NCBI RefSeq assembly: GCF_014023125.1
Contig: NZ_CP048914.1
Coordinates: 1,330,698-1,394,697, forward strand
Origin: Candidatus Xianfuyuplasma coldseepsis
GTDB lineage: Bacteria; Bacillota_I; Bacilli_A; Izemoplasmatales; Izemoplasmataceae
Length of the DNA: 64,000 nucleotides
Direction: 5' to 3'
In this document: positions 1 through 64,000 of the stretch, one piece after another
How the letters are laid out: the number at the start of each line of letters is the position of its first letter
Position numbering within the stretch: the stretch's first letter is position 1
Program-made: the position numbers and the translations under genes
Notes under the pieces: model-generated
Told to the model about the DNA's origin: nothing
Databases searched by the model: none
Seen by the model: the letters and a program-made list of their open reading frames with translations, nothing else

Positions 1-1
1 C

Positions 2-1978
2 GAGATCGATCGTGACGAACGAATCATCTATCTGACACAAGTGACCGAGCGTGAGGAACTAAAACGACGTTATGAAGCCAGCGTCGGTGTTATCGCAATG
101 CTCAATTTAGACAATTTAGATGATGCAATCAGTGTCCTTGATGTCAGTAATCGTAGTTTTGTTCAAGGACGGTATTTGGAAGTCTTGGAGGCTTGGGGAG
201 AAGAATACAGTTTCTATATTACCCCATTAACGAATTCCAAACTAATTGCGGTCATGAACAAACAAACACTAATGAACCTTGTGAAAAATGAGTTTAAAAT
301 TGTCGAGACTGTCGCCGAGATTTCCCGGGAATACGGCATCTTGGTAACCCTATCAGCAGGGATTGCCTGTAGCAATATCAAACTAAACAAGCTCGGTGAT
401 ATTGCGAACGATGCACTCGATTTAGCCCTATCTCGTGGTGGTGATCAAATCGTTGTTAACATTGAAGGTAACGATTTGATGTACTTCGGTGGAAATACCA
501 ATACCGCTGAAAAACGAACCCGAATTACAACAAGGACTAACACCCAAAAATTAGAGCGATTGTTTGAAGAAAAACAACGCGTCTTCATCATGCCCCACCA
601 TCATCCTGATACCGATGCGTTTGGCGCTGCAATTGGTGTTTTAAAGTTGGCGCAAGCCTACAATAAAGACGCAAAAATTATCATCAATCGTGATGATTTG
701 GATAAGACAGTATTTAAAATTCTCCAAATGATGGAGTACGAATACATCACGTTCTTAGACTATATTATTACGCCAGCCAAAGCATTGGAAACTATTACAA
801 AAGAGGATCTCTTGATCTTAGTCGATCACCATTCGTACAGTCAAAACATGGATTCCAAAATAGTTGGCAAAACCAAAAATCTTGTGATTATCGACCATCA
901 CCGTAAATTAAACGATGCGATCGATGGTGCGTTAATTTCCCATATTGAACCCTATGCATCCAGTAGTGTTGAATTGGTTACCGAAATGATCGATTTAACA
1001 ACCAAAGATGTCGAACTGAATAATTTTGAAGCAACGGTTATGTTGAGCGGTATCATTGTCGATACCAATAACTTTATGTATCGTACTGGTTCACGAACAT
1101 TTGAAGCGTCGGCATACTTGCGTAAATATGGTGCAGATACCTTTAAAGTAAAAACAATTTTACGTCCAGGATTGGAAGAAATACAACTGAAATCACAACT
1201 GCTTACCTTAGCCGAAGTGATTCACAAACGATTTAGTATAGTCATCATTCCGCGTGATTTAAATCCAACGCGGACATTGCTCGCCAAAGTGGCGGATGAT
1301 TTACTTGAAATTGAAGATACAGTCGCAAGCTTTGCAATTGGCTATCTCGGTCCACAAACAGTCGGGATCTCAGCGCGCAGCTTGGAAGGCTTCAATGTTC
1401 AAGTTGTGATGGAGAAATTCAATGGTGGCGGGCATTTAAACAATGCTGGTGCACAGATTGAAACCGACGACATCAAACAAGTACGACTGGATTTGATTCA
1501 AATCTTGAATGAAACCGTATCGGAGGAAAAACCTATGAAAGTAATTTTGATCAAAGACCTAAAAGGCAAAGGAAAGAAAGGGCAAGTCATCGAAGTCGCC
1601 ACAGGCTATGGAAATTACTTGCTATCCAGTAAAATTGCGATTGAAGCAACGCAGCAAAACTTGCATTCGATTGAACTCGAAAAAGCAAAGCAAGAAGAAG
1701 TGGAACGGAAAACCCTCGAAGAGATGAAAGCGTTAAAAGAAAAAATCGAGAAACTTCCTGTTAAAGTATTTGTCAAAATCGGTGAGAATGGTAAACTGTT
1801 TGGCAAAGTCAATTCAAAACAAATCGCCATGGAATTCAAAAAACAGCATAAACTTACCATTGACAAACGGAAAATTGATTTAAAACAAAACATTGCCTCG
1901 TTAGGGAATTATAAAGTAGAAGTAAAATTACACAAAAACGTTACGGCGACCATTGAGGTATTAGTCGTCGAAGAATAG
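2..1978 (+). CDS. gdpP-rplI: GdpP-type c-di-AMP phosphodiesterase fused to ribosomal protein L9 (5'-partial)
   Basis: The frame is open to the left edge, so the N-terminal membrane and PAS parts lie outside the window. First comes a degenerate GGDEF-like domain (about 41-500). A DHH/DHHA1 phosphoesterase follows, with its metal ligands visible: HHHPDTDAFG near 595-625, VDHHS near 821, IDHHRK near 892 and the GGGH motif near 1427. This part is expected to hydrolyse c-di-AMP to pApA at the membrane. From codon 1535 the same frame encodes a complete L9 (MKVILIKDLKGKGKKGQ..., 147 residues, normal length), which binds 23S rRNA. Elsewhere gdpP and rplI are usually adjacent separate genes, so this is a gene fusion. 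An internal Shine-Dalgarno before the L9 ATG suggests free L9 could also be made. dnaB follows 9 bases later, the usual order. Confidence 0.9.
   Translation, partial: EIDRDERIIYLTQVTEREELKRRYEASVGVIAMLNLDNLDDAISVLDVSNRSFVQGRYLEVLEAWGEEYSFYITPLTNSKLIAVMNKQTLMNLVKNEFKIVETVAEISREYGILVTLSAGIACSNIKLNKLGDIANDALDLALSRGGDQIVVNIEGNDLMYFGGNTNTAEKRTRITTRTNTQKLERLFEEKQRVFIMPHHHPDTDAFGAAIGVLKLAQAYNKDAKIIINRDDLDKTVFKILQMMEYEYITFLDYIITPAKALETITKEDLLILVDHHSYSQNMDSKIVGKTKNLVIIDHHRKLNDAIDGALISHIEPYASSSVELVTEMIDLTTKDVELNNFEATVMLSGIIVDTNNFMYRTGSRTFEASAYLRKYGADTFKVKTILRPGLEEIQLKSQLLTLAEVIHKRFSIVIIPRDLNPTRTLLAKVADDLLEIEDTVASFAIGYLGPQTVGISARSLEGFNVQVVMEKFNGGGHLNNAGAQIETDDIKQVRLDLIQILNETVSEEKPMKVILIKDLKGKGKKGQVIEVATGYGNYLLSSKIAIEATQQNLHSIELEKAKQEEVERKTLEEMKALKEKIEKLPVKVFVKIGENGKLFGKVNSKQIAMEFKKQHKLTIDKRKIDLKQNIASLGNYKVEVKLHKNVTATIEVLVVEE
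1522..1537 (+). promoter_or_regulatory. Internal ribosome binding site and ATG for L9 inside the fusion gene
   Basis: A strong GGAGG lies 8 bases before an in-frame ATG at 1535. That ATG is exactly the first residue of canonical L9. The layout matches a separate rplI gene whose upstream stop codon has been lost, and would allow independent initiation of L9. Confidence 0.6.
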
Positions 1979-1987
1979 AGGGATACC

Positions 1988-3334
1988 ATGGAACGAATTA
2001 CACCTCATAATGTAGAAGCGGAACAATCGGTACTTGGTAGTGTCTTCGTCGATCAAGGTGCGATGAAGACGCTTGTAGATAAGCTGGAGAGTGATGATTT
2101 TTATACGTATCGGCACAAAGTAATCTTTACCGCCATGGTCGAGTTGTTTCAAGAGACCATTGATATTGATTACACAACCCTAGCAAACAAACTCGAAACC
2201 AAAGGGTTGTTGAATGATGCTGGAGGAATTGATTACATTCTCGGTTTGATCAACACCGTACCATCGATCGTCAACTTGCCGAACTACATCAATATTGTTC
2301 GGGATAAATCCATTACCCGTCGCATCATGGATGCATGTCGAAAAATCATTGAAGATGGGTATACCAATGACGATGCGATTGATTTTGTAGACAACTCTGA
2401 AAAGACGATTTTTGACATTGCCAAAGAACGTCGAACCACCGATTTTGTCAAAATTGGTGAAGTCGCTGAACAAGTTATCGAAAAAACCGAGAGTGCGAAA
2501 AATAATCAAGGTCGATTAACTGGACTCGATACCGGATTCAATCAGTTGAATGATTATACGCTCGGTTTACAACCGTCAGAACTGGTGATTATTGCTGCCC
2601 GTCCATCGATGGGGAAATCGGCATTTGCCTTAAACTTGGCAACCAATGTTGCAAAGATGCCGCAACACCCGTACGTCGCATTCTTCAGTCTAGAGATGGG
2701 ATCGGATCAGTTGGTTAGTCGGATGTTAAGTGCTGAGAGTCGCGTGCACTCGATGAACATTCGAACCGGGGACTTAACCCCTTCCCAGTGGCAACAAATT
2801 TCGTTGGCTCGTGAACAACTATCCAGTCTCAATGTCCTCTTTGATGACAGTGGAACGGTTAAAGTAACCGACCTTCGTCAAAAATGTCGAAAACTAGCCC
2901 AAGAGCGTAAATTGGATTTGGTTATAGTCGACTACCTTCAACTTCTGAGTGGGACCCGTCAGGAAAACCGGGTTCAGGAAGTTAGTGAAATCTCACGGAC
3001 ACTAAAAGAGATGGCCCGAGAGTTAAAAATCCCTGTTGTCGCATTGTCCCAGTTATCCCGTGCCGTTGAACGCCGGGAGGAAAAAATCCCAATGATGGCG
3101 GATTTGCGGGACTCTGGATCGATTGAACAGGATGCGGATATCGTCATATTCATGTATCGCGATGACTACTACAAAAAGCAAGATTCGAAACGCCCGGACA
3201 CCGTTGATTTAATCATTGCGAAAAACCGTCAGGGAGCAACAACAACAGAAAATATCGTCTTGTCATTCAATAAACAGTGTAGTTATTTTGGAAACTTGAC
3301 TCGTCCGGAAAATAGCCCGATTGGCGACCTATAA
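1988..3334 (+). CDS. dnaB: Replicative DNA helicase DnaB
   Basis: This is the hexameric 5'-3' helicase of the replication fork (called DnaC in Bacillus). At 448 residues it is normal length. The N-terminal helical domain (residues 1-100) starts ERITPHNVEAEQSVLGS. A linker leads to the RecA-fold motor, with Walker A ARPSMGKSAFA (about residues 204-214), Walker B LVIVDYLQLL and the arginine-finger region GSIEQDADIVIFMYR. No intein is present. It sits just downstream of gdpP-rplI, as in Bacillus, and ends at a hairpin terminator. Confidence 0.97.
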   Translation: MERITPHNVEAEQSVLGSVFVDQGAMKTLVDKLESDDFYTYRHKVIFTAMVELFQETIDIDYTTLANKLETKGLLNDAGGIDYILGLINTVPSIVNLPNYINIVRDKSITRRIMDACRKIIEDGYTNDDAIDFVDNSEKTIFDIAKERRTTDFVKIGEVAEQVIEKTESAKNNQGRLTGLDTGFNQLNDYTLGLQPSELVIIAARPSMGKSAFALNLATNVAKMPQHPYVAFFSLEMGSDQLVSRMLSAESRVHSMNIRTGDLTPSQWQQISLAREQLSSLNVLFDDSGTVKVTDLRQKCRKLAQERKLDLVIVDYLQLLSGTRQENRVQEVSEISRTLKEMARELKIPVVALSQLSRAVERREEKIPMMADLRDSGSIEQDADIVIFMYRDDYYKKQDSKRPDTVDLIIAKNRQGATTTENIVLSFNKQCSYFGNLTRPENSPIGDL

Positions 3335-3365
3335 TATTTTTTAAATTTATTTTAATTTCTAAACA

Positions 3366-3397
3366 AACTTCGTAACCTATGTTACGGAGTTTTTTAT
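3366..3397 (+). terminator. Rho-independent terminator after dnaB
   Basis: An 11-bp stem (AACTTCGTAAC with GTTACGGAGTT, one G-U pair) around loop CTAT, followed by a T run. Confidence 0.85.
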
Positions 3398-3407
3398 TTG
3401 ACCTATG

Positions 3408-3413
3408 TATAAT
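3408..3413 (+). promoter_or_regulatory. Probable -10 box of the hyd operon promoter
   Basis: A perfect TATAAT lies 20 bases before the hydE start, directly after the dnaB terminator. No convincing -35 is seen at the usual spacing. Confidence 0.45.
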
Positions 3414-3433
3414 AGGGTTGGCGAGGTGATAGC

Positions 3434-4543
3434 ATGAACACGATTTTACCGAATATCAAAACAGGTAAAAAACAACATCCAATGACTCAAAAACGAATTG
3501 CACAACTGATTGATCAACTAGCAGATACACACATGATTCCCGTAGATGATCTACGGTATTTGCTCGATCATATTTGTGTGGAAGATACCTCGTATTTATT
3601 TGATACAGCCCACAAAGTAAAACAACCCTACTATCAGAATCGTGTCTTTTTACGAGGGTTGATTGAAATTAGTAATTACTGTAGTAAGGGATGTCATTAT
3701 TGTGGTATTAATCGTACCAATAAGAACGTTCAGCGGTATCGTCTCGATAAAGAAACAATCCTAGAATGCTGTAGGCGGGGATATGACCTTGGATATAAGA
3801 CGTTTGTGTTACAAGCGGGAGAAGATCCAGCGTTAACCGATGAATTTCTATGTGAAGTCATCAAATCAATTAAAACAACCTATCCCGACTCACGGATTTC
3901 TTTATCATTAGGAGAACGTAGTTTTGCCTCGTATATCGCTTTATATCAAGCAGGAGCAGATCGGTATCTACTGCGTCACGAGACTGCTTCAAAACGATTA
4001 TACGAACATTTACATCCTAACGATTCAAGTTTTGAAAATCGTCGTCAATGTTTGGATAATCTGAAAGTAATCGGGTATCAAACCGGATCAGGATGTATGG
4101 TCGGAAGCCCAAGTCAAACCAATGACGATATTGTCCAGGATTTACTCTACTTACATCAATTACAGCCACACATGGTGGGGGTTGGTCCCTATCTTTGTCA
4201 TGAAGACACATTACTGAGAGGCAATCAATCCGGCACATTACTCGAAACGTACATCATCTTAGCCTTGGTTCGATTGATTTTGCCACAAGCGATGTTGCCA
4301 GCTACAACCGCTTTGGGGACATTGGATAAACTGGGGCGCGAGAATGCCCTCTTTGTTGGGGCGAATGTGATGATGCCTAACATCGGTCCGAAAGAATATT
4401 TAGAAGCCTATCAAATCTATCAAAATAAACAATTAGCAAAAGATACCGATGAATCGAATCGGGACAACACAAAAAAACGAATTGAAGCATTTGGACATAT
4501 CGCTGATTTCAGCGTCGGTGATGTTCATACATGGGAAGGATGA
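3434..4543 (+). CDS. hydE: FeFe-hydrogenase maturation radical SAM protein HydE
   Basis: HydE acts in building the H-cluster 2Fe subcluster, on the Fe(CO)2(CN)-cysteine product of HydG. The 369-residue protein has the radical SAM CX3CX2C motif at Cys83, Cys87 and Cys90 (CSKGCHYCG), a glycine-rich SAM region (QAGEDP) and a TIM-barrel layout like the BioB family. It starts at an ATG preceded by GAGGTGAT. It heads the block hydE-hydG-aspA-hydF, whose context separates it from other BioB-like radical SAM enzymes. The hydG start overlaps or closely follows its stop, so the two are co-translated. No hydrogenase structural gene is in the window. Confidence 0.93.
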   Translation: MNTILPNIKTGKKQHPMTQKRIAQLIDQLADTHMIPVDDLRYLLDHICVEDTSYLFDTAHKVKQPYYQNRVFLRGLIEISNYCSKGCHYCGINRTNKNVQRYRLDKETILECCRRGYDLGYKTFVLQAGEDPALTDEFLCEVIKSIKTTYPDSRISLSLGERSFASYIALYQAGADRYLLRHETASKRLYEHLHPNDSSFENRRQCLDNLKVIGYQTGSGCMVGSPSQTNDDIVQDLLYLHQLQPHMVGVGPYLCHEDTLLRGNQSGTLLETYIILALVRLILPQAMLPATTALGTLDKLGRENALFVGANVMMPNIGPKEYLEAYQIYQNKQLAKDTDESNRDNTKKRIEAFGHIADFSVGDVHTWEG

Positions 4544-4548
4544 GCACG

Positions 4549-5913
4549 ATGATTGATAAATACTATATTAACAAGTTATTGCAGGCAGCAAGGCATCCAG
4601 CCGACGAAGAAATCCAAGCCATTTTAGATAAAGCAAGGAAACGTAAACGACTAAATGATATGGATGTTGCGATGTTGCTAAATGCACACAAACCAGAACA
4701 ACTGGAACAAATTTATGATATCGCTGGGTGCTTGAAGGATGAGATTTATGGTAGTCGAGTTGTCATCTTTGCCCCCCTATATATATCCAACTATTGTGTC
4801 AACAATTGCAAATATTGTGGTTATCGTCGTGACAATAAATTTCCACGCAAAAAACTAACGCAAAGCGCCATCAAAGAACAAGCAATCACATTGGAAAAAC
4901 TTGGTCATAAACGTTTAGCGTTGGAAGTGGGAGAGTCACCAAAAGAAACACCGATTGATTATGTTGTCGAATCGATTAAAACCATTTATGACAACTCCTC
5001 CATCCGTCGTATTAATGTCAATATTGCCGCAACAACTGTAGACGACTATAAAAAGTTAAAAGACGTAGGGATTGGAACGTATATCTTGTTTCAAGAAACT
5101 TATGATCCCGATGCCTTTAAGGACCAACATCCCAAAAGTATCAAAGGGGATTATGAGTATCATCTTCACGCCTTTGATCGCGCCTTTGAAGCGGGGATTG
5201 ATGATGTAGGTGCGGGGGTTTTATTCGGTCTTGCCAACTGGAAATTTGAAGTTATGAGCTTATTGATTCATAATCGATATTTGGAAGATACGTATGGGGT
5301 TGGTTTTCATACCATCAGTGTTCCTCGTTTGAAGAAAGCAGAAGGAATGTCGTTAGAAGACTATCCCAATATTATTTCGGATGAGCAGTTTAAACGACTG
5401 GTAACCGTATTACGACTCGCAGTGCCATATGTGGGGTTAATCTTAAGCACTAGAGAAACCAAAGAAATGCGAGAAGAACTAATTCAACGTGGCGTCAGTC
5501 AAATCAGTGCTGGAAGTAAAACAGATGTTGGTGGGTATCATGAAGATATCGAAGAAGCACACGAACCCGATCAATTTGAACTATCGGATGAACGCTCTGT
5601 GCTTGAAGTAAATAAGGATTTAATCTCGCGAAATCTGATTCCCTCCTATTGTACAGCGTGTTATCGCAAAGGACGTACAGGTGATCGCTTCATGCGACTT
5701 GCAAAAGGGGGAACGATTGGATTGATTTGTGAACCCAATGCCTTGATGACGTTGACAGAATATGTGATGGACTATGGGGATCAAGAGCTAATCGAATCTG
5801 GATTAAAATTCATTTTCAATCATGCCGAAAAAATCCGGCATCAAACTGTAAAAGACAAATTGAAAACAAATATATATCGCATTATTAAAGGTGAACGCGA
5901 TCTCTATTTCTAG
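4549..5913 (+). CDS. hydG: FeFe-hydrogenase maturation tyrosine lyase HydG
   Basis: HydG is a radical SAM enzyme that cleaves tyrosine to p-cresol plus the CO and CN- ligands of the H-cluster. Two Fe-S sites are visible. The radical SAM CX3CX2C is at Cys83, Cys87 and Cys90 (CVNNCKYCGY). The C-terminal CX2CX22C is at Cys368, Cys371 and Cys394, the auxiliary cluster that separates HydG from the thiazole enzyme ThiH. I chose ATG 4549 because GGAAGGA lies 8 bases before it; ATGs at 4531 and 4540 are in frame but poorly spaced from any Shine-Dalgarno. Start to stop is 454 codons. It is second in the maturation operon. Confidence 0.94.
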   Translation: MIDKYYINKLLQAARHPADEEIQAILDKARKRKRLNDMDVAMLLNAHKPEQLEQIYDIAGCLKDEIYGSRVVIFAPLYISNYCVNNCKYCGYRRDNKFPRKKLTQSAIKEQAITLEKLGHKRLALEVGESPKETPIDYVVESIKTIYDNSSIRRINVNIAATTVDDYKKLKDVGIGTYILFQETYDPDAFKDQHPKSIKGDYEYHLHAFDRAFEAGIDDVGAGVLFGLANWKFEVMSLLIHNRYLEDTYGVGFHTISVPRLKKAEGMSLEDYPNIISDEQFKRLVTVLRLAVPYVGLILSTRETKEMREELIQRGVSQISAGSKTDVGGYHEDIEEAHEPDQFELSDERSVLEVNKDLISRNLIPSYCTACYRKGRTGDRFMRLAKGGTIGLICEPNALMTLTEYVMDYGDQELIESGLKFIFNHAEKIRHQTVKDKLKTNIYRIIKGERDLYF

Positions 5914-5924
5914 GAGGTGACATC

Positions 5925-7322
5925 ATGCGTAAAGAAACCGATCAAATGGGAACAATAGAACTACCAGATAATTGTTTATACGGCATTGCTACAGCTCGGG
6001 CTATCATGAATTTTAACATCTCTGAACAAGTAGTAAACAACCGAATAATTCATGAAATGGTCAATATTAAAAAGCAAGCAGCATTGTGCAATCATGAACT
6101 GGGGTATTTGTCCGATGAAATAACCACGGCAATCACATTGGCATGTGATCAAATTTTAGCAGGTGATTATCGTGATTCCTTTGTTGTTTGTGCGCATCAA
6201 GGTGGTGCTGGTACCAGTACCAATATGAATGTCAATGAGGTCATTGCAAACAAGGCACTTCAAGTGCTTGGACATCCCTGTGGTTCGTATCATATAATCC
6301 ATCCGATCAATCACATTAATTTGCATCAATCAACCAATGACACGTTCCCAACTGCAGTCCGAATCGCAGCAATTAAACAATTGCGATTAGTCGCAAATGA
6401 GTATAGTTTTCTGCAACAAACATTGCAACAAAAAGAAACTGAATATGGATCGATATTAAAACTTGGAAGAACACAAATGATGGACGCGGTTCCGATGCTT
6501 GCAGGACAGATGTTTGGGGCTCAAGCGAGTGTGATTAGTCGTGATCGATGGCGCTTATACAAGGTGGAAGAACGACTTCGGACAATGAATATTGGTGGGA
6601 CGGCAATTGGTACAGGTATGAATGCACCTCTTAAATATACGTTTATGATGACATCAAAATTGCAACAATCGACAAACATCGGTCTAAGCCGTGCTGATGA
6701 TTTAATTGATAATACTCAAAACGTCGATTCCTTTGTTGAGGTATCTAGTTTATTAAAAGTGGCTGCTACAACGCTGATCAAAATGGCGAACGATTATCGA
6801 TTCTTAGCCTCTGGCCCTCATGGTGGTATTGGTGAAATATCGTTAAAACCACACCAAGCAGGATCGTCTATCATGCCAGGAAAAGTGAATCCGGTAATCC
6901 TCGAAATGACGATTCAAGTTGCTGAAAAAATCATTGCCAACGATGCATTGATTACCTCTTTGGCAACACGTGGTAATTTGGAACTAAATGCCTTTTTACC
7001 AGGGATTGCTGAAGCACTTCTCGAGTCTCTTGAACTCTTAACTAACACCGTTCATAAGTTCAATAATATGTGTGTAAAAAATATAGTGGTCAACAAGGAT
7101 ATATGTCAGCAAAATCTGGAGCGATCGATGTCGTTAATCACACCACTCATTCATATCATTGGCTACGATAAAGCAAGTTGGGTTGTGAAACAAGCACAAG
7201 AGCACCAAATGACAATCAGAGACATATTAGTACAAGAAAAACTGTTTACGAACAAGGAACTCGATCAACTACTTGATCCCTTAAATATTACGAAACCAGG
7301 GATTATCAAAGGGGTGAAATGA
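5925..7322 (+). CDS. aspA: Aspartate ammonia-lyase in the hydrogenase maturation operon
   Basis: The enzyme converts aspartate to fumarate and ammonia. The 465-residue protein belongs to the fumarase/aspartase superfamily, with the signature GSSIMPGKVNP, the upstream GGAGTSTNMNVNEV region and HQSTNDTFP. The GTSTNMNVNE form favours aspartase over fumarase, although a class II fumarase cannot be fully excluded. It begins 11 bases after hydG behind AGGAGGTGAC, and its stop overlaps the hydF start. From memory, an aspartase gene also occurs in maturation clusters of other Bacillota. A role supplying ammonium for the azadithiolate bridge is attractive but is inference. Confidence 0.88.
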   Translation: MRKETDQMGTIELPDNCLYGIATARAIMNFNISEQVVNNRIIHEMVNIKKQAALCNHELGYLSDEITTAITLACDQILAGDYRDSFVVCAHQGGAGTSTNMNVNEVIANKALQVLGHPCGSYHIIHPINHINLHQSTNDTFPTAVRIAAIKQLRLVANEYSFLQQTLQQKETEYGSILKLGRTQMMDAVPMLAGQMFGAQASVISRDRWRLYKVEERLRTMNIGGTAIGTGMNAPLKYTFMMTSKLQQSTNIGLSRADDLIDNTQNVDSFVEVSSLLKVAATTLIKMANDYRFLASGPHGGIGEISLKPHQAGSSIMPGKVNPVILEMTIQVAEKIIANDALITSLATRGNLELNAFLPGIAEALLESLELLTNTVHKFNNMCVKNIVVNKDICQQNLERSMSLITPLIHIIGYDKASWVVKQAQEHQMTIRDILVQEKLFTNKELDQLLDPLNITKPGIIKGVK

Positions 7323-8554
7323 TGAATCAAACACCACGAAGCAATCGCACTCATATTGCCATTTTTGGTCGACGAAATGCGGGGAAAAGCAGTGTTATAA
7401 ACGCACTTACGAATCAACAAATTTCACTGGTTAGTGATGTGGCTGGAACAACGACCGACCCGGTATTTAAGAGTATCGAGTTGTTACCGCTTGGACCTTG
7501 TGTATTAATTGATACAGCAGGTATTGATGATATCGGTACATTAGGAAAAATGCGGGTAGAAAGAACCTATGATATCATAAATAAGACCGATATTGGTCTT
7601 ATTATCTTCGATCATCAACAAACTGATTTTAGCGAAGAACTGCAATTGATAAAAGAATTTAAGAAACGACAAAAACCGTTCCTACTAGTTGGGAATAAAA
7701 CCGATCAAGGAACAACGTCGTCGATGGATGCCTTAGGTAAATATGACATTCATTTTGTCAGTGCCTTGACAAAAGCAGGAATGACTCAGTTAAAACAACA
7801 AATCGGACAAACGGTTCAGTTTGAAGAAGAAAAATTCCGTATTGTCGGTGATTTAATTCAACCCGGTGAGTTTGTCGTATTGGTAACACCGATAGACAAA
7901 GCTGCACCAAAAGGTCGATTAATTTTACCGCAACAACAAACCATACGAGACATCCTTGAAAGCGATGCAATCGCGATTGTCACCAAAGAGCATGAGTTGC
8001 GAGAAACCTTACAAAATCTTCACAAAAAACCAGCCTTGGTGATTACCGATTCGCAAGCGTTTCTAAAAGTGTCAGCTGATACACCCCAAGATATCCCATT
8101 GACGAGCTTCAGTATCTTATTTGCCCGAAATAAAGGCGATCTAGAAGAACTTGTTCAAGGGGCTTTAGCCATCGATCACTTACAAAGCGGAGATACCATT
8201 TTGGTCAGTGAAGGATGCACACACCATCGTCAAAGCGATGATATAGGAACGGTTAAAATCCCGCGGTGGTTACGGCAATATACGGGGAAAGATTTTAATT
8301 TTATATATAGTAGTGGCTATTCCTTCCCTAAAGAGTTGGACGAGGTTCAACTTGTGATTCATTGCGGTGGATGCATGTTAAATAAAACGGAAATGATGTA
8401 TCGCATCAAACAAGTCGTAGACAAGGATATACCGATTGTTAATTACGGTGTTTTGATTGCTTATGTTCAGGGAATCTTTGAACGAGCACTCAAACCATTT
8501 CCCCTAGCCAACCTGATTTTTCAAGAACAACATCAAAAAAAGCAATCGCAATGA
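7319..8554 (+). CDS. hydF: FeFe-hydrogenase maturation GTPase HydF
   Basis: HydF is the scaffold GTPase on which the 2Fe precursor is assembled and passed to apo-hydrogenase. The 411-residue protein has an N-terminal Era-like G domain: GRRNAGKSS (P-loop), DTAGIDD (G3) and NKTD (G4). A dimerisation domain follows, then a C-terminal Fe-S domain with CxH at Cys300/His302 and HCGGC at His348-Cys352. This is the CxH...HCxxC signature of HydF. ATG 7319 overlaps the aspA TGA; ATG 7322 is equally possible. The terminator overlaps its last codons, so hydE-hydG-aspA-hydF looks like one transcript. Confidence 0.95.
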   Translation: MMNQTPRSNRTHIAIFGRRNAGKSSVINALTNQQISLVSDVAGTTTDPVFKSIELLPLGPCVLIDTAGIDDIGTLGKMRVERTYDIINKTDIGLIIFDHQQTDFSEELQLIKEFKKRQKPFLLVGNKTDQGTTSSMDALGKYDIHFVSALTKAGMTQLKQQIGQTVQFEEEKFRIVGDLIQPGEFVVLVTPIDKAAPKGRLILPQQQTIRDILESDAIAIVTKEHELRETLQNLHKKPALVITDSQAFLKVSADTPQDIPLTSFSILFARNKGDLEELVQGALAIDHLQSGDTILVSEGCTHHRQSDDIGTVKIPRWLRQYTGKDFNFIYSSGYSFPKELDEVQLVIHCGGCMLNKTEMMYRIKQVVDKDIPIVNYGVLIAYVQGIFERALKPFPLANLIFQEQHQKKQSQ

Positions 8555-8564
8555 TTGCTTTTTT
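8535..8564. terminator. Bidirectional terminator between hydF and the TSUP permease
   Basis: AAAAAAGCAATC pairs with GATTGCTTTTTT around a short loop, giving T runs on both strands between convergent genes. Confidence 0.85.
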
Positions 8565-8580
8565 AGTACAGTAATACTGA

Positions 8581-9342
8581 CTAACTTGTGTAAAACAGCA
8601 GTACAAGAATCGAACCATAGATCATCAAGAATCCACCAATGACACGATTTAGGATGATTTCATTCACTTTATTGGCAAAGATGCTGGCTAGGTTGGCTCC
8701 AACGAACGCAGCAACGCTGGCAAATATTAAGGGAAGCCATTCTGTCGGGATAATTAAGATGTGAGTTACGGCACCGACAAAGGCGGTAACCGTCATGATC
8801 GTAACGCTGGTTCCAACGGCTTCACGGAGGCCGAATCCAAGTAACATCGTTAGTACTGCGAGCATGCTAAGGCCACCACCACTACCAAAATAACCGCTGA
8901 TTAATCCGATGATTATTCCCCAAAAGATCGCTTGGCCAATAATAAATTTACCTGGTTTGATTAATTTATTTTGGGGATTGTCTTTCACAGGATACACAAA
9001 AAAGCGGATCCCAAGAACGACGACAAAGATATTGAGCACGGAGTTCATATTATAGGGGTTCATGTCTTTGGATACAATGCTACCGATGATGGTAAATACA
9101 ATCACCATGATTGCTAGGTAAGAGGCTCGTTTTAAGTCAACGTTTTTGTAACGTATATAATTAAAGGCACTGGTCGAACTAGCAAAGATATCACTTGCTA
9201 GTGCAATCCCGATTGCAACATAGGTATCCATCCCCAAAACGGTGGCGAACAATGGAGCAATAATAACGGCAGCACTAAGTCCCACTAAGCCCGTTGCGAT
9301 TCCAGCAAAAAAGCCACCGATAATGTAAACAAATATGTCCAT
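8581..9342 (-). CDS. TSUP/TauE-SafE family membrane permease
   Basis: This 253-residue protein is almost wholly hydrophobic, with about seven to eight predicted membrane helices. It shows the TauE/SafE pattern: an N-terminal glycine-rich GGFFAGIATGLVGLSAAVIIAP and a repeated SGYFGSGGGLSMLAVL. Family members move sulfite, sulfoacetate or other organosulfur anions; the substrate here cannot be read from sequence. It starts at ATG 9342 (minus strand) behind AAAGGGG. It is convergent to hydF and has its own promoter. Its neighbour hydF offers no firm clue to function. Confidence 0.85.
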   Translation of the reverse strand: MDIFVYIIGGFFAGIATGLVGLSAAVIIAPLFATVLGMDTYVAIGIALASDIFASSTSAFNYIRYKNVDLKRASYLAIMVIVFTIIGSIVSKDMNPYNMNSVLNIFVVVLGIRFFVYPVKDNPQNKLIKPGKFIIGQAIFWGIIIGLISGYFGSGGGLSMLAVLTMLLGFGLREAVGTSVTIMTVTAFVGAVTHILIIPTEWLPLIFASVAAFVGANLASIFANKVNEIILNRVIGGFLMIYGSILVLLFYTS

Positions 9343-9373
9343 GATATTGCCCCTTTCTAGTTGTCATATAACC

Positions 9374-9402
9374 ATTATAGTATAGATTGTAAGTTTCAAC
9401 AA
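9374..9402 (-). promoter_or_regulatory. Promoter of the TSUP permease gene
   Basis: On the minus strand TTGTTG, a 17-base spacer and TATAAT lie about 30 bases before the start codon. Confidence 0.55.
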
Positions 9403-9442
9403 CTTTCAAAACAAATAGGTAGTTTTTTTTAAATCCTTAGTG

Positions 9443-9448
9443 TATAAT
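9443..9448 (+). promoter_or_regulatory. Probable -10 box for the MATE transporter gene
   Basis: TATAAT lies 25 bases before ATG 9473. The -35 region is weak (T-rich). Confidence 0.4.
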
Positions 9449-9472
9449 CAGGACATGAATTAGGTGACAAAC

Positions 9473-10882
9473 ATGAAGACGAAATTCGATTTGACAAAAG
9501 GAAATATCATCAAAGACTTATTGATTGTTGCATTACCCACCCTAGCCACAAGTTTAATTCAAATGGCGTACAATCTTACGGATATGTACTGGGTATCCAA
9601 AACCGATCAAATAGGTCTAATCCCAGAACAAGCCGTGGCCGCAATTGGAACTGTCGGCTTTTATCCGTGGTTTGGGTTTGGATTGATTATGATTGCCAAA
9701 ATTGGGACTAGCGTCAAAGTAGCGCAAGCAGCTGGACAAAATGATATGACCCAGGTCGAACGAATTGGAAACAACGGTTTATCGTTGATGTTGTTGTTTG
9801 GTTTATTGTATTCGTTATTTGGAATCGCATTAAATGGGATGTATGTTGGATGGTTTGATATTGAAACCGCAGCTGTCAATACTATGGCAATGAACTACAT
9901 GCGGATTATTGGATTTTTTGGAATTGCCTTCTTTACGGTAAACTTATTCAACGGGGTCTACGATGGATTAGGAAAAACCATCAATACGCTCTATGTCACA
10001 ATGTCCGGATTAATCCTGAATATCATTCTCGATCCATTCTTTATCTTAGAAACCGTCAATGTGTTTGGGCTGTTTACGATAAATGGACTGGGGATGGGTG
10101 TTGAAGGAGCTGCCTGGGCAACCGGTATTGGCCAAAGCAGTATCCTGATTATCTATCTTATCTTATATTCCAGTCGCTTCAAACCATTTGTGGTGCGACT
10201 AAAATCCTATTTTGATTGGCATGTAATCAAGGGCATAGTCAAGATTGGATTACCAGTAGGTATCCAAAGTATGTTTTTTACAACGATTAGTATGATCATT
10301 GCCCGAATGGTTGTTTCGTATGGTGATCAACCCTTGGCAATTCAACGCATTGGATCGCAAATTGAATCGGTTGCCTGGATGATTGCTAGTGGATTTCAAG
10401 TGGCGCTAGCCAGTTTTGTTGGCCAGAATTTCGGGGCATTGAAATACGATCGGATTAAACTGGGGTACAAAAAATCGATGACCTTGCTTGTTCCGTATGG
10501 ATTGACAATTAATCTCTTGATGTTTGTCTTTGCGGGAGATATTTTTAAACTGTTCTTCAGTGATCCAACGACACTGGCAATTGGGAAAACCTATTTGGAA
10601 ATTCTCAGTGTGTCACAGTTGTTTATGATTGTCGAACTTGCCACTGCAGGAGTGTTTAACGGACTTGGAAAAACGGCGTATCCTTCCGGTGTTGGAATTG
10701 TCGGGAACATCCTTCGGATACCAGGAGCAATTCTCCTCAGTGCATCCTTAGGATATGCAGGAATATGGTGGGCCGTCAGTGGTTCATCGATTATCAAAGG
10801 TACCGTCCTTGTCGTGTGGGTTATCTATTTCTTACGCAAACTAGGACAACCCGGTGGATTGTTGTTTGAAAATTCTGATTGA
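9473..10882 (+). CDS. MATE family efflux transporter
   Basis: This is a cation-coupled multidrug or toxin extruder with about 12 membrane helices in two homologous halves. The N-terminal half begins GNIIKDLLIVALPTLATSLIQMAYNLTDMYWV, the usual MATE start, and the second half repeats the pattern at GIVKIGLPVGIQSMFFTTISMIIARMV. The 469-residue length is normal. I chose ATG 9473 because AGGTG precedes it with good spacing; the in-frame GTG at 9464 overlaps that Shine-Dalgarno. Substrate and coupling ion are unknown. Its 3' end carries the prfA promoter. Confidence 0.9.
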   Translation: MKTKFDLTKGNIIKDLLIVALPTLATSLIQMAYNLTDMYWVSKTDQIGLIPEQAVAAIGTVGFYPWFGFGLIMIAKIGTSVKVAQAAGQNDMTQVERIGNNGLSLMLLFGLLYSLFGIALNGMYVGWFDIETAAVNTMAMNYMRIIGFFGIAFFTVNLFNGVYDGLGKTINTLYVTMSGLILNIILDPFFILETVNVFGLFTINGLGMGVEGAAWATGIGQSSILIIYLILYSSRFKPFVVRLKSYFDWHVIKGIVKIGLPVGIQSMFFTTISMIIARMVVSYGDQPLAIQRIGSQIESVAWMIASGFQVALASFVGQNFGALKYDRIKLGYKKSMTLLVPYGLTINLLMFVFAGDIFKLFFSDPTTLAIGKTYLEILSVSQLFMIVELATAGVFNGLGKTAYPSGVGIVGNILRIPGAILLSASLGYAGIWWAVSGSSIIKGTVLVVWVIYFLRKLGQPGGLLFENSD

Positions 10883-10894
10883 TTGATATATAAT
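10866..10894 (+). promoter_or_regulatory. Promoter of prfA-prmC, inside the 3' end of the MATE gene
   Basis: TTGAAA, a 17-base spacer and TATAAT form a canonical sigma-A-type promoter. The expected transcript start (near 10901) excludes the in-frame ATG at 10893 and supports ATG 10914 for prfA. Confidence 0.75.
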
Positions 10895-10913
10895 GAGCGA
10901 TGGAAGTGATAAT

Positions 10914-11981
10914 ATGTTAGAACGACTCGATAAAATTGAAGAACGATATCAAGAATTGACAACGCTATTAATGGATCCTGAGATTGTTACGGATATTCCG
11001 CGTATGACGGAACTTGCCAAGGAGCAAAGTTCGTTACAACCAATTGTTACATTATATAAGGAATACAAAGACGTCTTACAAACCATTTCGGATTTAAAAG
11101 ATATGATGCATGAAGACGATCCTGAGATTGTCGAAATGGCGCATATGGAACTCGATGAGTTGAAACCGCGCGTTCCCGAAATTGAAGAGGAACTTAAAGT
11201 CTTGTTGATTCCCAAAGATCCGAATGATGAAAAAAACGTTATCTGTGAAATTCGTGGAGCTGCTGGAGGTAGTGAAGCGAACATCTTTGCTGGAGATCTA
11301 TTTCGGATGTATACAAAATATGCTGAAACCCAAGGGTGGAAGTTGGAAGTTACAAATGCCGAAGTGAATGACGCGGGTGGATTTTCACAAGTGGAGTTTA
11401 CTATCTCAGGAAAGAGTGTGTATTCGTACATGAAGTACGAATCTGGAGCACACCGGGTTCAACGTGTCCCTCAAACCGAAAGTCAAGGACGGGTTCATAC
11501 GTCAACCGCAACCGTACTTGTCTTGCCGGAAGCAGAGGATATCGAAGTTGAATTGAATATGAGTGACGTTCGCGTCGATACCTACCGCAGTAGTGGTGCT
11601 GGTGGCCAAAGTGTTAATACCACCGACAGTGCGGTTCGTGTCACTCACGAACCAACGGGATTAATTGTCACTTGTCAAGATGGAAAAAGTCAACACGAAA
11701 ACAAAGCATCGGCATTACGGATTTTAAAAGCACGTTTGTACGACCGTATCCTTCAAGAACAACAAGAAAAAGAAGGACAGGAACGTCGTAGTAAAATTGG
11801 TTCTGGTGATCGCAGTGAGAAAATTCGGACCTATAATTATCCGCAAAATCGTGTCACCGATCACCGCATTGGATTTACCATTTTACAACTCGATCGGGTT
11901 ATGGAAGGTAAACTAGAACCGATTATTGATGCGTTAATTACCGAAGACTTAAAACGAAAACTAGAAGGAAAAGACCACTAA
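10914..11981 (+). CDS. prfA: Peptide chain release factor 1
   Basis: RF1 reads UAA and UAG stop codons and triggers peptide release on the ribosome. The GGQ catalytic motif is at Gly230-Gly231-Gln232, within AGGQSVNTTDSAVRVTH. The stop-reading tripeptide appears as Pro-Gln-Thr in RVPQTESQGR, the PxT class of RF1. The N-terminal domain begins MLERLDKIEERYQEL, and the 355 residues are normal. It is followed by prmC, the methyltransferase that modifies the GGQ glutamine, so enzyme and substrate are neighbours, as is common. Confidence 0.97.
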   Translation: MLERLDKIEERYQELTTLLMDPEIVTDIPRMTELAKEQSSLQPIVTLYKEYKDVLQTISDLKDMMHEDDPEIVEMAHMELDELKPRVPEIEEELKVLLIPKDPNDEKNVICEIRGAAGGSEANIFAGDLFRMYTKYAETQGWKLEVTNAEVNDAGGFSQVEFTISGKSVYSYMKYESGAHRVQRVPQTESQGRVHTSTATVLVLPEAEDIEVELNMSDVRVDTYRSSGAGGQSVNTTDSAVRVTHEPTGLIVTCQDGKSQHENKASALRILKARLYDRILQEQQEKEGQERRSKIGSGDRSEKIRTYNYPQNRVTDHRIGFTILQLDRVMEGKLEPIIDALITEDLKRKLEGKDH

Positions 11982-12002
11982 AAAGAGCTTCGTGCTCTTT
12001 TT
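11980..12002 (+). terminator. Hairpin terminator or attenuator between prfA and prmC
   Basis: AAAAAGAGC pairs with GCTCTTTTT around TTCGT and runs into Ts. It lies immediately before the prmC ribosome binding site, so it may only reduce prmC expression. Confidence 0.7.
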
Positions 12003-12025
12003 CAATGAACAAAGGAGTGAGAGAT

Positions 12026-12871
12026 ATGCCCAGTTATCGCGAGATCTTACAAATCAATGAACAATATGCGATTGATAATCAAAAAGAAAGCACGGGTATT
12101 AAAATCTTATTACTATATTTCTCCCAGATGAGTTCGACAGAACTACTGTTGCATATGGATGATGATATGCCGGAAGAACAATATCAAGACTTTTTGTATG
12201 GTGTCGATCGATACGTGATTCGTAATATACCCGTACAGCATATTACTGGAGAAGAATATTTTTTCGGGTATACTTTTGAAGTGAACGAGGATGTATTGAT
12301 TCCTCGATTTGAAACCGAGGAACTGGTAGCCAATGTATTGTTGATATACGATGACGTGTTTGGTGGGCAAGACGTTCGTGTCCTCGATATCGGAACCGGA
12401 AGTGGTTGTTTGGCGATCACGTTGGATTTGGAAGAACCACATATGAGTGTTACCGCGACAGATATTAGTGATGCGGCTTTGGCGGTCGCCAAACGCAACA
12501 ACGAGAAACTTGGCGCGAATGTGTCCTTTTATCAAGGAGATTTAACCCTTCCTGTACAAGACCAAATCTTTGACATTATCGTATCGAATCCACCGTATAT
12601 TCCCGAGAATGAGTATGTCGAGGATGTTGTCGTTGATCACGAACCAAGTATTGCTTTGTTCGGTGGTGAAGATGGTTTATATTTCTATCGCCGAATAATC
12701 CAGCAAGTATCCTCCATTACTCCTGATAAATTTATCCTTGCCTTTGAGCATGCATTCAATACCGCAAAAGCATTACGCAAATTAATTCAAGATCATTTTC
12801 CCGATGCAACGATTGTTCAGAAGAAAGACATGCAGGGAAAAGATCGGATGACATTTGTGATAAAAGAGTGA
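12026..12871 (+). CDS. prmC: Release factor glutamine N5-methyltransferase
   Basis: PrmC methylates the glutamine of the GGQ motif in release factors using SAM. The 281-residue protein has an N-terminal helical domain, then a Rossmann methyltransferase domain with SAM motif LDIGTGSGCLAI (about residues 123-134) and the substrate-glutamine motif NPPY in IIVSNPPYIPENEY. ATG 12026 is chosen because AAAGGAG stands 8 bases before it; an upstream ATG at 12005 has no such site. The gene ends with TGA and follows prfA after a hairpin. Confidence 0.95.
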   Translation: MPSYREILQINEQYAIDNQKESTGIKILLLYFSQMSSTELLLHMDDDMPEEQYQDFLYGVDRYVIRNIPVQHITGEEYFFGYTFEVNEDVLIPRFETEELVANVLLIYDDVFGGQDVRVLDIGTGSGCLAITLDLEEPHMSVTATDISDAALAVAKRNNEKLGANVSFYQGDLTLPVQDQIFDIIVSNPPYIPENEYVEDVVVDHEPSIALFGGEDGLYFYRRIIQQVSSITPDKFILAFEHAFNTAKALRKLIQDHFPDATIVQKKDMQGKDRMTFVIKE

Positions 12872-12917
12872 GAAAAAACTTATATATATCTATAATATAT
12901 ATAATAAAAATGCCCTC

Positions 12918-12945
12918 TTGACAGCACCATCATCCTATGTATTAA
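12918..12945 (+). promoter_or_regulatory. Promoter of topA
   Basis: A perfect TTGACA, a 16-base spacer and TATTAA. A TATAAT also occurs at 12946-12951 but at a 22-base spacing. Transcript start falls just before the AAGGAG ribosome binding site. Confidence 0.6.
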
Positions 12946-12972
12946 TATAATGTTGCATAAGGAGTTGAGACC

Positions 12973-15039
12973 ATGAGTCAGAAACTTGTAATCGTCGAAT
13001 CCCCCAGTAAATCGAAAACCATTGAGCAGTATCTTGGACCCGATTATACGGTATTATCCTCCAAAGGACATATCCGTGATTTGGCCATCCGTGGCCAAGG
13101 TGGACTGGGATTGGATATTGACAATGACTTCCAACCACAGTATGAAGTCATCAAAGAAAAGAAAAAAGTAGTCGCTGATTTGAAAAAAGCCGTTCATAAA
13201 ACGGATGAAGTATTTTTAGCGACCGACCCCGACCGTGAAGGAGAAGCCATTAGTTGGCATCTGTTTCAGACGCTGGATATCGGTGATCGCCCGACCCATC
13301 GTGTTATTTTCAATGAAATCACACGAGATCGGGTGTTAGAAGCATTTGAACATCCACGAGATATTGATTATAATCTCGTCTCTTCGCAAGAAACCAGACG
13401 AATTTTAGACCGGATTATCGGATTTAAATTATCGAAGTTATTGCAGAATAAAATTAAAAGTAAATCTGCAGGACGTGTGCAAAGCGCAACCTTAAAAATT
13501 ATTGTCGATAAGGAAAAAGAAATCCAAGCGTTTGTTCCCGAAGAATATTGGAAAGTTCAAGCACAATTTGAACTTTTTAATGCGGAATTAGCTAAATTCA
13601 ACAATACCAAAGTGGAATTGTCCTCTGAACAAGAGACCAATGAACTCGTCGCAACATTGGATGATAACTATCTTGTTGCTACTGTTGAACAACGCGAACG
13701 TAAACGTGAAACTAAACTTCCATTTACGACGTCGTCGCTACAACAAGAAGCATCCAATAAACTAAATTTTAGTTCTCGTAAAACGATGTTGATTGCCCAA
13801 CGATTATACGAAGGAATCGACTTGGCTAACGAGACGGTTGGTTTGATAACCTATATGCGTACCGACAGTATTCGTCTGTCGGAAACTTTTAGTTATCCTG
13901 CAATCAAGTTCATTGAAGAGGAATATGGAAAAGCATACAAAGGATATATTCGTAAAGCCAAGAAATCTCTGAATGTTCAAGATGCACATGAGGCGATTCG
14001 TCCAACAAGTGTATTCCATCGTCCAAAAGATGTCAAACAATACTTGTCCCGTGATGAGTATAACCTCTATAAGTTGATATATAATCGAACGTTAGCGTCT
14101 TTAATGAAGGCAGCCAAAATTCAAGTAACCGATGTCTTGCTTACCAATCAACAAGCAGAGTTCAAAGCATCGGCACAAGAAGTTGTGTTTGATGGGTACT
14201 TGAAAGTATATACCTACGATACCGTGCAAACATCGCAATTACCGGAACTTACTGAAGGAGATGTGTTAACGGCATTAAACGTCGAGACCACCCAAAACTT
14301 CACATCACCACCGGCAAGATACAGTGAAGCACGGCTCATTAAAGAAATGGAAGATCTCGGGATCGGTCGTCCATCGACCTATTCCCAAACGATCTCGACA
14401 TTGAAGAATCGGAAATACGTGTCCGTCAAAGAAAAGCGATTCATTCCGACGGAACAAGGAATGTTAACGATTGAAAAACTGGACCAATTCTTCAGCCAAA
14501 TAGTGAGTGCAGACTATACCGCTCGGATGGAAAAAGTCCTCGATGATATCTCTGAAGGCGAAGAACACCAAACACGGATCGTCACCCAATTCTACAATTC
14601 CTTTATCCCGATGGTCGAAAATGCCAATAAAAACATGGAAAAAATCGCACCCAAATATACCGGTGAAGATTGTCCCAAATGTGGCCATAAAATGGTGTTT
14701 CGCCAATCCAAGTATGGAACCTTTGAAGCATGCAGTAATTTCCCTGCTTGTAAATACATTAAGACCAAAGAAAAAGAAGCGCGTATAGAACCCAAAACCA
14801 CCGGGATTACCTGTCCTAAATGTGGAACCGGGGAAATCGTTGAACGTGTCGCCAAAAAAGGACGCAATGCCGGTAAGACGTTCTATGCATGTAATAATTT
14901 CCCGAAATGTCGCAATATGCTATTTGGGAAGCCAACTGGTGAAGCCTGTCCTGAATGTGGCCGACTACTCATTGAAAATGACAAAGGTGAAGTCGTTTGT
15001 TCCAACTCCAAAGAGTGTGGATTTGTTGTCTCAAAATAG
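12973..15039 (+). CDS. topA: DNA topoisomerase I (type IA)
   Basis: TopA relaxes negative supercoils through a transient tyrosine-DNA bond. The 688-residue protein starts with a TOPRIM domain (VIVESPSKSKTIEQYLG, and DPDREGEAI near residue 82). The catalytic Tyr294 lies in LITYMRTDS. The C-terminus has three four-cysteine zinc ribbons, beginning CPKCGHKM, CPKCGTGE and CPECGRLL, as in Bacillus and E. coli enzymes. The start is fixed by AAGGAG. It stands alone between prmC and a small RNA locus, not next to the usual trmFO. Confidence 0.97.
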   Translation: MSQKLVIVESPSKSKTIEQYLGPDYTVLSSKGHIRDLAIRGQGGLGLDIDNDFQPQYEVIKEKKKVVADLKKAVHKTDEVFLATDPDREGEAISWHLFQTLDIGDRPTHRVIFNEITRDRVLEAFEHPRDIDYNLVSSQETRRILDRIIGFKLSKLLQNKIKSKSAGRVQSATLKIIVDKEKEIQAFVPEEYWKVQAQFELFNAELAKFNNTKVELSSEQETNELVATLDDNYLVATVEQRERKRETKLPFTTSSLQQEASNKLNFSSRKTMLIAQRLYEGIDLANETVGLITYMRTDSIRLSETFSYPAIKFIEEEYGKAYKGYIRKAKKSLNVQDAHEAIRPTSVFHRPKDVKQYLSRDEYNLYKLIYNRTLASLMKAAKIQVTDVLLTNQQAEFKASAQEVVFDGYLKVYTYDTVQTSQLPELTEGDVLTALNVETTQNFTSPPARYSEARLIKEMEDLGIGRPSTYSQTISTLKNRKYVSVKEKRFIPTEQGMLTIEKLDQFFSQIVSADYTARMEKVLDDISEGEEHQTRIVTQFYNSFIPMVENANKNMEKIAPKYTGEDCPKCGHKMVFRQSKYGTFEACSNFPACKYIKTKEKEARIEPKTTGITCPKCGTGEIVERVAKKGRNAGKTFYACNNFPKCRNMLFGKPTGEACPECGRLLIENDKGEVVCSNSKECGFVVSK

Positions 15040-15105
15040 GTCGGAATTTGAACTATTTAGACTGTCCAATTCTCGATAGTGGTCAATGTACTAAAAAAAC
15101 TCATT

Positions 15106-15133
15106 AAACGGCTATAATTAGCCGTTTTTTATT
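15106..15133 (+). terminator. Terminator after topA
   Basis: AAACGGCTA pairs with TAGCCGTTT around TAAT, followed by a T run. Confidence 0.85.
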
Positions 15134-15179
15134 ATACGAATTTCACCATTTTCGTTCACTAGTTTTTTTAGATATATGG

Positions 15180-15209
15180 TTGACATTTTTAGGCGTTATG
15201 TGTTATATT
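15180..15209 (+). promoter_or_regulatory. Promoter of a candidate small RNA
   Basis: TTGACA, an 18-base spacer and TATATT preceded by TGT (extended -10). No coding frame starts nearby; the predicted transcript begins with a hairpin near 15216. Confidence 0.65.
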
Positions 15210-15215
15210 AAAGAT

Positions 15216-15308
15216 GCGACATAGTCGCAACTTATCCCTTACATAGCATGGTGAATATTTATTATTCACACATCCCCTTCCTTAATCCGCCGAGAGGCGG
15301 ATTTTCCC
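15216..15308 (+). ncRNA. Candidate C-rich small RNA between topA and ftsY
   Basis: The roughly 90-nt predicted transcript has its own promoter and terminator and no start codon with a ribosome binding site. Three stems are visible. TGCGAC pairs with GTCGCA (15215-15229). ATG plus GTGAATA (15248-15257) pair with TATTCAC and CAT (15263-15273) with one bulged A. AATCCGCC pairs with GGCGGATT around GAGA (15284-15303), forming the terminator. Between them are unpaired C-rich segments, ATCCCTT and CATCCCCTTCCTT, which could pair with AAGGAGG-type ribosome binding sites. That layout resembles RsaE/RoxS-type small RNAs, but family membership is not shown. SRP RNA was considered and rejected. Confidence 0.5.
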
Positions 15309-15334
15309 TTTCTATAGGGTATTTTTTATTATTA

Positions 15335-15363
15335 TGGTATAATTTGGATGGGTATGTTATAAT
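15335..15363 (+). promoter_or_regulatory. Tandem extended -10 promoters of ftsY-ylxM-ffh
   Basis: Two perfect TGnTATAAT elements sit 20 bases apart: TGGTATAAT (15335-15343) and TGTTATAAT (15355-15363). Neither has a convincing -35. They precede the ftsY ribosome binding site (GAGGTGAG). Confidence 0.65.
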
Positions 15364-15393
15364 GATTTTTGGTTTTTTGAGTGAGGTGAGATG

Positions 15394-16362
15394 ATGGGAT
15401 TCTTTAAGAATTTATTTCAATCCAAAAGTAAAAAAGAACAAGCAGAGAAATATCGTATTGGAATGGCGAAAACCAGGCGTGGTGTCCTCGCTCATCTTCA
15501 AGAATTATTAGACAATCGGTCGGATATATCCGATGACCTTTTTGATGAACTAGAAGAAATCTTTATCATGGCCGATATTGGTGTCAATACCGTTGTTAAA
15601 ATTGTCAGTCACCTTCGCAAAGAAGTCGATACAAGAGGGGTTACGGATGTTGAGGAAGTAAAAGAATTATTGATTGATCAATTGTTTCGTTTGTATGTGA
15701 AAGATTCCATTGTATCTTCGAATTTAGATATCCAACAAAATCGGGTTAATGTCGTGTTGTTTGTCGGTGTTAATGGTGTTGGAAAAACAACAACAATAGC
15801 GAAAGTAGCTTATGAATACATCAAAAAAGGAAAACAAGTACTGATGGTGGCCGGTGATACATTTCGTGCTGGAGCGATCAATCAATTAAAGATATGGGCA
15901 GAGCGTGTTGGTGCAGATTTTTATGCCAAAGAAGAAGGCAGTGATCCGTCCAGTGTGATGTTTGATGCCATCGAACATGCCAAGAAAAACGAGATTGATG
16001 TAATCTTGTGCGACACGGCTGGACGGCTTCAAAATAAAACGAATTTGATGAAAGAATTGGAAAAGATTAATAAAGTTATTGGACGTGAAATTGATGGTGC
16101 ACCCCATGAAACATTATTGGTGATTGATGCGACAACGGGACAAAATGGATTGTCACAAGCAAAAATCTTTAATGAAGTGACAACCATTACTGGGATAGTT
16201 CTTACCAAGTTAGATGGAACAGCAAAAGGTGGTATTGTGCTTGCGATTCGTGATGAAATGGATATACCGATTAAATACGTCGGTCTAGGCGAAACCCTAG
16301 ATGACTTAGAGCATTTTGATATTGAGGAATACATCTATGGCATGTTTGAGGGGATTTTCTAA
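15394..16362 (+). CDS. ftsY: Signal recognition particle receptor FtsY
   Basis: FtsY is the SRP receptor GTPase that delivers ribosome-nascent chains to SecYEG. It has a short N-terminal charged region (no long acidic A domain), the helical N domain, then the G domain with GVNGVGKTTTIAK (P-loop), DTAGRLQNKTNLMKEL and TKLDGTAKGG. Two ATGs stand in tandem; 15394 has better spacing from GAGGTGAG than 15391. The stop overlaps the ylxM start by one base. The cluster ftsY-ylxM-ffh joins the SRP GTPases and their partner. Confidence 0.96.
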   Translation: MGFFKNLFQSKSKKEQAEKYRIGMAKTRRGVLAHLQELLDNRSDISDDLFDELEEIFIMADIGVNTVVKIVSHLRKEVDTRGVTDVEEVKELLIDQLFRLYVKDSIVSSNLDIQQNRVNVVLFVGVNGVGKTTTIAKVAYEYIKKGKQVLMVAGDTFRAGAINQLKIWAERVGADFYAKEEGSDPSSVMFDAIEHAKKNEIDVILCDTAGRLQNKTNLMKELEKINKVIGREIDGAPHETLLVIDATTGQNGLSQAKIFNEVTTITGIVLTKLDGTAKGGIVLAIRDEMDIPIKYVGLGETLDDLEHFDIEEYIYGMFEGIF

Positions 16363-16685
16363 TGGACATTTTAGAGAAAACACTGGAATTGCAATCGCTG
16401 TACGACTTGTATAATCCGTTATTAACAGACAAGCAGAAACGATATTTTGAACAGTACTATTTTGATGATTTTTCGATTAGTGAGATTAGTGAGAATGAGA
16501 ATATAAGTCGAAACGGCGTTCATGATTTATTGAAACGTACGGTTCAGAAACTATACGATTTGGAAATGAAGTTGCATCTTCATGAACAAGCTAAGAAACG
16601 CGAAGAAATCCATCAAAAATACGACAAAAAAGGCAGTGATGAAACGATACATAAACTGCTTGAAGAGTTGCGAAAAGTAGAGTGA
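16362..16685 (+). CDS. ylxM: YlxM family SRP-associated DNA-binding-like protein
   Basis: The 107-residue protein of the UPF0122/YlxM family is encoded next to ffh in many Bacillota. It shows a sigma-70 region 4-like helix-turn-helix: LTDKQKRYFEQYYFDDFSISEISENENISRNGVHDLLKR (about residues 21-59). YlxM proteins have been linked to SRP function in streptococci, although the molecular role is not settled. The start overlaps the ftsY stop and ffh follows 4 bases later, so the three genes form one transcript. Confidence 0.9.
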   Translation: MDILEKTLELQSLYDLYNPLLTDKQKRYFEQYYFDDFSISEISENENISRNGVHDLLKRTVQKLYDLEMKLHLHEQAKKREEIHQKYDKKGSDETIHKLLEELRKVE

Positions 16686-16689
16686 TAAT

Positions 16690-18093
16690 ATGGCATTTGA
16701 GAATTTAAGTGATCGCCTCCAAATGGCGATGCGTCGGGTGACGGGTAAAGGTCGTCTGACCGAGCAAGACATCAATGATATGATGCGTGAAGTGCGTCTC
16801 AGTTTACTGGAGGCGGATGTTAATTATAAAGTGGTACGTGAATTTACCAAAGATGTGAAAGAAAAAGCCCTGGGTGAAAAGATCTTAAAAGGACTAAATC
16901 CAGGACAGCAAGTTGTTAAAATCGTTCATGACGAGTTGCAACAAGTCATGGGAGATAAAGCCGAACCAATCGGTATGAACATGGTTGGTATAACCAAAGT
17001 TATGCTGGTGGGATTACAGGGTGCTGGGAAAACAACCACCGCTGGTAAACTAGCACTATTTTTACGAAAACAACACAATGTAAAACCATTATTGGTTGCA
17101 CTGGATATATATCGCCCCGCCGCAGTGGAACAACTCAAAACCTTGGCTGGACAATTGAATGTTGATATTTACGAGCAAGGAACAACAAAGAAACCGGAAA
17201 TCATCATTCAAGAAGCGATGGATTATGCCGTTTCAAACGGTAATAATCTGGTTATTGCGGACACCGCAGGACGCCTTCATATTGATGATTCGATGATGGA
17301 TGAACTTGTCCGAGTGAAATCAATTATGAAACCTGATGAGGTATTGTTGACGTTAGATGCAATGACCGGACAAGATGCTGTCAATGTTACCGAACATTTC
17401 CATTCCACCTTACAAGTAACGGGTGCAATTTTAACCAAATTGGATGGCGATACTCGCGGGGGAGCTGCACTATCCTTGCGTCGCATCACCAACGTCCCGA
17501 TTAAATTGATGGGAATGGGTGAAAAACTCGATCAACTCGAAGTGTTCCATCCGGAACGTATGGCCTCACGAATCCTCGGTATGGGCGATGTCATGACCCT
17601 TGTTGATAAGGTCACCGAGAATATCGATGAAGACGATATGATGGGTATGATGGAAAAAATGATGAGTGGGAAATTTAATTATAACGACTACATCAAACAA
17701 TTAAAAATGATTAAACGAATGGGATCTCTTGGCGGAATCTTAAAACTAATACCCGGTATGGGAAAAGCATTAAAAGGCCAAGATATTGATGAAAAACAAT
17801 TGGTCTATATTGAAGCGATGATTTCAAGTATGACCAAAGAAGAACGAAAAAATCCCAAATTGATTGCCCGTTCTTCCTCACGTCGTCGTCGTATTGCAAG
17901 CGGTAGTGGTCGTCGTGTGAGCGATGTGAATCGCTTGATTCAAACGATGGATCAACAAGCGCAAATGATGAAACGAATGGGCTCGATGAATCCCGCTCAA
18001 ATGAATCCTGCGAACCCACTTTCAGCGATGCAACAACCATCCCGACAAAAGAAAAAGGGAAAAGGTAAAAACAAACGAAGATATCCATTTTAG
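16690..18093 (+). CDS. ffh: Signal recognition particle protein Ffh
   Basis: Ffh (SRP54) binds signal peptides of nascent membrane proteins together with SRP RNA. The order is NG domains first, with GLQGAGKTTTAGKLA (about residues 104-118), DTAGRLHID and TKLDGDTRGG. The methionine-rich M domain follows, with the RNA-binding SSSRRRRIASGSG near residue 395. The tail is lysine-rich (KKKGKGKNKRRYPF). The 467-residue length is normal. It is the last gene before a terminator that overlaps its final codons. Confidence 0.97.
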   Translation: MAFENLSDRLQMAMRRVTGKGRLTEQDINDMMREVRLSLLEADVNYKVVREFTKDVKEKALGEKILKGLNPGQQVVKIVHDELQQVMGDKAEPIGMNMVGITKVMLVGLQGAGKTTTAGKLALFLRKQHNVKPLLVALDIYRPAAVEQLKTLAGQLNVDIYEQGTTKKPEIIIQEAMDYAVSNGNNLVIADTAGRLHIDDSMMDELVRVKSIMKPDEVLLTLDAMTGQDAVNVTEHFHSTLQVTGAILTKLDGDTRGGAALSLRRITNVPIKLMGMGEKLDQLEVFHPERMASRILGMGDVMTLVDKVTENIDEDDMMGMMEKMMSGKFNYNDYIKQLKMIKRMGSLGGILKLIPGMGKALKGQDIDEKQLVYIEAMISSMTKEERKNPKLIARSSSRRRRIASGSGRRVSDVNRLIQTMDQQAQMMKRMGSMNPAQMNPANPLSAMQQPSRQKKKGKGKNKRRYPF

Positions 18094-18107
18094 GATATCT
18101 TTTTTTC
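18078..18107 (+). terminator. Terminator of ftsY-ylxM-ffh
   Basis: AAGATATCC pairs with GGATATCTT, followed by a T run; it overlaps the last ffh codons. Confidence 0.85.
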
Positions 18108-18148
18108 ATTTGTTTTCACATAATCTTCATAGGAACATATACGACCTA

Positions 18149-18157
18149 TGATATAAT
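18149..18157 (+). promoter_or_regulatory. Extended -10 promoter of the small membrane protein gene
   Basis: TGATATAAT with weak -35. The expected transcript start near 18164 rules out the ATG at 18167 and supports ATG 18185. Confidence 0.55.
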
Positions 18158-18184
18158 GAGAATGATATGAAATGGGGGAGACAA

Positions 18185-18430
18185 ATGAAGGATAACGTTA
18201 ACCGTTTGATAGAATGGTTTGAATCCAAGTTCAATTTTATCATCGACGTCACCGCACTAATTGGGGGAACGTTTATGATTGTCATGTCCGGAGTGATTTT
18301 TGTGTCGGTATTACTGGATTCAAATGCGATTTTAGATGTTTTTGAAATGATTGTGTTACCTGGGGCATTTGGATTCTTTGGAATTCTAATGTTGTTTGCC
18401 TTGCGAATAACACGACATTTGACAAAATAG
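18185..18430 (+). CDS. Small two-helix membrane protein of unknown function
   Basis: I do not recognise this 81-residue protein. A charged amphipathic N-terminus (KDNVNRLIEWFESKFNF) is followed by two hydrophobic segments, about residues 22-43 and 52-73, and a basic tail (RITRHLTK). It may sit in the membrane with a short loop between the helices. ATG 18185 follows GGGGGAG. It lies 35 bases upstream of the large helicase and could share its transcript, since no terminator separates them. Confidence 0.65.
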   Translation: MKDNVNRLIEWFESKFNFIIDVTALIGGTFMIVMSGVIFVSVLLDSNAILDVFEMIVLPGAFGFFGILMLFALRITRHLTK

Positions 18431-18465
18431 TTTTTCTAGGGGATGGCACAACTTGAGGTGATACA

Positions 18466-21400
18466 ATGGCATTGCAAAAAGATCGATTACTAGAATCATT
18501 GGATCAATTACGAGACACGATACGTCAGGAAGAACAGTTAAAAGGACGACAAGTTCCGGTATGTTCGGATAATGTGTTACGTGAAATCGCTAAAACGAAA
18601 CCACTGAAAATCAGTGATTTTTTAGCGATATCCGGTATTGGTCGTGTATTTATGGAACGCTATGCCAGTCGATTCTTGCAAGTGATTATGACCTATCAAC
18701 AAGAGAGTGTCAATGAAGTTCATGTCTCGAAGACAGCCTTTAAGGTCCTCGATCACTACAAAGATCGACTCACCAATATATCGCGCAGAAATCCCAATTT
18801 ATACATGGGAAAAATCGTCCGACGACGTAATTTTGACATGGCTGCATTACAACTAAATTTAGAGATTGTCCAATTTCTCACAAATAAGCGACAAAAAGTA
18901 TTGTCATTACGATTTCCATCCACGATTGAAGGGGACCAACTAGAACGACACATCACGGTGTTATACCGGGAAACCAACAAGGATGAAAAAGAAACGGGTT
19001 CCTATGATCTCTACCTGGCCTATCCTTATGTAGAAGGTGTATTTAAACGCGATCAGTTCGCGATAAAGGCACCGCTTTTATATTTTCCAGTTAAATTGGT
19101 GCGAAAGCAACGAGCCTTTGAATTGCATAAAGTAACGGATAAAGATATTATTTTCAACCGTGATTTATTACTAGCAATATCTAAATTTGAACAGAATGAT
19201 GTGGATTCCAAAACACCGTTCTTACAAGAAGTATCGATTAAGGCCATTAGAGATATTGTCATTCCCTATTACGAAGCCAATGGTATTGAACTAAAAAAAC
19301 CAGAAGTATCCATGGATTTCATTCCTTTTAAGCGGGAACTGAAAGATCAATTCGTCAAACGAAAAAAAGGGGTCTTTCACCTGTTGGAATACATGACGTT
19401 AGGACGGTACAAACTCTATTCATCGATGATTCAAAAAGATATGAGTACGATTTTGGATCAACAAAAATACAATGATTTATTGGAAGGTTTAATTGACGAA
19501 AGCAACTTGTACTCTCAAGAAAAAGATGTCGTCTTTCAATTGTCTAGTGCACCGATCAATGAAGAGCGGTTATCGTATATAAATGATGTGAACTACGCCC
19601 AAGAGAAAGTCATTGATTTGGTGAATACCGAACAAAAACTTGTGATTTGGGGGCCACCGGGAACGGGGAAAAGTCAAACCATTACCAGTTTGATTGCATC
19701 CAGTGTTTTAAAAGGACAAAACGTCCTAGTTGTCAGTGAGAAAAAAGTCGCTTTGGATGTGATTTACTCGCGACTAAAAAACGCATCGCGATACACGATG
19801 TTTATTGACGATACGGAAAACAAGCAAGCATTCTATCAAAAGATGCAGACCTTTGTGAGTCCCTCAGCACCCGAACGAACGTTGAATAATGATATTTATG
19901 AGTTGGAACAACAAATATCCAAAGTCCTGTTTGATATGGATCGGGCGATTGAACTCTTGTATCATGAATCGATTCAGTATGTACCGATTCATAAATTGTA
20001 TTCACGGTATGTACGAGATAAGGACGTTCTTGCCGATTTTACACCTAAACAAGTGCATCAATTATTTGCCAGTGTCTTTGGCGATATTACGTTTAAACAA
20101 ATGGATATTTTGGAACAAACATTTGATACAAATGCCCATTTGCGTGACTATCTTCGATACGAAACAATGTGCCGAGACTATCCACTTCTAGAAAAACTAG
20201 AAACAAAAATATCACGCAGTAATAAGATCGATTTGGAAAACTTCACAGAAGAATTTCGAAAACTAGAAAATCAGTTGGAACATGTGTGGTTCTTGAAACG
20301 TCGAAAATTGAAAAAAGAGTTTATCGAAGGGCATAAAAAGTCAATATTGTATCTCACTAAAAAACGATCGATTGATAAAGCCTATATGAAACTTCTATTA
20401 CAAGATGATACGTTGCATAACTACATCATGACCAACCTCAATAAACTCAATAAATTACGGAAACGTCATAAAGAACTAACACCGTTTAAACACAAATTCC
20501 TCAACATGTTTTTAACGCATCCACAACTGATGAATCGTGAGGATCCAGCGAAGATAAGACGGTATTTATTTGATGCGTTTTATACTGGATACTTAGAAGA
20601 ATTTAAAGCACAACATCAAGAGTATTTATACATCTTTGATAAGTACGAAGACAAGCGTCAAGAACTCGACAGACTGATGGAACAAAAACGAGAAATCACG
20701 ATTGAAACCTTTGATATGGAACTTTATAAATATGCCTTAAATCTACTGGATTCCAAACGAATTATGGATATCAAACGCAGTTTGGAAAGTGAACGTAAAC
20801 TTAGTGTCAAAGCATTTATTAATCAGTTTCAGTTGGAATTGATGAACAGCATTAAAATTTGGATGATGACACCAGAAACCGTAAGTGCCATCTTGCCATT
20901 GGTGTATGGTATGTTTGATGTGGTAATCTTTGATGAAGCATCGCAGATGTATGTTGAAAAAGGAATCCCTTCCATCTATCGAGCTAAGAAAGTGGTCATT
21001 GCGGGAGATACGAAACAGTTACGACCTTCATCGCTTGGAATTGGACGTCTTGAAGACGACGATGAGTACTACGAAGAAGACGTGATTAAAGACATTACAA
21101 TGGATGCGAAAAGTCTGCTAGATTTAGCACGCTACAAATACTATGAGACCATTTTAAACTACCATTATCGTAGTCGCTATGAAGAGTTGATTGCCTTTAG
21201 TAATTATGCATTCTACGAAGGAAAATTAATCGTATCACCGAATCAACAAACACCGGACAAACCACCAATTGAATACGTTCATGTAAAAGATGGTGTATTT
21301 GATAATCGACGTAATGAAGAAGAGGCGAAAGCGGTCATTAGGTTATTGCGAAAAGTGTTTCGCGAACGCACAAATAATGAAACCATTGGGGTTATTACAT

Positions 21401-22179
21401 TTAATAGTTCCCAACGAGACTTGATTGAGAATTACATTGATGAGGAACTCTTCAAGCGCGGTAAATACCAAAAGCTATTTGAACGAGAATTATTCCGTCA
21501 AGAAGATGGCGAAGATAAGAGCTTGTTTGTGAAAAACATCGAAAATGTACAGGGTGACGAGCGCGACATTATCATTTTCTCAATGGGGTATGGCCGTGAT
21601 CCTGAGGGGATTGTTCATCGTCGTTTTGGATGGCTGAATAACGAAGGTGGTCAAAATCGTTTGAACGTCGCCATTAGCCGGGCAAAACAAAAAGTATATT
21701 TCGTCTCATCACTCTATCCAGAAGAGCTAAAAGTAGAAGATTTAAAAAGTACAGGACCGAAGTTGTTGAAAAACTATATGCGTTATTGCTACTATATTTC
21801 GAACAATAAGCCCGATTTAGCTCGGGACGTACTACAGCAATTACACCATACCGATGCGACGGAACGTTCGGATGTATTATCGCCATTTGTCGAAGACGTT
21901 AAAGCACGGGTGGAACGTAGTGGATATCATGTAAAAACAAATATTGGTATCGGTCGTTACAGTATTGATTTAGCGGTTTATGATGAAGATAACAATGAGT
22001 ATTTGCTTGGTATTATTTGTGATGTCGACAACAACCTAGATATGACTGCACGCCGTGATTTAATTCATCAAGAGAAGTATCTTCGTGCTCGAAACTGGGA
22101 TTTATATCGTGTCTTCTCGTCCAATTGGTACATGGATAAAAACAAAGAGATGCGAGCCATCCGTGAGTACTTAAAATAA
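18466..22179 (+). CDS. Large SF1 helicase with HRDC, DUF4011-like and nuclease-like C-terminal domains
   Basis: The 1237-residue protein has several recognisable parts. An HRDC-like domain (about residues 30-85) ends in the fingerprint FLAISGIGRVFMERYA. A DUF4011-like region begins near residue 95 (YKDRLTNISRRNPNLYM). The SF1 helicase has Walker A GPPGTGKSQT (396-405), an inserted helical region, Walker B FDEAS (about 822-826), GDTKQL, and motif V-VI VQGDERDII and LNVAISRAK (1066 on). The C-terminal 110 residues resemble the REase_MTES_1575 domain (IDLAVYDEDNNEYLLGI... and NWDLYRVFSSNWY). In that domain the usual Glu of IECDG appears to be Ile (IICDVD). Relatives occur as stand-alone or defence-associated helicases. 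A role in DNA repair or defence is inference. Confidence 0.8.
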   Translation: MALQKDRLLESLDQLRDTIRQEEQLKGRQVPVCSDNVLREIAKTKPLKISDFLAISGIGRVFMERYASRFLQVIMTYQQESVNEVHVSKTAFKVLDHYKDRLTNISRRNPNLYMGKIVRRRNFDMAALQLNLEIVQFLTNKRQKVLSLRFPSTIEGDQLERHITVLYRETNKDEKETGSYDLYLAYPYVEGVFKRDQFAIKAPLLYFPVKLVRKQRAFELHKVTDKDIIFNRDLLLAISKFEQNDVDSKTPFLQEVSIKAIRDIVIPYYEANGIELKKPEVSMDFIPFKRELKDQFVKRKKGVFHLLEYMTLGRYKLYSSMIQKDMSTILDQQKYNDLLEGLIDESNLYSQEKDVVFQLSSAPINEERLSYINDVNYAQEKVIDLVNTEQKLVIWGPPGTGKSQTITSLIASSVLKGQNVLVVSEKKVALDVIYSRLKNASRYTMFIDDTENKQAFYQKMQTFVSPSAPERTLNNDIYELEQQISKVLFDMDRAIELLYHESIQYVPIHKLYSRYVRDKDVLADFTPKQVHQLFASVFGDITFKQMDILEQTFDTNAHLRDYLRYETMCRDYPLLEKLETKISRSNKIDLENFTEEFRKLENQLEHVWFLKRRKLKKEFIEGHKKSILYLTKKRSIDKAYMKLLLQDDTLHNYIMTNLNKLNKLRKRHKELTPFKHKFLNMFLTHPQLMNREDPAKIRRYLFDAFYTGYLEEFKAQHQEYLYIFDKYEDKRQELDRLMEQKREITIETFDMELYKYALNLLDSKRIMDIKRSLESERKLSVKAFINQFQLELMNSIKIWMMTPETVSAILPLVYGMFDVVIFDEASQMYVEKGIPSIYRAKKVVIAGDTKQLRPSSLGIGRLEDDDEYYEEDVIKDITMDAKSLLDLARYKYYETILNYHYRSRYEELIAFSNYAFYEGKLIVSPNQQTPDKPPIEYVHVKDGVFDNRRNEEEAKAVIRLLRKVFRERTNNETIGVITFNSSQRDLIENYIDEELFKRGKYQKLFERELFRQEDGEDKSLFVKNIENVQGDERDIIIFSMGYGRDPEGIVHRRFGWLNNEGGQNRLNVAISRAKQKVYFVSSLYPEELKVEDLKSTGPKLLKNYMRYCYYISNNKPDLARDVLQQLHHTDATERSDVLSPFVEDVKARVERSGYHVKTNIGIGRYSIDLAVYDEDNNEYLLGIICDVDNNLDMTARRDLIHQEKYLRARNWDLYRVFSSNWYMDKNKEMRAIREYLK

Positions 22180-22190
22180 CCGAATATTAA

Positions 22191-22226
22191 AAACCTTCAA
22201 AACATGGTGTTTTGAAGGTTTTGTTG
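22191..22226. terminator. Bidirectional terminator between helicase and desaturase
   Basis: A 14-bp perfect stem (AAACCTTCAAAACA with TGTTTTGAAGGTTT) around TGG, between convergent genes. Confidence 0.85.
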
Positions 22227-22227
22227 T

Positions 22228-23223
22228 TTAACTGTATTGTTTCTTGAATGTTCTACGTGATATGAGTTTCTTGAGACGTTCATCGTATAAGTAAAGTGTT
22301 GCTAAGTGGATGCTTTCAAGAATATTGATCTCTTTGGAATTGCGGAATGCTTTGGTTGAGTGGAATAGTTTTCGAAGGTTATAATTGGGAATACGTGCGT
22401 TTAAATGATGAACATTGTGATACGCGATATTACCGGTAAACCAATCTAAAATACGTGGTAGTTTATAGACACTCGATCCTTTTAATGCGGCTTCGGTGAT
22501 ATCCCATTCATCGCTATCTGCCCAGTAGACTTCTTCGTATTGGTGTTGGACAAAGAACAGCCATACGCCAAGAGAAGAGGCAATGAAGATAATTGGAAGT
22601 TGAATCATCAAATAGTATTTAAATCCAACGGTGAATGAAACCGTGAGGATGATTGCTAAAATCCCGAGATTTGAAATGAGTAAACTAATCCAATCTTTTT
22701 TGGTTTTCATCGCAATCGGTAGACGTTGATTAATGACAAACATGTAGAATGGACCAATCCCAAATAAGAAGAAGGGATGACGATATAGACGATAACCCAA
22801 ACGTTTTAACCACGAAGTCTGTTGGTATTCATCGACGGTCATTGTCCATACATCTCCAACCCCTCGTTGTTGTAAATTACCAACGGTTCGGTGATGGGTT
22901 AAGTGTTCGCGTTGCCATTGATGATAGGACGTAAACGTCAATATTCCAAGGACATGTCCAATCACGGTCATCCATTTTTTGGATGTCATAAAGGAACTGT
23001 GTGTGCAGTCATGAAACAAGATAAATATCCGGACTAAAAATAGTGCCGGTAATATTGATAATGGAAGGACCAATAGGTAGTGAATACCTGCTTGTAGCAT
23101 CCAAAACATCAACGCGATTAGACCAAAATACGGGAGTAACGTGTTTGCTAGTTGCCATATCGCCCGAGCGTTTGACGGCTTCGCATAGGGGCGGACAATG
23201 TTGTTAATTGTGATTCGTTTCAT
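22228..23223 (-). CDS. Membrane fatty acid desaturase
   Basis: The protein is a di-iron membrane desaturase of the FADS type. It carries three histidine boxes: HDCTHSS (HxxxH), HLTHH (HxxHH) and HNVHH (HxxHH). About four to five membrane helices surround them, starting near residues 35-80. The 331-residue length suits acyl-lipid desaturases of the Bacillus Des type. ATG 23223 (minus strand) is chosen because GAGGTG lies before it; the in-frame GTG at 23232 overlaps that site. The reaction needs O2, notable beside FeFe-hydrogenase maturation genes. Its upstream region has several palindromes that could be operators. Confidence 0.88.
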   Translation of the reverse strand: MKRITINNIVRPYAKPSNARAIWQLANTLLPYFGLIALMFWMLQAGIHYLLVLPLSILPALFLVRIFILFHDCTHSSFMTSKKWMTVIGHVLGILTFTSYHQWQREHLTHHRTVGNLQQRGVGDVWTMTVDEYQQTSWLKRLGYRLYRHPFFLFGIGPFYMFVINQRLPIAMKTKKDWISLLISNLGILAIILTVSFTVGFKYYLMIQLPIIFIASSLGVWLFFVQHQYEEVYWADSDEWDITEAALKGSSVYKLPRILDWFTGNIAYHNVHHLNARIPNYNLRKLFHSTKAFRNSKEINILESIHLATLYLYDERLKKLISRRTFKKQYS

Positions 23224-23238
23224 AAATAACACCTCAAT

Positions 23239-23257
23239 TACTTTATCTGTCAGAGTA
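23239..23257 (-). promoter_or_regulatory. Candidate operator just downstream of the desaturase transcript start
   Basis: On the minus strand the sequence TACTCTGACAGATAAAGTA starts about 6 bases after the predicted transcript start. A near copy in the opposite orientation (TACTCTATCAGACAAAGTA) is at 23592-23610. It has partly palindromic ends (TACTyT...ArAGTA). Confidence 0.35.
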
Positions 23258-23269
23258 CTTTTATCGTTT

Positions 23270-23298
23270 CATATATAGAAGACTCCTTCTTCAAGCAA
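23270..23298 (-). promoter_or_regulatory. Probable desaturase promoter
   Basis: Minus strand TTGCTT, a 17-base spacer and TATATG. The spacer contains the dyad GAAGA-AGGAG-TCTTC. Confidence 0.4.
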
Positions 23299-23373
23299 AT
23301 TTTCGAAAATTTGGTAAGTGGGAGATGAATATATATCATTTCTGGTGCAGAAATGCTTTGCATTTTCGAAAAT
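23299..23373. repeat. Pair of identical ATTTTCGAAAAT palindromes
   Basis: Perfect 12-bp palindromes lie at 23299-23310 (extended to AAATTTTCGAAAATTT) and 23362-23373. Their centres are 63 bp apart, about six helical turns. Between and after them are ATTTCTG-GTG-CAGAAAT (23338-23354) and TTTCTGCA (23381-23388), which can pair alternatively with TGCAGAAA. Confidence 0.55.
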
Positions 23374-23390
23374 ATTGCGTTTTCTGCATT

Positions 23391-23419
23391 TTGCCACTTC
23401 TACAACAATATGATAGTAT
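23391..23419 (+). promoter_or_regulatory. Promoter of the 6S-like RNA
   Basis: TTGCCA, a 17-base spacer and TAGTAT with a TGA extension. It predicts a transcript start near 23427. Confidence 0.5.
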
Positions 23420-23426
23420 GCAAGTA

Positions 23427-23625
23427 GGTAAATAGTAGAAGGGAGTAAAAACAGAAAACAAAAGAATAGATATTACATAGAGGATGGGACAACCTTGATA
23501 GCTCGATTGATTTGCGCGCGATAGTGCGCATTACCCGAGAAGCCCCTACTTCAACAATACCTATTGTAAGTAGTGGGAGTGTTCACATGATTACTCTATC
23601 AGACAAAGTAATAAGATGAAAGGAC
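23427..23625 (+). ncRNA. ssrS: Probable 6S RNA
   Basis: There is no coding frame here, but a folded RNA of about 200 nt is visible. The motif CCGAGAAGCC (23535-23544) matches the conserved stretch on the 3' side of the apical stem of E. coli 6S RNA. It pairs back with GCTCG at 23501-23505 over an inner TGCGC/GCGCA hairpin. A second hairpin follows (CTACTT and ACAATA with TATTGT and AAGTAG, about 23545-23576), as in the 3' side of the 6S central bubble. ATGGGACA (23484-23491) pairs with TGTTC-A-CAT (23580-23588), with a bulged A. The closing stem and exact ends are uncertain. 6S RNA binds sigma-A RNA polymerase and mimics an open promoter. Confidence 0.5.
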
Positions 23626-23655
23626 TTTCTAAATTAAATGGGCTTTTTCTAAATA

Positions 23656-23684
23656 AAAAACACGTTATTTTTTTACGTGTTTTT
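23656..23684. terminator. Bidirectional terminator between the 6S-like RNA and the HAD gene
   Basis: A perfect 10-bp stem (AAAAACACGT with ACGTGTTTTT) around a T-rich loop; it overlaps the last codons of the HAD gene. Confidence 0.75.
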
Positions 23685-24498
23685 GTTTGGTTTTAAAGAA
23701 CGATGTTAAGTAATGAACAAGGCCATCTTCCGTGTTATCATATTCGGTTATGTCATCGGCGTGGACTTTCAGGCGATCTTGAGCATTTTTCATGGCAACA
23801 CCGAGACCAGCATACCGTAGCATTTCAATATCATTGTGAGCGTCGCCAAATGCGATGATGTGATCTTGATCATACCCAAGGTGTTCGGCAACGTACTGTA
23901 AACCAAGTCCTTTGTTGGTTTCTGGAGTATATAGTTCAATGACATAATTATAAAATGAGCCCCAATTACGTGCAAGAACACGGTCTTTGTATTTGTCTGC
24001 AATGAAGTCTTCAAGATGCTGTGCCTGTCCCTGGTGACAAACAATTAAGAAACCATTGGGATCTTCATGTAAAATGTCTTCAAAATGGCCGACAGTGAGT
24101 TTGGCACCGTTAAAGTAATGTAATAATGGTCGAATTTCCTCGGTATCATGCCATAGGAAGATGTCGTCCAATACTTCACCAAATGCATTCTTAATGATGT
24201 CCTTATTCTGTTGGACGATGTCGTAGATGTATTCTTTGGGAATCGAGATGTTTCGCACGTCAAAATCAGGGTCGTGTTTATTGGTGATTAAACCACCGTT
24301 ATAATTGATAATTGGGCTTGTTAGTCCGAGTTGATCATAGAATTCTTCACTGCTCCGAAATGGACGTCCTGTCGCTATAACAATGTCGTGTCCTTGTTGT
24401 GACAAGGAGCGTAAATATTTTTTGGTTTTTGGCGTAATTGTTTGCCAATCCGCAAGGAGGGTGCCGTCCAAATCAAGTGCAATTAAATACTTTTCCAT
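23665..24498 (-). CDS. Cof-type HAD superfamily hydrolase
   Basis: This 277-residue haloacid dehalogenase-like phosphatase has all four motifs. Motif I is ALDLDGTLL (nucleophile Asp) at residues 6-14. Motif II is ATGRPF near 46. The conserved Lys is in the NKGLGL region. Motifs III/IV are IAFGDAHNDIEMLRYAGLGVAM. The long C2-type cap between motifs II and III marks the Cof/YidA class, which hydrolyses sugar phosphates, nucleotides or flavin precursors; the substrate is not predictable. ATG 24498 follows GAGGTGAT; the in-frame GTG at 24507 overlaps that site. It is divergent from the next gene. Confidence 0.88.
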   Translation of the reverse strand: MEKYLIALDLDGTLLADWQTITPKTKKYLRSLSQQGHDIVIATGRPFRSSEEFYDQLGLTSPIINYNGGLITNKHDPDFDVRNISIPKEYIYDIVQQNKDIIKNAFGEVLDDIFLWHDTEEIRPLLHYFNGAKLTVGHFEDILHEDPNGFLIVCHQGQAQHLEDFIADKYKDRVLARNWGSFYNYVIELYTPETNKGLGLQYVAEHLGYDQDHIIAFGDAHNDIEMLRYAGLGVAMKNAQDRLKVHADDITEYDNTEDGLVHYLTSFFKTKQKHVKK

Positions 24499-24515
24499 AA
24501 ATATCACCTCATAGT

Positions 24516-24544
24516 ATTATGCCACATTCGTAAAATATACACAA
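24516..24544 (-). promoter_or_regulatory. Promoter of the HAD gene
   Basis: Minus strand TTGTGT, a 17-base spacer and CATAAT with TGG extension. Confidence 0.5.
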
Positions 24545-24559
24545 TACAAAACAAAAATA

Positions 24560-24568
24560 TGTTATAAT
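24560..24568 (+). promoter_or_regulatory. Extended -10 promoter of the anchored-protein operon
   Basis: TGTTATAAT. The ATG at 24567 lies inside this box, so translation must begin further on (24588 or 24594). Confidence 0.6.
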
Positions 24569-24587
24569 GATGGGTAGATTGGACGTG

Positions 24588-25361
24588 ATGAAAATGCCTT
24601 TTGATTTTACTAGTTTTTCGGGCTTTGCGAATTTCTTTTTAGGCATGGTGACAGGAATTGTCGCTTTTTTGGCATTTTTCACTTTTTTCACCTTTCGCGG
24701 ACGACGATTGGATTTAGCTGATATCAAGCGTCCTGATCGAGAAATGGATCCAGAGGATCTGAAAAATCTAATCTATGAAAAACAACGGAAGTTAAAACGA
24801 ATGCTGAAATACGATCAAGATGGTGCATTCAAATCAACATCCGCTATGGCATATGAACTACTCGAAGAAATCAGTCGTTATTTCTTTCCGGAGTCGAAAT
24901 ATCCGATGCTGGAATTAAGCGTTACGGAACTGATGGAACTCAATCACTATATTACCAACCGGATTGATACATTGCTTGAGATTCCCGTATTAAAAAATGC
25001 TAAGAAAACACGGATTATTCATATTGTTAATCTATATGAAAAGAAACGAAATTTGGAACAAAGTAAAATTGTCAAAGCAGCAAAGAAGGCAAAACTTGGA
25101 AAAGTGTTAAAATATGGTGGGATGGCATTGAATGCAATCAATCCCGTTTATTGGTTTCGAAAACTAGTAATCAACACTAGTATTGATGTTATGACACGGA
25201 AAGTTTGTGTTGTGATTATTAGTGTGGTCGGTGAAGAAACCACTAAAATCTACAGTAAGAAACTTTTTGACAAGGACGTTGATCTTGGCCTTGTTGAAGG
25301 AGACATGGAGGATTTACTGACAGAAGGAGACGATGAAGATGAAGGAGATCAAAACCCTTAA
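24588..25361 (+). CDS. Membrane-anchored protein of unknown function
   Basis: I do not recognise this roughly 257-residue protein. One hydrophobic segment (about residues 10-36, GFANFFLGMVTGIVAFLAFFTFFTF) anchors it, followed by a basic cytoplasmic-type linker (RGRRLDLADIKRP). The long soluble part is rich in charged helices, including KKTRIIHIVNLYEKKRNLEQSKIVKAAKKAKLGK. A second weakly hydrophobic stretch (about 190-225) precedes a very acidic tail (EGDDEDEGDQNP). The pattern of short conserved-looking helices and an aromatic GGMALNAINPVYWFRKL segment hints at a peripheral membrane protein. It overlaps the thioredoxin-like gene and probably shares its transcript. Confidence 0.6.
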   Translation: MKMPFDFTSFSGFANFFLGMVTGIVAFLAFFTFFTFRGRRLDLADIKRPDREMDPEDLKNLIYEKQRKLKRMLKYDQDGAFKSTSAMAYELLEEISRYFFPESKYPMLELSVTELMELNHYITNRIDTLLEIPVLKNAKKTRIIHIVNLYEKKRNLEQSKIVKAAKKAKLGKVLKYGGMALNAINPVYWFRKLVINTSIDVMTRKVCVVIISVVGEETTKIYSKKLFDKDVDLGLVEGDMEDLLTEGDDEDEGDQNP

Positions 25362-25662
25362 ACAGTTTTATGATGTGATTGAAAATGAACCGAACGTATT
25401 GGTGTATTGGTATACGAAATGGTGTCCCGACTGCTTTGCAACGAAACCACATTTACCTCGGTTGGAAAACGAATTTAGTACCATTGAGTTTTATAGTATG
25501 GATCGTGATGTTGATATTAATCTAGCAAAACATCTAGAGATTTTTGGAATTCCTAGTTTCTTGTATTTTGAGAATGGTGAAGAAGTAGGACGATATGTCG
25601 ATAAGAAACGTAAGTCCTACGATCAGATCAAAGCATTTATTAACGATGCACAAACAAAATAA
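25339..25662 (+). CDS. Thioredoxin-like protein
   Basis: A small (107-residue) thioredoxin-fold protein with active-site motif WCPDC (YTKWCPDCFATKP), cis-Pro loop GIPSF and strand-helix pattern throughout. It lacks a signal peptide, so it should act in the cytoplasm as a disulfide reductase. WCPDC differs from the WCGPC of TrxA, so the partner is uncertain. ATG 25339 has better spacing from AAGGAG than ATG 25333. The gene overlaps the 3' end of the preceding anchored-protein gene, and the ftsK-like gene follows 12 bases later. Confidence 0.8.
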   Translation: MKEIKTLKQFYDVIENEPNVLVYWYTKWCPDCFATKPHLPRLENEFSTIEFYSMDRDVDINLAKHLEIFGIPSFLYFENGEEVGRYVDKKRKSYDQIKAFINDAQTK

Positions 25663-25674
25663 GAGGTGAGCTCA

Positions 25675-27645
25675 ATGTTTGGATGGAAAAAACGAAAGAA
25701 TGTTGTGGAAGAACGAACGCCGGATACCAAACCGTTTGAAATTCCACAAATTCAAGATGAATCGATGACGAAGAAGTATCAGAAAGATCACTTTGTGTCA
25801 CCGATTTTTGGGACGCATGTAAAAGACGAAATCGTCATCCCAAATCCAACCAAACGTACCGGTGATTTGGATTTGCAATTAGATGGATTCCGAACCAAAC
25901 CGAAAATGACAAAAGAAACCATGGAAGAACGATATGGAACGGCATATCCGGAGTTTGATTTGGTGAAAGGAAAGAACTTAAAAGAAGCGATGGAACATCA
26001 AGGTAAGCGTCGTCATCGACTGAACGATCCCATTGTTTCAGAGGTAACTGAACAACCACGGCAAACACCACCGCAACCGAAAACGAGTCTCGGTGATTTC
26101 TTTGATAAAGATACCGTAAAAGAAGCACGGAAGGACATCCAAGAAGAAGTACTCGTTGATGAACCTCAACCTAACATTGAGCCAAAGCCAGAACCGAAAC
26201 GATATCCGAAGAAACCACTTCGTCAACAATATGGTAGTTATAAATTGCCTCATACAGGTCTATTGACAAGACCGGTAAAACAAGCAACCAATACCGATGA
26301 TTGGGTTCAAAATCAAATCGATATTCTTGATCGTACGTTTGAGGAGTTCAGTGTTGGTGCACGCGTGAAAACCTATACCAAAGGTCCTACGGTAACACGC
26401 TATGAAATTGAATTAGAAAGTGGCGTGTACGTCAAAAAAGTTACCGGTATTACCGATAATATAAAAATGGCATTGGCTGCGAAAGAGATTCGAATGGAAG
26501 CCCCAATTCCTGGGAAGAACACCGTCGGTATTGAAGTGCCGAATGAAATCCCGGAAATTGTTCATTTTGTCGATATTGTCAGTCGTGATGAGTTTACGCA
26601 TAGCAAAGATCCATTAACCATTGCCCTTGGACTCGATATTGATGGGAATGGTGTTTATACATCGATTTCAAAAATGCCCCACGGCTTGGTTGCTGGCGCA
26701 ACCGGAAGTGGAAAAAGTGTTTGTATTAATACGATATTAATGAGTTTGCTATTTACGTATTCTCCCGATGATTTAAAATTGATGTTGATTGATCCGAAAA
26801 TGGTCGAACTTAGCGCCTACAATGAGTTGCCACATCTCATTACGCCGGTTATTACCGATAGTAAAATTGCGACGGCTGGATTACGCTGGGCAGTGGAAGA
26901 AATGGAACGTCGTTTTGTGATATTTAAAGAAGAAGGCGTGAAAGACATCACCTCCTATAACAACAAGGCCTTCAATGAGAACTTAGATAAAATGCCATAC
27001 ATCGTTATCATTGTCGACGAACTTGCCGATTTGATGATGATTGCATCCAACAGTGTTGAAGAAGCAATTATGCGGATTACCCAAAAAGCGCGTGCTGCAG
27101 GAATGCATTTAATTATTGCTACCCAACGTCCATCGACGGATGTTGTTAAAGGAACGATTAAATCGAACATTCCTACTCGTATCGCATTTATGGTTAGTAG
27201 CTATATTGATTCCATGACGATTATTGATAGTGCCGGAGCCGATAAATTACTGGGTCGTGGTGATATGTTGTTTGCCGAAAGTGGTAAACCTCAAATCCGG
27301 GTACAGGGTGCCTATATCAGTGATAGTGAAATATATAATGTCAATGAGTTCATCCGTAAGCAACGCCCAAGTGAGTACATGTTTACCCAAGAAACCTTGG
27401 TGAAAAAAGCAACACGTAATGAGAGTATGGATGACTTGTTTGAAGAGGTCGCTCGTTTTGTTGTAGAAAATGAAGAAGCGTCGATCAATAAAATTAGTAA
27501 AGAGTTTCGGATTGGATTCAATCGCGCTCAAAAAATTGTTGAGGAACTATACGCAATTGGAGTCGTATCCGATAACGTTGGAAGTAAGGCGCGCAGTGTC
27601 TTGATTACAATCGATGAACTGGAAAAAATACTGGATGAAAGCTAG
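25675..27645 (+). CDS. Soluble FtsK/SpoIIIE-family DNA translocase
   Basis: This is a double-stranded DNA pump for chromosome segregation. The 656-residue protein has no membrane helices. The N-terminal 200 residues are charged and proline-rich, with a SPIFG motif near residue 39. The alpha/beta motor follows (FEEFSVGARVKTYTKGPTVTRYEI, Walker A ATGSGKS with Lys347, and VIIVDELADLMM). The C-terminal winged-helix gamma domain begins near ASINKISKEFRIGFNRAQKIVEEL. Lack of the four N-terminal helices makes it SftA-like rather than FtsK/SpoIIIE proper. ATG 25675 follows GAGGTGAG. Confidence 0.88.
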   Translation: MFGWKKRKNVVEERTPDTKPFEIPQIQDESMTKKYQKDHFVSPIFGTHVKDEIVIPNPTKRTGDLDLQLDGFRTKPKMTKETMEERYGTAYPEFDLVKGKNLKEAMEHQGKRRHRLNDPIVSEVTEQPRQTPPQPKTSLGDFFDKDTVKEARKDIQEEVLVDEPQPNIEPKPEPKRYPKKPLRQQYGSYKLPHTGLLTRPVKQATNTDDWVQNQIDILDRTFEEFSVGARVKTYTKGPTVTRYEIELESGVYVKKVTGITDNIKMALAAKEIRMEAPIPGKNTVGIEVPNEIPEIVHFVDIVSRDEFTHSKDPLTIALGLDIDGNGVYTSISKMPHGLVAGATGSGKSVCINTILMSLLFTYSPDDLKLMLIDPKMVELSAYNELPHLITPVITDSKIATAGLRWAVEEMERRFVIFKEEGVKDITSYNNKAFNENLDKMPYIVIIVDELADLMMIASNSVEEAIMRITQKARAAGMHLIIATQRPSTDVVKGTIKSNIPTRIAFMVSSYIDSMTIIDSAGADKLLGRGDMLFAESGKPQIRVQGAYISDSEIYNVNEFIRKQRPSEYMFTQETLVKKATRNESMDDLFEEVARFVVENEEASINKISKEFRIGFNRAQKIVEELYAIGVVSDNVGSKARSVLITIDELEKILDES

Positions 27646-27653
27646 GCGATAAC

Positions 27654-28511
27654 ATGCATGATGAAGAGGATATGATTCCTACATTGGATGAAGAAGAATC
27701 AATTGACCAGATTGAAAATTACACATTGCAAACGACGAGCGCACGCTCGTCTTTACTGCGTCGTGCACCGTTTATCATTGGCATGACAGTACTCTATTTT
27801 GTATTGCGTCAATTGGATCACAACTTTGTTTTTAATCCAGTGAATGCGGATATCTTTTTACTCCTCATAATCGTCGCATTTGTTACGTCTATTTTCGCCC
27901 TAAGTCTTGTTGTTCAAACGAAACAAGAAGAACTTCATAAAAAACAGTTGTACCGTTTGTTCAAACGAACAAATGATGTGCTTGATTTCCTCAGCGTGAT
28001 TCCCACATTGATGGTTTTATTCACGTTAGCAAATATGTTTTTTATATCGTTTTCGCCAATTAGTGGGTCCAGTATGGAACCGAATTATCACGACAATGAA
28101 GCCGTTATATTCACGCATTTTAACGTCTCGTATGAACGCTATGATGTGGTGATACTGTATGTCGAAGAATACCAAGATCCCTACTTAATCAAACGGATTA
28201 TCGGACTTCCTGGTGAGACGGTGTTGATTGATAATAATGAGGTCTATATCGATGGTGAATTACTACCACAAACATTTATTGACCAAGATACGGTAAAAAC
28301 GTATTGTTACAACAGTGATGACATTGATACTTGTGAGTTTACAGTGACGGACAATTCGTACTTTGTCCTTGGCGATAATCGTGATGGAAAAGCAGTTGTT
28401 GGTGAAATTAGTGGGTACTCTCGAGATTCTCGTGAGTTTGGTGTGGTTCCCTATGAGGATTTGTTTGGGAAAGTGATTTTATCGTTTAAAGATTACAATC
28501 TCCTCAACTAG
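27654..28511 (+). CDS. lepB: Signal peptidase I with an extended N-terminal membrane domain
   Basis: The enzyme removes signal peptides from exported proteins. The S26 catalytic dyad is clear: Ser140 in SGSSMEPN and Lys180 in YLIKRIIGLPGE, with LGDNR box E near residue 241. At 285 residues it is longer than most Gram-positive enzymes. The extra N-terminal part is an acidic leader (DEEDMIPTLDEEESIDQ) and two more hydrophobic segments, about residues 42-58 and 67-85, before the usual anchor at about 115-134. It lies between the ftsK-like gene and rbgA in a closely spaced run. Confidence 0.9.
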   Translation: MHDEEDMIPTLDEEESIDQIENYTLQTTSARSSLLRRAPFIIGMTVLYFVLRQLDHNFVFNPVNADIFLLLIIVAFVTSIFALSLVVQTKQEELHKKQLYRLFKRTNDVLDFLSVIPTLMVLFTLANMFFISFSPISGSSMEPNYHDNEAVIFTHFNVSYERYDVVILYVEEYQDPYLIKRIIGLPGETVLIDNNEVYIDGELLPQTFIDQDTVKTYCYNSDDIDTCEFTVTDNSYFVLGDNRDGKAVVGEISGYSRDSREFGVVPYEDLFGKVILSFKDYNLLN

Positions 28512-28521
28512 GAGTGATGAT

Positions 28522-29385
28522 ATGAAACAAATACAATGGTATCCCGGCCATATGGCAAAAACAAAACGGGAAATCAAGGAAAAAGTAAAATTGGTGGATG
28601 TTGTGCTCGAGTTAGTTGATGCACGAATCCCTTTTTCGTCGCAGAATCCAAGCGTTGGTGACATGATTGGTTCAACACCACGAGTAATCCTCTTTAACAA
28701 GGCGGATTTAGCGGATACTGCAGAACTGCAAAAGTGGATAGAAATGTATCAGGATCAAGGGATTCCTTCCCTCAGGATTGATGCTGCGAAGAATCGCGGA
28801 GTTCATCAAATCCTACCGCTTATAAAATCCTTGCTACAAGATGTGATTGAAAAAGAGAAACAACGAGGACGTAAAGAACGACCACTGCGAACGATGATAT
28901 TGGGTATTCCCAATGTAGGTAAATCGACATTGATTAATACCCTTGCTGGTAAGAAAAAACTGGTTGTTAGTGATCGGCCTGGTGTCACGAGACAAACACA
29001 ATATATACGTGTTGGTACGGATTTTGAATTATTGGATACACCGGGAATACTATGGCCCAAATTTGATGACGAAGAGATCGCCGTTAAACTGGCTTTAACC
29101 GGTGCGATCAAGGATCAAATCTTACCCAAGGATGATGTGACTATTGCCGGATTTAGGTATCTGAATCGCTACTACAAAGGTCGGTTGGAAGAACGGTACG
29201 ATGTGGATGTCGATATCGATAATATCGTCCAGTTATTTGATGATATCGGTCTGAAACGAGGGTGTTTGTTACCAGGTCGTGAGATTGATTATGATCGAGT
29301 CTGTGACATTGTTTTACATGACCTTCGTCATGGACGCTTGGGTAAAATTACGTTGGACCGGGTGGAAGAACTTGTATCAGTATGA
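28522..29385 (+). CDS. rbgA: Ribosome biogenesis GTPase RbgA
   Basis: RbgA (YlqF) acts late in 50S subunit assembly. It is a circularly permuted GTPase: G4 (FNKADLAD, residue 54 on) precedes G1 (GIPNVGKSTLIN, about 131-142) and G3 (DTPGILWP). The N-terminus QWYPGHMAKTKREI is diagnostic. A C-terminal helical domain follows. The 287-residue length is normal. Its 3' end runs into the rnhB start, the same pairing seen in Bacillus (ylqF-rnhB). Confidence 0.96.
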   Translation: MKQIQWYPGHMAKTKREIKEKVKLVDVVLELVDARIPFSSQNPSVGDMIGSTPRVILFNKADLADTAELQKWIEMYQDQGIPSLRIDAAKNRGVHQILPLIKSLLQDVIEKEKQRGRKERPLRTMILGIPNVGKSTLINTLAGKKKLVVSDRPGVTRQTQYIRVGTDFELLDTPGILWPKFDDEEIAVKLALTGAIKDQILPKDDVTIAGFRYLNRYYKGRLEERYDVDVDIDNIVQLFDDIGLKRGCLLPGREIDYDRVCDIVLHDLRHGRLGKITLDRVEELVSV

Positions 29386-29992
29386 AACCGTGTATCTCGA
29401 CCAAGGATATCAGTTCATTGCCGGATGTGATGAAGTTGGACGGGGACCACTTGCTGGACCGGTGGTAGCTGCCGCAGTGATCTTAAATCCTCGGGATCAT
29501 ATTGAGGGACTAAATGATTCGAAAAAATTATCAGAAGCGAAACGAAATGCATTAGCTCTTGCAATAAAATCACGGGCATTGTCATACGCTGTTGCGTATG
29601 TAACACCAGAGGAAATTGACGAAATCAACATCTATCAAGCCTCCCGGAAAGCGATGTTGATGGCACTGGATACCTTATCGATTGCCCCAGATGTTGTCCT
29701 GTCCGATGCGATGCCGTTACCTTCATTATCCATCCGTGTTGAATCGATCATCAAAGGGGATAGTAAAAGTGCCACCATTGCTGCCGCAAGTATTTTGGCT
29801 AAAGTTGAACGCGATCAATACATGGTAGACATGAGTAATGTATATCCCAATTACGGATTCGAGCGACATAAAGGATATCCAACCAAGCAACATCTCAAAG
29901 CGTTAACAACATACGGAGTTACGCCGATTCATCGGAAAACCTATAAACCGGTTCGAGATATTTTAGAACAACAAATGCAATTGAATTTATAA
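29372..29992 (+). CDS. rnhB: Ribonuclease HII
   Basis: RNase HII removes ribonucleotides and RNA primers from DNA. Its catalytic start is GCDEVGRGPLAGPVV, with Asp20 and Glu21 and further acidic residues at LSDAM. I propose the TTG at 29372, inside the last codons of rbgA, because GGTGG lies just before it and the resulting 206 residues match the short RNase HII class. An upstream in-frame ATG at 29279 would add residues that do not look like the family; GTG 29390 is another option. The gene ends at a bidirectional terminator. Confidence 0.93.
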   Translation: MYQYETVYLDQGYQFIAGCDEVGRGPLAGPVVAAAVILNPRDHIEGLNDSKKLSEAKRNALALAIKSRALSYAVAYVTPEEIDEINIYQASRKAMLMALDTLSIAPDVVLSDAMPLPSLSIRVESIIKGDSKSATIAAASILAKVERDQYMVDMSNVYPNYGFERHKGYPTKQHLKALTTYGVTPIHRKTYKPVRDILEQQMQLNL

Positions 29993-30022
29993 AAAAAATA
30001 CTACAATTTTTGTAGTATTTTT
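29993..30022. terminator. Bidirectional terminator between rnhB and the Tudor-like gene
   Basis: AAAAATACTACAA pairs with TTGTAGTATTTTT; convergent genes on both sides. Confidence 0.85.
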
Positions 30023-30409
30023 TTAATCTTCATTGTCATCGGTTTCCGGTTCGTTGTCATCCACTTGATCGGTTTCTGGTTCCTCGTATAAGTGACGAGT
30101 ACGATAGCCGCCTTCTTGTTGATCTATTTTTTTCACCAAGGGGTGATTGCGGTATTTATCCAAATCAACTTTTTTGTGAACGCGAGAAGGAGTAGCTTTT
30201 TTGGCTACTTTCACATTAACGGTTTCAAAATCATTGATATTATTAAAGAATTGCGTGGAAAAAACGAATTTTTTGGTTTCGTTTGTATCCACGATTTTAC
30301 CAATGAATTTACCTTCATCCGGTTGTACAACTTCAAGGACCTCACAAAGACCGAATTTCTTGTGTTCAATGGTCTTTCCCAACAGGTCATATAAACCCCG
30401 TTTTATCAT
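30023..30409 (-). CDS. Small protein with Tudor/CarD-like N-terminus and acidic tail
   Basis: The 128-residue protein is not a named family I can assign with confidence. Residues 8-50 (GKTIEHKKFGLCEVLEV... GKIVDTNETKKFVF) look like the small SH3/Tudor-like beta barrel seen at the UvrD/PcrA C-terminus and in CarD-type RNA polymerase binders. A basic middle (KVAKKATPSRVHKKVDLDKYR) is followed by a disordered acidic tail with a repeated EPETD...DDNE unit. It has a canonical promoter of its own and a GAAGGAG ribosome binding site. A nucleic acid or polymerase partner is inference. Confidence 0.6.
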   Translation of the reverse strand: MIKRGLYDLLGKTIEHKKFGLCEVLEVVQPDEGKFIGKIVDTNETKKFVFSTQFFNNINDFETVNVKVAKKATPSRVHKKVDLDKYRNHPLVKKIDQQEGGYRTRHLYEEPETDQVDDNEPETDDNED

Positions 30410-30442
30410 AACGTTTCTCCTTCAACTATTCTTGATAGCAAA

Positions 30443-30471
30443 ATTGTATTCATAAATGATTAATTTGTCAA
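30443..30471 (-). promoter_or_regulatory. Canonical promoter of the Tudor-like gene
   Basis: Minus strand TTGACA, a 17-base spacer and TACAAT. Confidence 0.75.
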
Positions 30472-30480
30472 TTATTTTGT

Positions 30481-30511
30481 AAAAAAAAACGACACTTAGC
30501 TGGTGTCGTTT
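30481..30511 (-). terminator. Terminator of the ABC exporter gene
   Basis: AAACGACAC pairs with GTGTCGTTT; on the minus strand it is followed by nine Ts. Confidence 0.8.
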
Positions 30512-32228
30512 AGATTTCAATCGATGCGCGATATAGTTGCGCATAGTAGCCATTATTGGCAATCAGCTCTTTATGGGTACCGCGTTCCTTGACACCGTCT
30601 TCGGTCAAGACGAGGATTTCATCGGCATTGGAAATGGTGGATAATCGGTGGGCAATCACCAATGTCGTGCGTCCGACTGAGAGATTGTCAAGCGCTCGTT
30701 GAATCATTTTTTCAGTGATATTATCCAAGCTACTTGTTGCTTCATCGAGAATAAGAATCGGTGGGTTCTTGAGAAATACACGGGCAATACTGACGCGTTG
30801 TTTTTGACCACCAGATAATTTGACACCGCGTTCGCCGACCAAGGTTTTATAGCCGTCATCAAGGGTCATGATGAAGTCATGGATGTTTGCTTTTTTGGCG
30901 GCTTCGATGACGTCGTCATAGGTGGCTGTTGGATTTCCATATAGGATGTTGTCTTGGATAGATCCGTAGAAAATGTAGACATCTTGTTGTACGTGACCGA
31001 TATGTGAACGCAATGAGTATATGTCATAGTCTTTGACGTTGTGTCCGTCGACGAAAATTTCACCTTCGTTGACGTCATAAAAGCGTGGGATTAATTTTGA
31101 TATGGTGCTTTTCCCGACGCCAGTTTCCCCAACGAGGGCGACTTTTTTACCGGGTTGAATCGTGACGTTAAAATTGTGCAAGACATCACTTCGTGAACTT
31201 TCGTATTGGAAGGTTACATTGCGAAACTCGATGGTTCCTTCTGGTTGATCGAGATAGAGTGGGTTTTTGGGAGATGTAATTTTTGGTTGGATGTTTAAGA
31301 TGTGATAGAATTTCTCGTATCCACTCCAGCCTTTTTGAACTTGCTCGATGGTGGAAATTAAGGTTCGTATTGGTTGAATTAAGAATGTTAAGTAGAAGAA
31401 GAACCGGGTGTAGTCACCCAAGGTGATTTCACCTTGACTTACGAGGATTCCTCCATAGACCAATACCACGACATAGAGAAGATCAATAATGACGTTTGTT
31501 CCACTACTGAAGATACCCATTTGCTTATAGAATTCACCGAAAGATTCCTGATATAAGTGCGTTACACGTTGGAATTTTTTGATTTCGAAGTCTTCGTTTG
31601 TGAAGGCTTTGGTTAAACGAATGCCACCAATGGAATTCTCGACTTCACTATTGATTTCTTCATGGGTAGCCCGTGTCTTACGGGAAGCGTTCATCATTTT
31701 GTCACGGCGGTAGGCGCTGAACAAAATTAATAACAGCAATAATACAAAAATAACAATCGTGAAGAACACGTGGATTTTGAATAAAATAATAAAACTACCA
31801 ATCAACATAATGGTAGATACAATGACGTTTTCCGGTGTATGGTGGGCCATTTCCGAGATATCGCGTAAATGACCGACGATATGGGTCATAATGCTTCCGG
31901 TTTTGTGATCGTCGAAATAGTCGGAATCTAAGGTTTGAATCTTTTCAAACAAATCGATGCGCATGTCTCGTTCAATTCGGGTACCCATGACATGACCGTA
32001 ATAATTGACGAAATAGTTACAACCCATGCGAATGATGTATAAAATCGCAAGAATGATACCGTAGAGATACATGGTGGAGATGTCCTTGTTGACGATGAAA
32101 TCATCGACAAAGCGGCCTAAAACATCGGGGAAAAACAAGTTGATTCCACTCATTGCCAATGCGGCAATGGTATCGCCAACGAATAGAAACATATGATTGC
32201 GATAATAGCCTGCGAATGTTTTAAACAT
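30510..32228 (-). CDS. ABC transporter half-exporter (MsbA/MdlB type)
   Basis: The 572-residue protein fuses six membrane helices (residues 1-310) with an ATP-binding domain. Visible motifs are Walker A GETGVGKST, Q-loop HVQQDVYIF, signature LSGGQKQR, Walker B ILILDEATSSLD and the H-loop AHRLST. It would act as a homo- or heterodimer exporting lipids, drugs or peptides; the substrate is unknown. ATG 32228 follows GGAGGTGAT; longer versions starting upstream would be translated through the promoter. It is a single-gene unit with its own terminator. Confidence 0.9.
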   Translation of the reverse strand: MFKTFAGYYRNHMFLFVGDTIAALAMSGINLFFPDVLGRFVDDFIVNKDISTMYLYGIILAILYIIRMGCNYFVNYYGHVMGTRIERDMRIDLFEKIQTLDSDYFDDHKTGSIMTHIVGHLRDISEMAHHTPENVIVSTIMLIGSFIILFKIHVFFTIVIFVLLLLLILFSAYRRDKMMNASRKTRATHEEINSEVENSIGGIRLTKAFTNEDFEIKKFQRVTHLYQESFGEFYKQMGIFSSGTNVIIDLLYVVVLVYGGILVSQGEITLGDYTRFFFYLTFLIQPIRTLISTIEQVQKGWSGYEKFYHILNIQPKITSPKNPLYLDQPEGTIEFRNVTFQYESSRSDVLHNFNVTIQPGKKVALVGETGVGKSTISKLIPRFYDVNEGEIFVDGHNVKDYDIYSLRSHIGHVQQDVYIFYGSIQDNILYGNPTATYDDVIEAAKKANIHDFIMTLDDGYKTLVGERGVKLSGGQKQRVSIARVFLKNPPILILDEATSSLDNITEKMIQRALDNLSVGRTTLVIAHRLSTISNADEILVLTEDGVKERGTHKELIANNGYYAQLYRASIEI

Positions 32229-32247
32229 CGTATCACCTCCATGCAGA

Positions 32248-32256
32248 ATTATACCA
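32248..32256 (-). promoter_or_regulatory. Extended -10 promoter of the ABC exporter
   Basis: Minus strand TGGTATAAT, 20 bases before the start codon; no clear -35. Confidence 0.5.
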
Positions 32257-32377
32257 TATGTAGAGCAATAAGAGAGAAAAATTATGACAAAAGTTGTCGT
32301 TGTTATTACGTCAAAAAGGGGAATTGGTTTAAATAATAAATTATATATAATATTTATCATATTTATTTAATTATAGG

Positions 32378-32405
32378 TTGTTTTCTTGCAAAGTTTTGTT
32401 ATAAT
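32378..32405 (+). promoter_or_regulatory. Promoter of rpiB-upp and possibly the atp operon
   Basis: TTGTTT, a 16-base spacer and TATAAT with TGT extension, 41 bases before rpiB. No terminator is seen between upp and the atp genes. Confidence 0.6.
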
Positions 32406-32446
32406 TGTTATAGCAAAGAGTCATAATTTAAGTGGGAAGTGATGAG

Positions 32447-32881
32447 ATGAAAATAGCAGTTGGTGCGGATCATGGAGGATTTGCTCTCAAAGAGGAAATT
32501 AAAGCATTTTTAATCAATGAAGGTCATGACGTTACCGACATGGGCACCCATTCATTTACTAGTACCGATTATAACGACCACGCGATTAAAGTAGCCGAAG
32601 GGGTTCGGGATCATACCTTTGAACGTGGTATTTTAGTATGTGGTACCGGTGTTGGTATGAGTATTATGGCGAACAAAGTACAAGGCGTTCGTGCCGCACT
32701 TGTTCATGATGTATTCACCGCTAAGGCGACGAGACTGCATAACGATTCGAATGTATTAACCATGGGTGGTCGAGTGGTAGGACCAGGACTGGCACTAGAG
32801 ATTGTAAAGGTATGGGTTGATACAGCGTTTTCACATGAAGAACGACACGAACGACGTGTTCAAAAAATAGATCAATACTAG
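32447..32881 (+). CDS. rpiB: Ribose 5-phosphate isomerase B
   Basis: RpiB interconverts ribose 5-phosphate and ribulose 5-phosphate. The 144-residue protein begins MKIAVGADHGGFALKEEI and carries the family motif GILVCGTGVGMSIMANKVQGVRAAL, including the active-site Cys of VCGTG. ATG 32447 follows GGAAGTGATG. It lies before upp, as in Bacillus, so pentose phosphate supply and uracil salvage (via PRPP) are co-transcribed just upstream of the ATP synthase. Confidence 0.95.
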   Translation: MKIAVGADHGGFALKEEIKAFLINEGHDVTDMGTHSFTSTDYNDHAIKVAEGVRDHTFERGILVCGTGVGMSIMANKVQGVRAALVHDVFTAKATRLHNDSNVLTMGGRVVGPGLALEIVKVWVDTAFSHEERHERRVQKIDQY

Positions 32882-32890
32882 GAGGACCCT

Positions 32891-33517
32891 ATGGCAAAAG
32901 TAACCATTCTAAATCATCCGTTGATTGATCACAAGATGACAATCATTCGGGACAAAAACACCAATACCAAAAGTTTCCGGGAAAACGTAAATGAAATTGG
33001 AGGGTTGATCACTTATGAAATTACCCGTGATTTACCAACCAAAGAAGTGGAAGTGGAAACCCCGATTACAAAAACGATAACCCGTCAGTTGGCAAAAGAT
33101 GTTATCATCGTTCCGATTTTACGTGCTGGACTAGGTATGGTCGATGGAATCCAAATGATTATTCCCACCGCCAAAGTGGGGCATGTGGGAATGTATCGCG
33201 ATGAAGAGACATTGGAACCGCATGAATATTATGCGAAGTTTCCCAATGAAATCGTGGATGGGACGGTCTTGGTTGTCGATCCGATGTTAGCGACTGGGGG
33301 TAGTGCGAGTGCTGCGATAACAGCAGTGAAAAAACGTGGTGCCAAAGACATTCGTTATGTTGGTTTAGTCGGATGTCCCGAAGGTGTGGAACGATTGAAT
33401 GCCGATCATCCGGATGTGGATATTTATTTAGCTGCGATGGATGAGAAGTTAAATGACGTTGGTTATATAGTGCCAGGGTTAGGAGATTGTGGCGATCGTT
33501 TATTTGGAACCAAATAA
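32891..33517 (+). CDS. upp: Uracil phosphoribosyltransferase
   Basis: Upp salvages uracil to UMP with PRPP. The 208-residue protein has the PRPP loop [15 protein letters not shown] and the uracil-binding C-terminal [11 protein letters not shown]. The start follows AGGAGG. Its stop overlaps the ATG of the AtpZ-like gene, so the transcript continues into the ATP synthase genes. Confidence 0.97.
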
Positions 33518-33750
33518 TGGACGAACACAATAATAATAAGCAATGGAATGTACTGGCGCTTGTCAGTGGATTTGTCTTTGAAACATTAGTGATCATTGGT
33601 CTTGGGTATCTCGTTGGATATTATTTGGATCTATGGCTCAATACAGGATTTGTGTTTACGGTAGTATTGATGATTGTTGCAGTGTTTTACTCGATTTATC
33701 ATTTGATTACTGTCGTAAACAAACAAGGTGATGAGGATGAACGACAATAG
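33517..33750 (+). CDS. AtpZ/AtpI-like small membrane protein
   Basis: A 77-residue protein with two membrane helices (about residues 11-34 and 42-62): ALVSGFVFETLVIIGLGYLVGYYLDLWL and FVFTVVLMIVAVFYSIYHLI. This is the AtpZ pattern (two-helix hairpin encoded ahead of atpI/atpB), thought to help assemble the c ring or to act in ion transport. The start codon overlaps the upp stop and its end overlaps the next gene. Confidence 0.75.
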   Translation: MDEHNNNKQWNVLALVSGFVFETLVIIGLGYLVGYYLDLWLNTGFVFTVVLMIVAVFYSIYHLITVVNKQGDEDERQ

Positions 33751-34111
33751 TAATGCATTCATCAAAGCCTTTCCAATTACGTGGGTCGTAACTGGAGTTG
33801 TAGCGGTTTTGTTGTATTTTGTGGTCTCTGATATGTGGGCGTATTCCTTTGTCCTTGGAAGCGCGACATCGTTAATGATGATGAGTATGATGTATAAGAC
33901 GACCAAAAAGATTTTAGATGAGCAAGCGAAGGATGCTTCAAAGCGGGTGGTTCGCAATTATATCTTTCGCTACCTTTTTTATGCCATTATTCTCGTTGCT
34001 GTTGGATTATCCGATACCTTGATTATCGTGGCAACGGCGATTGGATTGTTGACGTTTAAAGTGAGTATATATATCGCATTATTCTTAGAGAAACGAGGTG
34101 GGACAGAGTGA
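33737..34111 (+). CDS. atpI: ATP synthase subunit I
   Basis: The 124-residue protein has four membrane helices and sits directly before atpB. AtpI proteins assist assembly of the c ring. ATG 33737 lies behind GGTGATGAGG; it overlaps the preceding gene. Its TGA overlaps the GTG start of atpB. Sequence conservation in this family is low, so the call rests on position and topology. Confidence 0.7.
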   Translation: MNDNSNAFIKAFPITWVVTGVVAVLLYFVVSDMWAYSFVLGSATSLMMMSMMYKTTKKILDEQAKDASKRVVRNYIFRYLFYAIILVAVGLSDTLIIVATAIGLLTFKVSIYIALFLEKRGGTE

Positions 34112-34812
34112 TTGATTTTTATGTAAATTTAGCACCTGGAGTGAAATCTTCATTGATCATAACAACGGTACTGATCATTGCTTTGTCTTTGATTGGTTTA
34201 CGGGTTAAAAAATTACAGGCAACAGATGTTCCCCATGGGATTACGTTGATTGCCGTCATGTTTGTTGAAATGGTAAATGACATGGTTAAAAATGTGTTTC
34301 ATAAGAACTGGAAACCGTATGCTCCATTAACGATGACGATTCTCATATTCTTGTTGTTTGCCAATACCGTTAGTTTATTTGGACTGACTGCCCCTTTGTC
34401 GAATATTATGGTGGCCTTGTCGTTTAGTGTCTTTGCGTTTGGTAGTATTCAGCTGGTTGGATATACGGTAACCAATCCCTTTAAACGAGCAAAGAGTATG
34501 CTCAATCCATTAAATTTGATTGGTGAGATATCAACCCCACTGGCGATGGGACTTCGTTTGTTTGGGAACCTACTCAGTGGTAGTATTATCGGATTAATTA
34601 TCTTCCGCGGTAGTTATGAACTGGCGATGTTTATCTTTGATGCGATTGATATTTTAATTTTGAACGGAATTGGATTTGCCATATTCCAAACGATTGGTTT
34701 GGGTGTTGGAGCCTTCATTCACGCTGTGTTTGATGTGTTCTTTGGAGCGATTCAAGCCTATGTGTATTTCATGCTATTCACCATCTTTATGAGTTTAGCA
34801 GTAGAGGAGTAA
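34108..34812 (+). CDS. atpB: ATP synthase Fo subunit a
   Basis: Subunit a forms the two half-channels for the coupling ion next to the c ring. The 234-residue membrane protein has the essential arginine in ISTPLAMGLRLFGNLLSG (helix about 133-155) and the C-terminal helix GAIQAYVYFMLFTIFMSLAVEE. The start is a GTG overlapping the atpI stop, behind GAGGTG. Coupling ion is discussed under the c subunit. Confidence 0.95.
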   Translation: MIDFYVNLAPGVKSSLIITTVLIIALSLIGLRVKKLQATDVPHGITLIAVMFVEMVNDMVKNVFHKNWKPYAPLTMTILIFLLFANTVSLFGLTAPLSNIMVALSFSVFAFGSIQLVGYTVTNPFKRAKSMLNPLNLIGEISTPLAMGLRLFGNLLSGSIIGLIIFRGSYELAMFIFDAIDILILNGIGFAIFQTIGLGVGAFIHAVFDVFFGAIQAYVYFMLFTIFMSLAVEE

Positions 34813-34869
34813 TGGTCTGCGCAAGCAGTTCATATATAACAGAGTACATTAATTAAGGAGGAACTATAA

Positions 34870-35118
<249 letters not shown>

Positions 35119-35145
35119 TACTACGAATTAAAGGAGGCTGGCATC

Positions 35146-35670
35146 ATGGAGAATGTTGCTCAAGCGATAGAGGAGTTTGTAAACAGTTCCCTGGGGGTAA
35201 ACCCCATCGAAATGGTGATACAGATTGCCTCAACCATCGTCCTCTTTTTGGTGGTTAAATTCTTCTTTTGGAATCACGTTACGGATTTCTTAGAGAAACG
35301 TAAAGAAGCGATGAATGAAGAGTTTACGAAAGCGAAAACCGCAAGTGATGAAGCCGCAAAGTTAAAAGAACAAGCGGATGCTGAGTTGCATGAAATTCGT
35401 CAAAGTGCCAAAGGCATTTATGACGAAGCCAAAGAACGCGGAGAACAAGAGCGTAAAACGATTGTTTCGACAGCGAAACAAGAAGCCGAACGCTTGCTTG
35501 AAAATGCCCAAGAAGAAATCGAAAATGAGGTCGAACGCGCACGAACCGATATCAATAATGAAATCGTTAGTGTTGCAACGTTGATGGCTGAGAAAATCAT
35601 TGAAAAAGAGTTGGATCCAAAGAAACATAAAGATATACTACAACACGTAACCAAAGAGGTTTCAAATTAA
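35146..35670 (+). CDS. atpF: ATP synthase Fo subunit b
   Basis: The peripheral stalk subunit. One N-terminal membrane helix (about residues 20-46) is followed by a long, highly charged helix forming the dimeric stalk (KRKEAMNEEFTKAKTASDEAAKLKEQ...). The 174-residue length is usual. Its stop overlaps the atpH start by one base. Confidence 0.94.
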   Translation: MENVAQAIEEFVNSSLGVNPIEMVIQIASTIVLFLVVKFFFWNHVTDFLEKRKEAMNEEFTKAKTASDEAAKLKEQADAELHEIRQSAKGIYDEAKERGEQERKTIVSTAKQEAERLLENAQEEIENEVERARTDINNEIVSVATLMAEKIIEKELDPKKHKDILQHVTKEVSN

Positions 35671-36185
35671 TGAGTTACGTGGCTTTTCAGTATGCAGAAG
35701 CACTGTTTTCTTTGGCATTGGAATCGAAACAACTCGATTCGTTACAAGAGGTCTATGACGGATTTTTAGAAGCTCAAGATTCGGATATTCACATCTTTTT
35801 GAATCATCCAAAGATTAAGAAAAGTGAGAAAAAAGAGGTTCTAAAGAATGCGATTGAACATCCCTTGTTCATCCATTTCCTATACGTCTTGATCGACAAC
35901 AACCGTGTCGATTTACTGGACGATGTGTATCGCGAATTACAAACGATTATTAACAATCAACATAAGGTAATGTATGCGACGGTGTATTCCAGAGTAGCAT
36001 TAACCAAAACCGAGTTGGAAAACTTACAAACCAGCATCGGTAAAAAGCATCAACGAACCGTTACGTTAGAGAATGTTGTCGATCCATCGATCATCGGTGG
36101 GGTTCGGATTGAGTATGAAGGACATGTCCTTGATCAAACGATTAACAATTACCTGCATTCTTTACAAAACGATTTATCGAAATAA
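35670..36185 (+). CDS. atpH: ATP synthase F1 subunit delta
   Basis: Delta caps the alpha3beta3 head and binds subunit b. The 171-residue protein has the N-terminal helical domain (YAEALFSLALESKQLDSL) and the conserved C-terminal DPSIIGGVRIEYEGHVLD. Position between b and alpha is the standard order. Confidence 0.95.
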   Translation: MSYVAFQYAEALFSLALESKQLDSLQEVYDGFLEAQDSDIHIFLNHPKIKKSEKKEVLKNAIEHPLFIHFLYVLIDNNRVDLLDDVYRELQTIINNQHKVMYATVYSRVALTKTELENLQTSIGKKHQRTVTLENVVDPSIIGGVRIEYEGHVLDQTINNYLHSLQNDLSK

Positions 36186-37706
<1,521 letters not shown>

Positions 37707-37718
37707 GGTGGTGTTAAT

Positions 37719-40017
<2,299 letters not shown>

Positions 40018-40026
40018 GGTGATTCG

Positions 40027-40419
40027 ATGAAAATTAGTGTAGTCACACCACATGGTGAATTGTATAACGAAGACATTGAGTACGTTGTTGTTTCATCGAA
40101 AATGAATGGTGAGTTTGCAATCATGAAAGACCATATTCCAATTATTAGTAGTGTTGATATTGGCTATGTTAAAATGGTTCGTGATGGCAAAGAACTGTTT
40201 ACCGTTATCATAAATGGTGTCGTGGAACACAACAACAATATTATTAATGTTATTGCACAAGAAGCTCATGTAGGGTTATCGAAAGATAGTGCCTTAGATC
40301 ATTTAAATACGGTTCGTGAAGAACGAATTCGGGAAAACAAGCGACGCAATGTCGACTTTGCCAAAGCCGAACGCGAACTAAAGAAAAACGTAAAAGAGGC
40401 GAAAGCCGGACATATGTAA
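40027..40419 (+). CDS. atpC: ATP synthase F1 subunit epsilon
   Basis: The 130-residue rotor-foot subunit with an N-terminal beta sandwich (ISVVTPHGELYNEDIEYVVVSSKMNGEFAIMKDHIP) and a C-terminal helical hairpin that can inhibit ATP hydrolysis. It is the last atp gene, followed by a strong terminator. Confidence 0.96.
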   Translation: MKISVVTPHGELYNEDIEYVVVSSKMNGEFAIMKDHIPIISSVDIGYVKMVRDGKELFTVIINGVVEHNNNIINVIAQEAHVGLSKDSALDHLNTVREERIRENKRRNVDFAKAERELKKNVKEAKAGHM

Positions 40420-40424
40420 AAATC

Positions 40425-40454
40425 AAAGCCAGGAAACTGGCTTTTTGTTTTTTT
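40425..40454 (+). terminator. Terminator of the atp operon
   Basis: AAAGCCAG pairs with CTGGCTTT around GAAA, followed by T-rich sequence. Confidence 0.9.
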
Positions 40455-40470
40455 ATTACGATGATACTGT

Positions 40471-40499
40471 TTGACAACATGTAGCGGATAAGATATGAT
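40471..40499 (+). promoter_or_regulatory. Promoter of birA-bioY
   Basis: TTGACA, a 17-base spacer and TATGAT. Confidence 0.8.
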
Positions 40500-40534
40500 A
40501 CACTTAATATATATACGTTGTTGAAGGAGGGTTT

Positions 40535-41233
40535 ATGATGATTGGAAATAAAGTCTGTTTTTTTCAAACCATCGATTCAACCAACACATTCATGAAACAA
40601 CACATCAGTGATTACAAACATGGAGATATGCTGTGTGCTCGCATCCAAACGGCGGGTCGTGGTCGACGTGATCGAACGTGGGTTAGTACGGATGGAAACT
40701 TACACACGTCATTCTTACTAGACACAACCATTCAAGAATATCAGCCGTTTGAAGTGGTGATGCGTTCGAGTATTGCCGTGGTTCAGATGCTACAGCAATT
40801 TGATGTTGATGCGATGATAAAATATCCCAATGATATCATCGTCAAGCGACATAAAATTGCCGGTATGTTAATCGAGAAAGTCGACAACTATATCATCGTT
40901 GGTCTAGGTGTTAATGTGTCCTTTGGCAATACGGATATGTACCAGTTTCACCCATCTAGCATTTTACTTGAGACCGGTCGGTTCGTTGATTATCGTGATG
41001 TTCTAAGTTCTTTTATTGATGCGTTCAATGCGCTTGCTTCATCTAGCCATGAAGACATTACCCAACGATATAAGGAATATTCCTATGTGATCGATAAATA
41101 TGTCCATATTGATGGACAAGAAGTTCTAGTGAAGGACATTACATCCGCTGGTGAGTTGCTTGTTGAACGAGATGATAACACAATCATTACGTTGACGCCA
41201 AATGAAGTGAGTCTATCCAATCAGTATGAATAA
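40535..41233 (+). CDS. birA: Biotin protein ligase
   Basis: BirA activates biotin and attaches it to the AccB lysine. The 232-residue protein contains the catalytic domain only: FFQTIDSTN, the biotinyl-AMP loop AGRGRRDRTWVS, KYPNDIIVKRHKIAGMLIE and a small SH3-like C-terminal domain. There is no N-terminal winged helix, so it is a monofunctional ligase without operator binding. The start is ATG 40535 or 40538 behind AAGGAGG. bioY overlaps its end, and the biotin-using acc genes lie just downstream. Confidence 0.93.
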   Translation: MMIGNKVCFFQTIDSTNTFMKQHISDYKHGDMLCARIQTAGRGRRDRTWVSTDGNLHTSFLLDTTIQEYQPFEVVMRSSIAVVQMLQQFDVDAMIKYPNDIIVKRHKIAGMLIEKVDNYIIVGLGVNVSFGNTDMYQFHPSSILLETGRFVDYRDVLSSFIDAFNALASSSHEDITQRYKEYSYVIDKYVHIDGQEVLVKDITSAGELLVERDDNTIITLTPNEVSLSNQYE

Positions 41234-41765
41234 TCGAGTAAAAGAATTATTGCTGATTGCATTGTTTCCGTCAATGATGGGGGCAACCGCAGGAATCGCG
41301 ATTCCACTGGGGAGTTTGCCGTCCATTACTCTACAAACGTTATTTGTCTACTTAGCAGGATTAATACTAAATCCGCGAGATGCAGGGATTAGTATGTTGG
41401 TGTACGTACTACTAGGAGCGATCGGTGTACCGATATTTAGTGGATTTACTGGAGGTATGGGAATATTGCTCAGTGTTCGAGGTGGATTCATTTTTGGTTT
41501 CATAATTGTTGCAATGTTTGTAAGTATTATGAAAAACGTAAAGATTCTAAATAAGACATATATTGACTTATTCCTTGTATTAGTCATTTCTAGCCTGCTG
41601 TTATATATGATTGGAGGCTCATATATTGCATTTGTTACAAAAGGAACTATTTGGCTTGTATTAGCCGGATTCTATGTATATTTAATCGGCGATTTTATCA
41701 AGATTTTCATCGCCATACATGCATATGTGCGCATACGTTCACACGTAACGTATGAGCGTCGATAA
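41226..41765 (+). CDS. bioY: Biotin transporter BioY
   Basis: BioY is the S component that binds biotin, alone or with an ECF energy module. The 179-residue protein has about six membrane helices and the family pattern LGSLPSITLQTLFVYLAGLILNPRDAG...LLGAIGVPIFSGFTGGMGILLSVRGGFIFGF. It overlaps birA by 8 bases, so import and ligation are coupled. No biotin synthesis genes are seen, consistent with dependence on uptake. Confidence 0.93.
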   Translation: MNNRVKELLLIALFPSMMGATAGIAIPLGSLPSITLQTLFVYLAGLILNPRDAGISMLVYVLLGAIGVPIFSGFTGGMGILLSVRGGFIFGFIIVAMFVSIMKNVKILNKTYIDLFLVLVISSLLLYMIGGSYIAFVTKGTIWLVLAGFYVYLIGDFIKIFIAIHAYVRIRSHVTYERR

Positions 41766-41804
41766 ATATGAAAACCCATTCAATTGTTTGAACATCAAAA
41801 TAAA

Positions 41805-41833
41805 TTGACAACCATCATTATTTCTTATACAAT
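41805..41833 (+). promoter_or_regulatory. Promoter of the acpP-acc-fab operon
   Basis: TTGACA, a 17-base spacer and TACAAT. A dyad TATAAC-N7-GTTATA (41833-41851) covers the predicted transcript start and may be an operator. Confidence 0.8.
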
Positions 41834-41865
41834 ATAACTAATTTTGTTATAGATTGGAGGAAATA

Positions 41866-42096
41866 ATGATGGTTTTTGAAAAATTACAAGAAATTATCGT
41901 AAGTGAGTTAGGTGTAGACAAGGAAGATGTAACATTAGAAGCAGACTTGAATGACGATTTAGGAGCGGATTCATTAGATGCTGTAGAGTTGATTATGGCA
42001 ATTGAAGATGAATTTGATTTAAGCGTATCCGATGAAGTTGCTCAAGGATTAAAAAACGTACAACAAATAGTTGATTATATCGAAAGTCAAAAGTAA
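41866..42096 (+). CDS. acpP: Acyl carrier protein
   Basis: ACP carries growing acyl chains on a phosphopantetheine arm attached to Ser in GADSLDAVEL. The 76-residue protein is acidic and four-helical, typical of ACP. ATG 41866 follows GGAGGAA; the in-frame TTG at 41854 overlaps that site. It is first in the operon that makes malonyl-CoA and elongates fatty acids. Confidence 0.96.
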   Translation: MMVFEKLQEIIVSELGVDKEDVTLEADLNDDLGADSLDAVELIMAIEDEFDLSVSDEVAQGLKNVQQIVDYIESQK

Positions 42097-42138
42097 AGGT
42101 TAAAATCTTTACTCTTTTGTTTTTAGGAGGGTTAACCT

Positions 42139-42591
42139 ATGGATCTACGACAGATCAAGAACATTATCAAAGAGTTCGAAGATTCCAAGATTGATAAGTT
42201 AGAGATATCCGATAAGGATTTCAGTATAAAATTAGAAAAGAACAAAACGCAAACTATATTTTCTAGTTCTCCTTCCGTTTCTGACAATGGCGTAGCTACT
42301 CCGCCGGTAGCTACCCCGTCAGAACAGGTACAACCGGAAGTTGAGGAAAACACCAATGTCTTAGTGAAAGCACCGCTTGTAGGAACATTCTATCAAGCAC
42401 CTTCACCAGACGCAAGTCCGTTTGTTCGTGTGAATCAAAAAGTGAATAAGGGAGATACACTATTTATCGTTGAAGCAATGAAAGTGATGAATGAGATTGC
42501 AGCACCTGTTTCAGGAACTGTCGTAAAAATAAACGTAAGTGATGCGACCATGGTAGAGTTCGGTCAAGTCGTGATGGAAATTCAGGAATAA
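42139..42591 (+). CDS. accB: Acetyl-CoA carboxylase biotin carboxyl carrier protein
   Basis: The 150-residue BCCP. A charged N-terminal part and a Pro/Ala/Val-rich linker (about residues 45-72) precede the biotinyl domain, with the modified Lys115 in VEAMKVMNEI. The thumb-type LVGTFYQAPSPDASPFV is present. It precedes accC, whose start overlaps its stop. Confidence 0.96.
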   Translation: MDLRQIKNIIKEFEDSKIDKLEISDKDFSIKLEKNKTQTIFSSSPSVSDNGVATPPVATPSEQVQPEVEENTNVLVKAPLVGTFYQAPSPDASPFVRVNQKVNKGDTLFIVEAMKVMNEIAAPVSGTVVKINVSDATMVEFGQVVMEIQE

Positions 42592-43952
42592 TGTTTCAAA
42601 AAATCCTGATTGCCAACCGTGGTGAAATCGCGGTTCGAATCATTCGTGCTTGTAAACAGATGGGTATCGAAACCGTAGCGATCTACTCTCAAGCAGATCG
42701 CTATAGTTTACATGTCCAACTAGCTGATGAAAGTGTATGTGTCGGCGGAAATAAAAGTAGTGAATCCTACCTAAACATGGAGAATATTGTAACGGCTGCC
42801 ATTTCTACAGGAGCAGAAGCGATTCATCCAGGGTTTGGGTTTTTAAGTGAAAATGCCAAGTTTGCTGAGCTTTGTATCGAATGTGGAATTCGTTTCATCG
42901 GACCAAAAGCTTCAGCAATCCACAATATGGGTAATAAATCAAAAGCCCGGCAAATGATGATGGATGCAGGGGTACCCGTTGTTCCGGGAAGTGATGGTGC
43001 GGTAGCCAGTTTGGCTGAAGCACGACAACTTGCGGATGAAATTGGTTATCCGGTATTGATTAAAGCCAGTGCGGGTGGTGGCGGACGCGGTATGCGTGTT
43101 GCGTACACCAAGGAAGAATTTGATAATAGCTTTGAAACCGCGAAATCAGAAGCGAAAATTGCCTTTGGCGATGATACGATGTATATGGAGAAATTCATTC
43201 TAAACCCACGTCATATCGAGTTTCAAATTATTGCCGATAAATATGGCAATGTGTGTCATTTGGGTGAACGGGATTGTTCGATTCAACGACGAAATCAAAA
43301 AGTCATTGAAGAAGCACCATCCTTGATCTCGGATGAACTTCGAAACAAGATGGCTGAGGCAGCGATTAATGCTGCTCGAGAAGTCGGTTATGAGAATGCT
43401 GGAACCATCGAGTTTTTGGTAAGTGGAGATGAGTTCTATTTTATTGAAATGAATACGCGAATCCAAGTGGAACACCCGGTAACCGAGATGGTAACTGGAG
43501 TTGATATTATCCAAGAGCAAATTCGGATTGCAAGTGGTGAAGCATTATCGTTTACGCAAGAGGATGTAGAACTCAAAGGTCATGCGATTGAAGTTCGACT
43601 CAATGCTGAAAATCCACGAGAAAATTTCCGACCTAGTCCTGGGACAATATCACTTGTCCATGTACCAAGTGGCCATGGGGTTCGGTTTGACAGTTTTATC
43701 TATTCGGGATATCAAATTCCACCCTATTATGATTCGATGATGGGGAAATTGATTGTACATGGAAAAACCAGACTGGATGCAATTATGAAAATGAGAGCAT
43801 CCTTAGATGAAGTCATCATTGATGGTGTGGATAATAACCGTGCTTTTTGCATGCAAATACTCCAAGAGGATTGCTTTGTCAAAGGAGAAACGGACACAGG
43901 ATTTATTGCTGCTCATTTGGAGCAATTGTTAGGATATGATGACCATGAATAA
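42591..43952 (+). CDS. accC: Acetyl-CoA carboxylase biotin carboxylase subunit
   Basis: AccC carboxylates biotin using ATP and bicarbonate. The 453-residue ATP-grasp enzyme begins FQKILIANRGEIAVRII and has KASAGGGGRGMR, MEKFILNPRHIEFQI and EMNTRIQVEHPVTEMVTG. Length is normal. Confidence 0.97.
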   Translation: MFQKILIANRGEIAVRIIRACKQMGIETVAIYSQADRYSLHVQLADESVCVGGNKSSESYLNMENIVTAAISTGAEAIHPGFGFLSENAKFAELCIECGIRFIGPKASAIHNMGNKSKARQMMMDAGVPVVPGSDGAVASLAEARQLADEIGYPVLIKASAGGGGRGMRVAYTKEEFDNSFETAKSEAKIAFGDDTMYMEKFILNPRHIEFQIIADKYGNVCHLGERDCSIQRRNQKVIEEAPSLISDELRNKMAEAAINAAREVGYENAGTIEFLVSGDEFYFIEMNTRIQVEHPVTEMVTGVDIIQEQIRIASGEALSFTQEDVELKGHAIEVRLNAENPRENFRPSPGTISLVHVPSGHGVRFDSFIYSGYQIPPYYDSMMGKLIVHGKTRLDAIMKMRASLDEVIIDGVDNNRAFCMQILQEDCFVKGETDTGFIAAHLEQLLGYDDHE

Positions 43953-44817
43953 TTTAATAAAAGCATTTGAAAAGCGAAAACAAGAACGACGTAGTACAAA
44001 ACCATTTCATCATACCAACTATAATAGCACGTTGGATGTTCCTAAGGGATTATATGAAAAATGTAGTAAGTGTAAAGAACCTGTTAATACAAAACATATG
44101 GCAGAAGAACAATTTATATGTTCCCATTGTGGTGAGCATTTCCGGATGCGTGCCGTGGACCGCATCAAGATGACGGTTGATCCGGGGACGTTTATTGAAA
44201 AGGGTCTCGGATACATTTCATTAAATCCGTTATTCCAAGAGGGATATGATGAAAAAATCAAACAGTATCAAGCGAAAACCGATCTCGATGAAGCGTATAT
44301 GTATGGGTACTGTAAAATCAATGGACAACCCTGCGTGATTGGTGTTATGGACAGTTTCTTCCTTATGGGAAGCATGGGTAGTGTTGTTGGTGAAAAGGTC
44401 ACACGTAGTTTTGAATATGCAATCTATAAAAAACTACCGATTATCATCTTTACCGCTTCCGGTGGTGCTCGGATGCAAGAAGGAATCTTTAGTCTTATGC
44501 AAATGGCAAAAACAAGTGCTGCGGTATTAAAACACAGTGATCATGGCTATTTGTATATCAGTGTGTTAACTCATCCAACAACAGGTGGTGTTACCGCTAG
44601 TTTTGCATCATTAGGTGATATCACACTCGCGGAACCCGGCGCATTGATTGGATTTGCCGGACCACGAGTCATTGAACAAACAATCAAGCAAACCTTACCA
44701 GAAGGTTTCCAACGAAGTGAATTCTTACAGGAAAAAGGGTTTGTAGATAAAGTTGTTCACCGTAAAGACATGCGCAATACCCTTGCGCAATTACTGAAGA
44801 TGCATCGGAGGTATTAA
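43945..44817 (+). CDS. accD: Acetyl-CoA carboxylase carboxyltransferase subunit beta
   Basis: This subunit carries the zinc ribbon CSKC...CSHC (about residues 38-62) and the crotonase-like carboxyltransferase fold (FTASGGARMQEGIFSLMQMAKT). ATG 43945 overlaps the accC stop; ATGs at 43936 and 43939 are in frame and also possible. accA follows 2 bases after its stop, giving balanced alpha and beta subunits. Confidence 0.95.
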   Translation: MNNLIKAFEKRKQERRSTKPFHHTNYNSTLDVPKGLYEKCSKCKEPVNTKHMAEEQFICSHCGEHFRMRAVDRIKMTVDPGTFIEKGLGYISLNPLFQEGYDEKIKQYQAKTDLDEAYMYGYCKINGQPCVIGVMDSFFLMGSMGSVVGEKVTRSFEYAIYKKLPIIIFTASGGARMQEGIFSLMQMAKTSAAVLKHSDHGYLYISVLTHPTTGGVTASFASLGDITLAEPGALIGFAGPRVIEQTIKQTLPEGFQRSEFLQEKGFVDKVVHRKDMRNTLAQLLKMHRRY

Positions 44818-44819
44818 CG

Positions 44820-45776
44820 ATGAATATCTTAGAAAAAGAGCGTAAATTACGCGAATTAGAAACGAAAATTGAAGAGATGAATGATCCATCCTTGATACGC
44901 AATATAAAAGAAGAAATGGAAAAATATAAACGTCAGGCGATGACGGATTTAACCGCATGGGACCGTGTACTATTAGCTCGACACCAGCAACGGCCAACAT
45001 CACTCGACTTCATCCATTTTATCTTTGACGAATTTATTGAACTTCACGGTGATTACAACTATCGTGACGATGAAAGTATTGTTGCGGGAATTGCGATGTT
45101 GAATAATACCCCAGTCACGGTTATCGCTCAACAAAAAGGTAAAAATTTAGACGAGAACCTTAAACGAAATTTTGCAATGCCTCATCCTGAGGGGTATCGG
45201 AAAAGTCTCCGTTTGATGAAACAAGCAGAGAAGTTTCGCCGACCGATTATTACATTTATCGATACACCAGGAGCATATCCTGGACTCGGGGCTGAAGAAC
45301 GTGGACAAGGGGAAGCAATCGCACGAAATCTACTAGAGATGTCTGGTTTAACCGTACCAATCATTGCCGTGATTATTGGCGAAGGTGGAAGTGGAGGAGC
45401 CTTGGCTCTTGGCGTCGCAAATCGCGTCTTAATGTTGGAAAATGCGATTTACTCCATTCTATCACCTGAGGGGTACGCCAGTATTTTATGGAAGGACAGT
45501 ACATTAGCTAGTAAGGCAGCAGAAGTAATGAAATTAACCAGTTATGACTTGGAGGAATTTGGAATTATTGATCGAATCATTGCCGAACCTATCGGTGGTG
45601 CTCATTTTGATCCGGTTGTAACCTATGAATATACCAAACTCGCAATTATTGAAGAATTGGAACAGTTGATGGATTTGCCACCAATCGATTTACGGGATTT
45701 GCGAATCAAAAAATACCGCGATATGGGATTCTTCCAGCGCTTTAATTACGAGAATTTAGGAGGCGTTTCACGATGA
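44820..45776 (+). CDS. accA: Acetyl-CoA carboxylase carboxyltransferase subunit alpha
   Basis: AccA pairs with AccD to transfer CO2 from carboxybiotin to acetyl-CoA. The 318-residue protein has the N-terminal helices (LEKERKLRELETKIEEM) and FIDTPGAYPGLGAEERGQGEAIARNL and GEGGSGGALALGVANRV. Its TGA overlaps the fabH ATG. Confidence 0.96.
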   Translation: MNILEKERKLRELETKIEEMNDPSLIRNIKEEMEKYKRQAMTDLTAWDRVLLARHQQRPTSLDFIHFIFDEFIELHGDYNYRDDESIVAGIAMLNNTPVTVIAQQKGKNLDENLKRNFAMPHPEGYRKSLRLMKQAEKFRRPIITFIDTPGAYPGLGAEERGQGEAIARNLLEMSGLTVPIIAVIIGEGGSGGALALGVANRVLMLENAIYSILSPEGYASILWKDSTLASKAAEVMKLTSYDLEEFGIIDRIIAEPIGGAHFDPVVTYEYTKLAIIEELEQLMDLPPIDLRDLRIKKYRDMGFFQRFNYENLGGVSR

Positions 45777-46741
45777 TTTATACAAAGATTAAAGGAACGG
45801 GGAGTTATGTACCCAAACGGTTTTTAACCAATGATGATTTAGCACAAATCGTCGATACAAATGATGAATGGATTCGGACTCGTACCGGGATCGAAAAACG
45901 ACATATCGTTACTGATGAATATACCATTGATTTAGCAGAACAAGCAGCACTAGAAGCTCTAGAGTCATCACACGTGGCAAAAGAAGATATTGATTTGGTC
46001 ATCGTAGCAACGGTTACGCCAGATCATTATTTTCCGGGAATTGCACAACTACTACAAAAACGGCTTGGTTTAAAAACCGTTACTGCATTTGATATCAATG
46101 CTGCATGTAGCGGATTTTTATATGCACTTCAAATCGCGGATAAAATGATTAAGAGTGGCGCATTTCACAATGCGTTGATCGTTGGTGCTGAAACACTGAC
46201 ACGTCTAACCGATTGGTCCGATCGAAACACATGTGTGCTGTTTGGAGATGCTGCAGGAGCCATGGTCATCGGGACAAGTGATTACGACAGTATTCGTACA
46301 GTAATTACTGGTAGCGATGGCGATGACAACAGTTATCTTATTTGTGATAATGTGGATTTAAAAGATCCATATACCAATGAAAAAAGTACACAAGATCACA
46401 TTCACATGAACGGTCGTGAAGTGTTTAAATTTGCCACACGGATTATGCCACAAATGGTTCGTGATCTGCTGGAGATGAACAAGATGTCAATTGATGACTT
46501 GGACTATATCGTAGCGCATCAAGCCAACTTGAGAATCATTGATAAGGCGGCGCGTGACTTAAACTTCTCTATGGACAAGATGTATGTCAATATCAATGAA
46601 TATGGCAATACATCCGCCGCAAGTGTACCGCTGGCAATCGATGAAGCGATTCGTAAAGGTCACTTAAAACGAGGCGATCAATTTGTAACCGTAGCCTTTG
46701 GTGGAGGATTCACCTGGGGTGGCGCACTGATTACGTATTAG
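45773..46741 (+). CDS. fabH: 3-oxoacyl-ACP synthase III
   Basis: FabH starts fatty acid synthesis by condensing an acyl-CoA primer with malonyl-ACP. Cys112 (INAACSGFLYAL), the His of VAHQANLRI and the Asn of NEYGNTSAASVP form the catalytic triad. The 322-residue length is normal. Confidence 0.97.
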   Translation: MIYTKIKGTGSYVPKRFLTNDDLAQIVDTNDEWIRTRTGIEKRHIVTDEYTIDLAEQAALEALESSHVAKEDIDLVIVATVTPDHYFPGIAQLLQKRLGLKTVTAFDINAACSGFLYALQIADKMIKSGAFHNALIVGAETLTRLTDWSDRNTCVLFGDAAGAMVIGTSDYDSIRTVITGSDGDDNSYLICDNVDLKDPYTNEKSTQDHIHMNGREVFKFATRIMPQMVRDLLEMNKMSIDDLDYIVAHQANLRIIDKAARDLNFSMDKMYVNINEYGNTSAASVPLAIDEAIRKGHLKRGDQFVTVAFGGGFTWGGALITY

Positions 46742-46749
46742 GTGATACC

Positions 46750-47685
46750 ATGAACATTGCATTTATGTTTTCTGGTCAAGGTTCACAGTATGTAGGAATG
46801 GGACGTGAGTTATACGATCAGTACCCTTCGGTACAAGCGCTATTTCAACAGGCTAGTGATACTCTTGGCTATGATGTGAAGACAATCCTATTTGAGGATG
46901 AAGAACGATTAAACGATACGTTATATACCCAACCATTAATGTTTGTTTTGTATGCGAGCATCCACAAGGTATTGCATGAAAATGGCTTAAAATCAACACA
47001 TACATGTGGATTATCGCTTGGTGAGTATGGTGCATTATACGATGCGGGTGTATTTGATTTTGAAACAGGGTTATACTTATTAGAAGCTCGTGGACGATTC
47101 ATGAACGAAGCAAGTGCTGCTGTTTCGGGTAGTATGGCTGCCGTTCTTGGATTGGACAAAGAACCTTTGTTAGACGCAATCAAACAAGTAGATGGTTATT
47201 GTACTATCGCCAACTACAATACATATGGTCAACTTGTAATAAGTGGGGAAGTTGAGGCGGTTGAAGCCGTTAGCACTCTTGCAAAAGAGGCCGGTGCGAA
47301 ACGCGTCATTCCCTTAAATACCAGTGGACCGTTTCATTCTGATTTGATGAAGGAAGCGGCGATTCAGTTTGGACAGTTTATCCAACAGTATTCGTTTAAA
47401 GAACCTACGAAACCATTGTTAACGAATGTCAATGGTTCGTATCATCAAGGATCACTTGAAGATGCAATGGTCCGACAAATCACAAGCAGTGTTTATTTTT
47501 ATCAAATGATTGAACAATTAATAAACGATGATGTAACAACCTTTATCGAGATTGGTCCGAAGAAGACATTGAGCAGTTTTGTCAAAAAAATTGATCGTTC
47601 TCTTACCATCTTAAATGTAGAGGATGTCGCATCATTAGAGCATACAATAGAAACAATCAAGGAGGTCGACAACAATGAACAATAA
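46750..47685 (+). CDS. fabD: Malonyl-CoA:ACP transacylase
   Basis: FabD loads malonyl groups onto ACP. The N-terminal MFSGQGSQYVGMG and catalytic Ser89 in GLSLGEYGAL are clear. The GLSLG form, instead of GHSLG, also occurs in streptococcal FabD. The 3' end overlaps fabG by 11 bases. Confidence 0.96.
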   Translation: MNIAFMFSGQGSQYVGMGRELYDQYPSVQALFQQASDTLGYDVKTILFEDEERLNDTLYTQPLMFVLYASIHKVLHENGLKSTHTCGLSLGEYGALYDAGVFDFETGLYLLEARGRFMNEASAAVSGSMAAVLGLDKEPLLDAIKQVDGYCTIANYNTYGQLVISGEVEAVEAVSTLAKEAGAKRVIPLNTSGPFHSDLMKEAAIQFGQFIQQYSFKEPTKPLLTNVNGSYHQGSLEDAMVRQITSSVYFYQMIEQLINDDVTTFIEIGPKKTLSSFVKKIDRSLTILNVEDVASLEHTIETIKEVDNNEQ

Positions 47686-48409
47686 AACCGTAATTATTAC
47701 TGGTGGAAACACGGGAATCGGACGTGAAATAGGACTCCATTTCGGTAGTAAAAAAGCCAATGTAGTCGTCAATTACATCTTTAACGAAGAAGCCGCCGAT
47801 GATACGGTACATCATATTAAAAACCTTGGGGGAAACGCGATAAAAGTGTATGGCGATGTCACCAAGTTATCCGATTGTGAAGCCATTGTTCAAGCAGCAG
47901 TAGAAACGTTTGGACAAGTTGATGTATTGGTGAATAATAGTGGTATTACTCGCGATAATCTCATCATGCGCATGAAAGAAGAAGACTTCGATCAAGTTAT
48001 TGATGTCAACTTAAAAGGAACATGGAACATGTGTAAAAGCGTTGCCCGAAAGATGACGAAACAGCGCAGTGGTTCCATCATCAATATAAGTAGTGTCGTC
48101 GGAATTATGGGAAATGCGGGTCAAAGTAACTACGTTGCTAGTAAAGCTGGAATTATTGGGTTAACCAAGAGTTTAGCGAAAGAATTTGGACCACGCGGAG
48201 TCACGGTAAATGCGGTTGCACCTGGATTCATTGAAACAAAAATGACCGAGGTGCTTCCTGAGGACGTTAAGAAAGCCTATATGGCTCAAATCCCACTAGG
48301 AGTATTTGGAAAACCACAGGATATAGCCTATGCATGTGCCTTTTTAGCAAGTTCGAAAGCACGTTATATTACTGGACAAGTATTGAGTGTTAATGGGGGG
48401 ATGTTGTAA
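47675..48409 (+). CDS. fabG: 3-oxoacyl-ACP reductase
   Basis: FabG is the NADPH-dependent ketoreductase of the elongation cycle, a short-chain dehydrogenase with TGGNTGIG nucleotide loop, NNSGITRD, catalytic Ser in INISSVVG and YVASK. The 244-residue length is standard. A strong AAGGAGG lies within the end of fabD. Its stop overlaps the fabF start. Confidence 0.96.
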   Translation: MNNKTVIITGGNTGIGREIGLHFGSKKANVVVNYIFNEEAADDTVHHIKNLGGNAIKVYGDVTKLSDCEAIVQAAVETFGQVDVLVNNSGITRDNLIMRMKEEDFDQVIDVNLKGTWNMCKSVARKMTKQRSGSIINISSVVGIMGNAGQSNYVASKAGIIGLTKSLAKEFGPRGVTVNAVAPGFIETKMTEVLPEDVKKAYMAQIPLGVFGKPQDIAYACAFLASSKARYITGQVLSVNGGML

Positions 48410-49650
48410 TGAAACGTCGTGTTGTAGTTACAGGTATGGGAGCAATCACACCACTTGGGAATGATTGGAGAACGACCTGGGAAAATGCAAAACAAGGGAC
48501 AAACGGAATTGATTTTATTACTGGATTTGATATCTCAACCAACGATATAAAAATTGGTGGTGAAATCAAGAACTTTGATTTTGATGCGGTACTAGGTCGT
48601 AAATTTACCAAACGAATGGATAAGTTTGTTCAACTCGCTATGGTAAGCACCAAAGAAGCCGTTGCGGATTCTGAACTTGATTTTGAACAAGAAAATCGTG
48701 ATCGTTGTGGAGTCTATTTCGCTAGTGGAATTGGTGGATTGGCAACAATTGCCAGTGAAGAAGATAAAGCTCAAAACAGAGGGTATGATCGAATTAGTCC
48801 ATTCTTTATACCTGGTTCGATTATCAATATAGCAGCAGGACAAATTGCGATTGATTATGGTCTTCATGGAATGGCAACCAGTAGTGTCACCGCATGTGCA
48901 AGTGCTACCAATGGTATTGGCGATGCCTTCCGAGCCATCCGTGATGGTTATCTGGATATCATTGTTGCTGGTGGATCTGAAGCTAGTATGATTCCTCTTG
49001 GTTTAGGAGGATTCAACGTGATGCAAGCATTGAATCGCAGTAATGATCCTTCCTACGCAAGTATTCCATTTGATAAAAACCGGGAAGGGTTTGTCATGGG
49101 GGAAGGTTCCGCCACCTTGATCTTGGAAGAGTATGAACATGCCATTGCACGAGGGGCTCATATCTATGCGGAAATCGTCGGGTATGGATCCACCTGTGAT
49201 GCGTATCATATTACCGGACCAGACCCCGAAGCTGATGGTGCTCGTAAATGTATGGAACTTGCCATTTCGGATGCTGGATTAGACATGGAGGATGTCGATT
49301 ACATCAATGCCCATGGAACCAGTACACCGCTTAATGATCGTACGGAAACCAAAGCGATTAAGAAAGCCTTTGGCGATCATGCGTATCAATTACATGTGTC
49401 GTCTACAAAAAGTATGACGGGGCATTTACTTGGAGCAAGCGGCGCGGTAGAAGCCATTTTTACGGCGATGGCAACCAAAGATGACTTTGTCCCACCAACG
49501 ATTAATAGTAAAGAAATTGACAAAGAGGAATGCGACTTGAATTATACCCTTGGCTATGGTATAACCAAAGAGGTAGATGTTGCCATTAGTAATAGTCTTG
49601 GCTTTGGTGGACACAACGCCACCATTGTCTTTAAAAAATATCGGGGGTAA
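48409..49650 (+). CDS. fabF: 3-oxoacyl-ACP synthase II
   Basis: FabF performs chain elongation. Catalytic Cys163 (TACASATNGIGDAF) and the two His residues in NAHGTSTPLND and KSMTGHLLGASG are present. The 413-residue length is normal. FabF type also governs the share of longer unsaturated chains in other bacteria. Confidence 0.97.
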   Translation: MKRRVVVTGMGAITPLGNDWRTTWENAKQGTNGIDFITGFDISTNDIKIGGEIKNFDFDAVLGRKFTKRMDKFVQLAMVSTKEAVADSELDFEQENRDRCGVYFASGIGGLATIASEEDKAQNRGYDRISPFFIPGSIINIAAGQIAIDYGLHGMATSSVTACASATNGIGDAFRAIRDGYLDIIVAGGSEASMIPLGLGGFNVMQALNRSNDPSYASIPFDKNREGFVMGEGSATLILEEYEHAIARGAHIYAEIVGYGSTCDAYHITGPDPEADGARKCMELAISDAGLDMEDVDYINAHGTSTPLNDRTETKAIKKAFGDHAYQLHVSSTKSMTGHLLGASGAVEAIFTAMATKDDFVPPTINSKEIDKEECDLNYTLGYGITKEVDVAISNSLGFGGHNATIVFKKYRG

Positions 49651-49653
49651 ATT

Positions 49654-50082
49654 ATGGAATTAAATAGTAATCAAATTCAAGAAATCATTCCCCATCGTTA
49701 TCCGTTCTTATTGATTGATAAAGTGGTGGAATTGGAACCAGGACATTCCTGTAAAGCGATTAAGAACGTGTCCGCCAATGAGATGCAATTTATGGGACAT
49801 TTCCCACAAGAACACGTGATGCCTGGAGTATTGATGGTCGAAGCGCTAGCGCAGGCAGGTGCCGTCATTATTTTGTCCGTACCAGAAAACAAAGGTAAAA
49901 TTGCCTATTTTGCGGGAATTGATAAGTGTAAGTTCAAACAAAAAGTGGTACCCGGGGATACTTTGGAATTAAACGTCGAAATTGTACGTCAAAAAGGACC
50001 CATCGGATTTGGAACCGCGGTAGCAACTGTTAACGGTAAAGTGGCCGTTCAAGCGGAATTAAAATTCGCTGTTGGGGAATAG
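49654..50082 (+). CDS. fabZ: 3-hydroxyacyl-ACP dehydratase
   Basis: The 142-residue hot-dog fold dehydratase shows [11 protein letters not shown], the active-site His in [23 protein letters not shown] and its Glu. It is the last gene of the fab operon. No fabI, fabK or fabL follows before the terminator, so the enoyl reductase must be elsewhere. Confidence 0.96.
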
Positions 50083-50097
50083 AAAATTAACACAAAG

Positions 50098-50130
50098 CAC
50101 TTCCTATAAGTTTTTGGGAAGTGTTTTTTT
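50098..50130 (+). terminator. Terminator of the acc-fab operon
   Basis: CACTTCC pairs with GGAAGTG around a loop, followed by seven Ts. Confidence 0.85.
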
Positions 50131-50199
50131 GTGCTCGTCATATAATGCACGAATAAAATATGGTAAAATGTAATTATCAAAGCGATGGGAGGATAAACC

Positions 50200-51357
50200 A
50201 TGAAAAAAATATCAATCATCATGATATCGATGGTGCTAATTATAGTATTAGCTGCATGTAAAGAGGAGGGGCCGGACGATAATCCGGTTACAAGCTGTAT
50301 TCCTGGTTTCCAAGTAATTGATGGACGATGTGTCGAAATAGAGGATAATGAAGAAGATCCTGTTACATGTGATTTGGGTTACAAAGCAGAAGGAGATTCT
50401 TGTATTGTCGATGAGAATGCGCGGTTCCGTCTTGATGGACGAAATTTCTACATGGATAATGAACCATTCTTTATCAAAGGAATCTGTTGGAATCCAGTTG
50501 GGATCGGTGATGTTCATCCTGCTGGTTTAGATTTTAGTGGCTTTGTAGATGAGGATGCTGATCTGATGCAAGCGGCTGGGATCAACGTTGTAAGAACCTA
50601 TGAACCAATTAAAAGCACAGCGGTGTTGGATACGCTTTTAGAACATGGAATCTATGTGATCAATACCGTGTATCCTTATGGTGGTAATTCGGTGGAGTCG
50701 GTAGTCAATAACATGAGTGATGTCCTTGATCATGAAGCGATTATTATGTGGGCGATTGGAAATGAGTGGAATTACAATGGAATCTATTACGGTTTATCTA
50801 TGAATGAATCGATTGAACGATTAAACGACGTGGCAGCCCGAATTAAAGAAATCGATTCAACACGTCCCGTGACGACGATTTATGGATACTTACCTTCTAC
50901 ATCAACAGTAAATGCCATGCCGGATGTTGATATATGGGGTCTTAATATTTATTCTGGGGCAACGTTTGGAACGATTTTTGCCCAATGGAAAAATATTTCT
51001 GATAAACCGATGTATATCGCCGAATATGGTGCGGATGCATGGAATGCGAATATCGATGCGGAAGATGAAACGTCCCAAGCGTATGCAACGACCCAGTTGA
51101 CACAAGAAATCATTGATAATTCATCGGAGATTTATCCCGATAACACCAGTATTGGGGGAACGATATTTAGTTTTGCAGATGAATGGTGGAAAGACAGCAA
51201 TGGGACACCGGATGTACAAGATAGTGGTGGGATTGCTCCCGGGGGTGGACCGTATCCAGACCAAACATTTAATGAAGAGTTTTGGGGTATTGTCGATATC
51301 TATCGTGAACCTCGTGCCGCGTACTATGCTTTGCAAGCTTTGTATGTTGAAGATTGA
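50200..51357 (+). CDS. Lipoprotein with glycoside hydrolase (GH2-like TIM barrel) domain
   Basis: A secreted lipid-anchored protein: signal peptide with lipobox VLAAC (Cys20). Two short Cys-pair units follow (TSCIPGFQVIDGRC and VTCDLGYKAEGDSC, about residues 31-67). The rest is a TIM barrel of the GH2/GH5 clan, starting FRLDGRNFYMDNEPFFIKGICWNP. Candidate catalytic residues are Glu189 in AIGNEWN (acid/base) and Glu275 in IAEYGADAWN (nucleophile). Similar proteins act as beta-glucan or mannan hydrolases or transglycosidases; the substrate is unknown. It is monocistronic with its own terminator. Confidence 0.8.
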   Translation: MKKISIIMISMVLIIVLAACKEEGPDDNPVTSCIPGFQVIDGRCVEIEDNEEDPVTCDLGYKAEGDSCIVDENARFRLDGRNFYMDNEPFFIKGICWNPVGIGDVHPAGLDFSGFVDEDADLMQAAGINVVRTYEPIKSTAVLDTLLEHGIYVINTVYPYGGNSVESVVNNMSDVLDHEAIIMWAIGNEWNYNGIYYGLSMNESIERLNDVAARIKEIDSTRPVTTIYGYLPSTSTVNAMPDVDIWGLNIYSGATFGTIFAQWKNISDKPMYIAEYGADAWNANIDAEDETSQAYATTQLTQEIIDNSSEIYPDNTSIGGTIFSFADEWWKDSNGTPDVQDSGGIAPGGGPYPDQTFNEEFWGIVDIYREPRAAYYALQALYVED

Positions 51358-51381
51358 AAAGGCGCTATAGCGTCTTTTTTT
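51356..51381 (+). terminator. Terminator after the glycosidase-like gene
   Basis: AAAAGGCGC pairs with GCGTCTTTT (one G-U) around TATA, followed by Ts. Confidence 0.8.
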
Positions 51382-51472
51382 TTAATATGGATGCAATTTT
51401 GTGCAGGTGGAATCACGAATGAACAGATTCCAATTATTTAGTAAATTTGATATGAGTAACGAGTGGTATCTA

Positions 51473-51481
51473 TGGTATAAT
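51473..51481 (+). promoter_or_regulatory. Extended -10 promoter of the Nudix-dut pair
   Basis: TGGTATAAT, 61 bases before the Nudix gene start; no convincing -35. Confidence 0.5.
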
Positions 51482-51542
51482 AATACTATCTCTAACAACA
51501 TGGATTGGACTCAGCTACAACTCAACTGGTGGTGATGAAGAA

Positions 51543-52055
51543 ATGAAATTGTTAAAAATCTTTGATCGTCGGAATACCAAGCATGGAGCACAACCGATTA
51601 TCTATCGCAATGCAGTACGGGCGATTATTTTAAAAGAGGATAAATTGTTGATGGTGTATTCAGAGACCGCCAAAGAGTATAAATTTCCCGGTGGTGGGAT
51701 TGAAAAAGAAGAAGCTCGGGAAGTCGCGCTGAAACGAGAAACCTTAGAAGAGGTTGGTCATGATATCAAAAGTGTCAATGAACCACTCGGGTATGTCGAT
51801 CAACTATACAATGATATTTATGATGAAGATAAGTATTTTTATCAACGCAGTTATTATTACTTCTGTGAAATCAAGGATGAGTATGTTGGAATGAAATTAA
51901 GTGAATCTGAACGAGCAATGCGATTTCTTCCACGATGGGTTACATTGGATGAAGCGATACGCGTGAATCAGGAGAAAATCGATACCAACAACGAATACCC
52001 GTGGACTGAGCGTGAGTTGTATGTCCTCAAATTACTGAAAGGAATGAGACCGTGA
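51543..52055 (+). CDS. Nudix hydrolase
   Basis: The 170-residue protein has a full Nudix box, GGIEKEEAREVALKRETLEEVG (about residues 53-74), with the metal-binding REtLEE. The family cleaves nucleoside diphosphate derivatives. The start overlaps no upstream gene; its stop overlaps the GTG of dut, suggesting joint nucleotide pool cleaning. Substrate cannot be assigned. Confidence 0.88.
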   Translation: MKLLKIFDRRNTKHGAQPIIYRNAVRAIILKEDKLLMVYSETAKEYKFPGGGIEKEEAREVALKRETLEEVGHDIKSVNEPLGYVDQLYNDIYDEDKYFYQRSYYYFCEIKDEYVGMKLSESERAMRFLPRWVTLDEAIRVNQEKIDTNNEYPWTERELYVLKLLKGMRP

Positions 52056-52495
52056 GAGGATTTGAAAAAGCCAAAGGTTTTGAACACCTAGACATTCCCT
52101 TGCCAGAGCGTAAAACAGAACACAGTGCTGGGTATGACATCTCCATTATCGACGATATTATGATTCCAGCAGGTGCAGTAGCCTTTGGTAAAACAGGACT
52201 AAAAGCCTTCATGCAAGATGGGGAAGTGTTAAAGATTTATCCTCGTAGCAGCTTGGCAAAAAACTATCACTTGACTCTGGGAAATAATGTCGGAATTGTC
52301 GATAAAGATTATTATAATAATCCCGATAATGATGGTCATATAATGATCAGTTTACGTAATTTTGGTCAAAATGATATTATGTTAAGAAAGGGTGAACGTG
52401 TCGCACAAGCGATATTCGAACAATACCTTACTAGTCCCTTTGAAACGGAAGTAAAAGACCGTCGTCAAGGTGGCTTTGGAAGCACTGGAAAATAA
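52052..52495 (+). CDS. dut: dUTP diphosphatase
   Basis: The 147-residue trimeric dUTPase hydrolyses dUTP to dUMP. Motif 1 is HSAGYDIS, motif 2 YPRSSLAKN, motif 3 NNVGIVDKDYYNNPDNDGHI, motif 4 RKGERVAQAIF and motif 5 RRQGGFGSTGK. The GTG start lies in the Nudix stop codon overlap. Confidence 0.93.
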   Translation: MRGFEKAKGFEHLDIPLPERKTEHSAGYDISIIDDIMIPAGAVAFGKTGLKAFMQDGEVLKIYPRSSLAKNYHLTLGNNVGIVDKDYYNNPDNDGHIMISLRNFGQNDIMLRKGERVAQAIFEQYLTSPFETEVKDRRQGGFGSTGK

Positions 52496-52508
52496 TAAAA
52501 AAACGTCC

Positions 52509-52536
52509 TTGACTTTAACTGGTCAAGTGATACAAT
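52509..52536 (+). promoter_or_regulatory. Promoter of the cobalamin-controlled operon
   Basis: TTGACT, a 16-base spacer and TACAAT with TGA extension. A dyad CTTGAC-N8-GTCAAG (52508-52527) covers the -35 and could be the end of dut transcription or an operator. Confidence 0.7.
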
Positions 52537-52545
52537 AGAGATAGA

Positions 52546-52795
52546 TGTTAGGTGTCACAGGGTGACATAACAGGGAATTGAGTGCAAGTCTCAAGCTGTC
52601 CCAGCAACCGTAAAACGGACGAACTGCAAGATACCACTGCGTAAGCGGGAAGGTGCATAGTAGGATGAAGTTAAGCCGGTAGACCTACCTAGTATCGAAT
52701 GTACAATACTCCTGGGCATTGAGTAGACGTTTACTATACTAATCTTTTGCGATTAGTATCTTAAATGTGAATCATCCAGGAGGATGGTTTTTTTC
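52546..52795 (+). promoter_or_regulatory. Cobalamin riboswitch with terminator/antiterminator switch
   Basis: The aptamer shows the standard landmarks in order: an ACAGGGAA...GTGCAAGTC...GCTGTCCC region, a GCAACCGTAA segment, the B12 box CCACTG (52634-52639), GGGAAGG (52647-52653), AGGATGA (52662-52668) and AGCCGG...GACC (52674-52685). The switch is also visible. CTCCTGG (52709-52715) can pair with CCAGGAG (52776-52782). This excludes the terminator ATCATCC/GGATGGT (52771-52788), which is followed by a T run. Bound cobalamin should favour termination and shut off the three genes downstream. Confidence 0.95.
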
Positions 52796-52824
52796 TTTAT
52801 TTAGGACAATACAAGGAGGACACA

Positions 52825-54141
52825 ATGAAAAAACTATTCTCGATGATCACGGTATTTTTGCTGGCCATAACAATGGTGGCATGTAGTGATGAAACCGACG
52901 AAACGATCAATGATTTAGAAGCACAAATTAGTGAATTACAAGCAACAAACCAAGCATTAGAAACACAAAACTCCGATTTAGAATCTGCGATTCAGTTGTA
53001 TGAAGACGCTGAAATGGACGTTATTTTTACGACCAAAACAATCGACTTAGAAGGTCATGAAACCGCAATTGTACTCGCATTCAACGATGACCAAGATATT
53101 ACATTAAAGGCTGTTGCCAAAGGATTCTTTAATGCCGATATCACCGAAAGTGAGTATGGTGCATTCGTCAATACGATGAATGATATGAATTTGCCGTATG
53201 GTAGCTATATTGCAATTTATGAGAACGATGAACCAAGTAGTGTTGGAATTGATGACCTCGTTATTGACGATGGTGATGTATTTGAGTTTCGTGTAGTGTG
53301 GTGGGATGTTATCCAGTATGAAGTTTATGAAACATTGCATTTGTTTATTGACAATCATTTGGATGATTATATCTCAACATCGTACATTGATTATAATGTC
53401 TTTTTAGGATGTCAAGGTCTTTGTGATGATGTCTTGACCGACGAAGAGATTGAACTCTATTTAAATGGATTAACGTTGTCTACAACACAAGACTACTTCA
53501 AGGCAATGATGATTGCGAACCATCTCGAAAACGATTCCTTATTACAAACCTATCAAACTGCATTGTATAGCAACGCATCAACGGGACCATATGGACAAAC
53601 CGCAATGACGATGATTGCTCTTGATCATACCAATCCAGATTTTGATTATAGTACATTCATCGATGACGCTATGGTATACTTTGCATCAACCACACCATAT
53701 GATGAAGGTTTGGATACAGGGGGACTCGATCTAGTTGCTCTAAGTCCCTATCTAGATTCGCAAGCAACCCAAGATCTTGTCGATGCATATGTGACATGGA
53801 TTCAATCGGAACAACTACCAAGTGGTGGCATTAAAACACGAGATGTTATGTGGAATGATACAACCTATCCCGGAACCGAAAACGCAGCTTCCATCAGCCA
53901 AGTTATTATCGGATTAATCGCGGTGGGTGTTGATCCTACAGGGGATGAACTTACCGTTGGTTTCAACAATTTAATTACACGTTTGTTAGAGTTTCATCTG
54001 GATGATGGAAGTTTTGATTGGGATCTGACAGATGAGATTGAGAATGATCTATTATTTAGTACACCACAAGCATTTTTAGCACTTAGCACATACTATCATT
54101 ATGTGAATTCGTATGGGGAAATTACTCATTTATATAACTAA
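52825..54141 (+). CDS. Transcobalamin/intrinsic-factor-like lipoprotein (putative cobalamin binder)
   Basis: The 438-residue protein starts with a signal peptide and lipobox MVAC (Cys20). A coiled coil follows at about 28-60. Residues 65-160 look like a DUF4430/transcobalamin beta domain (GSYIAIYENDEPSSVGIDDLVIDDGDVFEF). From about 190 on there is an alpha-alpha toroid with repeated motifs: TGPYGQTAMTMIAL, LDTGGLDLVAL, ENAASISQVIIGLIAVGVDPTG and STPQAFLALSTYYHY. Mammalian intrinsic factor has the same two folds in the reverse order. The riboswitch upstream and the ECF gene downstream point to B12 capture at the cell surface. The B12 assignment is inference; domain calls are by eye. Confidence 0.72.
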   Translation: MKKLFSMITVFLLAITMVACSDETDETINDLEAQISELQATNQALETQNSDLESAIQLYEDAEMDVIFTTKTIDLEGHETAIVLAFNDDQDITLKAVAKGFFNADITESEYGAFVNTMNDMNLPYGSYIAIYENDEPSSVGIDDLVIDDGDVFEFRVVWWDVIQYEVYETLHLFIDNHLDDYISTSYIDYNVFLGCQGLCDDVLTDEEIELYLNGLTLSTTQDYFKAMMIANHLENDSLLQTYQTALYSNASTGPYGQTAMTMIALDHTNPDFDYSTFIDDAMVYFASTTPYDEGLDTGGLDLVALSPYLDSQATQDLVDAYVTWIQSEQLPSGGIKTRDVMWNDTTYPGTENAASISQVIIGLIAVGVDPTGDELTVGFNNLITRLLEFHLDDGSFDWDLTDEIENDLLFSTPQAFLALSTYYHYVNSYGEITHLYN

Positions 54142-54160
54142 TTTTTAAGGAGTCTTGGAT

Positions 54161-54577
54161 ATGAAGAAAATCATGTTTACAATCATTGCAATTGGTGTTG
54201 CAGTGTCTGCGTTTTTCATCCAAGATTACCTTCGACAAAACGATGAGCTTGGTACGATAACGATCGTACTTATCAACGAACTTGAGGAAACCACAACGAC
54301 GGAAATAGAGTTTACTGAAGACGATGATTTACTCTCATTGATGCGGGTACATTTCGATCTTGAATGTGCCGATATGAACTATCAAAAAACAACTTGTGAG
54401 AATGCACGTATGGGAGGTAACATCCTCCTTCGTATTGATCAACTAGATACCGATTGGACTAATAATTACATTGGGATCTATGTGGATAATCAATACAGCA
54501 ACTATGGCATCGATGATATTCTCCTTATCGATGGAGCAACGTATACCTTTGAATATACCGAAGTAGGTGAAGAATAG
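54161..54577 (+). CDS. Membrane-anchored DUF4430 (transcobalamin C-terminal-like) protein
   Basis: The 138-residue protein has an N-terminal signal anchor (residues 3-21) without a lipobox Cys. Its outer part is a single DUF4430-like domain: DLLSLMRVHFDLEC...GGNILLRIDQLDTDWTNNYIGIYVDNQYSNYGIDDILLIDGATYTFEY. Two cysteines (DLEC and TTCEN) may form a disulfide. In transcobalamins this fold is the lid over the corrin ring. ATG 54161 follows AAGGAG; an in-frame TTG lies just upstream. It sits between the lipoprotein and the S component in the B12-controlled unit. Confidence 0.75.
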   Translation: MKKIMFTIIAIGVAVSAFFIQDYLRQNDELGTITIVLINELEETTTTEIEFTEDDDLLSLMRVHFDLECADMNYQKTTCENARMGGNILLRIDQLDTDWTNNYIGIYVDNQYSNYGIDDILLIDGATYTFEYTEVGEE

Positions 54578-55108
54578 ATGAAGACAAAACGCTTATTAAT
54601 GATTGCCTTTGCAGTCACCATCACATTTGTCCAAGAACAGATGTTTTTGATACTACCTCAAGTTCAATTGACGATTGTTTTGATGTTTGTCTTTGCGAGT
54701 ATCTTAACGTATAAAGAAAGTTTTATGTACATTACTGTTTATGTGATATTGGACAATTTATATTTGGGTGGGTTTAATCCACTCAATGCGATTCCGATGT
54801 TTATTATGTGGAACACGATTCCATACATTTACAATATCGTATTACGTCGCACAGAAGATGAAGCAAAGATTGCGAAAGCCGCATTTGTCTTTGGCTTCTT
54901 ATACAGTTGGAGTTTCATTCCCGGAGCAATCCTACTGTATGGATTTGGGAATGTATGGCAATACTATATCCTCGCCGATATCCCGTGGGAAATTGCGCTT
55001 GCAGTCGTCGGATATGTCAGTGTCTTATGGGCCTATAAACCACTGGTAAACATTGTGAAACAACTCGATCAACAAACGACATTATCACGTCAAAAAGCGT
55101 ACGAATAA
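54578..55108 (+). CDS. ECF-type transporter S component (putative cobalamin)
   Basis: The 176-residue membrane protein has about six helices, starting KTKRLLMIAFAVTITFVQEQMFLILPQVQLTIVLMFVF, with LDNLYLGGFNPLNAIPMFIMWNTIPYI typical of ECF substrate-binding subunits. It would bind the substrate in the membrane and dock onto a shared EcfAA'T module encoded elsewhere. Control by a cobalamin riboswitch suggests cobalamin or a corrinoid precursor (a CbrT-like role). Family assignment is tentative because these proteins diverge strongly. It starts directly after the DUF4430 gene and ends at a terminator. Confidence 0.65.
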   Translation: MKTKRLLMIAFAVTITFVQEQMFLILPQVQLTIVLMFVFASILTYKESFMYITVYVILDNLYLGGFNPLNAIPMFIMWNTIPYIYNIVLRRTEDEAKIAKAAFVFGFLYSWSFIPGAILLYGFGNVWQYYILADIPWEIALAVVGYVSVLWAYKPLVNIVKQLDQQTTLSRQKAYE

Positions 55109-55133
55109 GACTGCAGTTGTTGTAGTCTTTTTG
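55107..55133 (+). terminator. Terminator of the B12-controlled operon
   Basis: AAGACTGCA pairs with TGTAGTCTT (one G-U) around GTTGT, followed by Ts. Confidence 0.8.
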
Positions 55134-55170
55134 TTTTTGCTCTTTATAATAATAAAGATAACGATTTTAC

Positions 55171-55199
55171 TTGATTTTATGATTTTGGTTTGTTACAAT
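55171..55199 (+). promoter_or_regulatory. Promoter of rpsB
   Basis: TTGATT, a 17-base spacer and TACAAT with TGT extension; leaves a leader of about 107 nt. Confidence 0.7.
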
Positions 55200-55206
55200 A
55201 TAAAAG

Positions 55207-55313
55207 CCGTAAAAATACACACACGCTGGAGTATCTCATCTTGAGCCAAGAACATTGGTGGTGCGATATGATGAAAGTAGTGGAGGCACAATCAGAAAAG
55301 GAGGAAACAAAAC
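55207..55313 (+). promoter_or_regulatory. Structured 5' leader of rpsB
   Basis: The leader contains small hairpins CTCA-TCT-TGAG and CCAA-GAACA-TTGG and ends at AAGGAGG. Ribosomal protein genes are often autoregulated through such leaders, but no known S2 leader motif is recognised here. Confidence 0.35.
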
Positions 55314-56405
55314 ATGGGTGTAATCTCAATGAAACAGCTACTTGAAGCTGGTGTTCATTTTGGACATCAAACCCGCAGATGGAATCCAAAGATGGATCCG
55401 TATATTTATACGAGCCGTGGTGGAATCCATATTATCGACTTGCAAAAAACAGTCGTCTTATTCGAGGAAGCTTACCAAAAACTACTCGAAGTTGCTAAAA
55501 ATGGTGGGAAATTATTATTTGTTGGTACCAAGAAACAAGCTCGTGACGTTGTCCGTGCTGAAGCCGAACGTTCGGGACAATTTTATGTCACACAACGTTG
55601 GTTAGGGGGAACTCTAACAAACTTTAAAACGATTCGTCGTAGTATTCGTAAATTACACGATCTACACCGAATGGAAAACGATGGAACCTTTGATCGCTTA
55701 ACCAAAAAAGAAGTCATCGGACTTCGCAAGGAAATGGAACGTCTTGAAAAATTCCTAAGTGGAATTAAAGACATGAGAACATTACCTGAAGCGGTATTCG
55801 TTGTTGATCCAATGCATGAAAAAAATGCAGTATTGGAAGCGAAAAAATTAGGTATTCCCGTATATGGAATCGTTGATACCAACTGTGATCCAGATATGGT
55901 AGATGTCATTATTCCTGGGAATGATGATGCAATCAGAGCCATTAAATTAATTGCTGGAAAATTTGCCGATGCATTTATCATCGGTGCTGGTGGCGAAGTG
56001 GAAGAAGTTGTTGAAACAACCGAACCTGCAAAAGATACACGTCCACCACGTAAACCACGTCCTGAAAGACGTCAAGAAAAACCAGAAACCAAGCAACCAA
56101 AAGTAGACAAACCGGAACCGAAAAAAGAAGCGAAAGCAGAACCTAAAAAAGAGGTAAAAGCTGCTCCTAAAAAGGAAGCAAAACCGGAACCGAAAAAAGA
56201 AGCAAAAGCAGAACCTAAAAAAGAGGTAAAAGCTGCTCCTAAAAAAGAAGCTCCTAAAAAAGAAGAACCAGTTCAAGAAGTTGCGGCAGAACAAGTAGAC
56301 CTAGATAGTTTAACAGTTAAAGATTTAAGATCTTTAGCAAAAGAACGTGGTCTGACTGGTTATTCAAAACTGAAAAAAGCGGAATTAATTGACGCTTTGA
56401 AGTAA
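55314..56405 (+). CDS. rpsB: Ribosomal protein S2 with a long repetitive C-terminal extension and SAP/Rho_N-like end
   Basis: Residues 1-235 are a normal S2: [38 protein letters not shown] and [19 protein letters not shown]. About 130 residues are added. First comes a Pro/Lys/Glu-rich low-complexity region ([17 protein letters not shown]...) with a 24-residue unit repeated exactly twice at 56109-56252. A 35-residue helical end ([35 protein letters not shown]) resembles the SAP or Rho N-terminal fold used for nucleic acid binding. S2 normally ends near 230-260 residues. The start follows AAGGAGG. Confidence 0.93.
56109..56252 (+). repeat. Two tandem 72-bp repeats inside rpsB
   Basis: Unit 1 is 56109-56180 and unit 2 is 56181-56252. 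They differ at few third positions only and encode [20 protein letters not shown] plus KKEA, suggesting recent duplication. Confidence 0.9.
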
Positions 56406-56410
56406 ACGTT

Positions 56411-56437
56411 AAAAAGAGCTCTTGAGCTCTTTTTTTA
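56411..56437 (+). terminator. Terminator or attenuator between rpsB and tsf
   Basis: An 11-bp perfect stem AAAAAGAGCTC with GAGCTCTTTTT, two-base loop and T run. Confidence 0.8.
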
Positions 56438-56486
56438 CCAAAATAACGATCAATAAATAGTAACGATATGAATGGAGGACTATACT

Positions 56487-57362
56487 ATGGCAATCAGTGC
56501 AAAACTCGTAAAAGAATTACGCGAAAAAACTGGTGCAGGAATGATGGATTGTAAAAAAGCCTTAACTGCAACAGATGGAGATTTGGATAAAGCAGCAGAC
56601 TGGTTACGTGAAAAAGGAATCGCTAAAGCAGCGAAAAAGCAATCACGCATCGCAGCTGAAGGACTATGTAATGTATTGGTAGATGGAAATGAAGCAGTTG
56701 TATTCGAATTAAACTGTGAAACCGACTTTGTTGCGAAAAACGATAACTTCAAAGCGTTATTGGATGAAGTTGGATCAACTATTTTAAATAGTAAAGCAAG
56801 CAATTTAGACGAAGCATTAGCTGTGGAATTAAACGGAAAAACATTGGCGGATGTATTAGTCGAAGCAACCGCAAAAATCGGTGAAAAAATATCATTACGC
56901 CGCGTTGCACGTTTTACAAAAGAAGATAGTGCAAGCTTCGGAGCATACGCTCATATGGGTGGAAAAATCGTCTCATTAACCATCATTGATGGTGTTGATG
57001 AAGAAGTTGCAAAAGATGTTAGTATGCATGTTGCAGCAATCAATCCAAAATATTTGGATCCATCTCAAATCAGCGAAGACGTCATTGAACACGAAAAACA
57101 AATTCTTACTGCAGAAGCATTAAATGAAGGTAAACCAGCAAACATCGTCGAAAAAATGGTACAAGGTCGCTTAAACAAATATTTGAAAGAAATTTGTTTA
57201 GTGAATCAACCATTTGTAAAAGATCCCGATCAAACCGTTGAAAAATTTGTCAAAGCAAACAAGGGTACAATTGTTGGGTTTACTCGCTTAGAAGTCGGTG
57301 AAGGTATTGAAAAACGCCAAGATGATTTCGCAAGCGAAGTTATGAGTCAAGTTAACGCTTAA
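56487..57362 (+). CDS. tsf: Elongation factor Ts
   Basis: EF-Ts recycles EF-Tu by releasing GDP. The N-terminal UBA-like domain ([39 protein letters not shown]) and the core [10 protein letters not shown] mark it. The length (291 residues) is normal. ATG 56487 follows GGAGG; an earlier ATG at 56472 overlaps that site. Confidence 0.97.
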
Positions 57363-57370
57363 ATTCAATT

Positions 57371-57397
57371 AAAGGACACAAAATTGTGTCCTTTTTG
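57371..57397 (+). terminator. Terminator after tsf
   Basis: AAAGGACACAA pairs with TTGTGTCCTTT, followed by Ts. Confidence 0.85.
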
Positions 57398-57430
57398 TTA
57401 CACTTAGTAGTGTAAAAAACCAATATAGTA

Positions 57431-57439
57431 TGGTATAAT
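57431..57439 (+). promoter_or_regulatory. Extended -10 promoter of pyrH-frr
   Basis: TGGTATAAT, 35 bases before pyrH. Confidence 0.55.
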
Positions 57440-57473
57440 ATGGAAAGAATAGACCATCCAGGAGGGTTCTTGA

Positions 57474-58187
57474 ATGAGTGAAAAGACAAGGGTAATATTA
57501 AAGCTGAGCGGTGAAGCTCTCAGTAATGGAGATTCGCAAGCGATTGATCCTGAGAAAGTACGGGCGATAGCCAAAGAAGTAAAAATGGCATATGATTTGG
57601 ATAAGTTTGAAATTGGAATCATTGTCGGTGGCGGTAATATTTGGCGTGGTAAAACAGCCAGTGAAATGGGAATGGAACGTTCTAGTGCCGACTACATGGG
57701 TATGATTGCTACAATCCTCAATGCACTTGCGCTACAAAATGCGATTGAAGAACTAGGAATTGAAACGCGAACAATGACAAGTCTGAATATTCCCCAAGTT
57801 GCGGAGCCGTATATACGCCGAAAAGCAATTAGTAATTTTGAGAAGAATCGAATTGTAATTTTTGGTGGAGGAACAGGAAATCCCTACTTCTCCACAGATA
57901 CAACCAGTGCACTACGTGCTGCCGAACTCGGTGCGAAACGAATACTGATGGCGAAAAATGGTACCGATGGAGTCTACGATAAAGACCCACGGAAATACAA
58001 GGATGCGACCAAGTATACCCAATTGACCCATCAGGAAGTTTTGGAACTAGGTCTCGGTGTTATGGACTCCACTGCAAGTGCTTTATGCAAAGATAATGAT
58101 ATTGAGATTGTTGTCTTTGATATGAATCAACCTGGAAATATAAAACGTGCGGCTGCTGGAGATGCAGTGGGAACACGAATTTATTAA
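57474..58187 (+). CDS. pyrH: UMP kinase
   Basis: The bacterial hexameric UMP kinase of the amino acid kinase fold (237 residues). Nucleotide-binding ILKLSGEALS, GGGNIWRG and the GTGNPYFSTDTTSALRAAEL block are conserved. It supplies UDP for nucleic acids and, with upp upstream in the window, for salvage. frr follows 12 bases later. Confidence 0.97.
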   Translation: MSEKTRVILKLSGEALSNGDSQAIDPEKVRAIAKEVKMAYDLDKFEIGIIVGGGNIWRGKTASEMGMERSSADYMGMIATILNALALQNAIEELGIETRTMTSLNIPQVAEPYIRRKAISNFEKNRIVIFGGGTGNPYFSTDTTSALRAAELGAKRILMAKNGTDGVYDKDPRKYKDATKYTQLTHQEVLELGLGVMDSTASALCKDNDIEIVVFDMNQPGNIKRAAAGDAVGTRIY

Positions 58188-58199
58188 GGAGGAACAATT

Positions 58200-58757
58200 A
58201 TGCCAGAAATGATCTTAATGGAATTAGAAGAAAAAATGGAGGCTCGTATTAAAAATTTATCGCATGAATTAGCGAAAATCAGAACTGGACGTGCCAATCC
58301 AAGAATGTTTGATGACGTACATGTTCCATATTATGGTGTGGAAACACCGATTACCCAAGTAGCAAATATCAGTGTTCCTGAGCCAACTCAACTTATTGTA
58401 AAACCGTACGATCGTTCCATCGTTAAGGATGTTGAAAAAGCGATTATGGCAGCCAATTTAGGTGTCAATCCGAATAACGAAGGGGTTCAACTGCGGATTG
58501 TTTTACCAGCATTGACCAAAGAACGCCGTATTGAGTTGACAAAACAAGTTAAGAAATACGGTGAAGAGGCAAAAATATCGATTCGCAACTATCGTCGTGA
58601 TGGAAATGATGCGATTAAAAAACTAGAAAAAAATCATGAAATCAGCGAAGATGATTCGAAAGGATATCAAGAAGATATTCAAGAATTGACGGATAAGTAT
58701 ACCGATAAAATTGATCAAGTTGTTCAAGAAAAAGACGAAGATATTATGAGTATCTAG
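58200..58757 (+). CDS. frr: Ribosome recycling factor
   Basis: RRF splits post-termination ribosomes with EF-G. The 185-residue three-helix bundle protein shows the TGRANPRMFDDVHVPYYGVETPI and NNEGVQLRIVLPALTKERR motifs. AAGGAGG precedes the start. Confidence 0.97.
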   Translation: MPEMILMELEEKMEARIKNLSHELAKIRTGRANPRMFDDVHVPYYGVETPITQVANISVPEPTQLIVKPYDRSIVKDVEKAIMAANLGVNPNNEGVQLRIVLPALTKERRIELTKQVKKYGEEAKISIRNYRRDGNDAIKKLEKNHEISEDDSKGYQEDIQELTDKYTDKIDQVVQEKDEDIMSI

Positions 58758-58810
58758 CACTTAACTATGTGCTATTATGTCATCTGTTGATAACAAATTA
58801 TAATTGAAAC

Positions 58811-58838
58811 AAAAGACTCCTGTGTGGAGTCTTTTTTT
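58811..58838 (+). terminator. Terminator after frr
   Basis: AAAAGACTCC pairs with GGAGTCTTTT around TGTGT, followed by Ts. A second dyad TAGCAC/GTGCTA lies just after the stop codon. Confidence 0.85.
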
Positions 58839-58863
58839 GTGTGTGATGGTTTTGGTGGTAAAA

Positions 58864-58896
58864 TTACAGTATTTATTGTATAATACAATACTGTAA
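58864..58896 (+). promoter_or_regulatory. Nested palindromic operator over the -10 box of the uppS operon
   Basis: TATAAT (58879-58884) lies at the centre of two overlapping dyads. The outer arms are TTACAGTATT and AATACTGTAA. The inner perfect palindrome is TATTGTAT-A-ATACAATA (58874-58890). A -35 is not evident. uppS starts 13 bases beyond. Confidence 0.6.
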
Positions 58897-58909
58897 ATGA
58901 GGTGATATT

Positions 58910-59647
58910 ATGGGACTGAAAGAACGAGTTCTTACACGATATATACCACAACACATTGCCATCATTATGGATGGGAATGGCCGGTGGGCTAAAAAACGAA
59001 ATATGCCACGTACTTATGGGCATAAAAAAGGGAGCGAAAATCTGAAAAATATTGCGCTTGCTTGTAATGATTTAGGAATCAAAGCGTTAAGTGTATATGC
59101 CTTTAGTACGGAAAACTGGAAGCGCCCCAAAGCAGAGATTGATTATCTTATGGGGTTGCCAAAGGAGTTTGAAGAAACGTTTAAGGGCCAATTTGAAGAG
59201 CATGATATCAAGGTTATGTTTTCGGGACGTCGCGATCGTTTTCCTAAAGACGTCATCGAGTTGATGAACCGCGTCGAAGACAAAACGAAGGATCGTCAAG
59301 GATTGGTGCTCAATATCTGTTTTGATTATGGAAGTCATACCGAGATGATTCATGCGATAAGAGACATTAGTCGTCAGGTTAAAGACGGAGATATTACATT
59401 GGACGATATCGATGTGGATCTGGTCACAAATCATTTATACACCAAGGACTTGCCACCGCTTGATTTGTTGATTCGAACGTCAGGTGAGATGCGAATCAGT
59501 AATTATTTGCTGTGGCAACTTGCGTATAGTGAACTGTATTTTGCCAAGGTTCATTGGCCCGCATTTAATCAAAAACAATTGTTGAAAGCCATTGATGATT
59601 TCCAATCGCGAAATCGTCGTTTTGGTGGATTGAAAGAAGGAAAATAA
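58910..59647 (+). CDS. uppS: Undecaprenyl diphosphate synthase
   Basis: A cis-prenyltransferase that builds the C55 lipid carrier for cell-wall and surface polymer synthesis. Catalytic Asp is in IIMDGNGRWAKKR, with RTSGEMRISNYLLWQLAYSE near the end. The 245-residue length is normal. The start follows GAGGTGAT. It leads the operon uppS-cdsA-dxr-rseP-proS. Confidence 0.96.
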   Translation: MGLKERVLTRYIPQHIAIIMDGNGRWAKKRNMPRTYGHKKGSENLKNIALACNDLGIKALSVYAFSTENWKRPKAEIDYLMGLPKEFEETFKGQFEEHDIKVMFSGRRDRFPKDVIELMNRVEDKTKDRQGLVLNICFDYGSHTEMIHAIRDISRQVKDGDITLDDIDVDLVTNHLYTKDLPPLDLLIRTSGEMRISNYLLWQLAYSELYFAKVHWPAFNQKQLLKAIDDFQSRNRRFGGLKEGK

Positions 59648-59648
59648 C

Positions 59649-60470
59649 ATGAAGACAAGAGTGATAACAGGTATATTGCTAGCGGCCTTTTTTGTACCGC
59701 CATTTGTGGTTGGTTCTTGGTACTTAATGGCGATATTGTTGCTGTTAAGTGTAGTCGCTACGTATGAGTTATTTCAGATGTATAATGTCCAGCGACCACT
59801 GCCAAAAGTTGTTCTCATCAGTGAATTGTTGATGAGTGCCATCATGTATTGGAGTGTCAGTGGGTATTTCATGTTTCAATACGCATTAGAGTGGGCTTTT
59901 ATGGGGGTTGCACTCGTTCTTGTAATCGGCTCACTACTGATGGTATTTGTCGATGAATTTGATGGCCACGCAGTGGGCGATATGCTAATGAGTGTATTGT
60001 ATCCAAGCATTGCTTTTGGAGCGATTTATGGTTTGCGTGATTACTCGGTTCACAACATTGGATTTTTGTTTATGATTACGATTAGTACCGATGTGTTTGC
60101 TTATATAGTTGGGATCCGTTATGGAAAACATCGTCTTGCGATAAAAATTAGTCCGAAAAAATCGATTGAAGGAAGCATTGGTGGAGCGGTGTTTGCTGTG
60201 TTGTTTACGATGCTTTATCTGTGGGGCTTCGGTGTTGAGAACGTCGGGGCAATTACCATCAATTGGTGGAGTAGTATTCTTCTGATTCTTGTGATTAGTT
60301 CACTCGGACAAATTGGGGATCTTGTTGCAAGTAAAATGAAACGAAGCGTCGGTATCAAAGACTTTAGTAATATATTCCCCGGACATGGTGGCGTTATGGA
60401 TCGTTTTGACAGCGTCTTATTTGCTGGGTTGATTGTGATGATCATTAGTCAGGTTGTGACCCTGTTATGA
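59649..60470 (+). CDS. cdsA: Phosphatidate cytidylyltransferase
   Basis: CdsA makes CDP-diacylglycerol for phospholipids. The 273-residue protein has about eight membrane helices and the C-terminal signature KMKRSVGIKDFSNIFPGHGGVMDRFDS. It lies 1 base from uppS, and dxr overlaps its stop. Confidence 0.95.
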   Translation: MKTRVITGILLAAFFVPPFVVGSWYLMAILLLLSVVATYELFQMYNVQRPLPKVVLISELLMSAIMYWSVSGYFMFQYALEWAFMGVALVLVIGSLLMVFVDEFDGHAVGDMLMSVLYPSIAFGAIYGLRDYSVHNIGFLFMITISTDVFAYIVGIRYGKHRLAIKISPKKSIEGSIGGAVFAVLFTMLYLWGFGVENVGAITINWWSSILLILVISSLGQIGDLVASKMKRSVGIKDFSNIFPGHGGVMDRFDSVLFAGLIVMIISQVVTLL

Positions 60471-61612
60471 ATCTCTATCTCTTAGGTGCAACAGGAAGTA
60501 TCGGCTTGCAGACGCTCGATGTCGTACGTCATAGTGATGAAGCCTTTCAAGTTGTTGCTGTAACAGCAAACACGAACATCCAATCGCTTCGCAACATCAT
60601 CGATGAGTTTCAACCTCAGTTTGTGGCTGTAGGATTGCAAGAAGCCATGAAGCAATTGCAGCAAGATTATCCAGATATCACATTTGGGTATGGTCGCCAA
60701 GGACTGATTGATGCTGTAACATTTGGTGATAACGAAGAGGATTTGGTTGTCAATGCGATTGTGGGAAGTGCGGGATTGGAACCGACGGTACATGCGATTC
60801 AAAAAGGACGAAATGTGGCACTTGCCAATAAGGAAACATTGGTTATTGGTGGTGAGATTATTACCCCGTTGTTGCGGAAGTATCAGGTTCAGTTGATTCC
60901 AATTGATAGTGAACACAGTGCAATCATGCAATGTCTGCACGGTGAAGATCCCAAGAGTATCAAACATATCATAATCACAGCAAGTGGTGGTAGTTTTCGT
61001 GATAAAACCCGCACAGAACTACAATCTGTAACTGTACAAGATGCACTGAAGCATCCGAATTGGGACATGGGTGCCAAAATAACGATTGATTCGGCGACGA
61101 TGATGAACAAAGGACTTGAAATCATTGAAGCACATCATTTGTTTCAAGTTCCTTATGATCACATCCGAACCGTACTCCATACAGAGAGTATCATTCATTC
61201 CCTAGTAGAGTTTCATGACCAAAGTATGATTGCCCATCTAGGGAATCCTGATATGCGGATTCCTATTAGTTATGCCCTTCATTATCCGTCGCGGGCATTG
61301 TTTGATGCGAAGCCACTTGATTTGATTCAAGTGGGTAGTTTGCATTTTGAGGAACTGTCGGAAGAACGTTTTCCGATGTTACGTTATGCACGACAAGCGG
61401 GAATGGATGGTGGGTTTGCGCCCACGGTGTTAAATGCCGCGAATGAGGCAGCCGTTCACTTGTTTTTGAATGGACACATATCATTTGTACAAATCGAAGA
61501 AATTGTGGTACAATGTTTAAAGCACTTTAGAGTTGAAGAAACACTAACTGTAGAGCGTATTTTGGAACTCGACGAACAAGTAAAAGATTACGTATTTGAG
61601 TTCTATAGTTAA
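60467..61612 (+). CDS. dxr: 1-deoxy-D-xylulose 5-phosphate reductoisomerase
   Basis: Dxr makes MEP in the non-mevalonate isoprenoid pathway, which feeds UppS. The NADPH loop LLGATGSIG, IPIDSEHSAIMQ, and the ASGGSFRD and SATMMNKGLE motifs are present. The 381-residue length is normal. Its start overlaps the cdsA stop. Confidence 0.96.
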   Translation: MNLYLLGATGSIGLQTLDVVRHSDEAFQVVAVTANTNIQSLRNIIDEFQPQFVAVGLQEAMKQLQQDYPDITFGYGRQGLIDAVTFGDNEEDLVVNAIVGSAGLEPTVHAIQKGRNVALANKETLVIGGEIITPLLRKYQVQLIPIDSEHSAIMQCLHGEDPKSIKHIIITASGGSFRDKTRTELQSVTVQDALKHPNWDMGAKITIDSATMMNKGLEIIEAHHLFQVPYDHIRTVLHTESIIHSLVEFHDQSMIAHLGNPDMRIPISYALHYPSRALFDAKPLDLIQVGSLHFEELSEERFPMLRYARQAGMDGGFAPTVLNAANEAAVHLFLNGHISFVQIEEIVVQCLKHFRVEETLTVERILELDEQVKDYVFEFYS

Positions 61613-61624
61613 AGGTGATTAATC

Positions 61625-63181
61625 ATGATTTTAAGTATTGTTGTATTTTTAGTTAGTTTAAGTTTGGTTATTATTCTCCATGAGCTTGGACATTTTGTCA
61701 TGGCCCGTCGTGCTGGGATTTTATGTCATGAATTTGCGCTTGGTATGGGACCGGTCTTGTGGCAAACAAAAAAGGGAGAAACTGTCTATTCGATTCGGGC
61801 GATTCCGATTGGTGGATTTGTCATGATGGCGGGAGAAGAAGTTGATGAAGAATTTGTCAAGGTCGGGCAACGTGTTCGCTTGGCATTTGATGATACTGGT
61901 AAAGTATCGAAAATCCATCTTCTTGTCGATCAAGAGAATCTGGAGCAATATGAGTTGGTAACCGTTGAAAAAGTGGATTTAAAAGGAAACGATATGGCAC
62001 CGCTGTATCTGAATGAATATGAAGTGAATCGCGATGCGTTTTTAGTGATGAAAAATCGCGAACTGCAGATTGCACCACATGAACGCGGTTTTGGTGGTAA
62101 AACCAAGGCCCAACGTTTTTGGGCAATTTTTGGTGGACCGTTAATGAACTTCTTATTGGCGATTGTCGTCTTCTTTATCGTCAATCTGATCGTTGGTTTC
62201 CCGAACACAGATTCCGCGGAAATCGGCATCATCGGTGATAATTATCCAGCGGACGGAATCTTTGAAATTGGTGATGATATCATCTCTGTTGAGGGTGTCG
62301 CTGTTGATAGCTGGAATAAAATGAGTGACGTCTTAAACGATTCGATGTCCGACCGTGATTTGGAGTTTGTTGTCAACCGTGATGGCAGCGTCATGACATT
62401 GCACGTGACACCAACCTTGTATTTCTATAGCGTTGGATTCCGTAGTGGTGAGGATAGTGGTGACAGTCTTGTAATTGGTGAAGTTGCGGAAGATACGAAA
62501 GCTGAATCCGCTGGGTTTGAACAAGGCGATACAATCGTATCAATTGATGGTATTGCAATGACTACATGGGACGACGTGATTAATGCAATCACGACCATTG
62601 GTAATTTACCATATGAAGAAGGACGCCAAGTTACCTTTGTTGTTGATCGCAATGGTACTCAAGAAACCTTAACAATTATTGAACCCTATTCCGCAGCATT
62701 TTTAGAAACACAGGGGATTGATATCGTTGAGAGTCGGATTGGAATTAGTCCTGTATACGAATTTAGCCTGTTAAAAAGCATTCCAACTAGTCTACAAGAT
62801 GTCGGGCGCAGTAGTATGATTATTTTTACAACCATCGGCCTTTTGTTTGACAGTGATGATGCAGGCGCAGGAATTGGTGTCGATAGTTTAGCTGGACCAC
62901 TTGGTATCTATGAGATAACGTCTGCGGCATTAAGTCAAGGATTCATTTCGTTGTTGAGTTGGATTGGACTCTTAAGCGTTAACTTGGGGATTGTCAATTT
63001 ACTGCCGATTCCAGCACTTGACGGAGGTCGTTTAGTGTTCTTAGGCTATGAAGCAGTGACTGGACGTAAACCAAATACAAAAGTAGAAAATACGTTGCAT
63101 TATGTGATGTATATTGCACTAATGGGATTGTTTGTGTTTATCACATTTAATGATTTATTGCGATTATTGAATTTGAAATAG
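61625..63181 (+). CDS. rseP: RseP-type site-2 protease with two PDZ domains
   Basis: An intramembrane M50 metalloprotease for regulated proteolysis of membrane proteins such as anti-sigma factors. HELGH (His19, Glu20, His23) and PALDGGRLV supply the zinc ligands. Two PDZ-like domains (about residues 195-265 and 285-350) sit between the membrane segments. At 518 residues it is about 90 longer than many RseP proteins, partly from a charged insert at about 70-150. The gene lies in the usual cdsA-dxr-rseP-proS order. Confidence 0.94.
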
Positions 63182-63192
63182 AGGTGACGACT

Positions 63193-64000
63193 ATGAAACA
63201 AAGTTTGTTGTTTGTACCAACATTAAAAGAAGCACCGAAAGACGCGGAAGTGCGAAGTCATAAATTGATGAGTCGTGCTGGACTGGTGAAACAAGTTGCT
63301 GCAGGAATCTACAGTTACTTACCACTAGGGTATCGTGTTATTAAGAAGATTGAGAATATCATTCGTGAAGAATTGGATAAAATCGGTTCTAGTGAATTAT
63401 TGATGCCTGCCTTGCAACCGCGGGATTTGTGGGAAGAAAGTGGACGTTGGGACAAATATGGACCGGAATTAATGCGACTTACTGACCGTAAGGATCGCGA
63501 GTTTTGTTTGGGTCCAACGCATGAGGAAATCATTACGCAAGTGGTACGTGATTATTTGAACAGTTATAAAAAATTACCATTAGCCCTCTATCAAATTCAA
63601 ACCAAGTTTCGCGATGAAATGCGGCCGCGATTTGGTTTAATGCGAGGACGAGAATTTATTATGAAAGATGCCTATAGTTTCCATGAAACCGAAGCCGAAC
63701 TCGATGAGTGGTATAAAAAATTTGCCCAGGCATATACGACAATCTTTGCACGTTGTGGACTCGCAACCCGAATCGTGAGTAGCGACGTTGGCCAAATCGG
63801 TGGGAATGAAGCCGATGAATTCATGGTGATGAGTGAAGTTGGCGAAGATACCATTACCTACTGCATGAGTTGTAGCTATGCGGCGAATCAAGAACATAGT
63901 GGATTGGAAGAAGGGGACAAATGTCCAGTCTGTGGTGGAACGATTAAAACCGCTAAAGGAATTGAAGTTGGAAACATCTTTAAACTTGGTACGAAGTATT
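63193..64000 (+). CDS. proS: Prolyl-tRNA synthetase (3'-partial)
   Basis: The frame opens at ATG 63193 behind GAGGTGAC and runs off the right edge without a stop, so the gene is incomplete. Class II motifs are clear: [37 protein letters not shown] (motif 2 region) and [26 protein letters not shown]. The insertion (editing) domain begins with a four-cysteine zinc-like site CMSC...CPVC. This is the bacterial-type enzyme that carries the INS domain. Confidence 0.96.

Follow-up and report, generated by a model that had tools for sequence, protein, structure and literature searches.

We identified a family of small non-coding RNAs that is absent from Rfam 15 and was previously uncatalogued, and whose copy between topA and ftsY of Candidatus Xianfuyuplasma coldseepsis is, by prediction from its sequence, a complete gene for an RNA that has its own promoter, hairpins and terminator (positions 15180-15328 of the window, the whole stretch of 64,000 nucleotides of DNA analysed here; it falls within about 1345877-1346030 of the chromosome, contig C1). 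A predicted promoter and terminator of its own, the lack of a coding frame, and covarying stems around conserved unpaired segments are features of a C-rich regulatory small RNA (sRNA), and we judge it to be a new family of this known, trans-acting kind, the prophage-borne copies being its unusual side. The host is a deep-sea wall-less bacterium with a genome of 1,958,905 bases in one contig, and belongs to the Izemoplasma group, the free-living relatives of mollicutes. We found no small RNA of this group in the literature, nothing on point in the literature on Izimaplasma/Haloplasma and on phage sRNAs, and no description of the new RNA in the available parts of the literature on Acholeplasma sRNA.

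Results

Anatomy of the RNA gene

The features of the locus are listed in Table 1. An 18-nt spacer separates TTGACA from TGTTATATT, and the promoter matches the consensus at 11 of 12 positions. Promoter scanning overall gave 7 promoter-like sites versus 7.8 in shuffles, i.e. no excess, and the real evidence for the promoter is therefore its conservation in relatives: among the copies at the topA-ftsY locus (class A, see below) the exact TTGACA is kept in 36 of 37, and the TG before the -10 box in all 37. The TATAAT-type boxes further downstream, between the RNA and ftsY, also recur in many relatives.

Table 1. Predicted features of the RNA gene and its neighbours (window coordinates)
Feature	Positions	Strand	Basis
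topA, upstream neighbour, outside the RNA	12973-15039	+	ORF; Pfam on the L142 orthologue
Promoter: TTGACA (15180-15185), extended -10 TG and TATATT (15204-15209)	15180-15209	+	Sequence, conservation
5' hairpin TGCGAC-ATA-GTCGCA, probable 5' end of the RNA	15215-15229	+	Fold; compensatory changes
Conserved unpaired segment 1, ACTTATCCCTTACATAGCATG (C-rich motif and CATAGCATG)	15230-15250	+	Mean pairwise identity 0.969, 36 class A copies
Central hairpin GTGAATA-loop-TATTCAC	15251-15269	+	385 of 385 cells paired, 55 sequences
Conserved unpaired segment 2, ACATCCCCTTCCTT, C-rich	15270-15283	+	Mean pairwise identity 1.0, 36 class A copies
Terminator hairpin AATCCGCC-GAGA-GGCGGATT	15284-15303	+	Sequence; two-sided changes
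Second small hairpin, CCCT..AGGG, with T-rich tract; class A copies probably end here	15306-15328	+	
Extended -10 TGGTATAAT, probable separate ftsY promoter	15335-15343	+	Sequence; recurs in relatives
ftsY, downstream neighbour, outside the RNA	15391-16362	+	ORF; SRP54 domains in the L142 orthologue

The preliminary description of this locus had proposed that a promoter and a terminator frame a gene-free stretch of about 90 nt, with the 5' end in a hairpin. The hairpin does lie at the expected start, and the promoter, the lack of a conserved frame and the terminator hairpin all stand; the length probably does not, as only TTTTCCC comes after the terminator hairpin. Given this tail and the second small hairpin, which is kept in most class A copies (15306-15327; CCCA..TGGG in L012, for example), we place the probable 3' end close to 15325, for an RNA of about 110 nt, within an overall predicted range of about 90-114 nt.

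The fold energy of the RNA was below that of 200 of 200 shuffles, both for 15214-15312 (z -5.87) and for 15215-15328 (z -5.34). As the preliminary description had it, the C-rich segments are unpaired in the predicted fold, bar a few closing pairs at the 3' end of segment 1.

The sole ORF of at least 40 aa inside the locus has 48 aa (15248-15394). We rejected this ORF, together with the conserved ATG in GCATG, as coding. Among 73 copies scanned, the ATG of GCATG was found in 60, and over these 60 the frames were distributed 35/16/9, with a spacing that varied from 17 to 28 nt and no frame in common. The RNA is thus non-coding.

Conservation and covariation

Nowhere is the RNA more conserved than in its two C-rich unpaired segments (21 and 14 nt), which are 97% and 100% identical between 36 species. 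The same 36 class A copies have a mean pairwise identity of 0.991 in the -35 box, and of only 0.319 in the spacer, 0.329 upstream and 0.36 downstream. The preliminary description had staked its reading on conservation of the C-rich loops in relatives, and had suggested a covariation search there; the loops proved near-invariant, in favour of that reading, and the stems around them covary.

In the first and last stems of 47 sequences, 611 of 611 cells were paired, and 12 of 13 pairs had two-sided changes, with 68 such cells versus 13.8 in shuffles, a control that takes no account of relatedness among the sequences. No shuffle attained the observed values, and sliding the partners abolished the signal. 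Compensatory changes were seen in 4 of 5 pairs of the 5' hairpin and two-sided changes in 8 of 8 pairs of the terminator hairpin. The central hairpin, fully paired in the sequences compared (Table 1), varies little, with a two-sided change in one pair; most prophage-type copies have it swapped for a different hairpin, TGTGT..ACACA.

Distribution

A search at the DNA level was positive in 40 of 61 genomes (the window's own and relatives), with three copies in the window's own genome. We also derived a covariance model from 47 copies and searched the order with it. Of 90 genomes, 51 were positive: 47 of the 49 from f1, the family of the window, 4 of 34, one of them weak, from f3, and 0 of 7 from f2. 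The two f1 genomes without a match are 67% and 69% complete. Positive genomes hold 1-4 copies each. Across the class, the covariance search matched 47 of 395 genomes, 13 of them outside the order, with weaker forms in other families; family f18 had a match in 9 of 28 genomes, and its copies read ACTTATCCCCTACATA..CATCCCCTTCCT. A second model (R2), run on 392 genomes sampled from the phylum, gave 13 hits, all within the same class and none outside it. Fifty-eight stretches were matched in a pattern scan of named genome contigs, under titles such as Candidatus Izimaplasma/Izemoplasma, Mollicutes, Mycoplasmatota, Tenericutes, Bacillales, Acholeplasmataceae and the like. Two of the matches, in genomes G348 (L153; one of the 13 outside the order) and G062 (L154; inside it), were not counted as members, as their segments are absent or present only in pieces.

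Proposed pairing with ribosome-binding sites

On balance, and by analogy with known C-rich sRNAs, we favour the view that this free-standing gene would produce a trans-acting C-rich sRNA that pairs with the ribosome-binding sites (RBSs) of several mRNAs and blocks their translation without Hfq. Once transcribed, the RNA would present the unpaired C-rich segments UUAUCCCUUACAUAGCAUG and ACAUCCCCUUCCUU to short G-rich RBSs (AAGGGGAU, AAGGGAUA, AAGGAGGGG-like), and pairing there would repress the mRNAs concerned. According to the available parts of two papers (PMC4132741, PMC8216469), unpaired UCCC/C-rich regions characterise the sRNAs of low-GC bacteria that pair with SDs, and RoxS, FsrA and LhrC bind SD regions via such regions, which our segments resemble. 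The SDs of our host are of the AGGAGG type (AGGAGG lies upstream of 132 of 729 gene starts), its 16S 3' end is standard, with the CCTCC anti-SD, and Hfq was not detectable in any of the 21 genomes searched (5 of 14 control genomes were positive). Together with the C-rich UCCC segments, these features make Hfq-free RBS pairing the most likely mode of action.

We then looked at complementarity to gene starts. The test covered the 729 gene starts of our own script's ORF calls, about 44% of the genome, with 20 shuffles per motif. At a duplex energy of -12 kcal/mol or below there was no excess: 88 for motif 2 versus a mean of 77.9 in shuffles, and 157 for motif 1 versus 181.8. Target prediction thus did not bear out the RBS blocking put forward in the preliminary description, gene starts being no more complementary to the motifs than to shuffled ones. 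One candidate target, fabF at 48409, paired with both motifs and was rejected as a coding-sequence coincidence: the gene is present in 30 of 41 genomes, 25 loci were examined, 23 of which yielded upstream sequence, and in the window's genome its G-run lies at the end of the upstream coding sequence and is not kept as an RNA site. In many genomes AGGGGATG-N0-9-ATG occurred more often than the reversed pattern used as a control; we gave this no weight, because purine-rich SDs and coding bias can explain the excess. Among 41 genomes, 13-nt complements of the segments, with G-U pairs tolerated, fell mostly in the RNA's own genes, and few long sites were found elsewhere.

The lack of a pairing excess, the failure of fabF and the lack of long complements suggest that pairing, if any, uses short seeds. 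Short seeds do not fully explain the length of the frozen segments, and invariance over 14-21 nt, exceeding what a short RBS seed needs, leaves room for a protein or another partner. Such a partner might even be the main one, in that a protein or the ribosome would recognise the invariant segments (with the RNA as a decoy, CsrB-like in principle) and pairing with mRNA would be secondary. We consider this unlikely. Stretches of 21 and 14 nt that are (near-)invariant over 36 species would suit it, as would the lack of a pairing excess at gene starts and the scarcity of long complementary sites; however, the segments are unpaired and C-rich with UCCC, which is the mark of SD-pairing sRNAs described in the available part of PMC4132741, and no described protein-binding RNA family was matched in Rfam.

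Comparison with known RNA families

At the locus, no Rfam model came near its cut-off, whether the window was scanned at gathering or at permissive thresholds. The best raw hit, RAGATH-9 on the minus strand (30.6 bits versus 75.2), scored 17.9 bits on a shorter stretch and was dropped. Elsewhere in the window, the scan found a cobalamin riboswitch (97 bits) at 52533-52706 (+).

The closest known family in plan is RsaE/RoxS of Staphylococcus and Bacillus, which is likewise about 100 nt long, has its own promoter and terminator, carries unpaired C-rich segments, including CAUCCCCUU, beside a hairpin, and ends in a terminator hairpin. The new RNA differs from it in the 5' hairpin, in the first segment (UUAUCCCUUACAUAGCAUG), in being multicopy and in having prophage-borne copies, and the two do not overlap in distribution in the genomes sampled. 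True membership, by shared ancestry followed by divergence, seems to us improbable. A sub-threshold alignment does bring out a similar order of parts (GUGAA hairpin, CAUCCCCUU, terminator), but the RsaE model (RF01820) gives the locus 13.5 bits versus a gathering cut-off of 79 (E 3.8-8.8), finds no match at E up to 5 in eight loci with diverged members, and matches 0 of 395 class genomes, with the B. subtilis control positive; R2, for its part, has no hits outside the class among the 392 phylum genomes. Given the low score, the absence of RsaE from the class sample and diverged members that are no nearer to it, we did not file the RNA under RsaE. The likeness to RsaE/RoxS drawn in the preliminary description is thus apt for how the RNA may work, and not for the family it belongs to.

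LhrC1-5 of Listeria monocytogenes are also multicopy, are 111-114 nt long and have several CU-rich UCCC segments, and their pairing with RBSs has been demonstrated, according to the available part of PMC4132741. The five LhrC copies are near-identical, with UCCC partly in loops (in loop A, a single strand and the terminator loop), whereas the copies of the new RNA, 1-4 per positive genome, differ in stems and promoters, some lie in prophages, and their C-rich segments stand between hairpins, the terminator loop of the window copy being GAGA. Nothing in the Rfam scans matched LhrC. In Bacillus subtilis, FsrA and CsfG have C-rich regions and predicted folds that resemble RoxS, as the available part of PMC8216469 describes. 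No family of the FsrA/CsfG type was matched in the Rfam scans of the window. The Qrr RNAs of Vibrio are also encoded in multiple copies; their pairing segments stay constant, the remainder varies more, and they need Hfq. The new RNA resembles them (RF00378) as a set of multicopy sRNA genes with constant segments, but its sequence is another (15.7 bits versus 50) and Hfq was not found in the host genomes searched.

Three classes of copy

The copies fall into three context classes. When ORFs were clustered automatically, class A copies were placed between topA and ftsY orthologues at 33 of 37 loci. The remaining four comprise two at which an antisense ORF led to a wrong call on one flank and two that the motif expression missed and that were therefore unscanned. 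One of the 33 loci, L142, belongs to another family of the class.

Class B copies lie directly behind the gene for a large protein, a putative lipoprotein, in 8 of 11 loci; two others follow a glutathione peroxidase gene and one is at a contig end. The large protein of the window's genome matched nothing in Pfam, NCBIfam or PHROG; one of these large proteins begins with a lipoprotein-type signal. About 1.6 kb from the class B copy of the window's genome there is a c-di-GMP-I riboswitch (53.8 bits, L032:304-379, minus strand).

Class C copies, judging by the genes around them, belong to prophages of the siphophage type and are found next to serine recombinases. In 11 of the 12 loci examined (L031 and L213, both among the 12, are the same element), the RNA follows, on its own strand, the gene of a large serine recombinase or what is left of one, the exception being L047, with no recombinase before the RNA. 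The distance from the recombinase end to the C-rich core is 56-67 nt, and about 355 nt in three remnant loci. Neighbouring genes include those for a repressor, an antirepressor, a tyrosine integrase and a replication initiator, and the copy on the MO-XQ 'plasmid' ends a block of terminase, portal, major head, major tail and tape measure genes. At the opposite end of the MO-XQ prophage (L356:43643-45223) lies a third large serine recombinase. In IMG/VR, 4 of 7 stretches have the RNA downstream of two tandem genes of about 566 and 550 aa; the matches in L211, L214 and L215 were rejected as chance matches inside genes. INPHARED phages gave no match to the RNA.

The 3' end of a tRNA or tmRNA faces the RNA in 6 of 11 scanned class C loci (with L031/L213 as one element). 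Between the two, in L031, L210, L212 and L159, we observed repeated AAAGTTCAA-type motifs that resemble the tRNA T-arm and are possible attachment-site parts; a search for attachment-site repeats in the MO-XQ prophage yielded no more than short matches such as chance would give. In four loci, L033 (in the window's genome), L050, L051 and L140, the recombinase is reduced to 122-233 aa and both segments are intact, which suggests that hosts retain the RNA after recombinase decay. Separately, L033:3-1675 (C1, about 81.8-83.5 kb of the window's genome) and L051 share a series of hydE, a 105-aa fragment of the HydG start, a 122-aa recombinase remnant and the class C RNA; as this order recurs in G008, hydG sequence was seemingly interrupted or taken up by an old prophage.

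The -35 boxes of classes B and C have only 3-5 of 6 matches. Upstream repeats could be seen by eye, such as ACGCTTCTAGCG in class C and GCATAT..TTTGCAT in class B. Class B promoters, for example those of L035, L036 and L037, share an element of the form GCATAT-N-TTTGCATA, which overlaps the -35 region and is perhaps a regulator site.

The RNA is thus tied to no single neighbour gene, occurring in three context classes and in the f18 loci, and the presence of the same RNA in contexts as unrelated as topA-ftsY, a putative lipoprotein gene, prophage recombinases and the f18 loci argues that it acts in trans. That it has no regulatory role, as a selfish or mobile repeat or a piece of a phage attachment site, is very unlikely: class C copies do lie between a recombinase gene and, in several cases, the 3' end of a tRNA or tmRNA, but class A stays in place between topA and ftsY with its stems kept by compensation, and both segments persist in class C copies whose recombinase is truncated. 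A leader or attenuator that acts on ftsY in cis is hardly credible: the synteny with ftsY in the window's family and at L142 would suit it, but the terminator and a separate -10 box come in between, there is no ftsY near class B, class C or f18 copies, and the RNA is neither continuous with ftsY nor specific to it. The position upstream of the SRP genes, which the preliminary description had pointed out, is no sign of an SRP-operon element, as other copies lie far from ftsY.

Discussion

Conservation, covariation and stand-alone copies in unrelated contexts lend good support to the earlier reading of the locus as a C-rich regulatory sRNA; the paralogous and prophage-borne copies go beyond what that reading foresaw. 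If the RNA acts by blocking RBSs in trans, as we favour, its copies may differ in supply rather than in activity. The topA-ftsY copy, with its near-consensus promoter, would maintain a basal level of the RNA, and the paralogues with weaker -35 boxes, behind the putative lipoprotein gene and in prophages, would provide more of the same activity in response to other, copy-specific signals. We infer this division, constitutive for class A and regulated for classes B and C, from the near-consensus and the weak -35 boxes and from the upstream repeats.

A wider reading, which we offer as a tentative possibility and lean against, is that the RNA is a clade-wide core riboregulator shared by host and prophage, with frozen recognition segments. 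The phage copies, placed in the lysogeny region beside recombinases and under a different promoter, would allow lysogeny to add to or retune the host regulon, hosts would keep these copies after prophage decay, and, besides mRNAs, a dedicated protein or the ribosome may recognise the segments.

The carrier strain is in pure culture and has public RNA-seq (strain zrk13; PRJNA664657, PRJNA669477 and PRJNA669478, as given in the available part of PMC8397711), so that these proposals are testable at once. With its frozen segments, hosts in which Hfq was not found, and prophage-borne copies, the family would be a good case for studying sRNA action in Hfq-free bacteria, and the prophage-borne copies may serve for asking why phages carry host-type sRNAs.

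Follow-up and report, generated by a model that had tools for sequence, protein, structure and literature searches.

Three genes behind a cobalamin riboswitch in the deep-sea bacterium Candidatus Xianfuyuplasma coldseepsis raise the question of how this organism captures vitamin B12, and of what a lipoprotein with transcobalamin-like domains is doing in front of an importer. In the usual description of ECF transporters, the S component, embedded in the membrane, captures the vitamin directly. Analysis of the 64,000-nucleotide stretch of the genome that contains the three genes (the window) indicated that the system most likely combines an importer of the CbrT type with a transcobalamin-like lipoprotein for capture.

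Operon structure and predicted riboswitch control

The operon is compact (52509-55129 of the window, forward strand) and lies between a dUTPase-like gene that ends at 52495 and rpsB, which starts at 55314. Its three open reading frames, called T, D and S here, were confirmed in the window (Table 1), and a ribosome-binding site (aaggagg) follows the riboswitch terminator. The promoter-like site agrees with the consensus at 10 of 12 positions and is preceded by TG; such sites occurred no more often than in shuffled sequences.

Table 1. Positions of the features of the cobalamin operon in the window
Feature	Position	Strand	Basis and details
Promoter-like site, sigma-70 type, TTGACT-16-TACAAT	52509..52536	+	Consensus match only
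Cobalamin riboswitch aptamer, RF00174	52533..52706	+	97 bits, E 6e-23, full length
Intrinsic terminator of the riboswitch expression platform	52769..52790	+	Stem and T-run; alternative pairing with ~52709-52716 (antiterminator)
T, lipoprotein, 438 aa	52825..54141	+	Lipobox Cys20; coiled coil 24-61; DUF4430/transcobalamin-type beta domain ~66-159; alpha/alpha toroid ~160-438
D, membrane-anchored DUF4430 protein, CbrS-like, 138 aa from ATG	54161..54577	+	Open reading frame; DUF4430 in homologues
S, CbrT-like ECF S component, 176 aa	54578..55108	+	6fnp_A E 9e-5; hhalign E 4.8e-12; ECF S fold Z 10.6-14.0
Intrinsic terminator closing the operon	55107..55129	+	Fold of 55090-55140: -14.3 kcal/mol, z -2.5

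The riboswitch covered positions 1-189 of the 189 in the RF00174 model, for which the gathering score is 31.5, and was the sole match in the genome, a single contig of 1,958,905 bases. Folded alone, the terminator hairpin had an energy of -9.9 kcal/mol. In the preferred fold of 52700-52800 (z -4.8), ACUCCUGG was paired with the terminator's CCAGGAGG and the terminator was broken, and these predicted structures point to an antiterminator/terminator choice of the usual kind. The terminator stem (CCATCC..GGATGG) and its T-run are conserved, being retained in most of family f1. High cobalamin would let the terminator form and turn the operon off, while at low cobalamin the antiterminator would form and the three genes would be read. 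A preliminary description made from the sequence alone had reported a clear cobalamin riboswitch with a terminator ahead of three genes, and all of these elements were recovered.

The host strain, zrk13, is an Izemoplasma that lacks a cell wall, is strictly anaerobic and has been cultured (PMC8397711). The same description had called the system a Gram-positive equivalent; because the host is wall-less, the term fits by ancestry only and does not imply an ordinary Gram-positive cell.

Two other genes near the operon were noted. The ribosomal protein S2 specified by rpsB (55314-56405) has a long linker of Lys/Glu/Pro/Ala-rich repeats and a SAP-like C-terminal segment, and the gene at 50200-51357 encodes a lipoprotein-like product with a GH2-type TIM barrel (PF02836 E 1e-14).

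S is related to CbrT

Single-sequence family searches with S gave no match, and NCBIfam offered no useful name for S, D or T. When a profile of 39 S homologues was compared with the PDB, the only significant match was 6fnp_A, over positions 2-164. 6FNP is the structure of ECF-CbrT (PMC5997447), and the 182-residue length of this chain, which is listed as "membrane protein", together with the match itself suggests that it is CbrT. Profile-profile comparison of S with 6fnp_A and ten CbrT-like proteins of other Bacilli (hhalign) gave a probability of 97.5 over 161 columns. The best 21 structural matches of the AF2 model of S (mean pLDDT 91.6) were all ECF S components, and the first unrelated fold followed at Z 9.3. 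Foldseek alone had no CbrT among its matches to S, and its E-values were weak; the relation to CbrT came from the sequence profile and VIA-align. S therefore had the fold of the small ECF S component to which it had initially been likened, and its homology indicates in addition a distant but specific relationship to the cobalamin S component CbrT.

EcfA (TIGR04520) and EcfA' (TIGR04521), both above cut-off, and EcfT are encoded by adjacent genes elsewhere in the host genome (L137). S would carry cobalamin across the membrane with this shared EcfA-EcfA'-EcfT module, and we infer that the EcfT of this genome is its partner. The evidence that S imports cobalamin is good, and this role can be considered very likely.

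Domains of D and T

In D alone the DUF4430 match (E 4e-3) fell just under the Pfam cut-off, and the domain was found in 23 of the 25 D homologues (E up to 1, best E 1e-7). The N-terminus of D reads as a transmembrane-like helix in the window's family and as a lipobox-like segment in the sister family, which agrees with the initial view of this protein as a membrane-anchored DUF4430 protein.

The lipid-attachment cysteine of T was present in all 29 aligned homologues, and the AF2 model (mean pLDDT 87.8) consisted of a long N-terminal helix or coiled coil followed by a beta domain and a toroid. DUF4430 was again just under the Pfam cut-off in the window's protein alone (E 8e-4) and was detected in 27 of 29 homologues (best E 4e-14). 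A PDB search with the T sequence alone had no match, and a viral structure library gave nothing relevant. The best Foldseek matches of the beta domain in the PDB were 3u7z (E 2.8e-5), a solved protein also reached by sequence from the T profile, and 5no0 (E 3.6e-5) and 5np4 (E 5.6e-5), the human transcobalamin beta domain without and with cyanocobalamin.

The best structural match of the toroid was squalene-hopene cyclase (Z 19.9); GH88/GH105 enzymes or epimerases were matched at Z 16-18 and intrinsic factor (3kq4) at Z 16.3, with an rmsd of 3.4 over 232 aligned residues. The profile of the whole T protein touched transcobalamin at E about 1, and when the PDB was searched with a profile of the toroid alone, no transcobalamin was recovered. 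Judging from the model, the toroid appears to resemble intrinsic factor in fold only, and the alpha/alpha toroid is a common fold. In the animal carriers the toroid comes first and the beta domain second. The structural comparison that the preliminary description had proposed thus confirmed a lipoprotein with a transcobalamin-type beta domain and a toroid, but with the order of the two domains reversed and no clear sequence link from the toroid to the animal proteins, with which it may or may not share an origin.

Longer T-like proteins (631-633 aa) were encoded in two genomes, G008 (L100) and G006 (L099). The one from G008 had three DUF4430 matches, indicating a duplicated beta domain.

Conservation of the operon

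RF00174 was present in 75 of the 90 genomes of the order. Among the 69 riboswitch loci of the same order that could be read downstream, D and S followed the riboswitch in 58 and T was also present in 39, to which genome G082 adds one T; several of the remaining riboswitch loci stop at contig borders. At some loci D or T is missing because the contig ends there or because the ORF caller chose an antisense frame (for example in G082 and G067). DUF4430 and the riboswitch occurred together in 65 of the 90 genomes, DUF4430 only in 1, the riboswitch only in 10, and neither in 14 (Fisher p 3e-9, uncorrected for the shared ancestry of the genomes). Eighty of the 90 DUF4430 matches were within 3 kb of a riboswitch. 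This survey of DUF4430 genes for cobalamin riboswitches and ECF neighbours, which had been suggested at the outset, showed a consistent link to cobalamin riboswitches.

The named relatives in the order include Izimaplasma HR2 and ZiA1. Sister family f2 had mostly riboswitch-D-S loci without T, and T is therefore not essential to the core of the system. A third family, of which seven genomes were searched, had no riboswitch and no DUF4430. The riboswitch-T-D-S arrangement recurred in Acholeplasmatales, for example in Peloplasma aerotolerans, with RF00174 in 16 of the 17 such loci searched.

A search with the CbrT sequence identified other Bacilli in which a toroid protein, a DUF4430 protein and a CbrT-like S component are encoded in a row. 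In this split version, the toroid protein is secreted or surface-anchored and matches PF00432 above the cut-off in one case and below it in others, and the DUF4430 protein has domain E-values of 1e-17 to 7e-20 in those scanned. Six of the 11 split loci had a cobalamin riboswitch, and the other five were behind genes that read as metF- and metH-like. The toroids of these Bacilli were homologous to that of T (probability 96.7, E 4e-10). Toroid, beta domain and CbrT thus make up a cobalamin set that recurs, with its parts fused in one lineage and separate in others.

Cobalamin requirement and proposed uptake mechanism

Searched family by family, the host genome encoded an adenosyltransferase and, all above equivalog cut-offs, glutamate mutase S, L and E, lysine 5,6-aminomutase alpha and beta, and the D-ornithine 4,5-aminomutase OraE. 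CbiC, the single biosynthesis marker searched, was absent from the genome. Glutamate mutase and the lysine 5,6- and ornithine 4,5-aminomutases are AdoCbl-dependent, and this gene content fits a B12 auxotroph with amino acid fermentation.

The host and its relatives appear to switch on a three-gene set, probably for capture and import of B12, when B12 is scarce. We consider it likely that the operon is a cobalamin uptake system in which T captures the vitamin under riboswitch control, D hands it over and S imports it with EcfAA'T. T, a predicted surface lipoprotein, would use its beta domain and toroid to bind cobalamin in the manner of intrinsic factor and transcobalamin. Next to the importer, D, another membrane-anchored protein with a beta domain, would receive or hold the cobalamin and pass it to S, and the imported cobalamin would be adenosylated to serve the glutamate, lysine and ornithine mutases. 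Binding of cobalamin by T and D is probable, and the order of handover from T to D to S is a guess.

A narrower proposal, which we put forward tentatively and rate somewhat below an even chance, is that T is the genuine equivalent of transcobalamin in bacteria, its beta lid and toroid closing over cobalamin for delivery through D to the ECF S component. The pair of toroid and beta domain, split or fused across Bacilli, may represent the ancestral set of parts from which the animal B12 carriers were built.

The operon could instead encode an ordinary ECF-CbrT importer, with D and T as helper proteins that have no part in cobalamin binding, D stabilising or anchoring S and T acting as a scaffold or binding a surface partner. 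CbrT binds cobalamin unaided with nanomolar affinity and transports it with no more than the ECF module (PMC5997447), which means that import could in principle do without a capture protein; the T-less loci of f2 and the generic nature of the toroid fold point the same way. Yet D stays with S across very divergent lineages, and the type of beta domain that contacts cobalamin in transcobalamin occurs in two separate products of the operon, which leaves the helper explanation unlikely. It is less likely still that the system imports another corrinoid or a precursor, such as cobinamide or a cobamide with another lower ligand, in place of cobalamin: CbrT also transports cobinamide (PMC5997447) and the riboswitch reports cobalamin status only, but CbiC, the one marker searched, is missing from the genome, and the AdoCbl enzymes require the finished cofactor. 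An enzymatic role for T, as a relative of terpene cyclases or of glycoside hydrolases or lyases placed in the operon, is suggested by the top matches of its toroid and was rejected as highly improbable, since no conserved DxDD motif was found in the 29 homologues and T is a secreted lipoprotein with DUF4430 in a cobalamin-controlled operon.

Comparison with known cobalamin uptake systems

The proposed uptake of cobalamin by capture on T and import by S has its closest parallels in lactobacilli. The Lactobacillus delbrueckii cluster is nrdJ-cbrS-cbrT-pduO (PMC5997447), and for L. rhamnosus a DUF4430 protein adjoining rtpR is recorded, as is the product name "additional lipoprotein component of putative cobalamin ECF transporter" (PMC9963975). 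Considered with the loci analyzed here, these two reports suggest that cbrS encodes a DUF4430 protein. The present operon shares with these systems an S component related to CbrT over its whole length and a DUF4430 gene adjoining the S gene, but it differs in the riboswitch control, in the extra lipoprotein with beta domain and toroid, and in a D protein held by a transmembrane helix. In the freely accessible papers covered, DUF4430 was connected with bacterial B12 uptake by annotation only (PMC9963975; cbrS, PMC5997447). The preliminary description had known of no experimental account of this exact trio; T as a capture protein seems indeed to be undescribed, whereas the D-S pair is already known in outline as the predicted cobalamin ECF unit cbrS-cbrT.

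T resembles transcobalamin, intrinsic factor and haptocorrin in combining a beta domain of the same fold with an alpha/alpha toroid in one polypeptide, in a cobalamin context, and differs from them in being a membrane lipoprotein whose binding of cobalamin is predicted. BtuG of Bacteroides is a surface lipoprotein that captures B12 for an importer, a seven-bladed beta-propeller working with the outer-membrane protein BtuB (PMC6143338); the idea of capture on a surface lipoprotein followed by handover is common to BtuG and the present proposal, whereas the latter involves a toroid and DUF4430 with an ECF S component. Riboswitch-controlled cobalamin import is likewise shared with BtuFCD, which two relatives (G046 and G047) have in a second riboswitch operon, but the genome studied here has no BtuC-type permease. 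The lack of BtuFCD-type genes noted earlier for the window held genome-wide: the lone FecCD match was rejected as BtuC, being an ABC-3 metal permease by its better fit (PF00950 E 2e-56 versus PF01032 E 1e-10).

If the proposed mechanism is correct, this ECF importer would have an extracellular substrate-binding protein of its own, and a conserved, riboswitch-controlled capture lipoprotein would add an extracellular step with domain types that animals use for B12 carriage. It would also give DUF4430 a function, account for B12 capture in Izemoplasmatales and Acholeplasmatales (B12-dependent amino acid mutases are encoded at least in the present host), and provide a bacterial relative bearing on how intrinsic factor and transcobalamin arose. 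Since the host strain is in culture, the system is open to testing.

Other genes associated with the riboswitch in related genomes

Two riboswitch loci of the order drive btuF-btuC-btuD-like genes, with the families fully checked in one. These are the second cobalamin riboswitches of G046:C2 (L117) and G047:C26 (L119), where genes that read as cobQ- and cbiB-like follow, and apparent T matches on both contigs were rejected as BtuF-type binding proteins. Cobalamin riboswitches in four genomes (G052:C12, L115; G049:C265, L116; G045:C20, L072; G080:C1, L094) drive a protein of 165-190 aa (..CCPFLYEESKKVEFEILTDKLASQLG..ELVYHLNGSIRGK..), perhaps a relative of adenosyltransferase. Behind the riboswitch at G080:C1:23547 (L094), in a genome of the same genus, come a lipoprotein with a coiled coil, another membrane-anchored protein and an S-like protein whose divergence keeps it from matching the profiles at genome level, and this system is perhaps a replaced version.

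S-like proteins with in-frame TGA codons, which fits the mycoplasma-type reading of TGA as Trp, were found in G122, G123, G127, G159, G162, G192, G201 and G237. At six loci of Acholeplasmataceae (L227, L234, L239, L240, L245 and L246), a lysine riboswitch lay just beyond the operon, at a distance of about 2-4 kb downstream from the cobalamin riboswitch.
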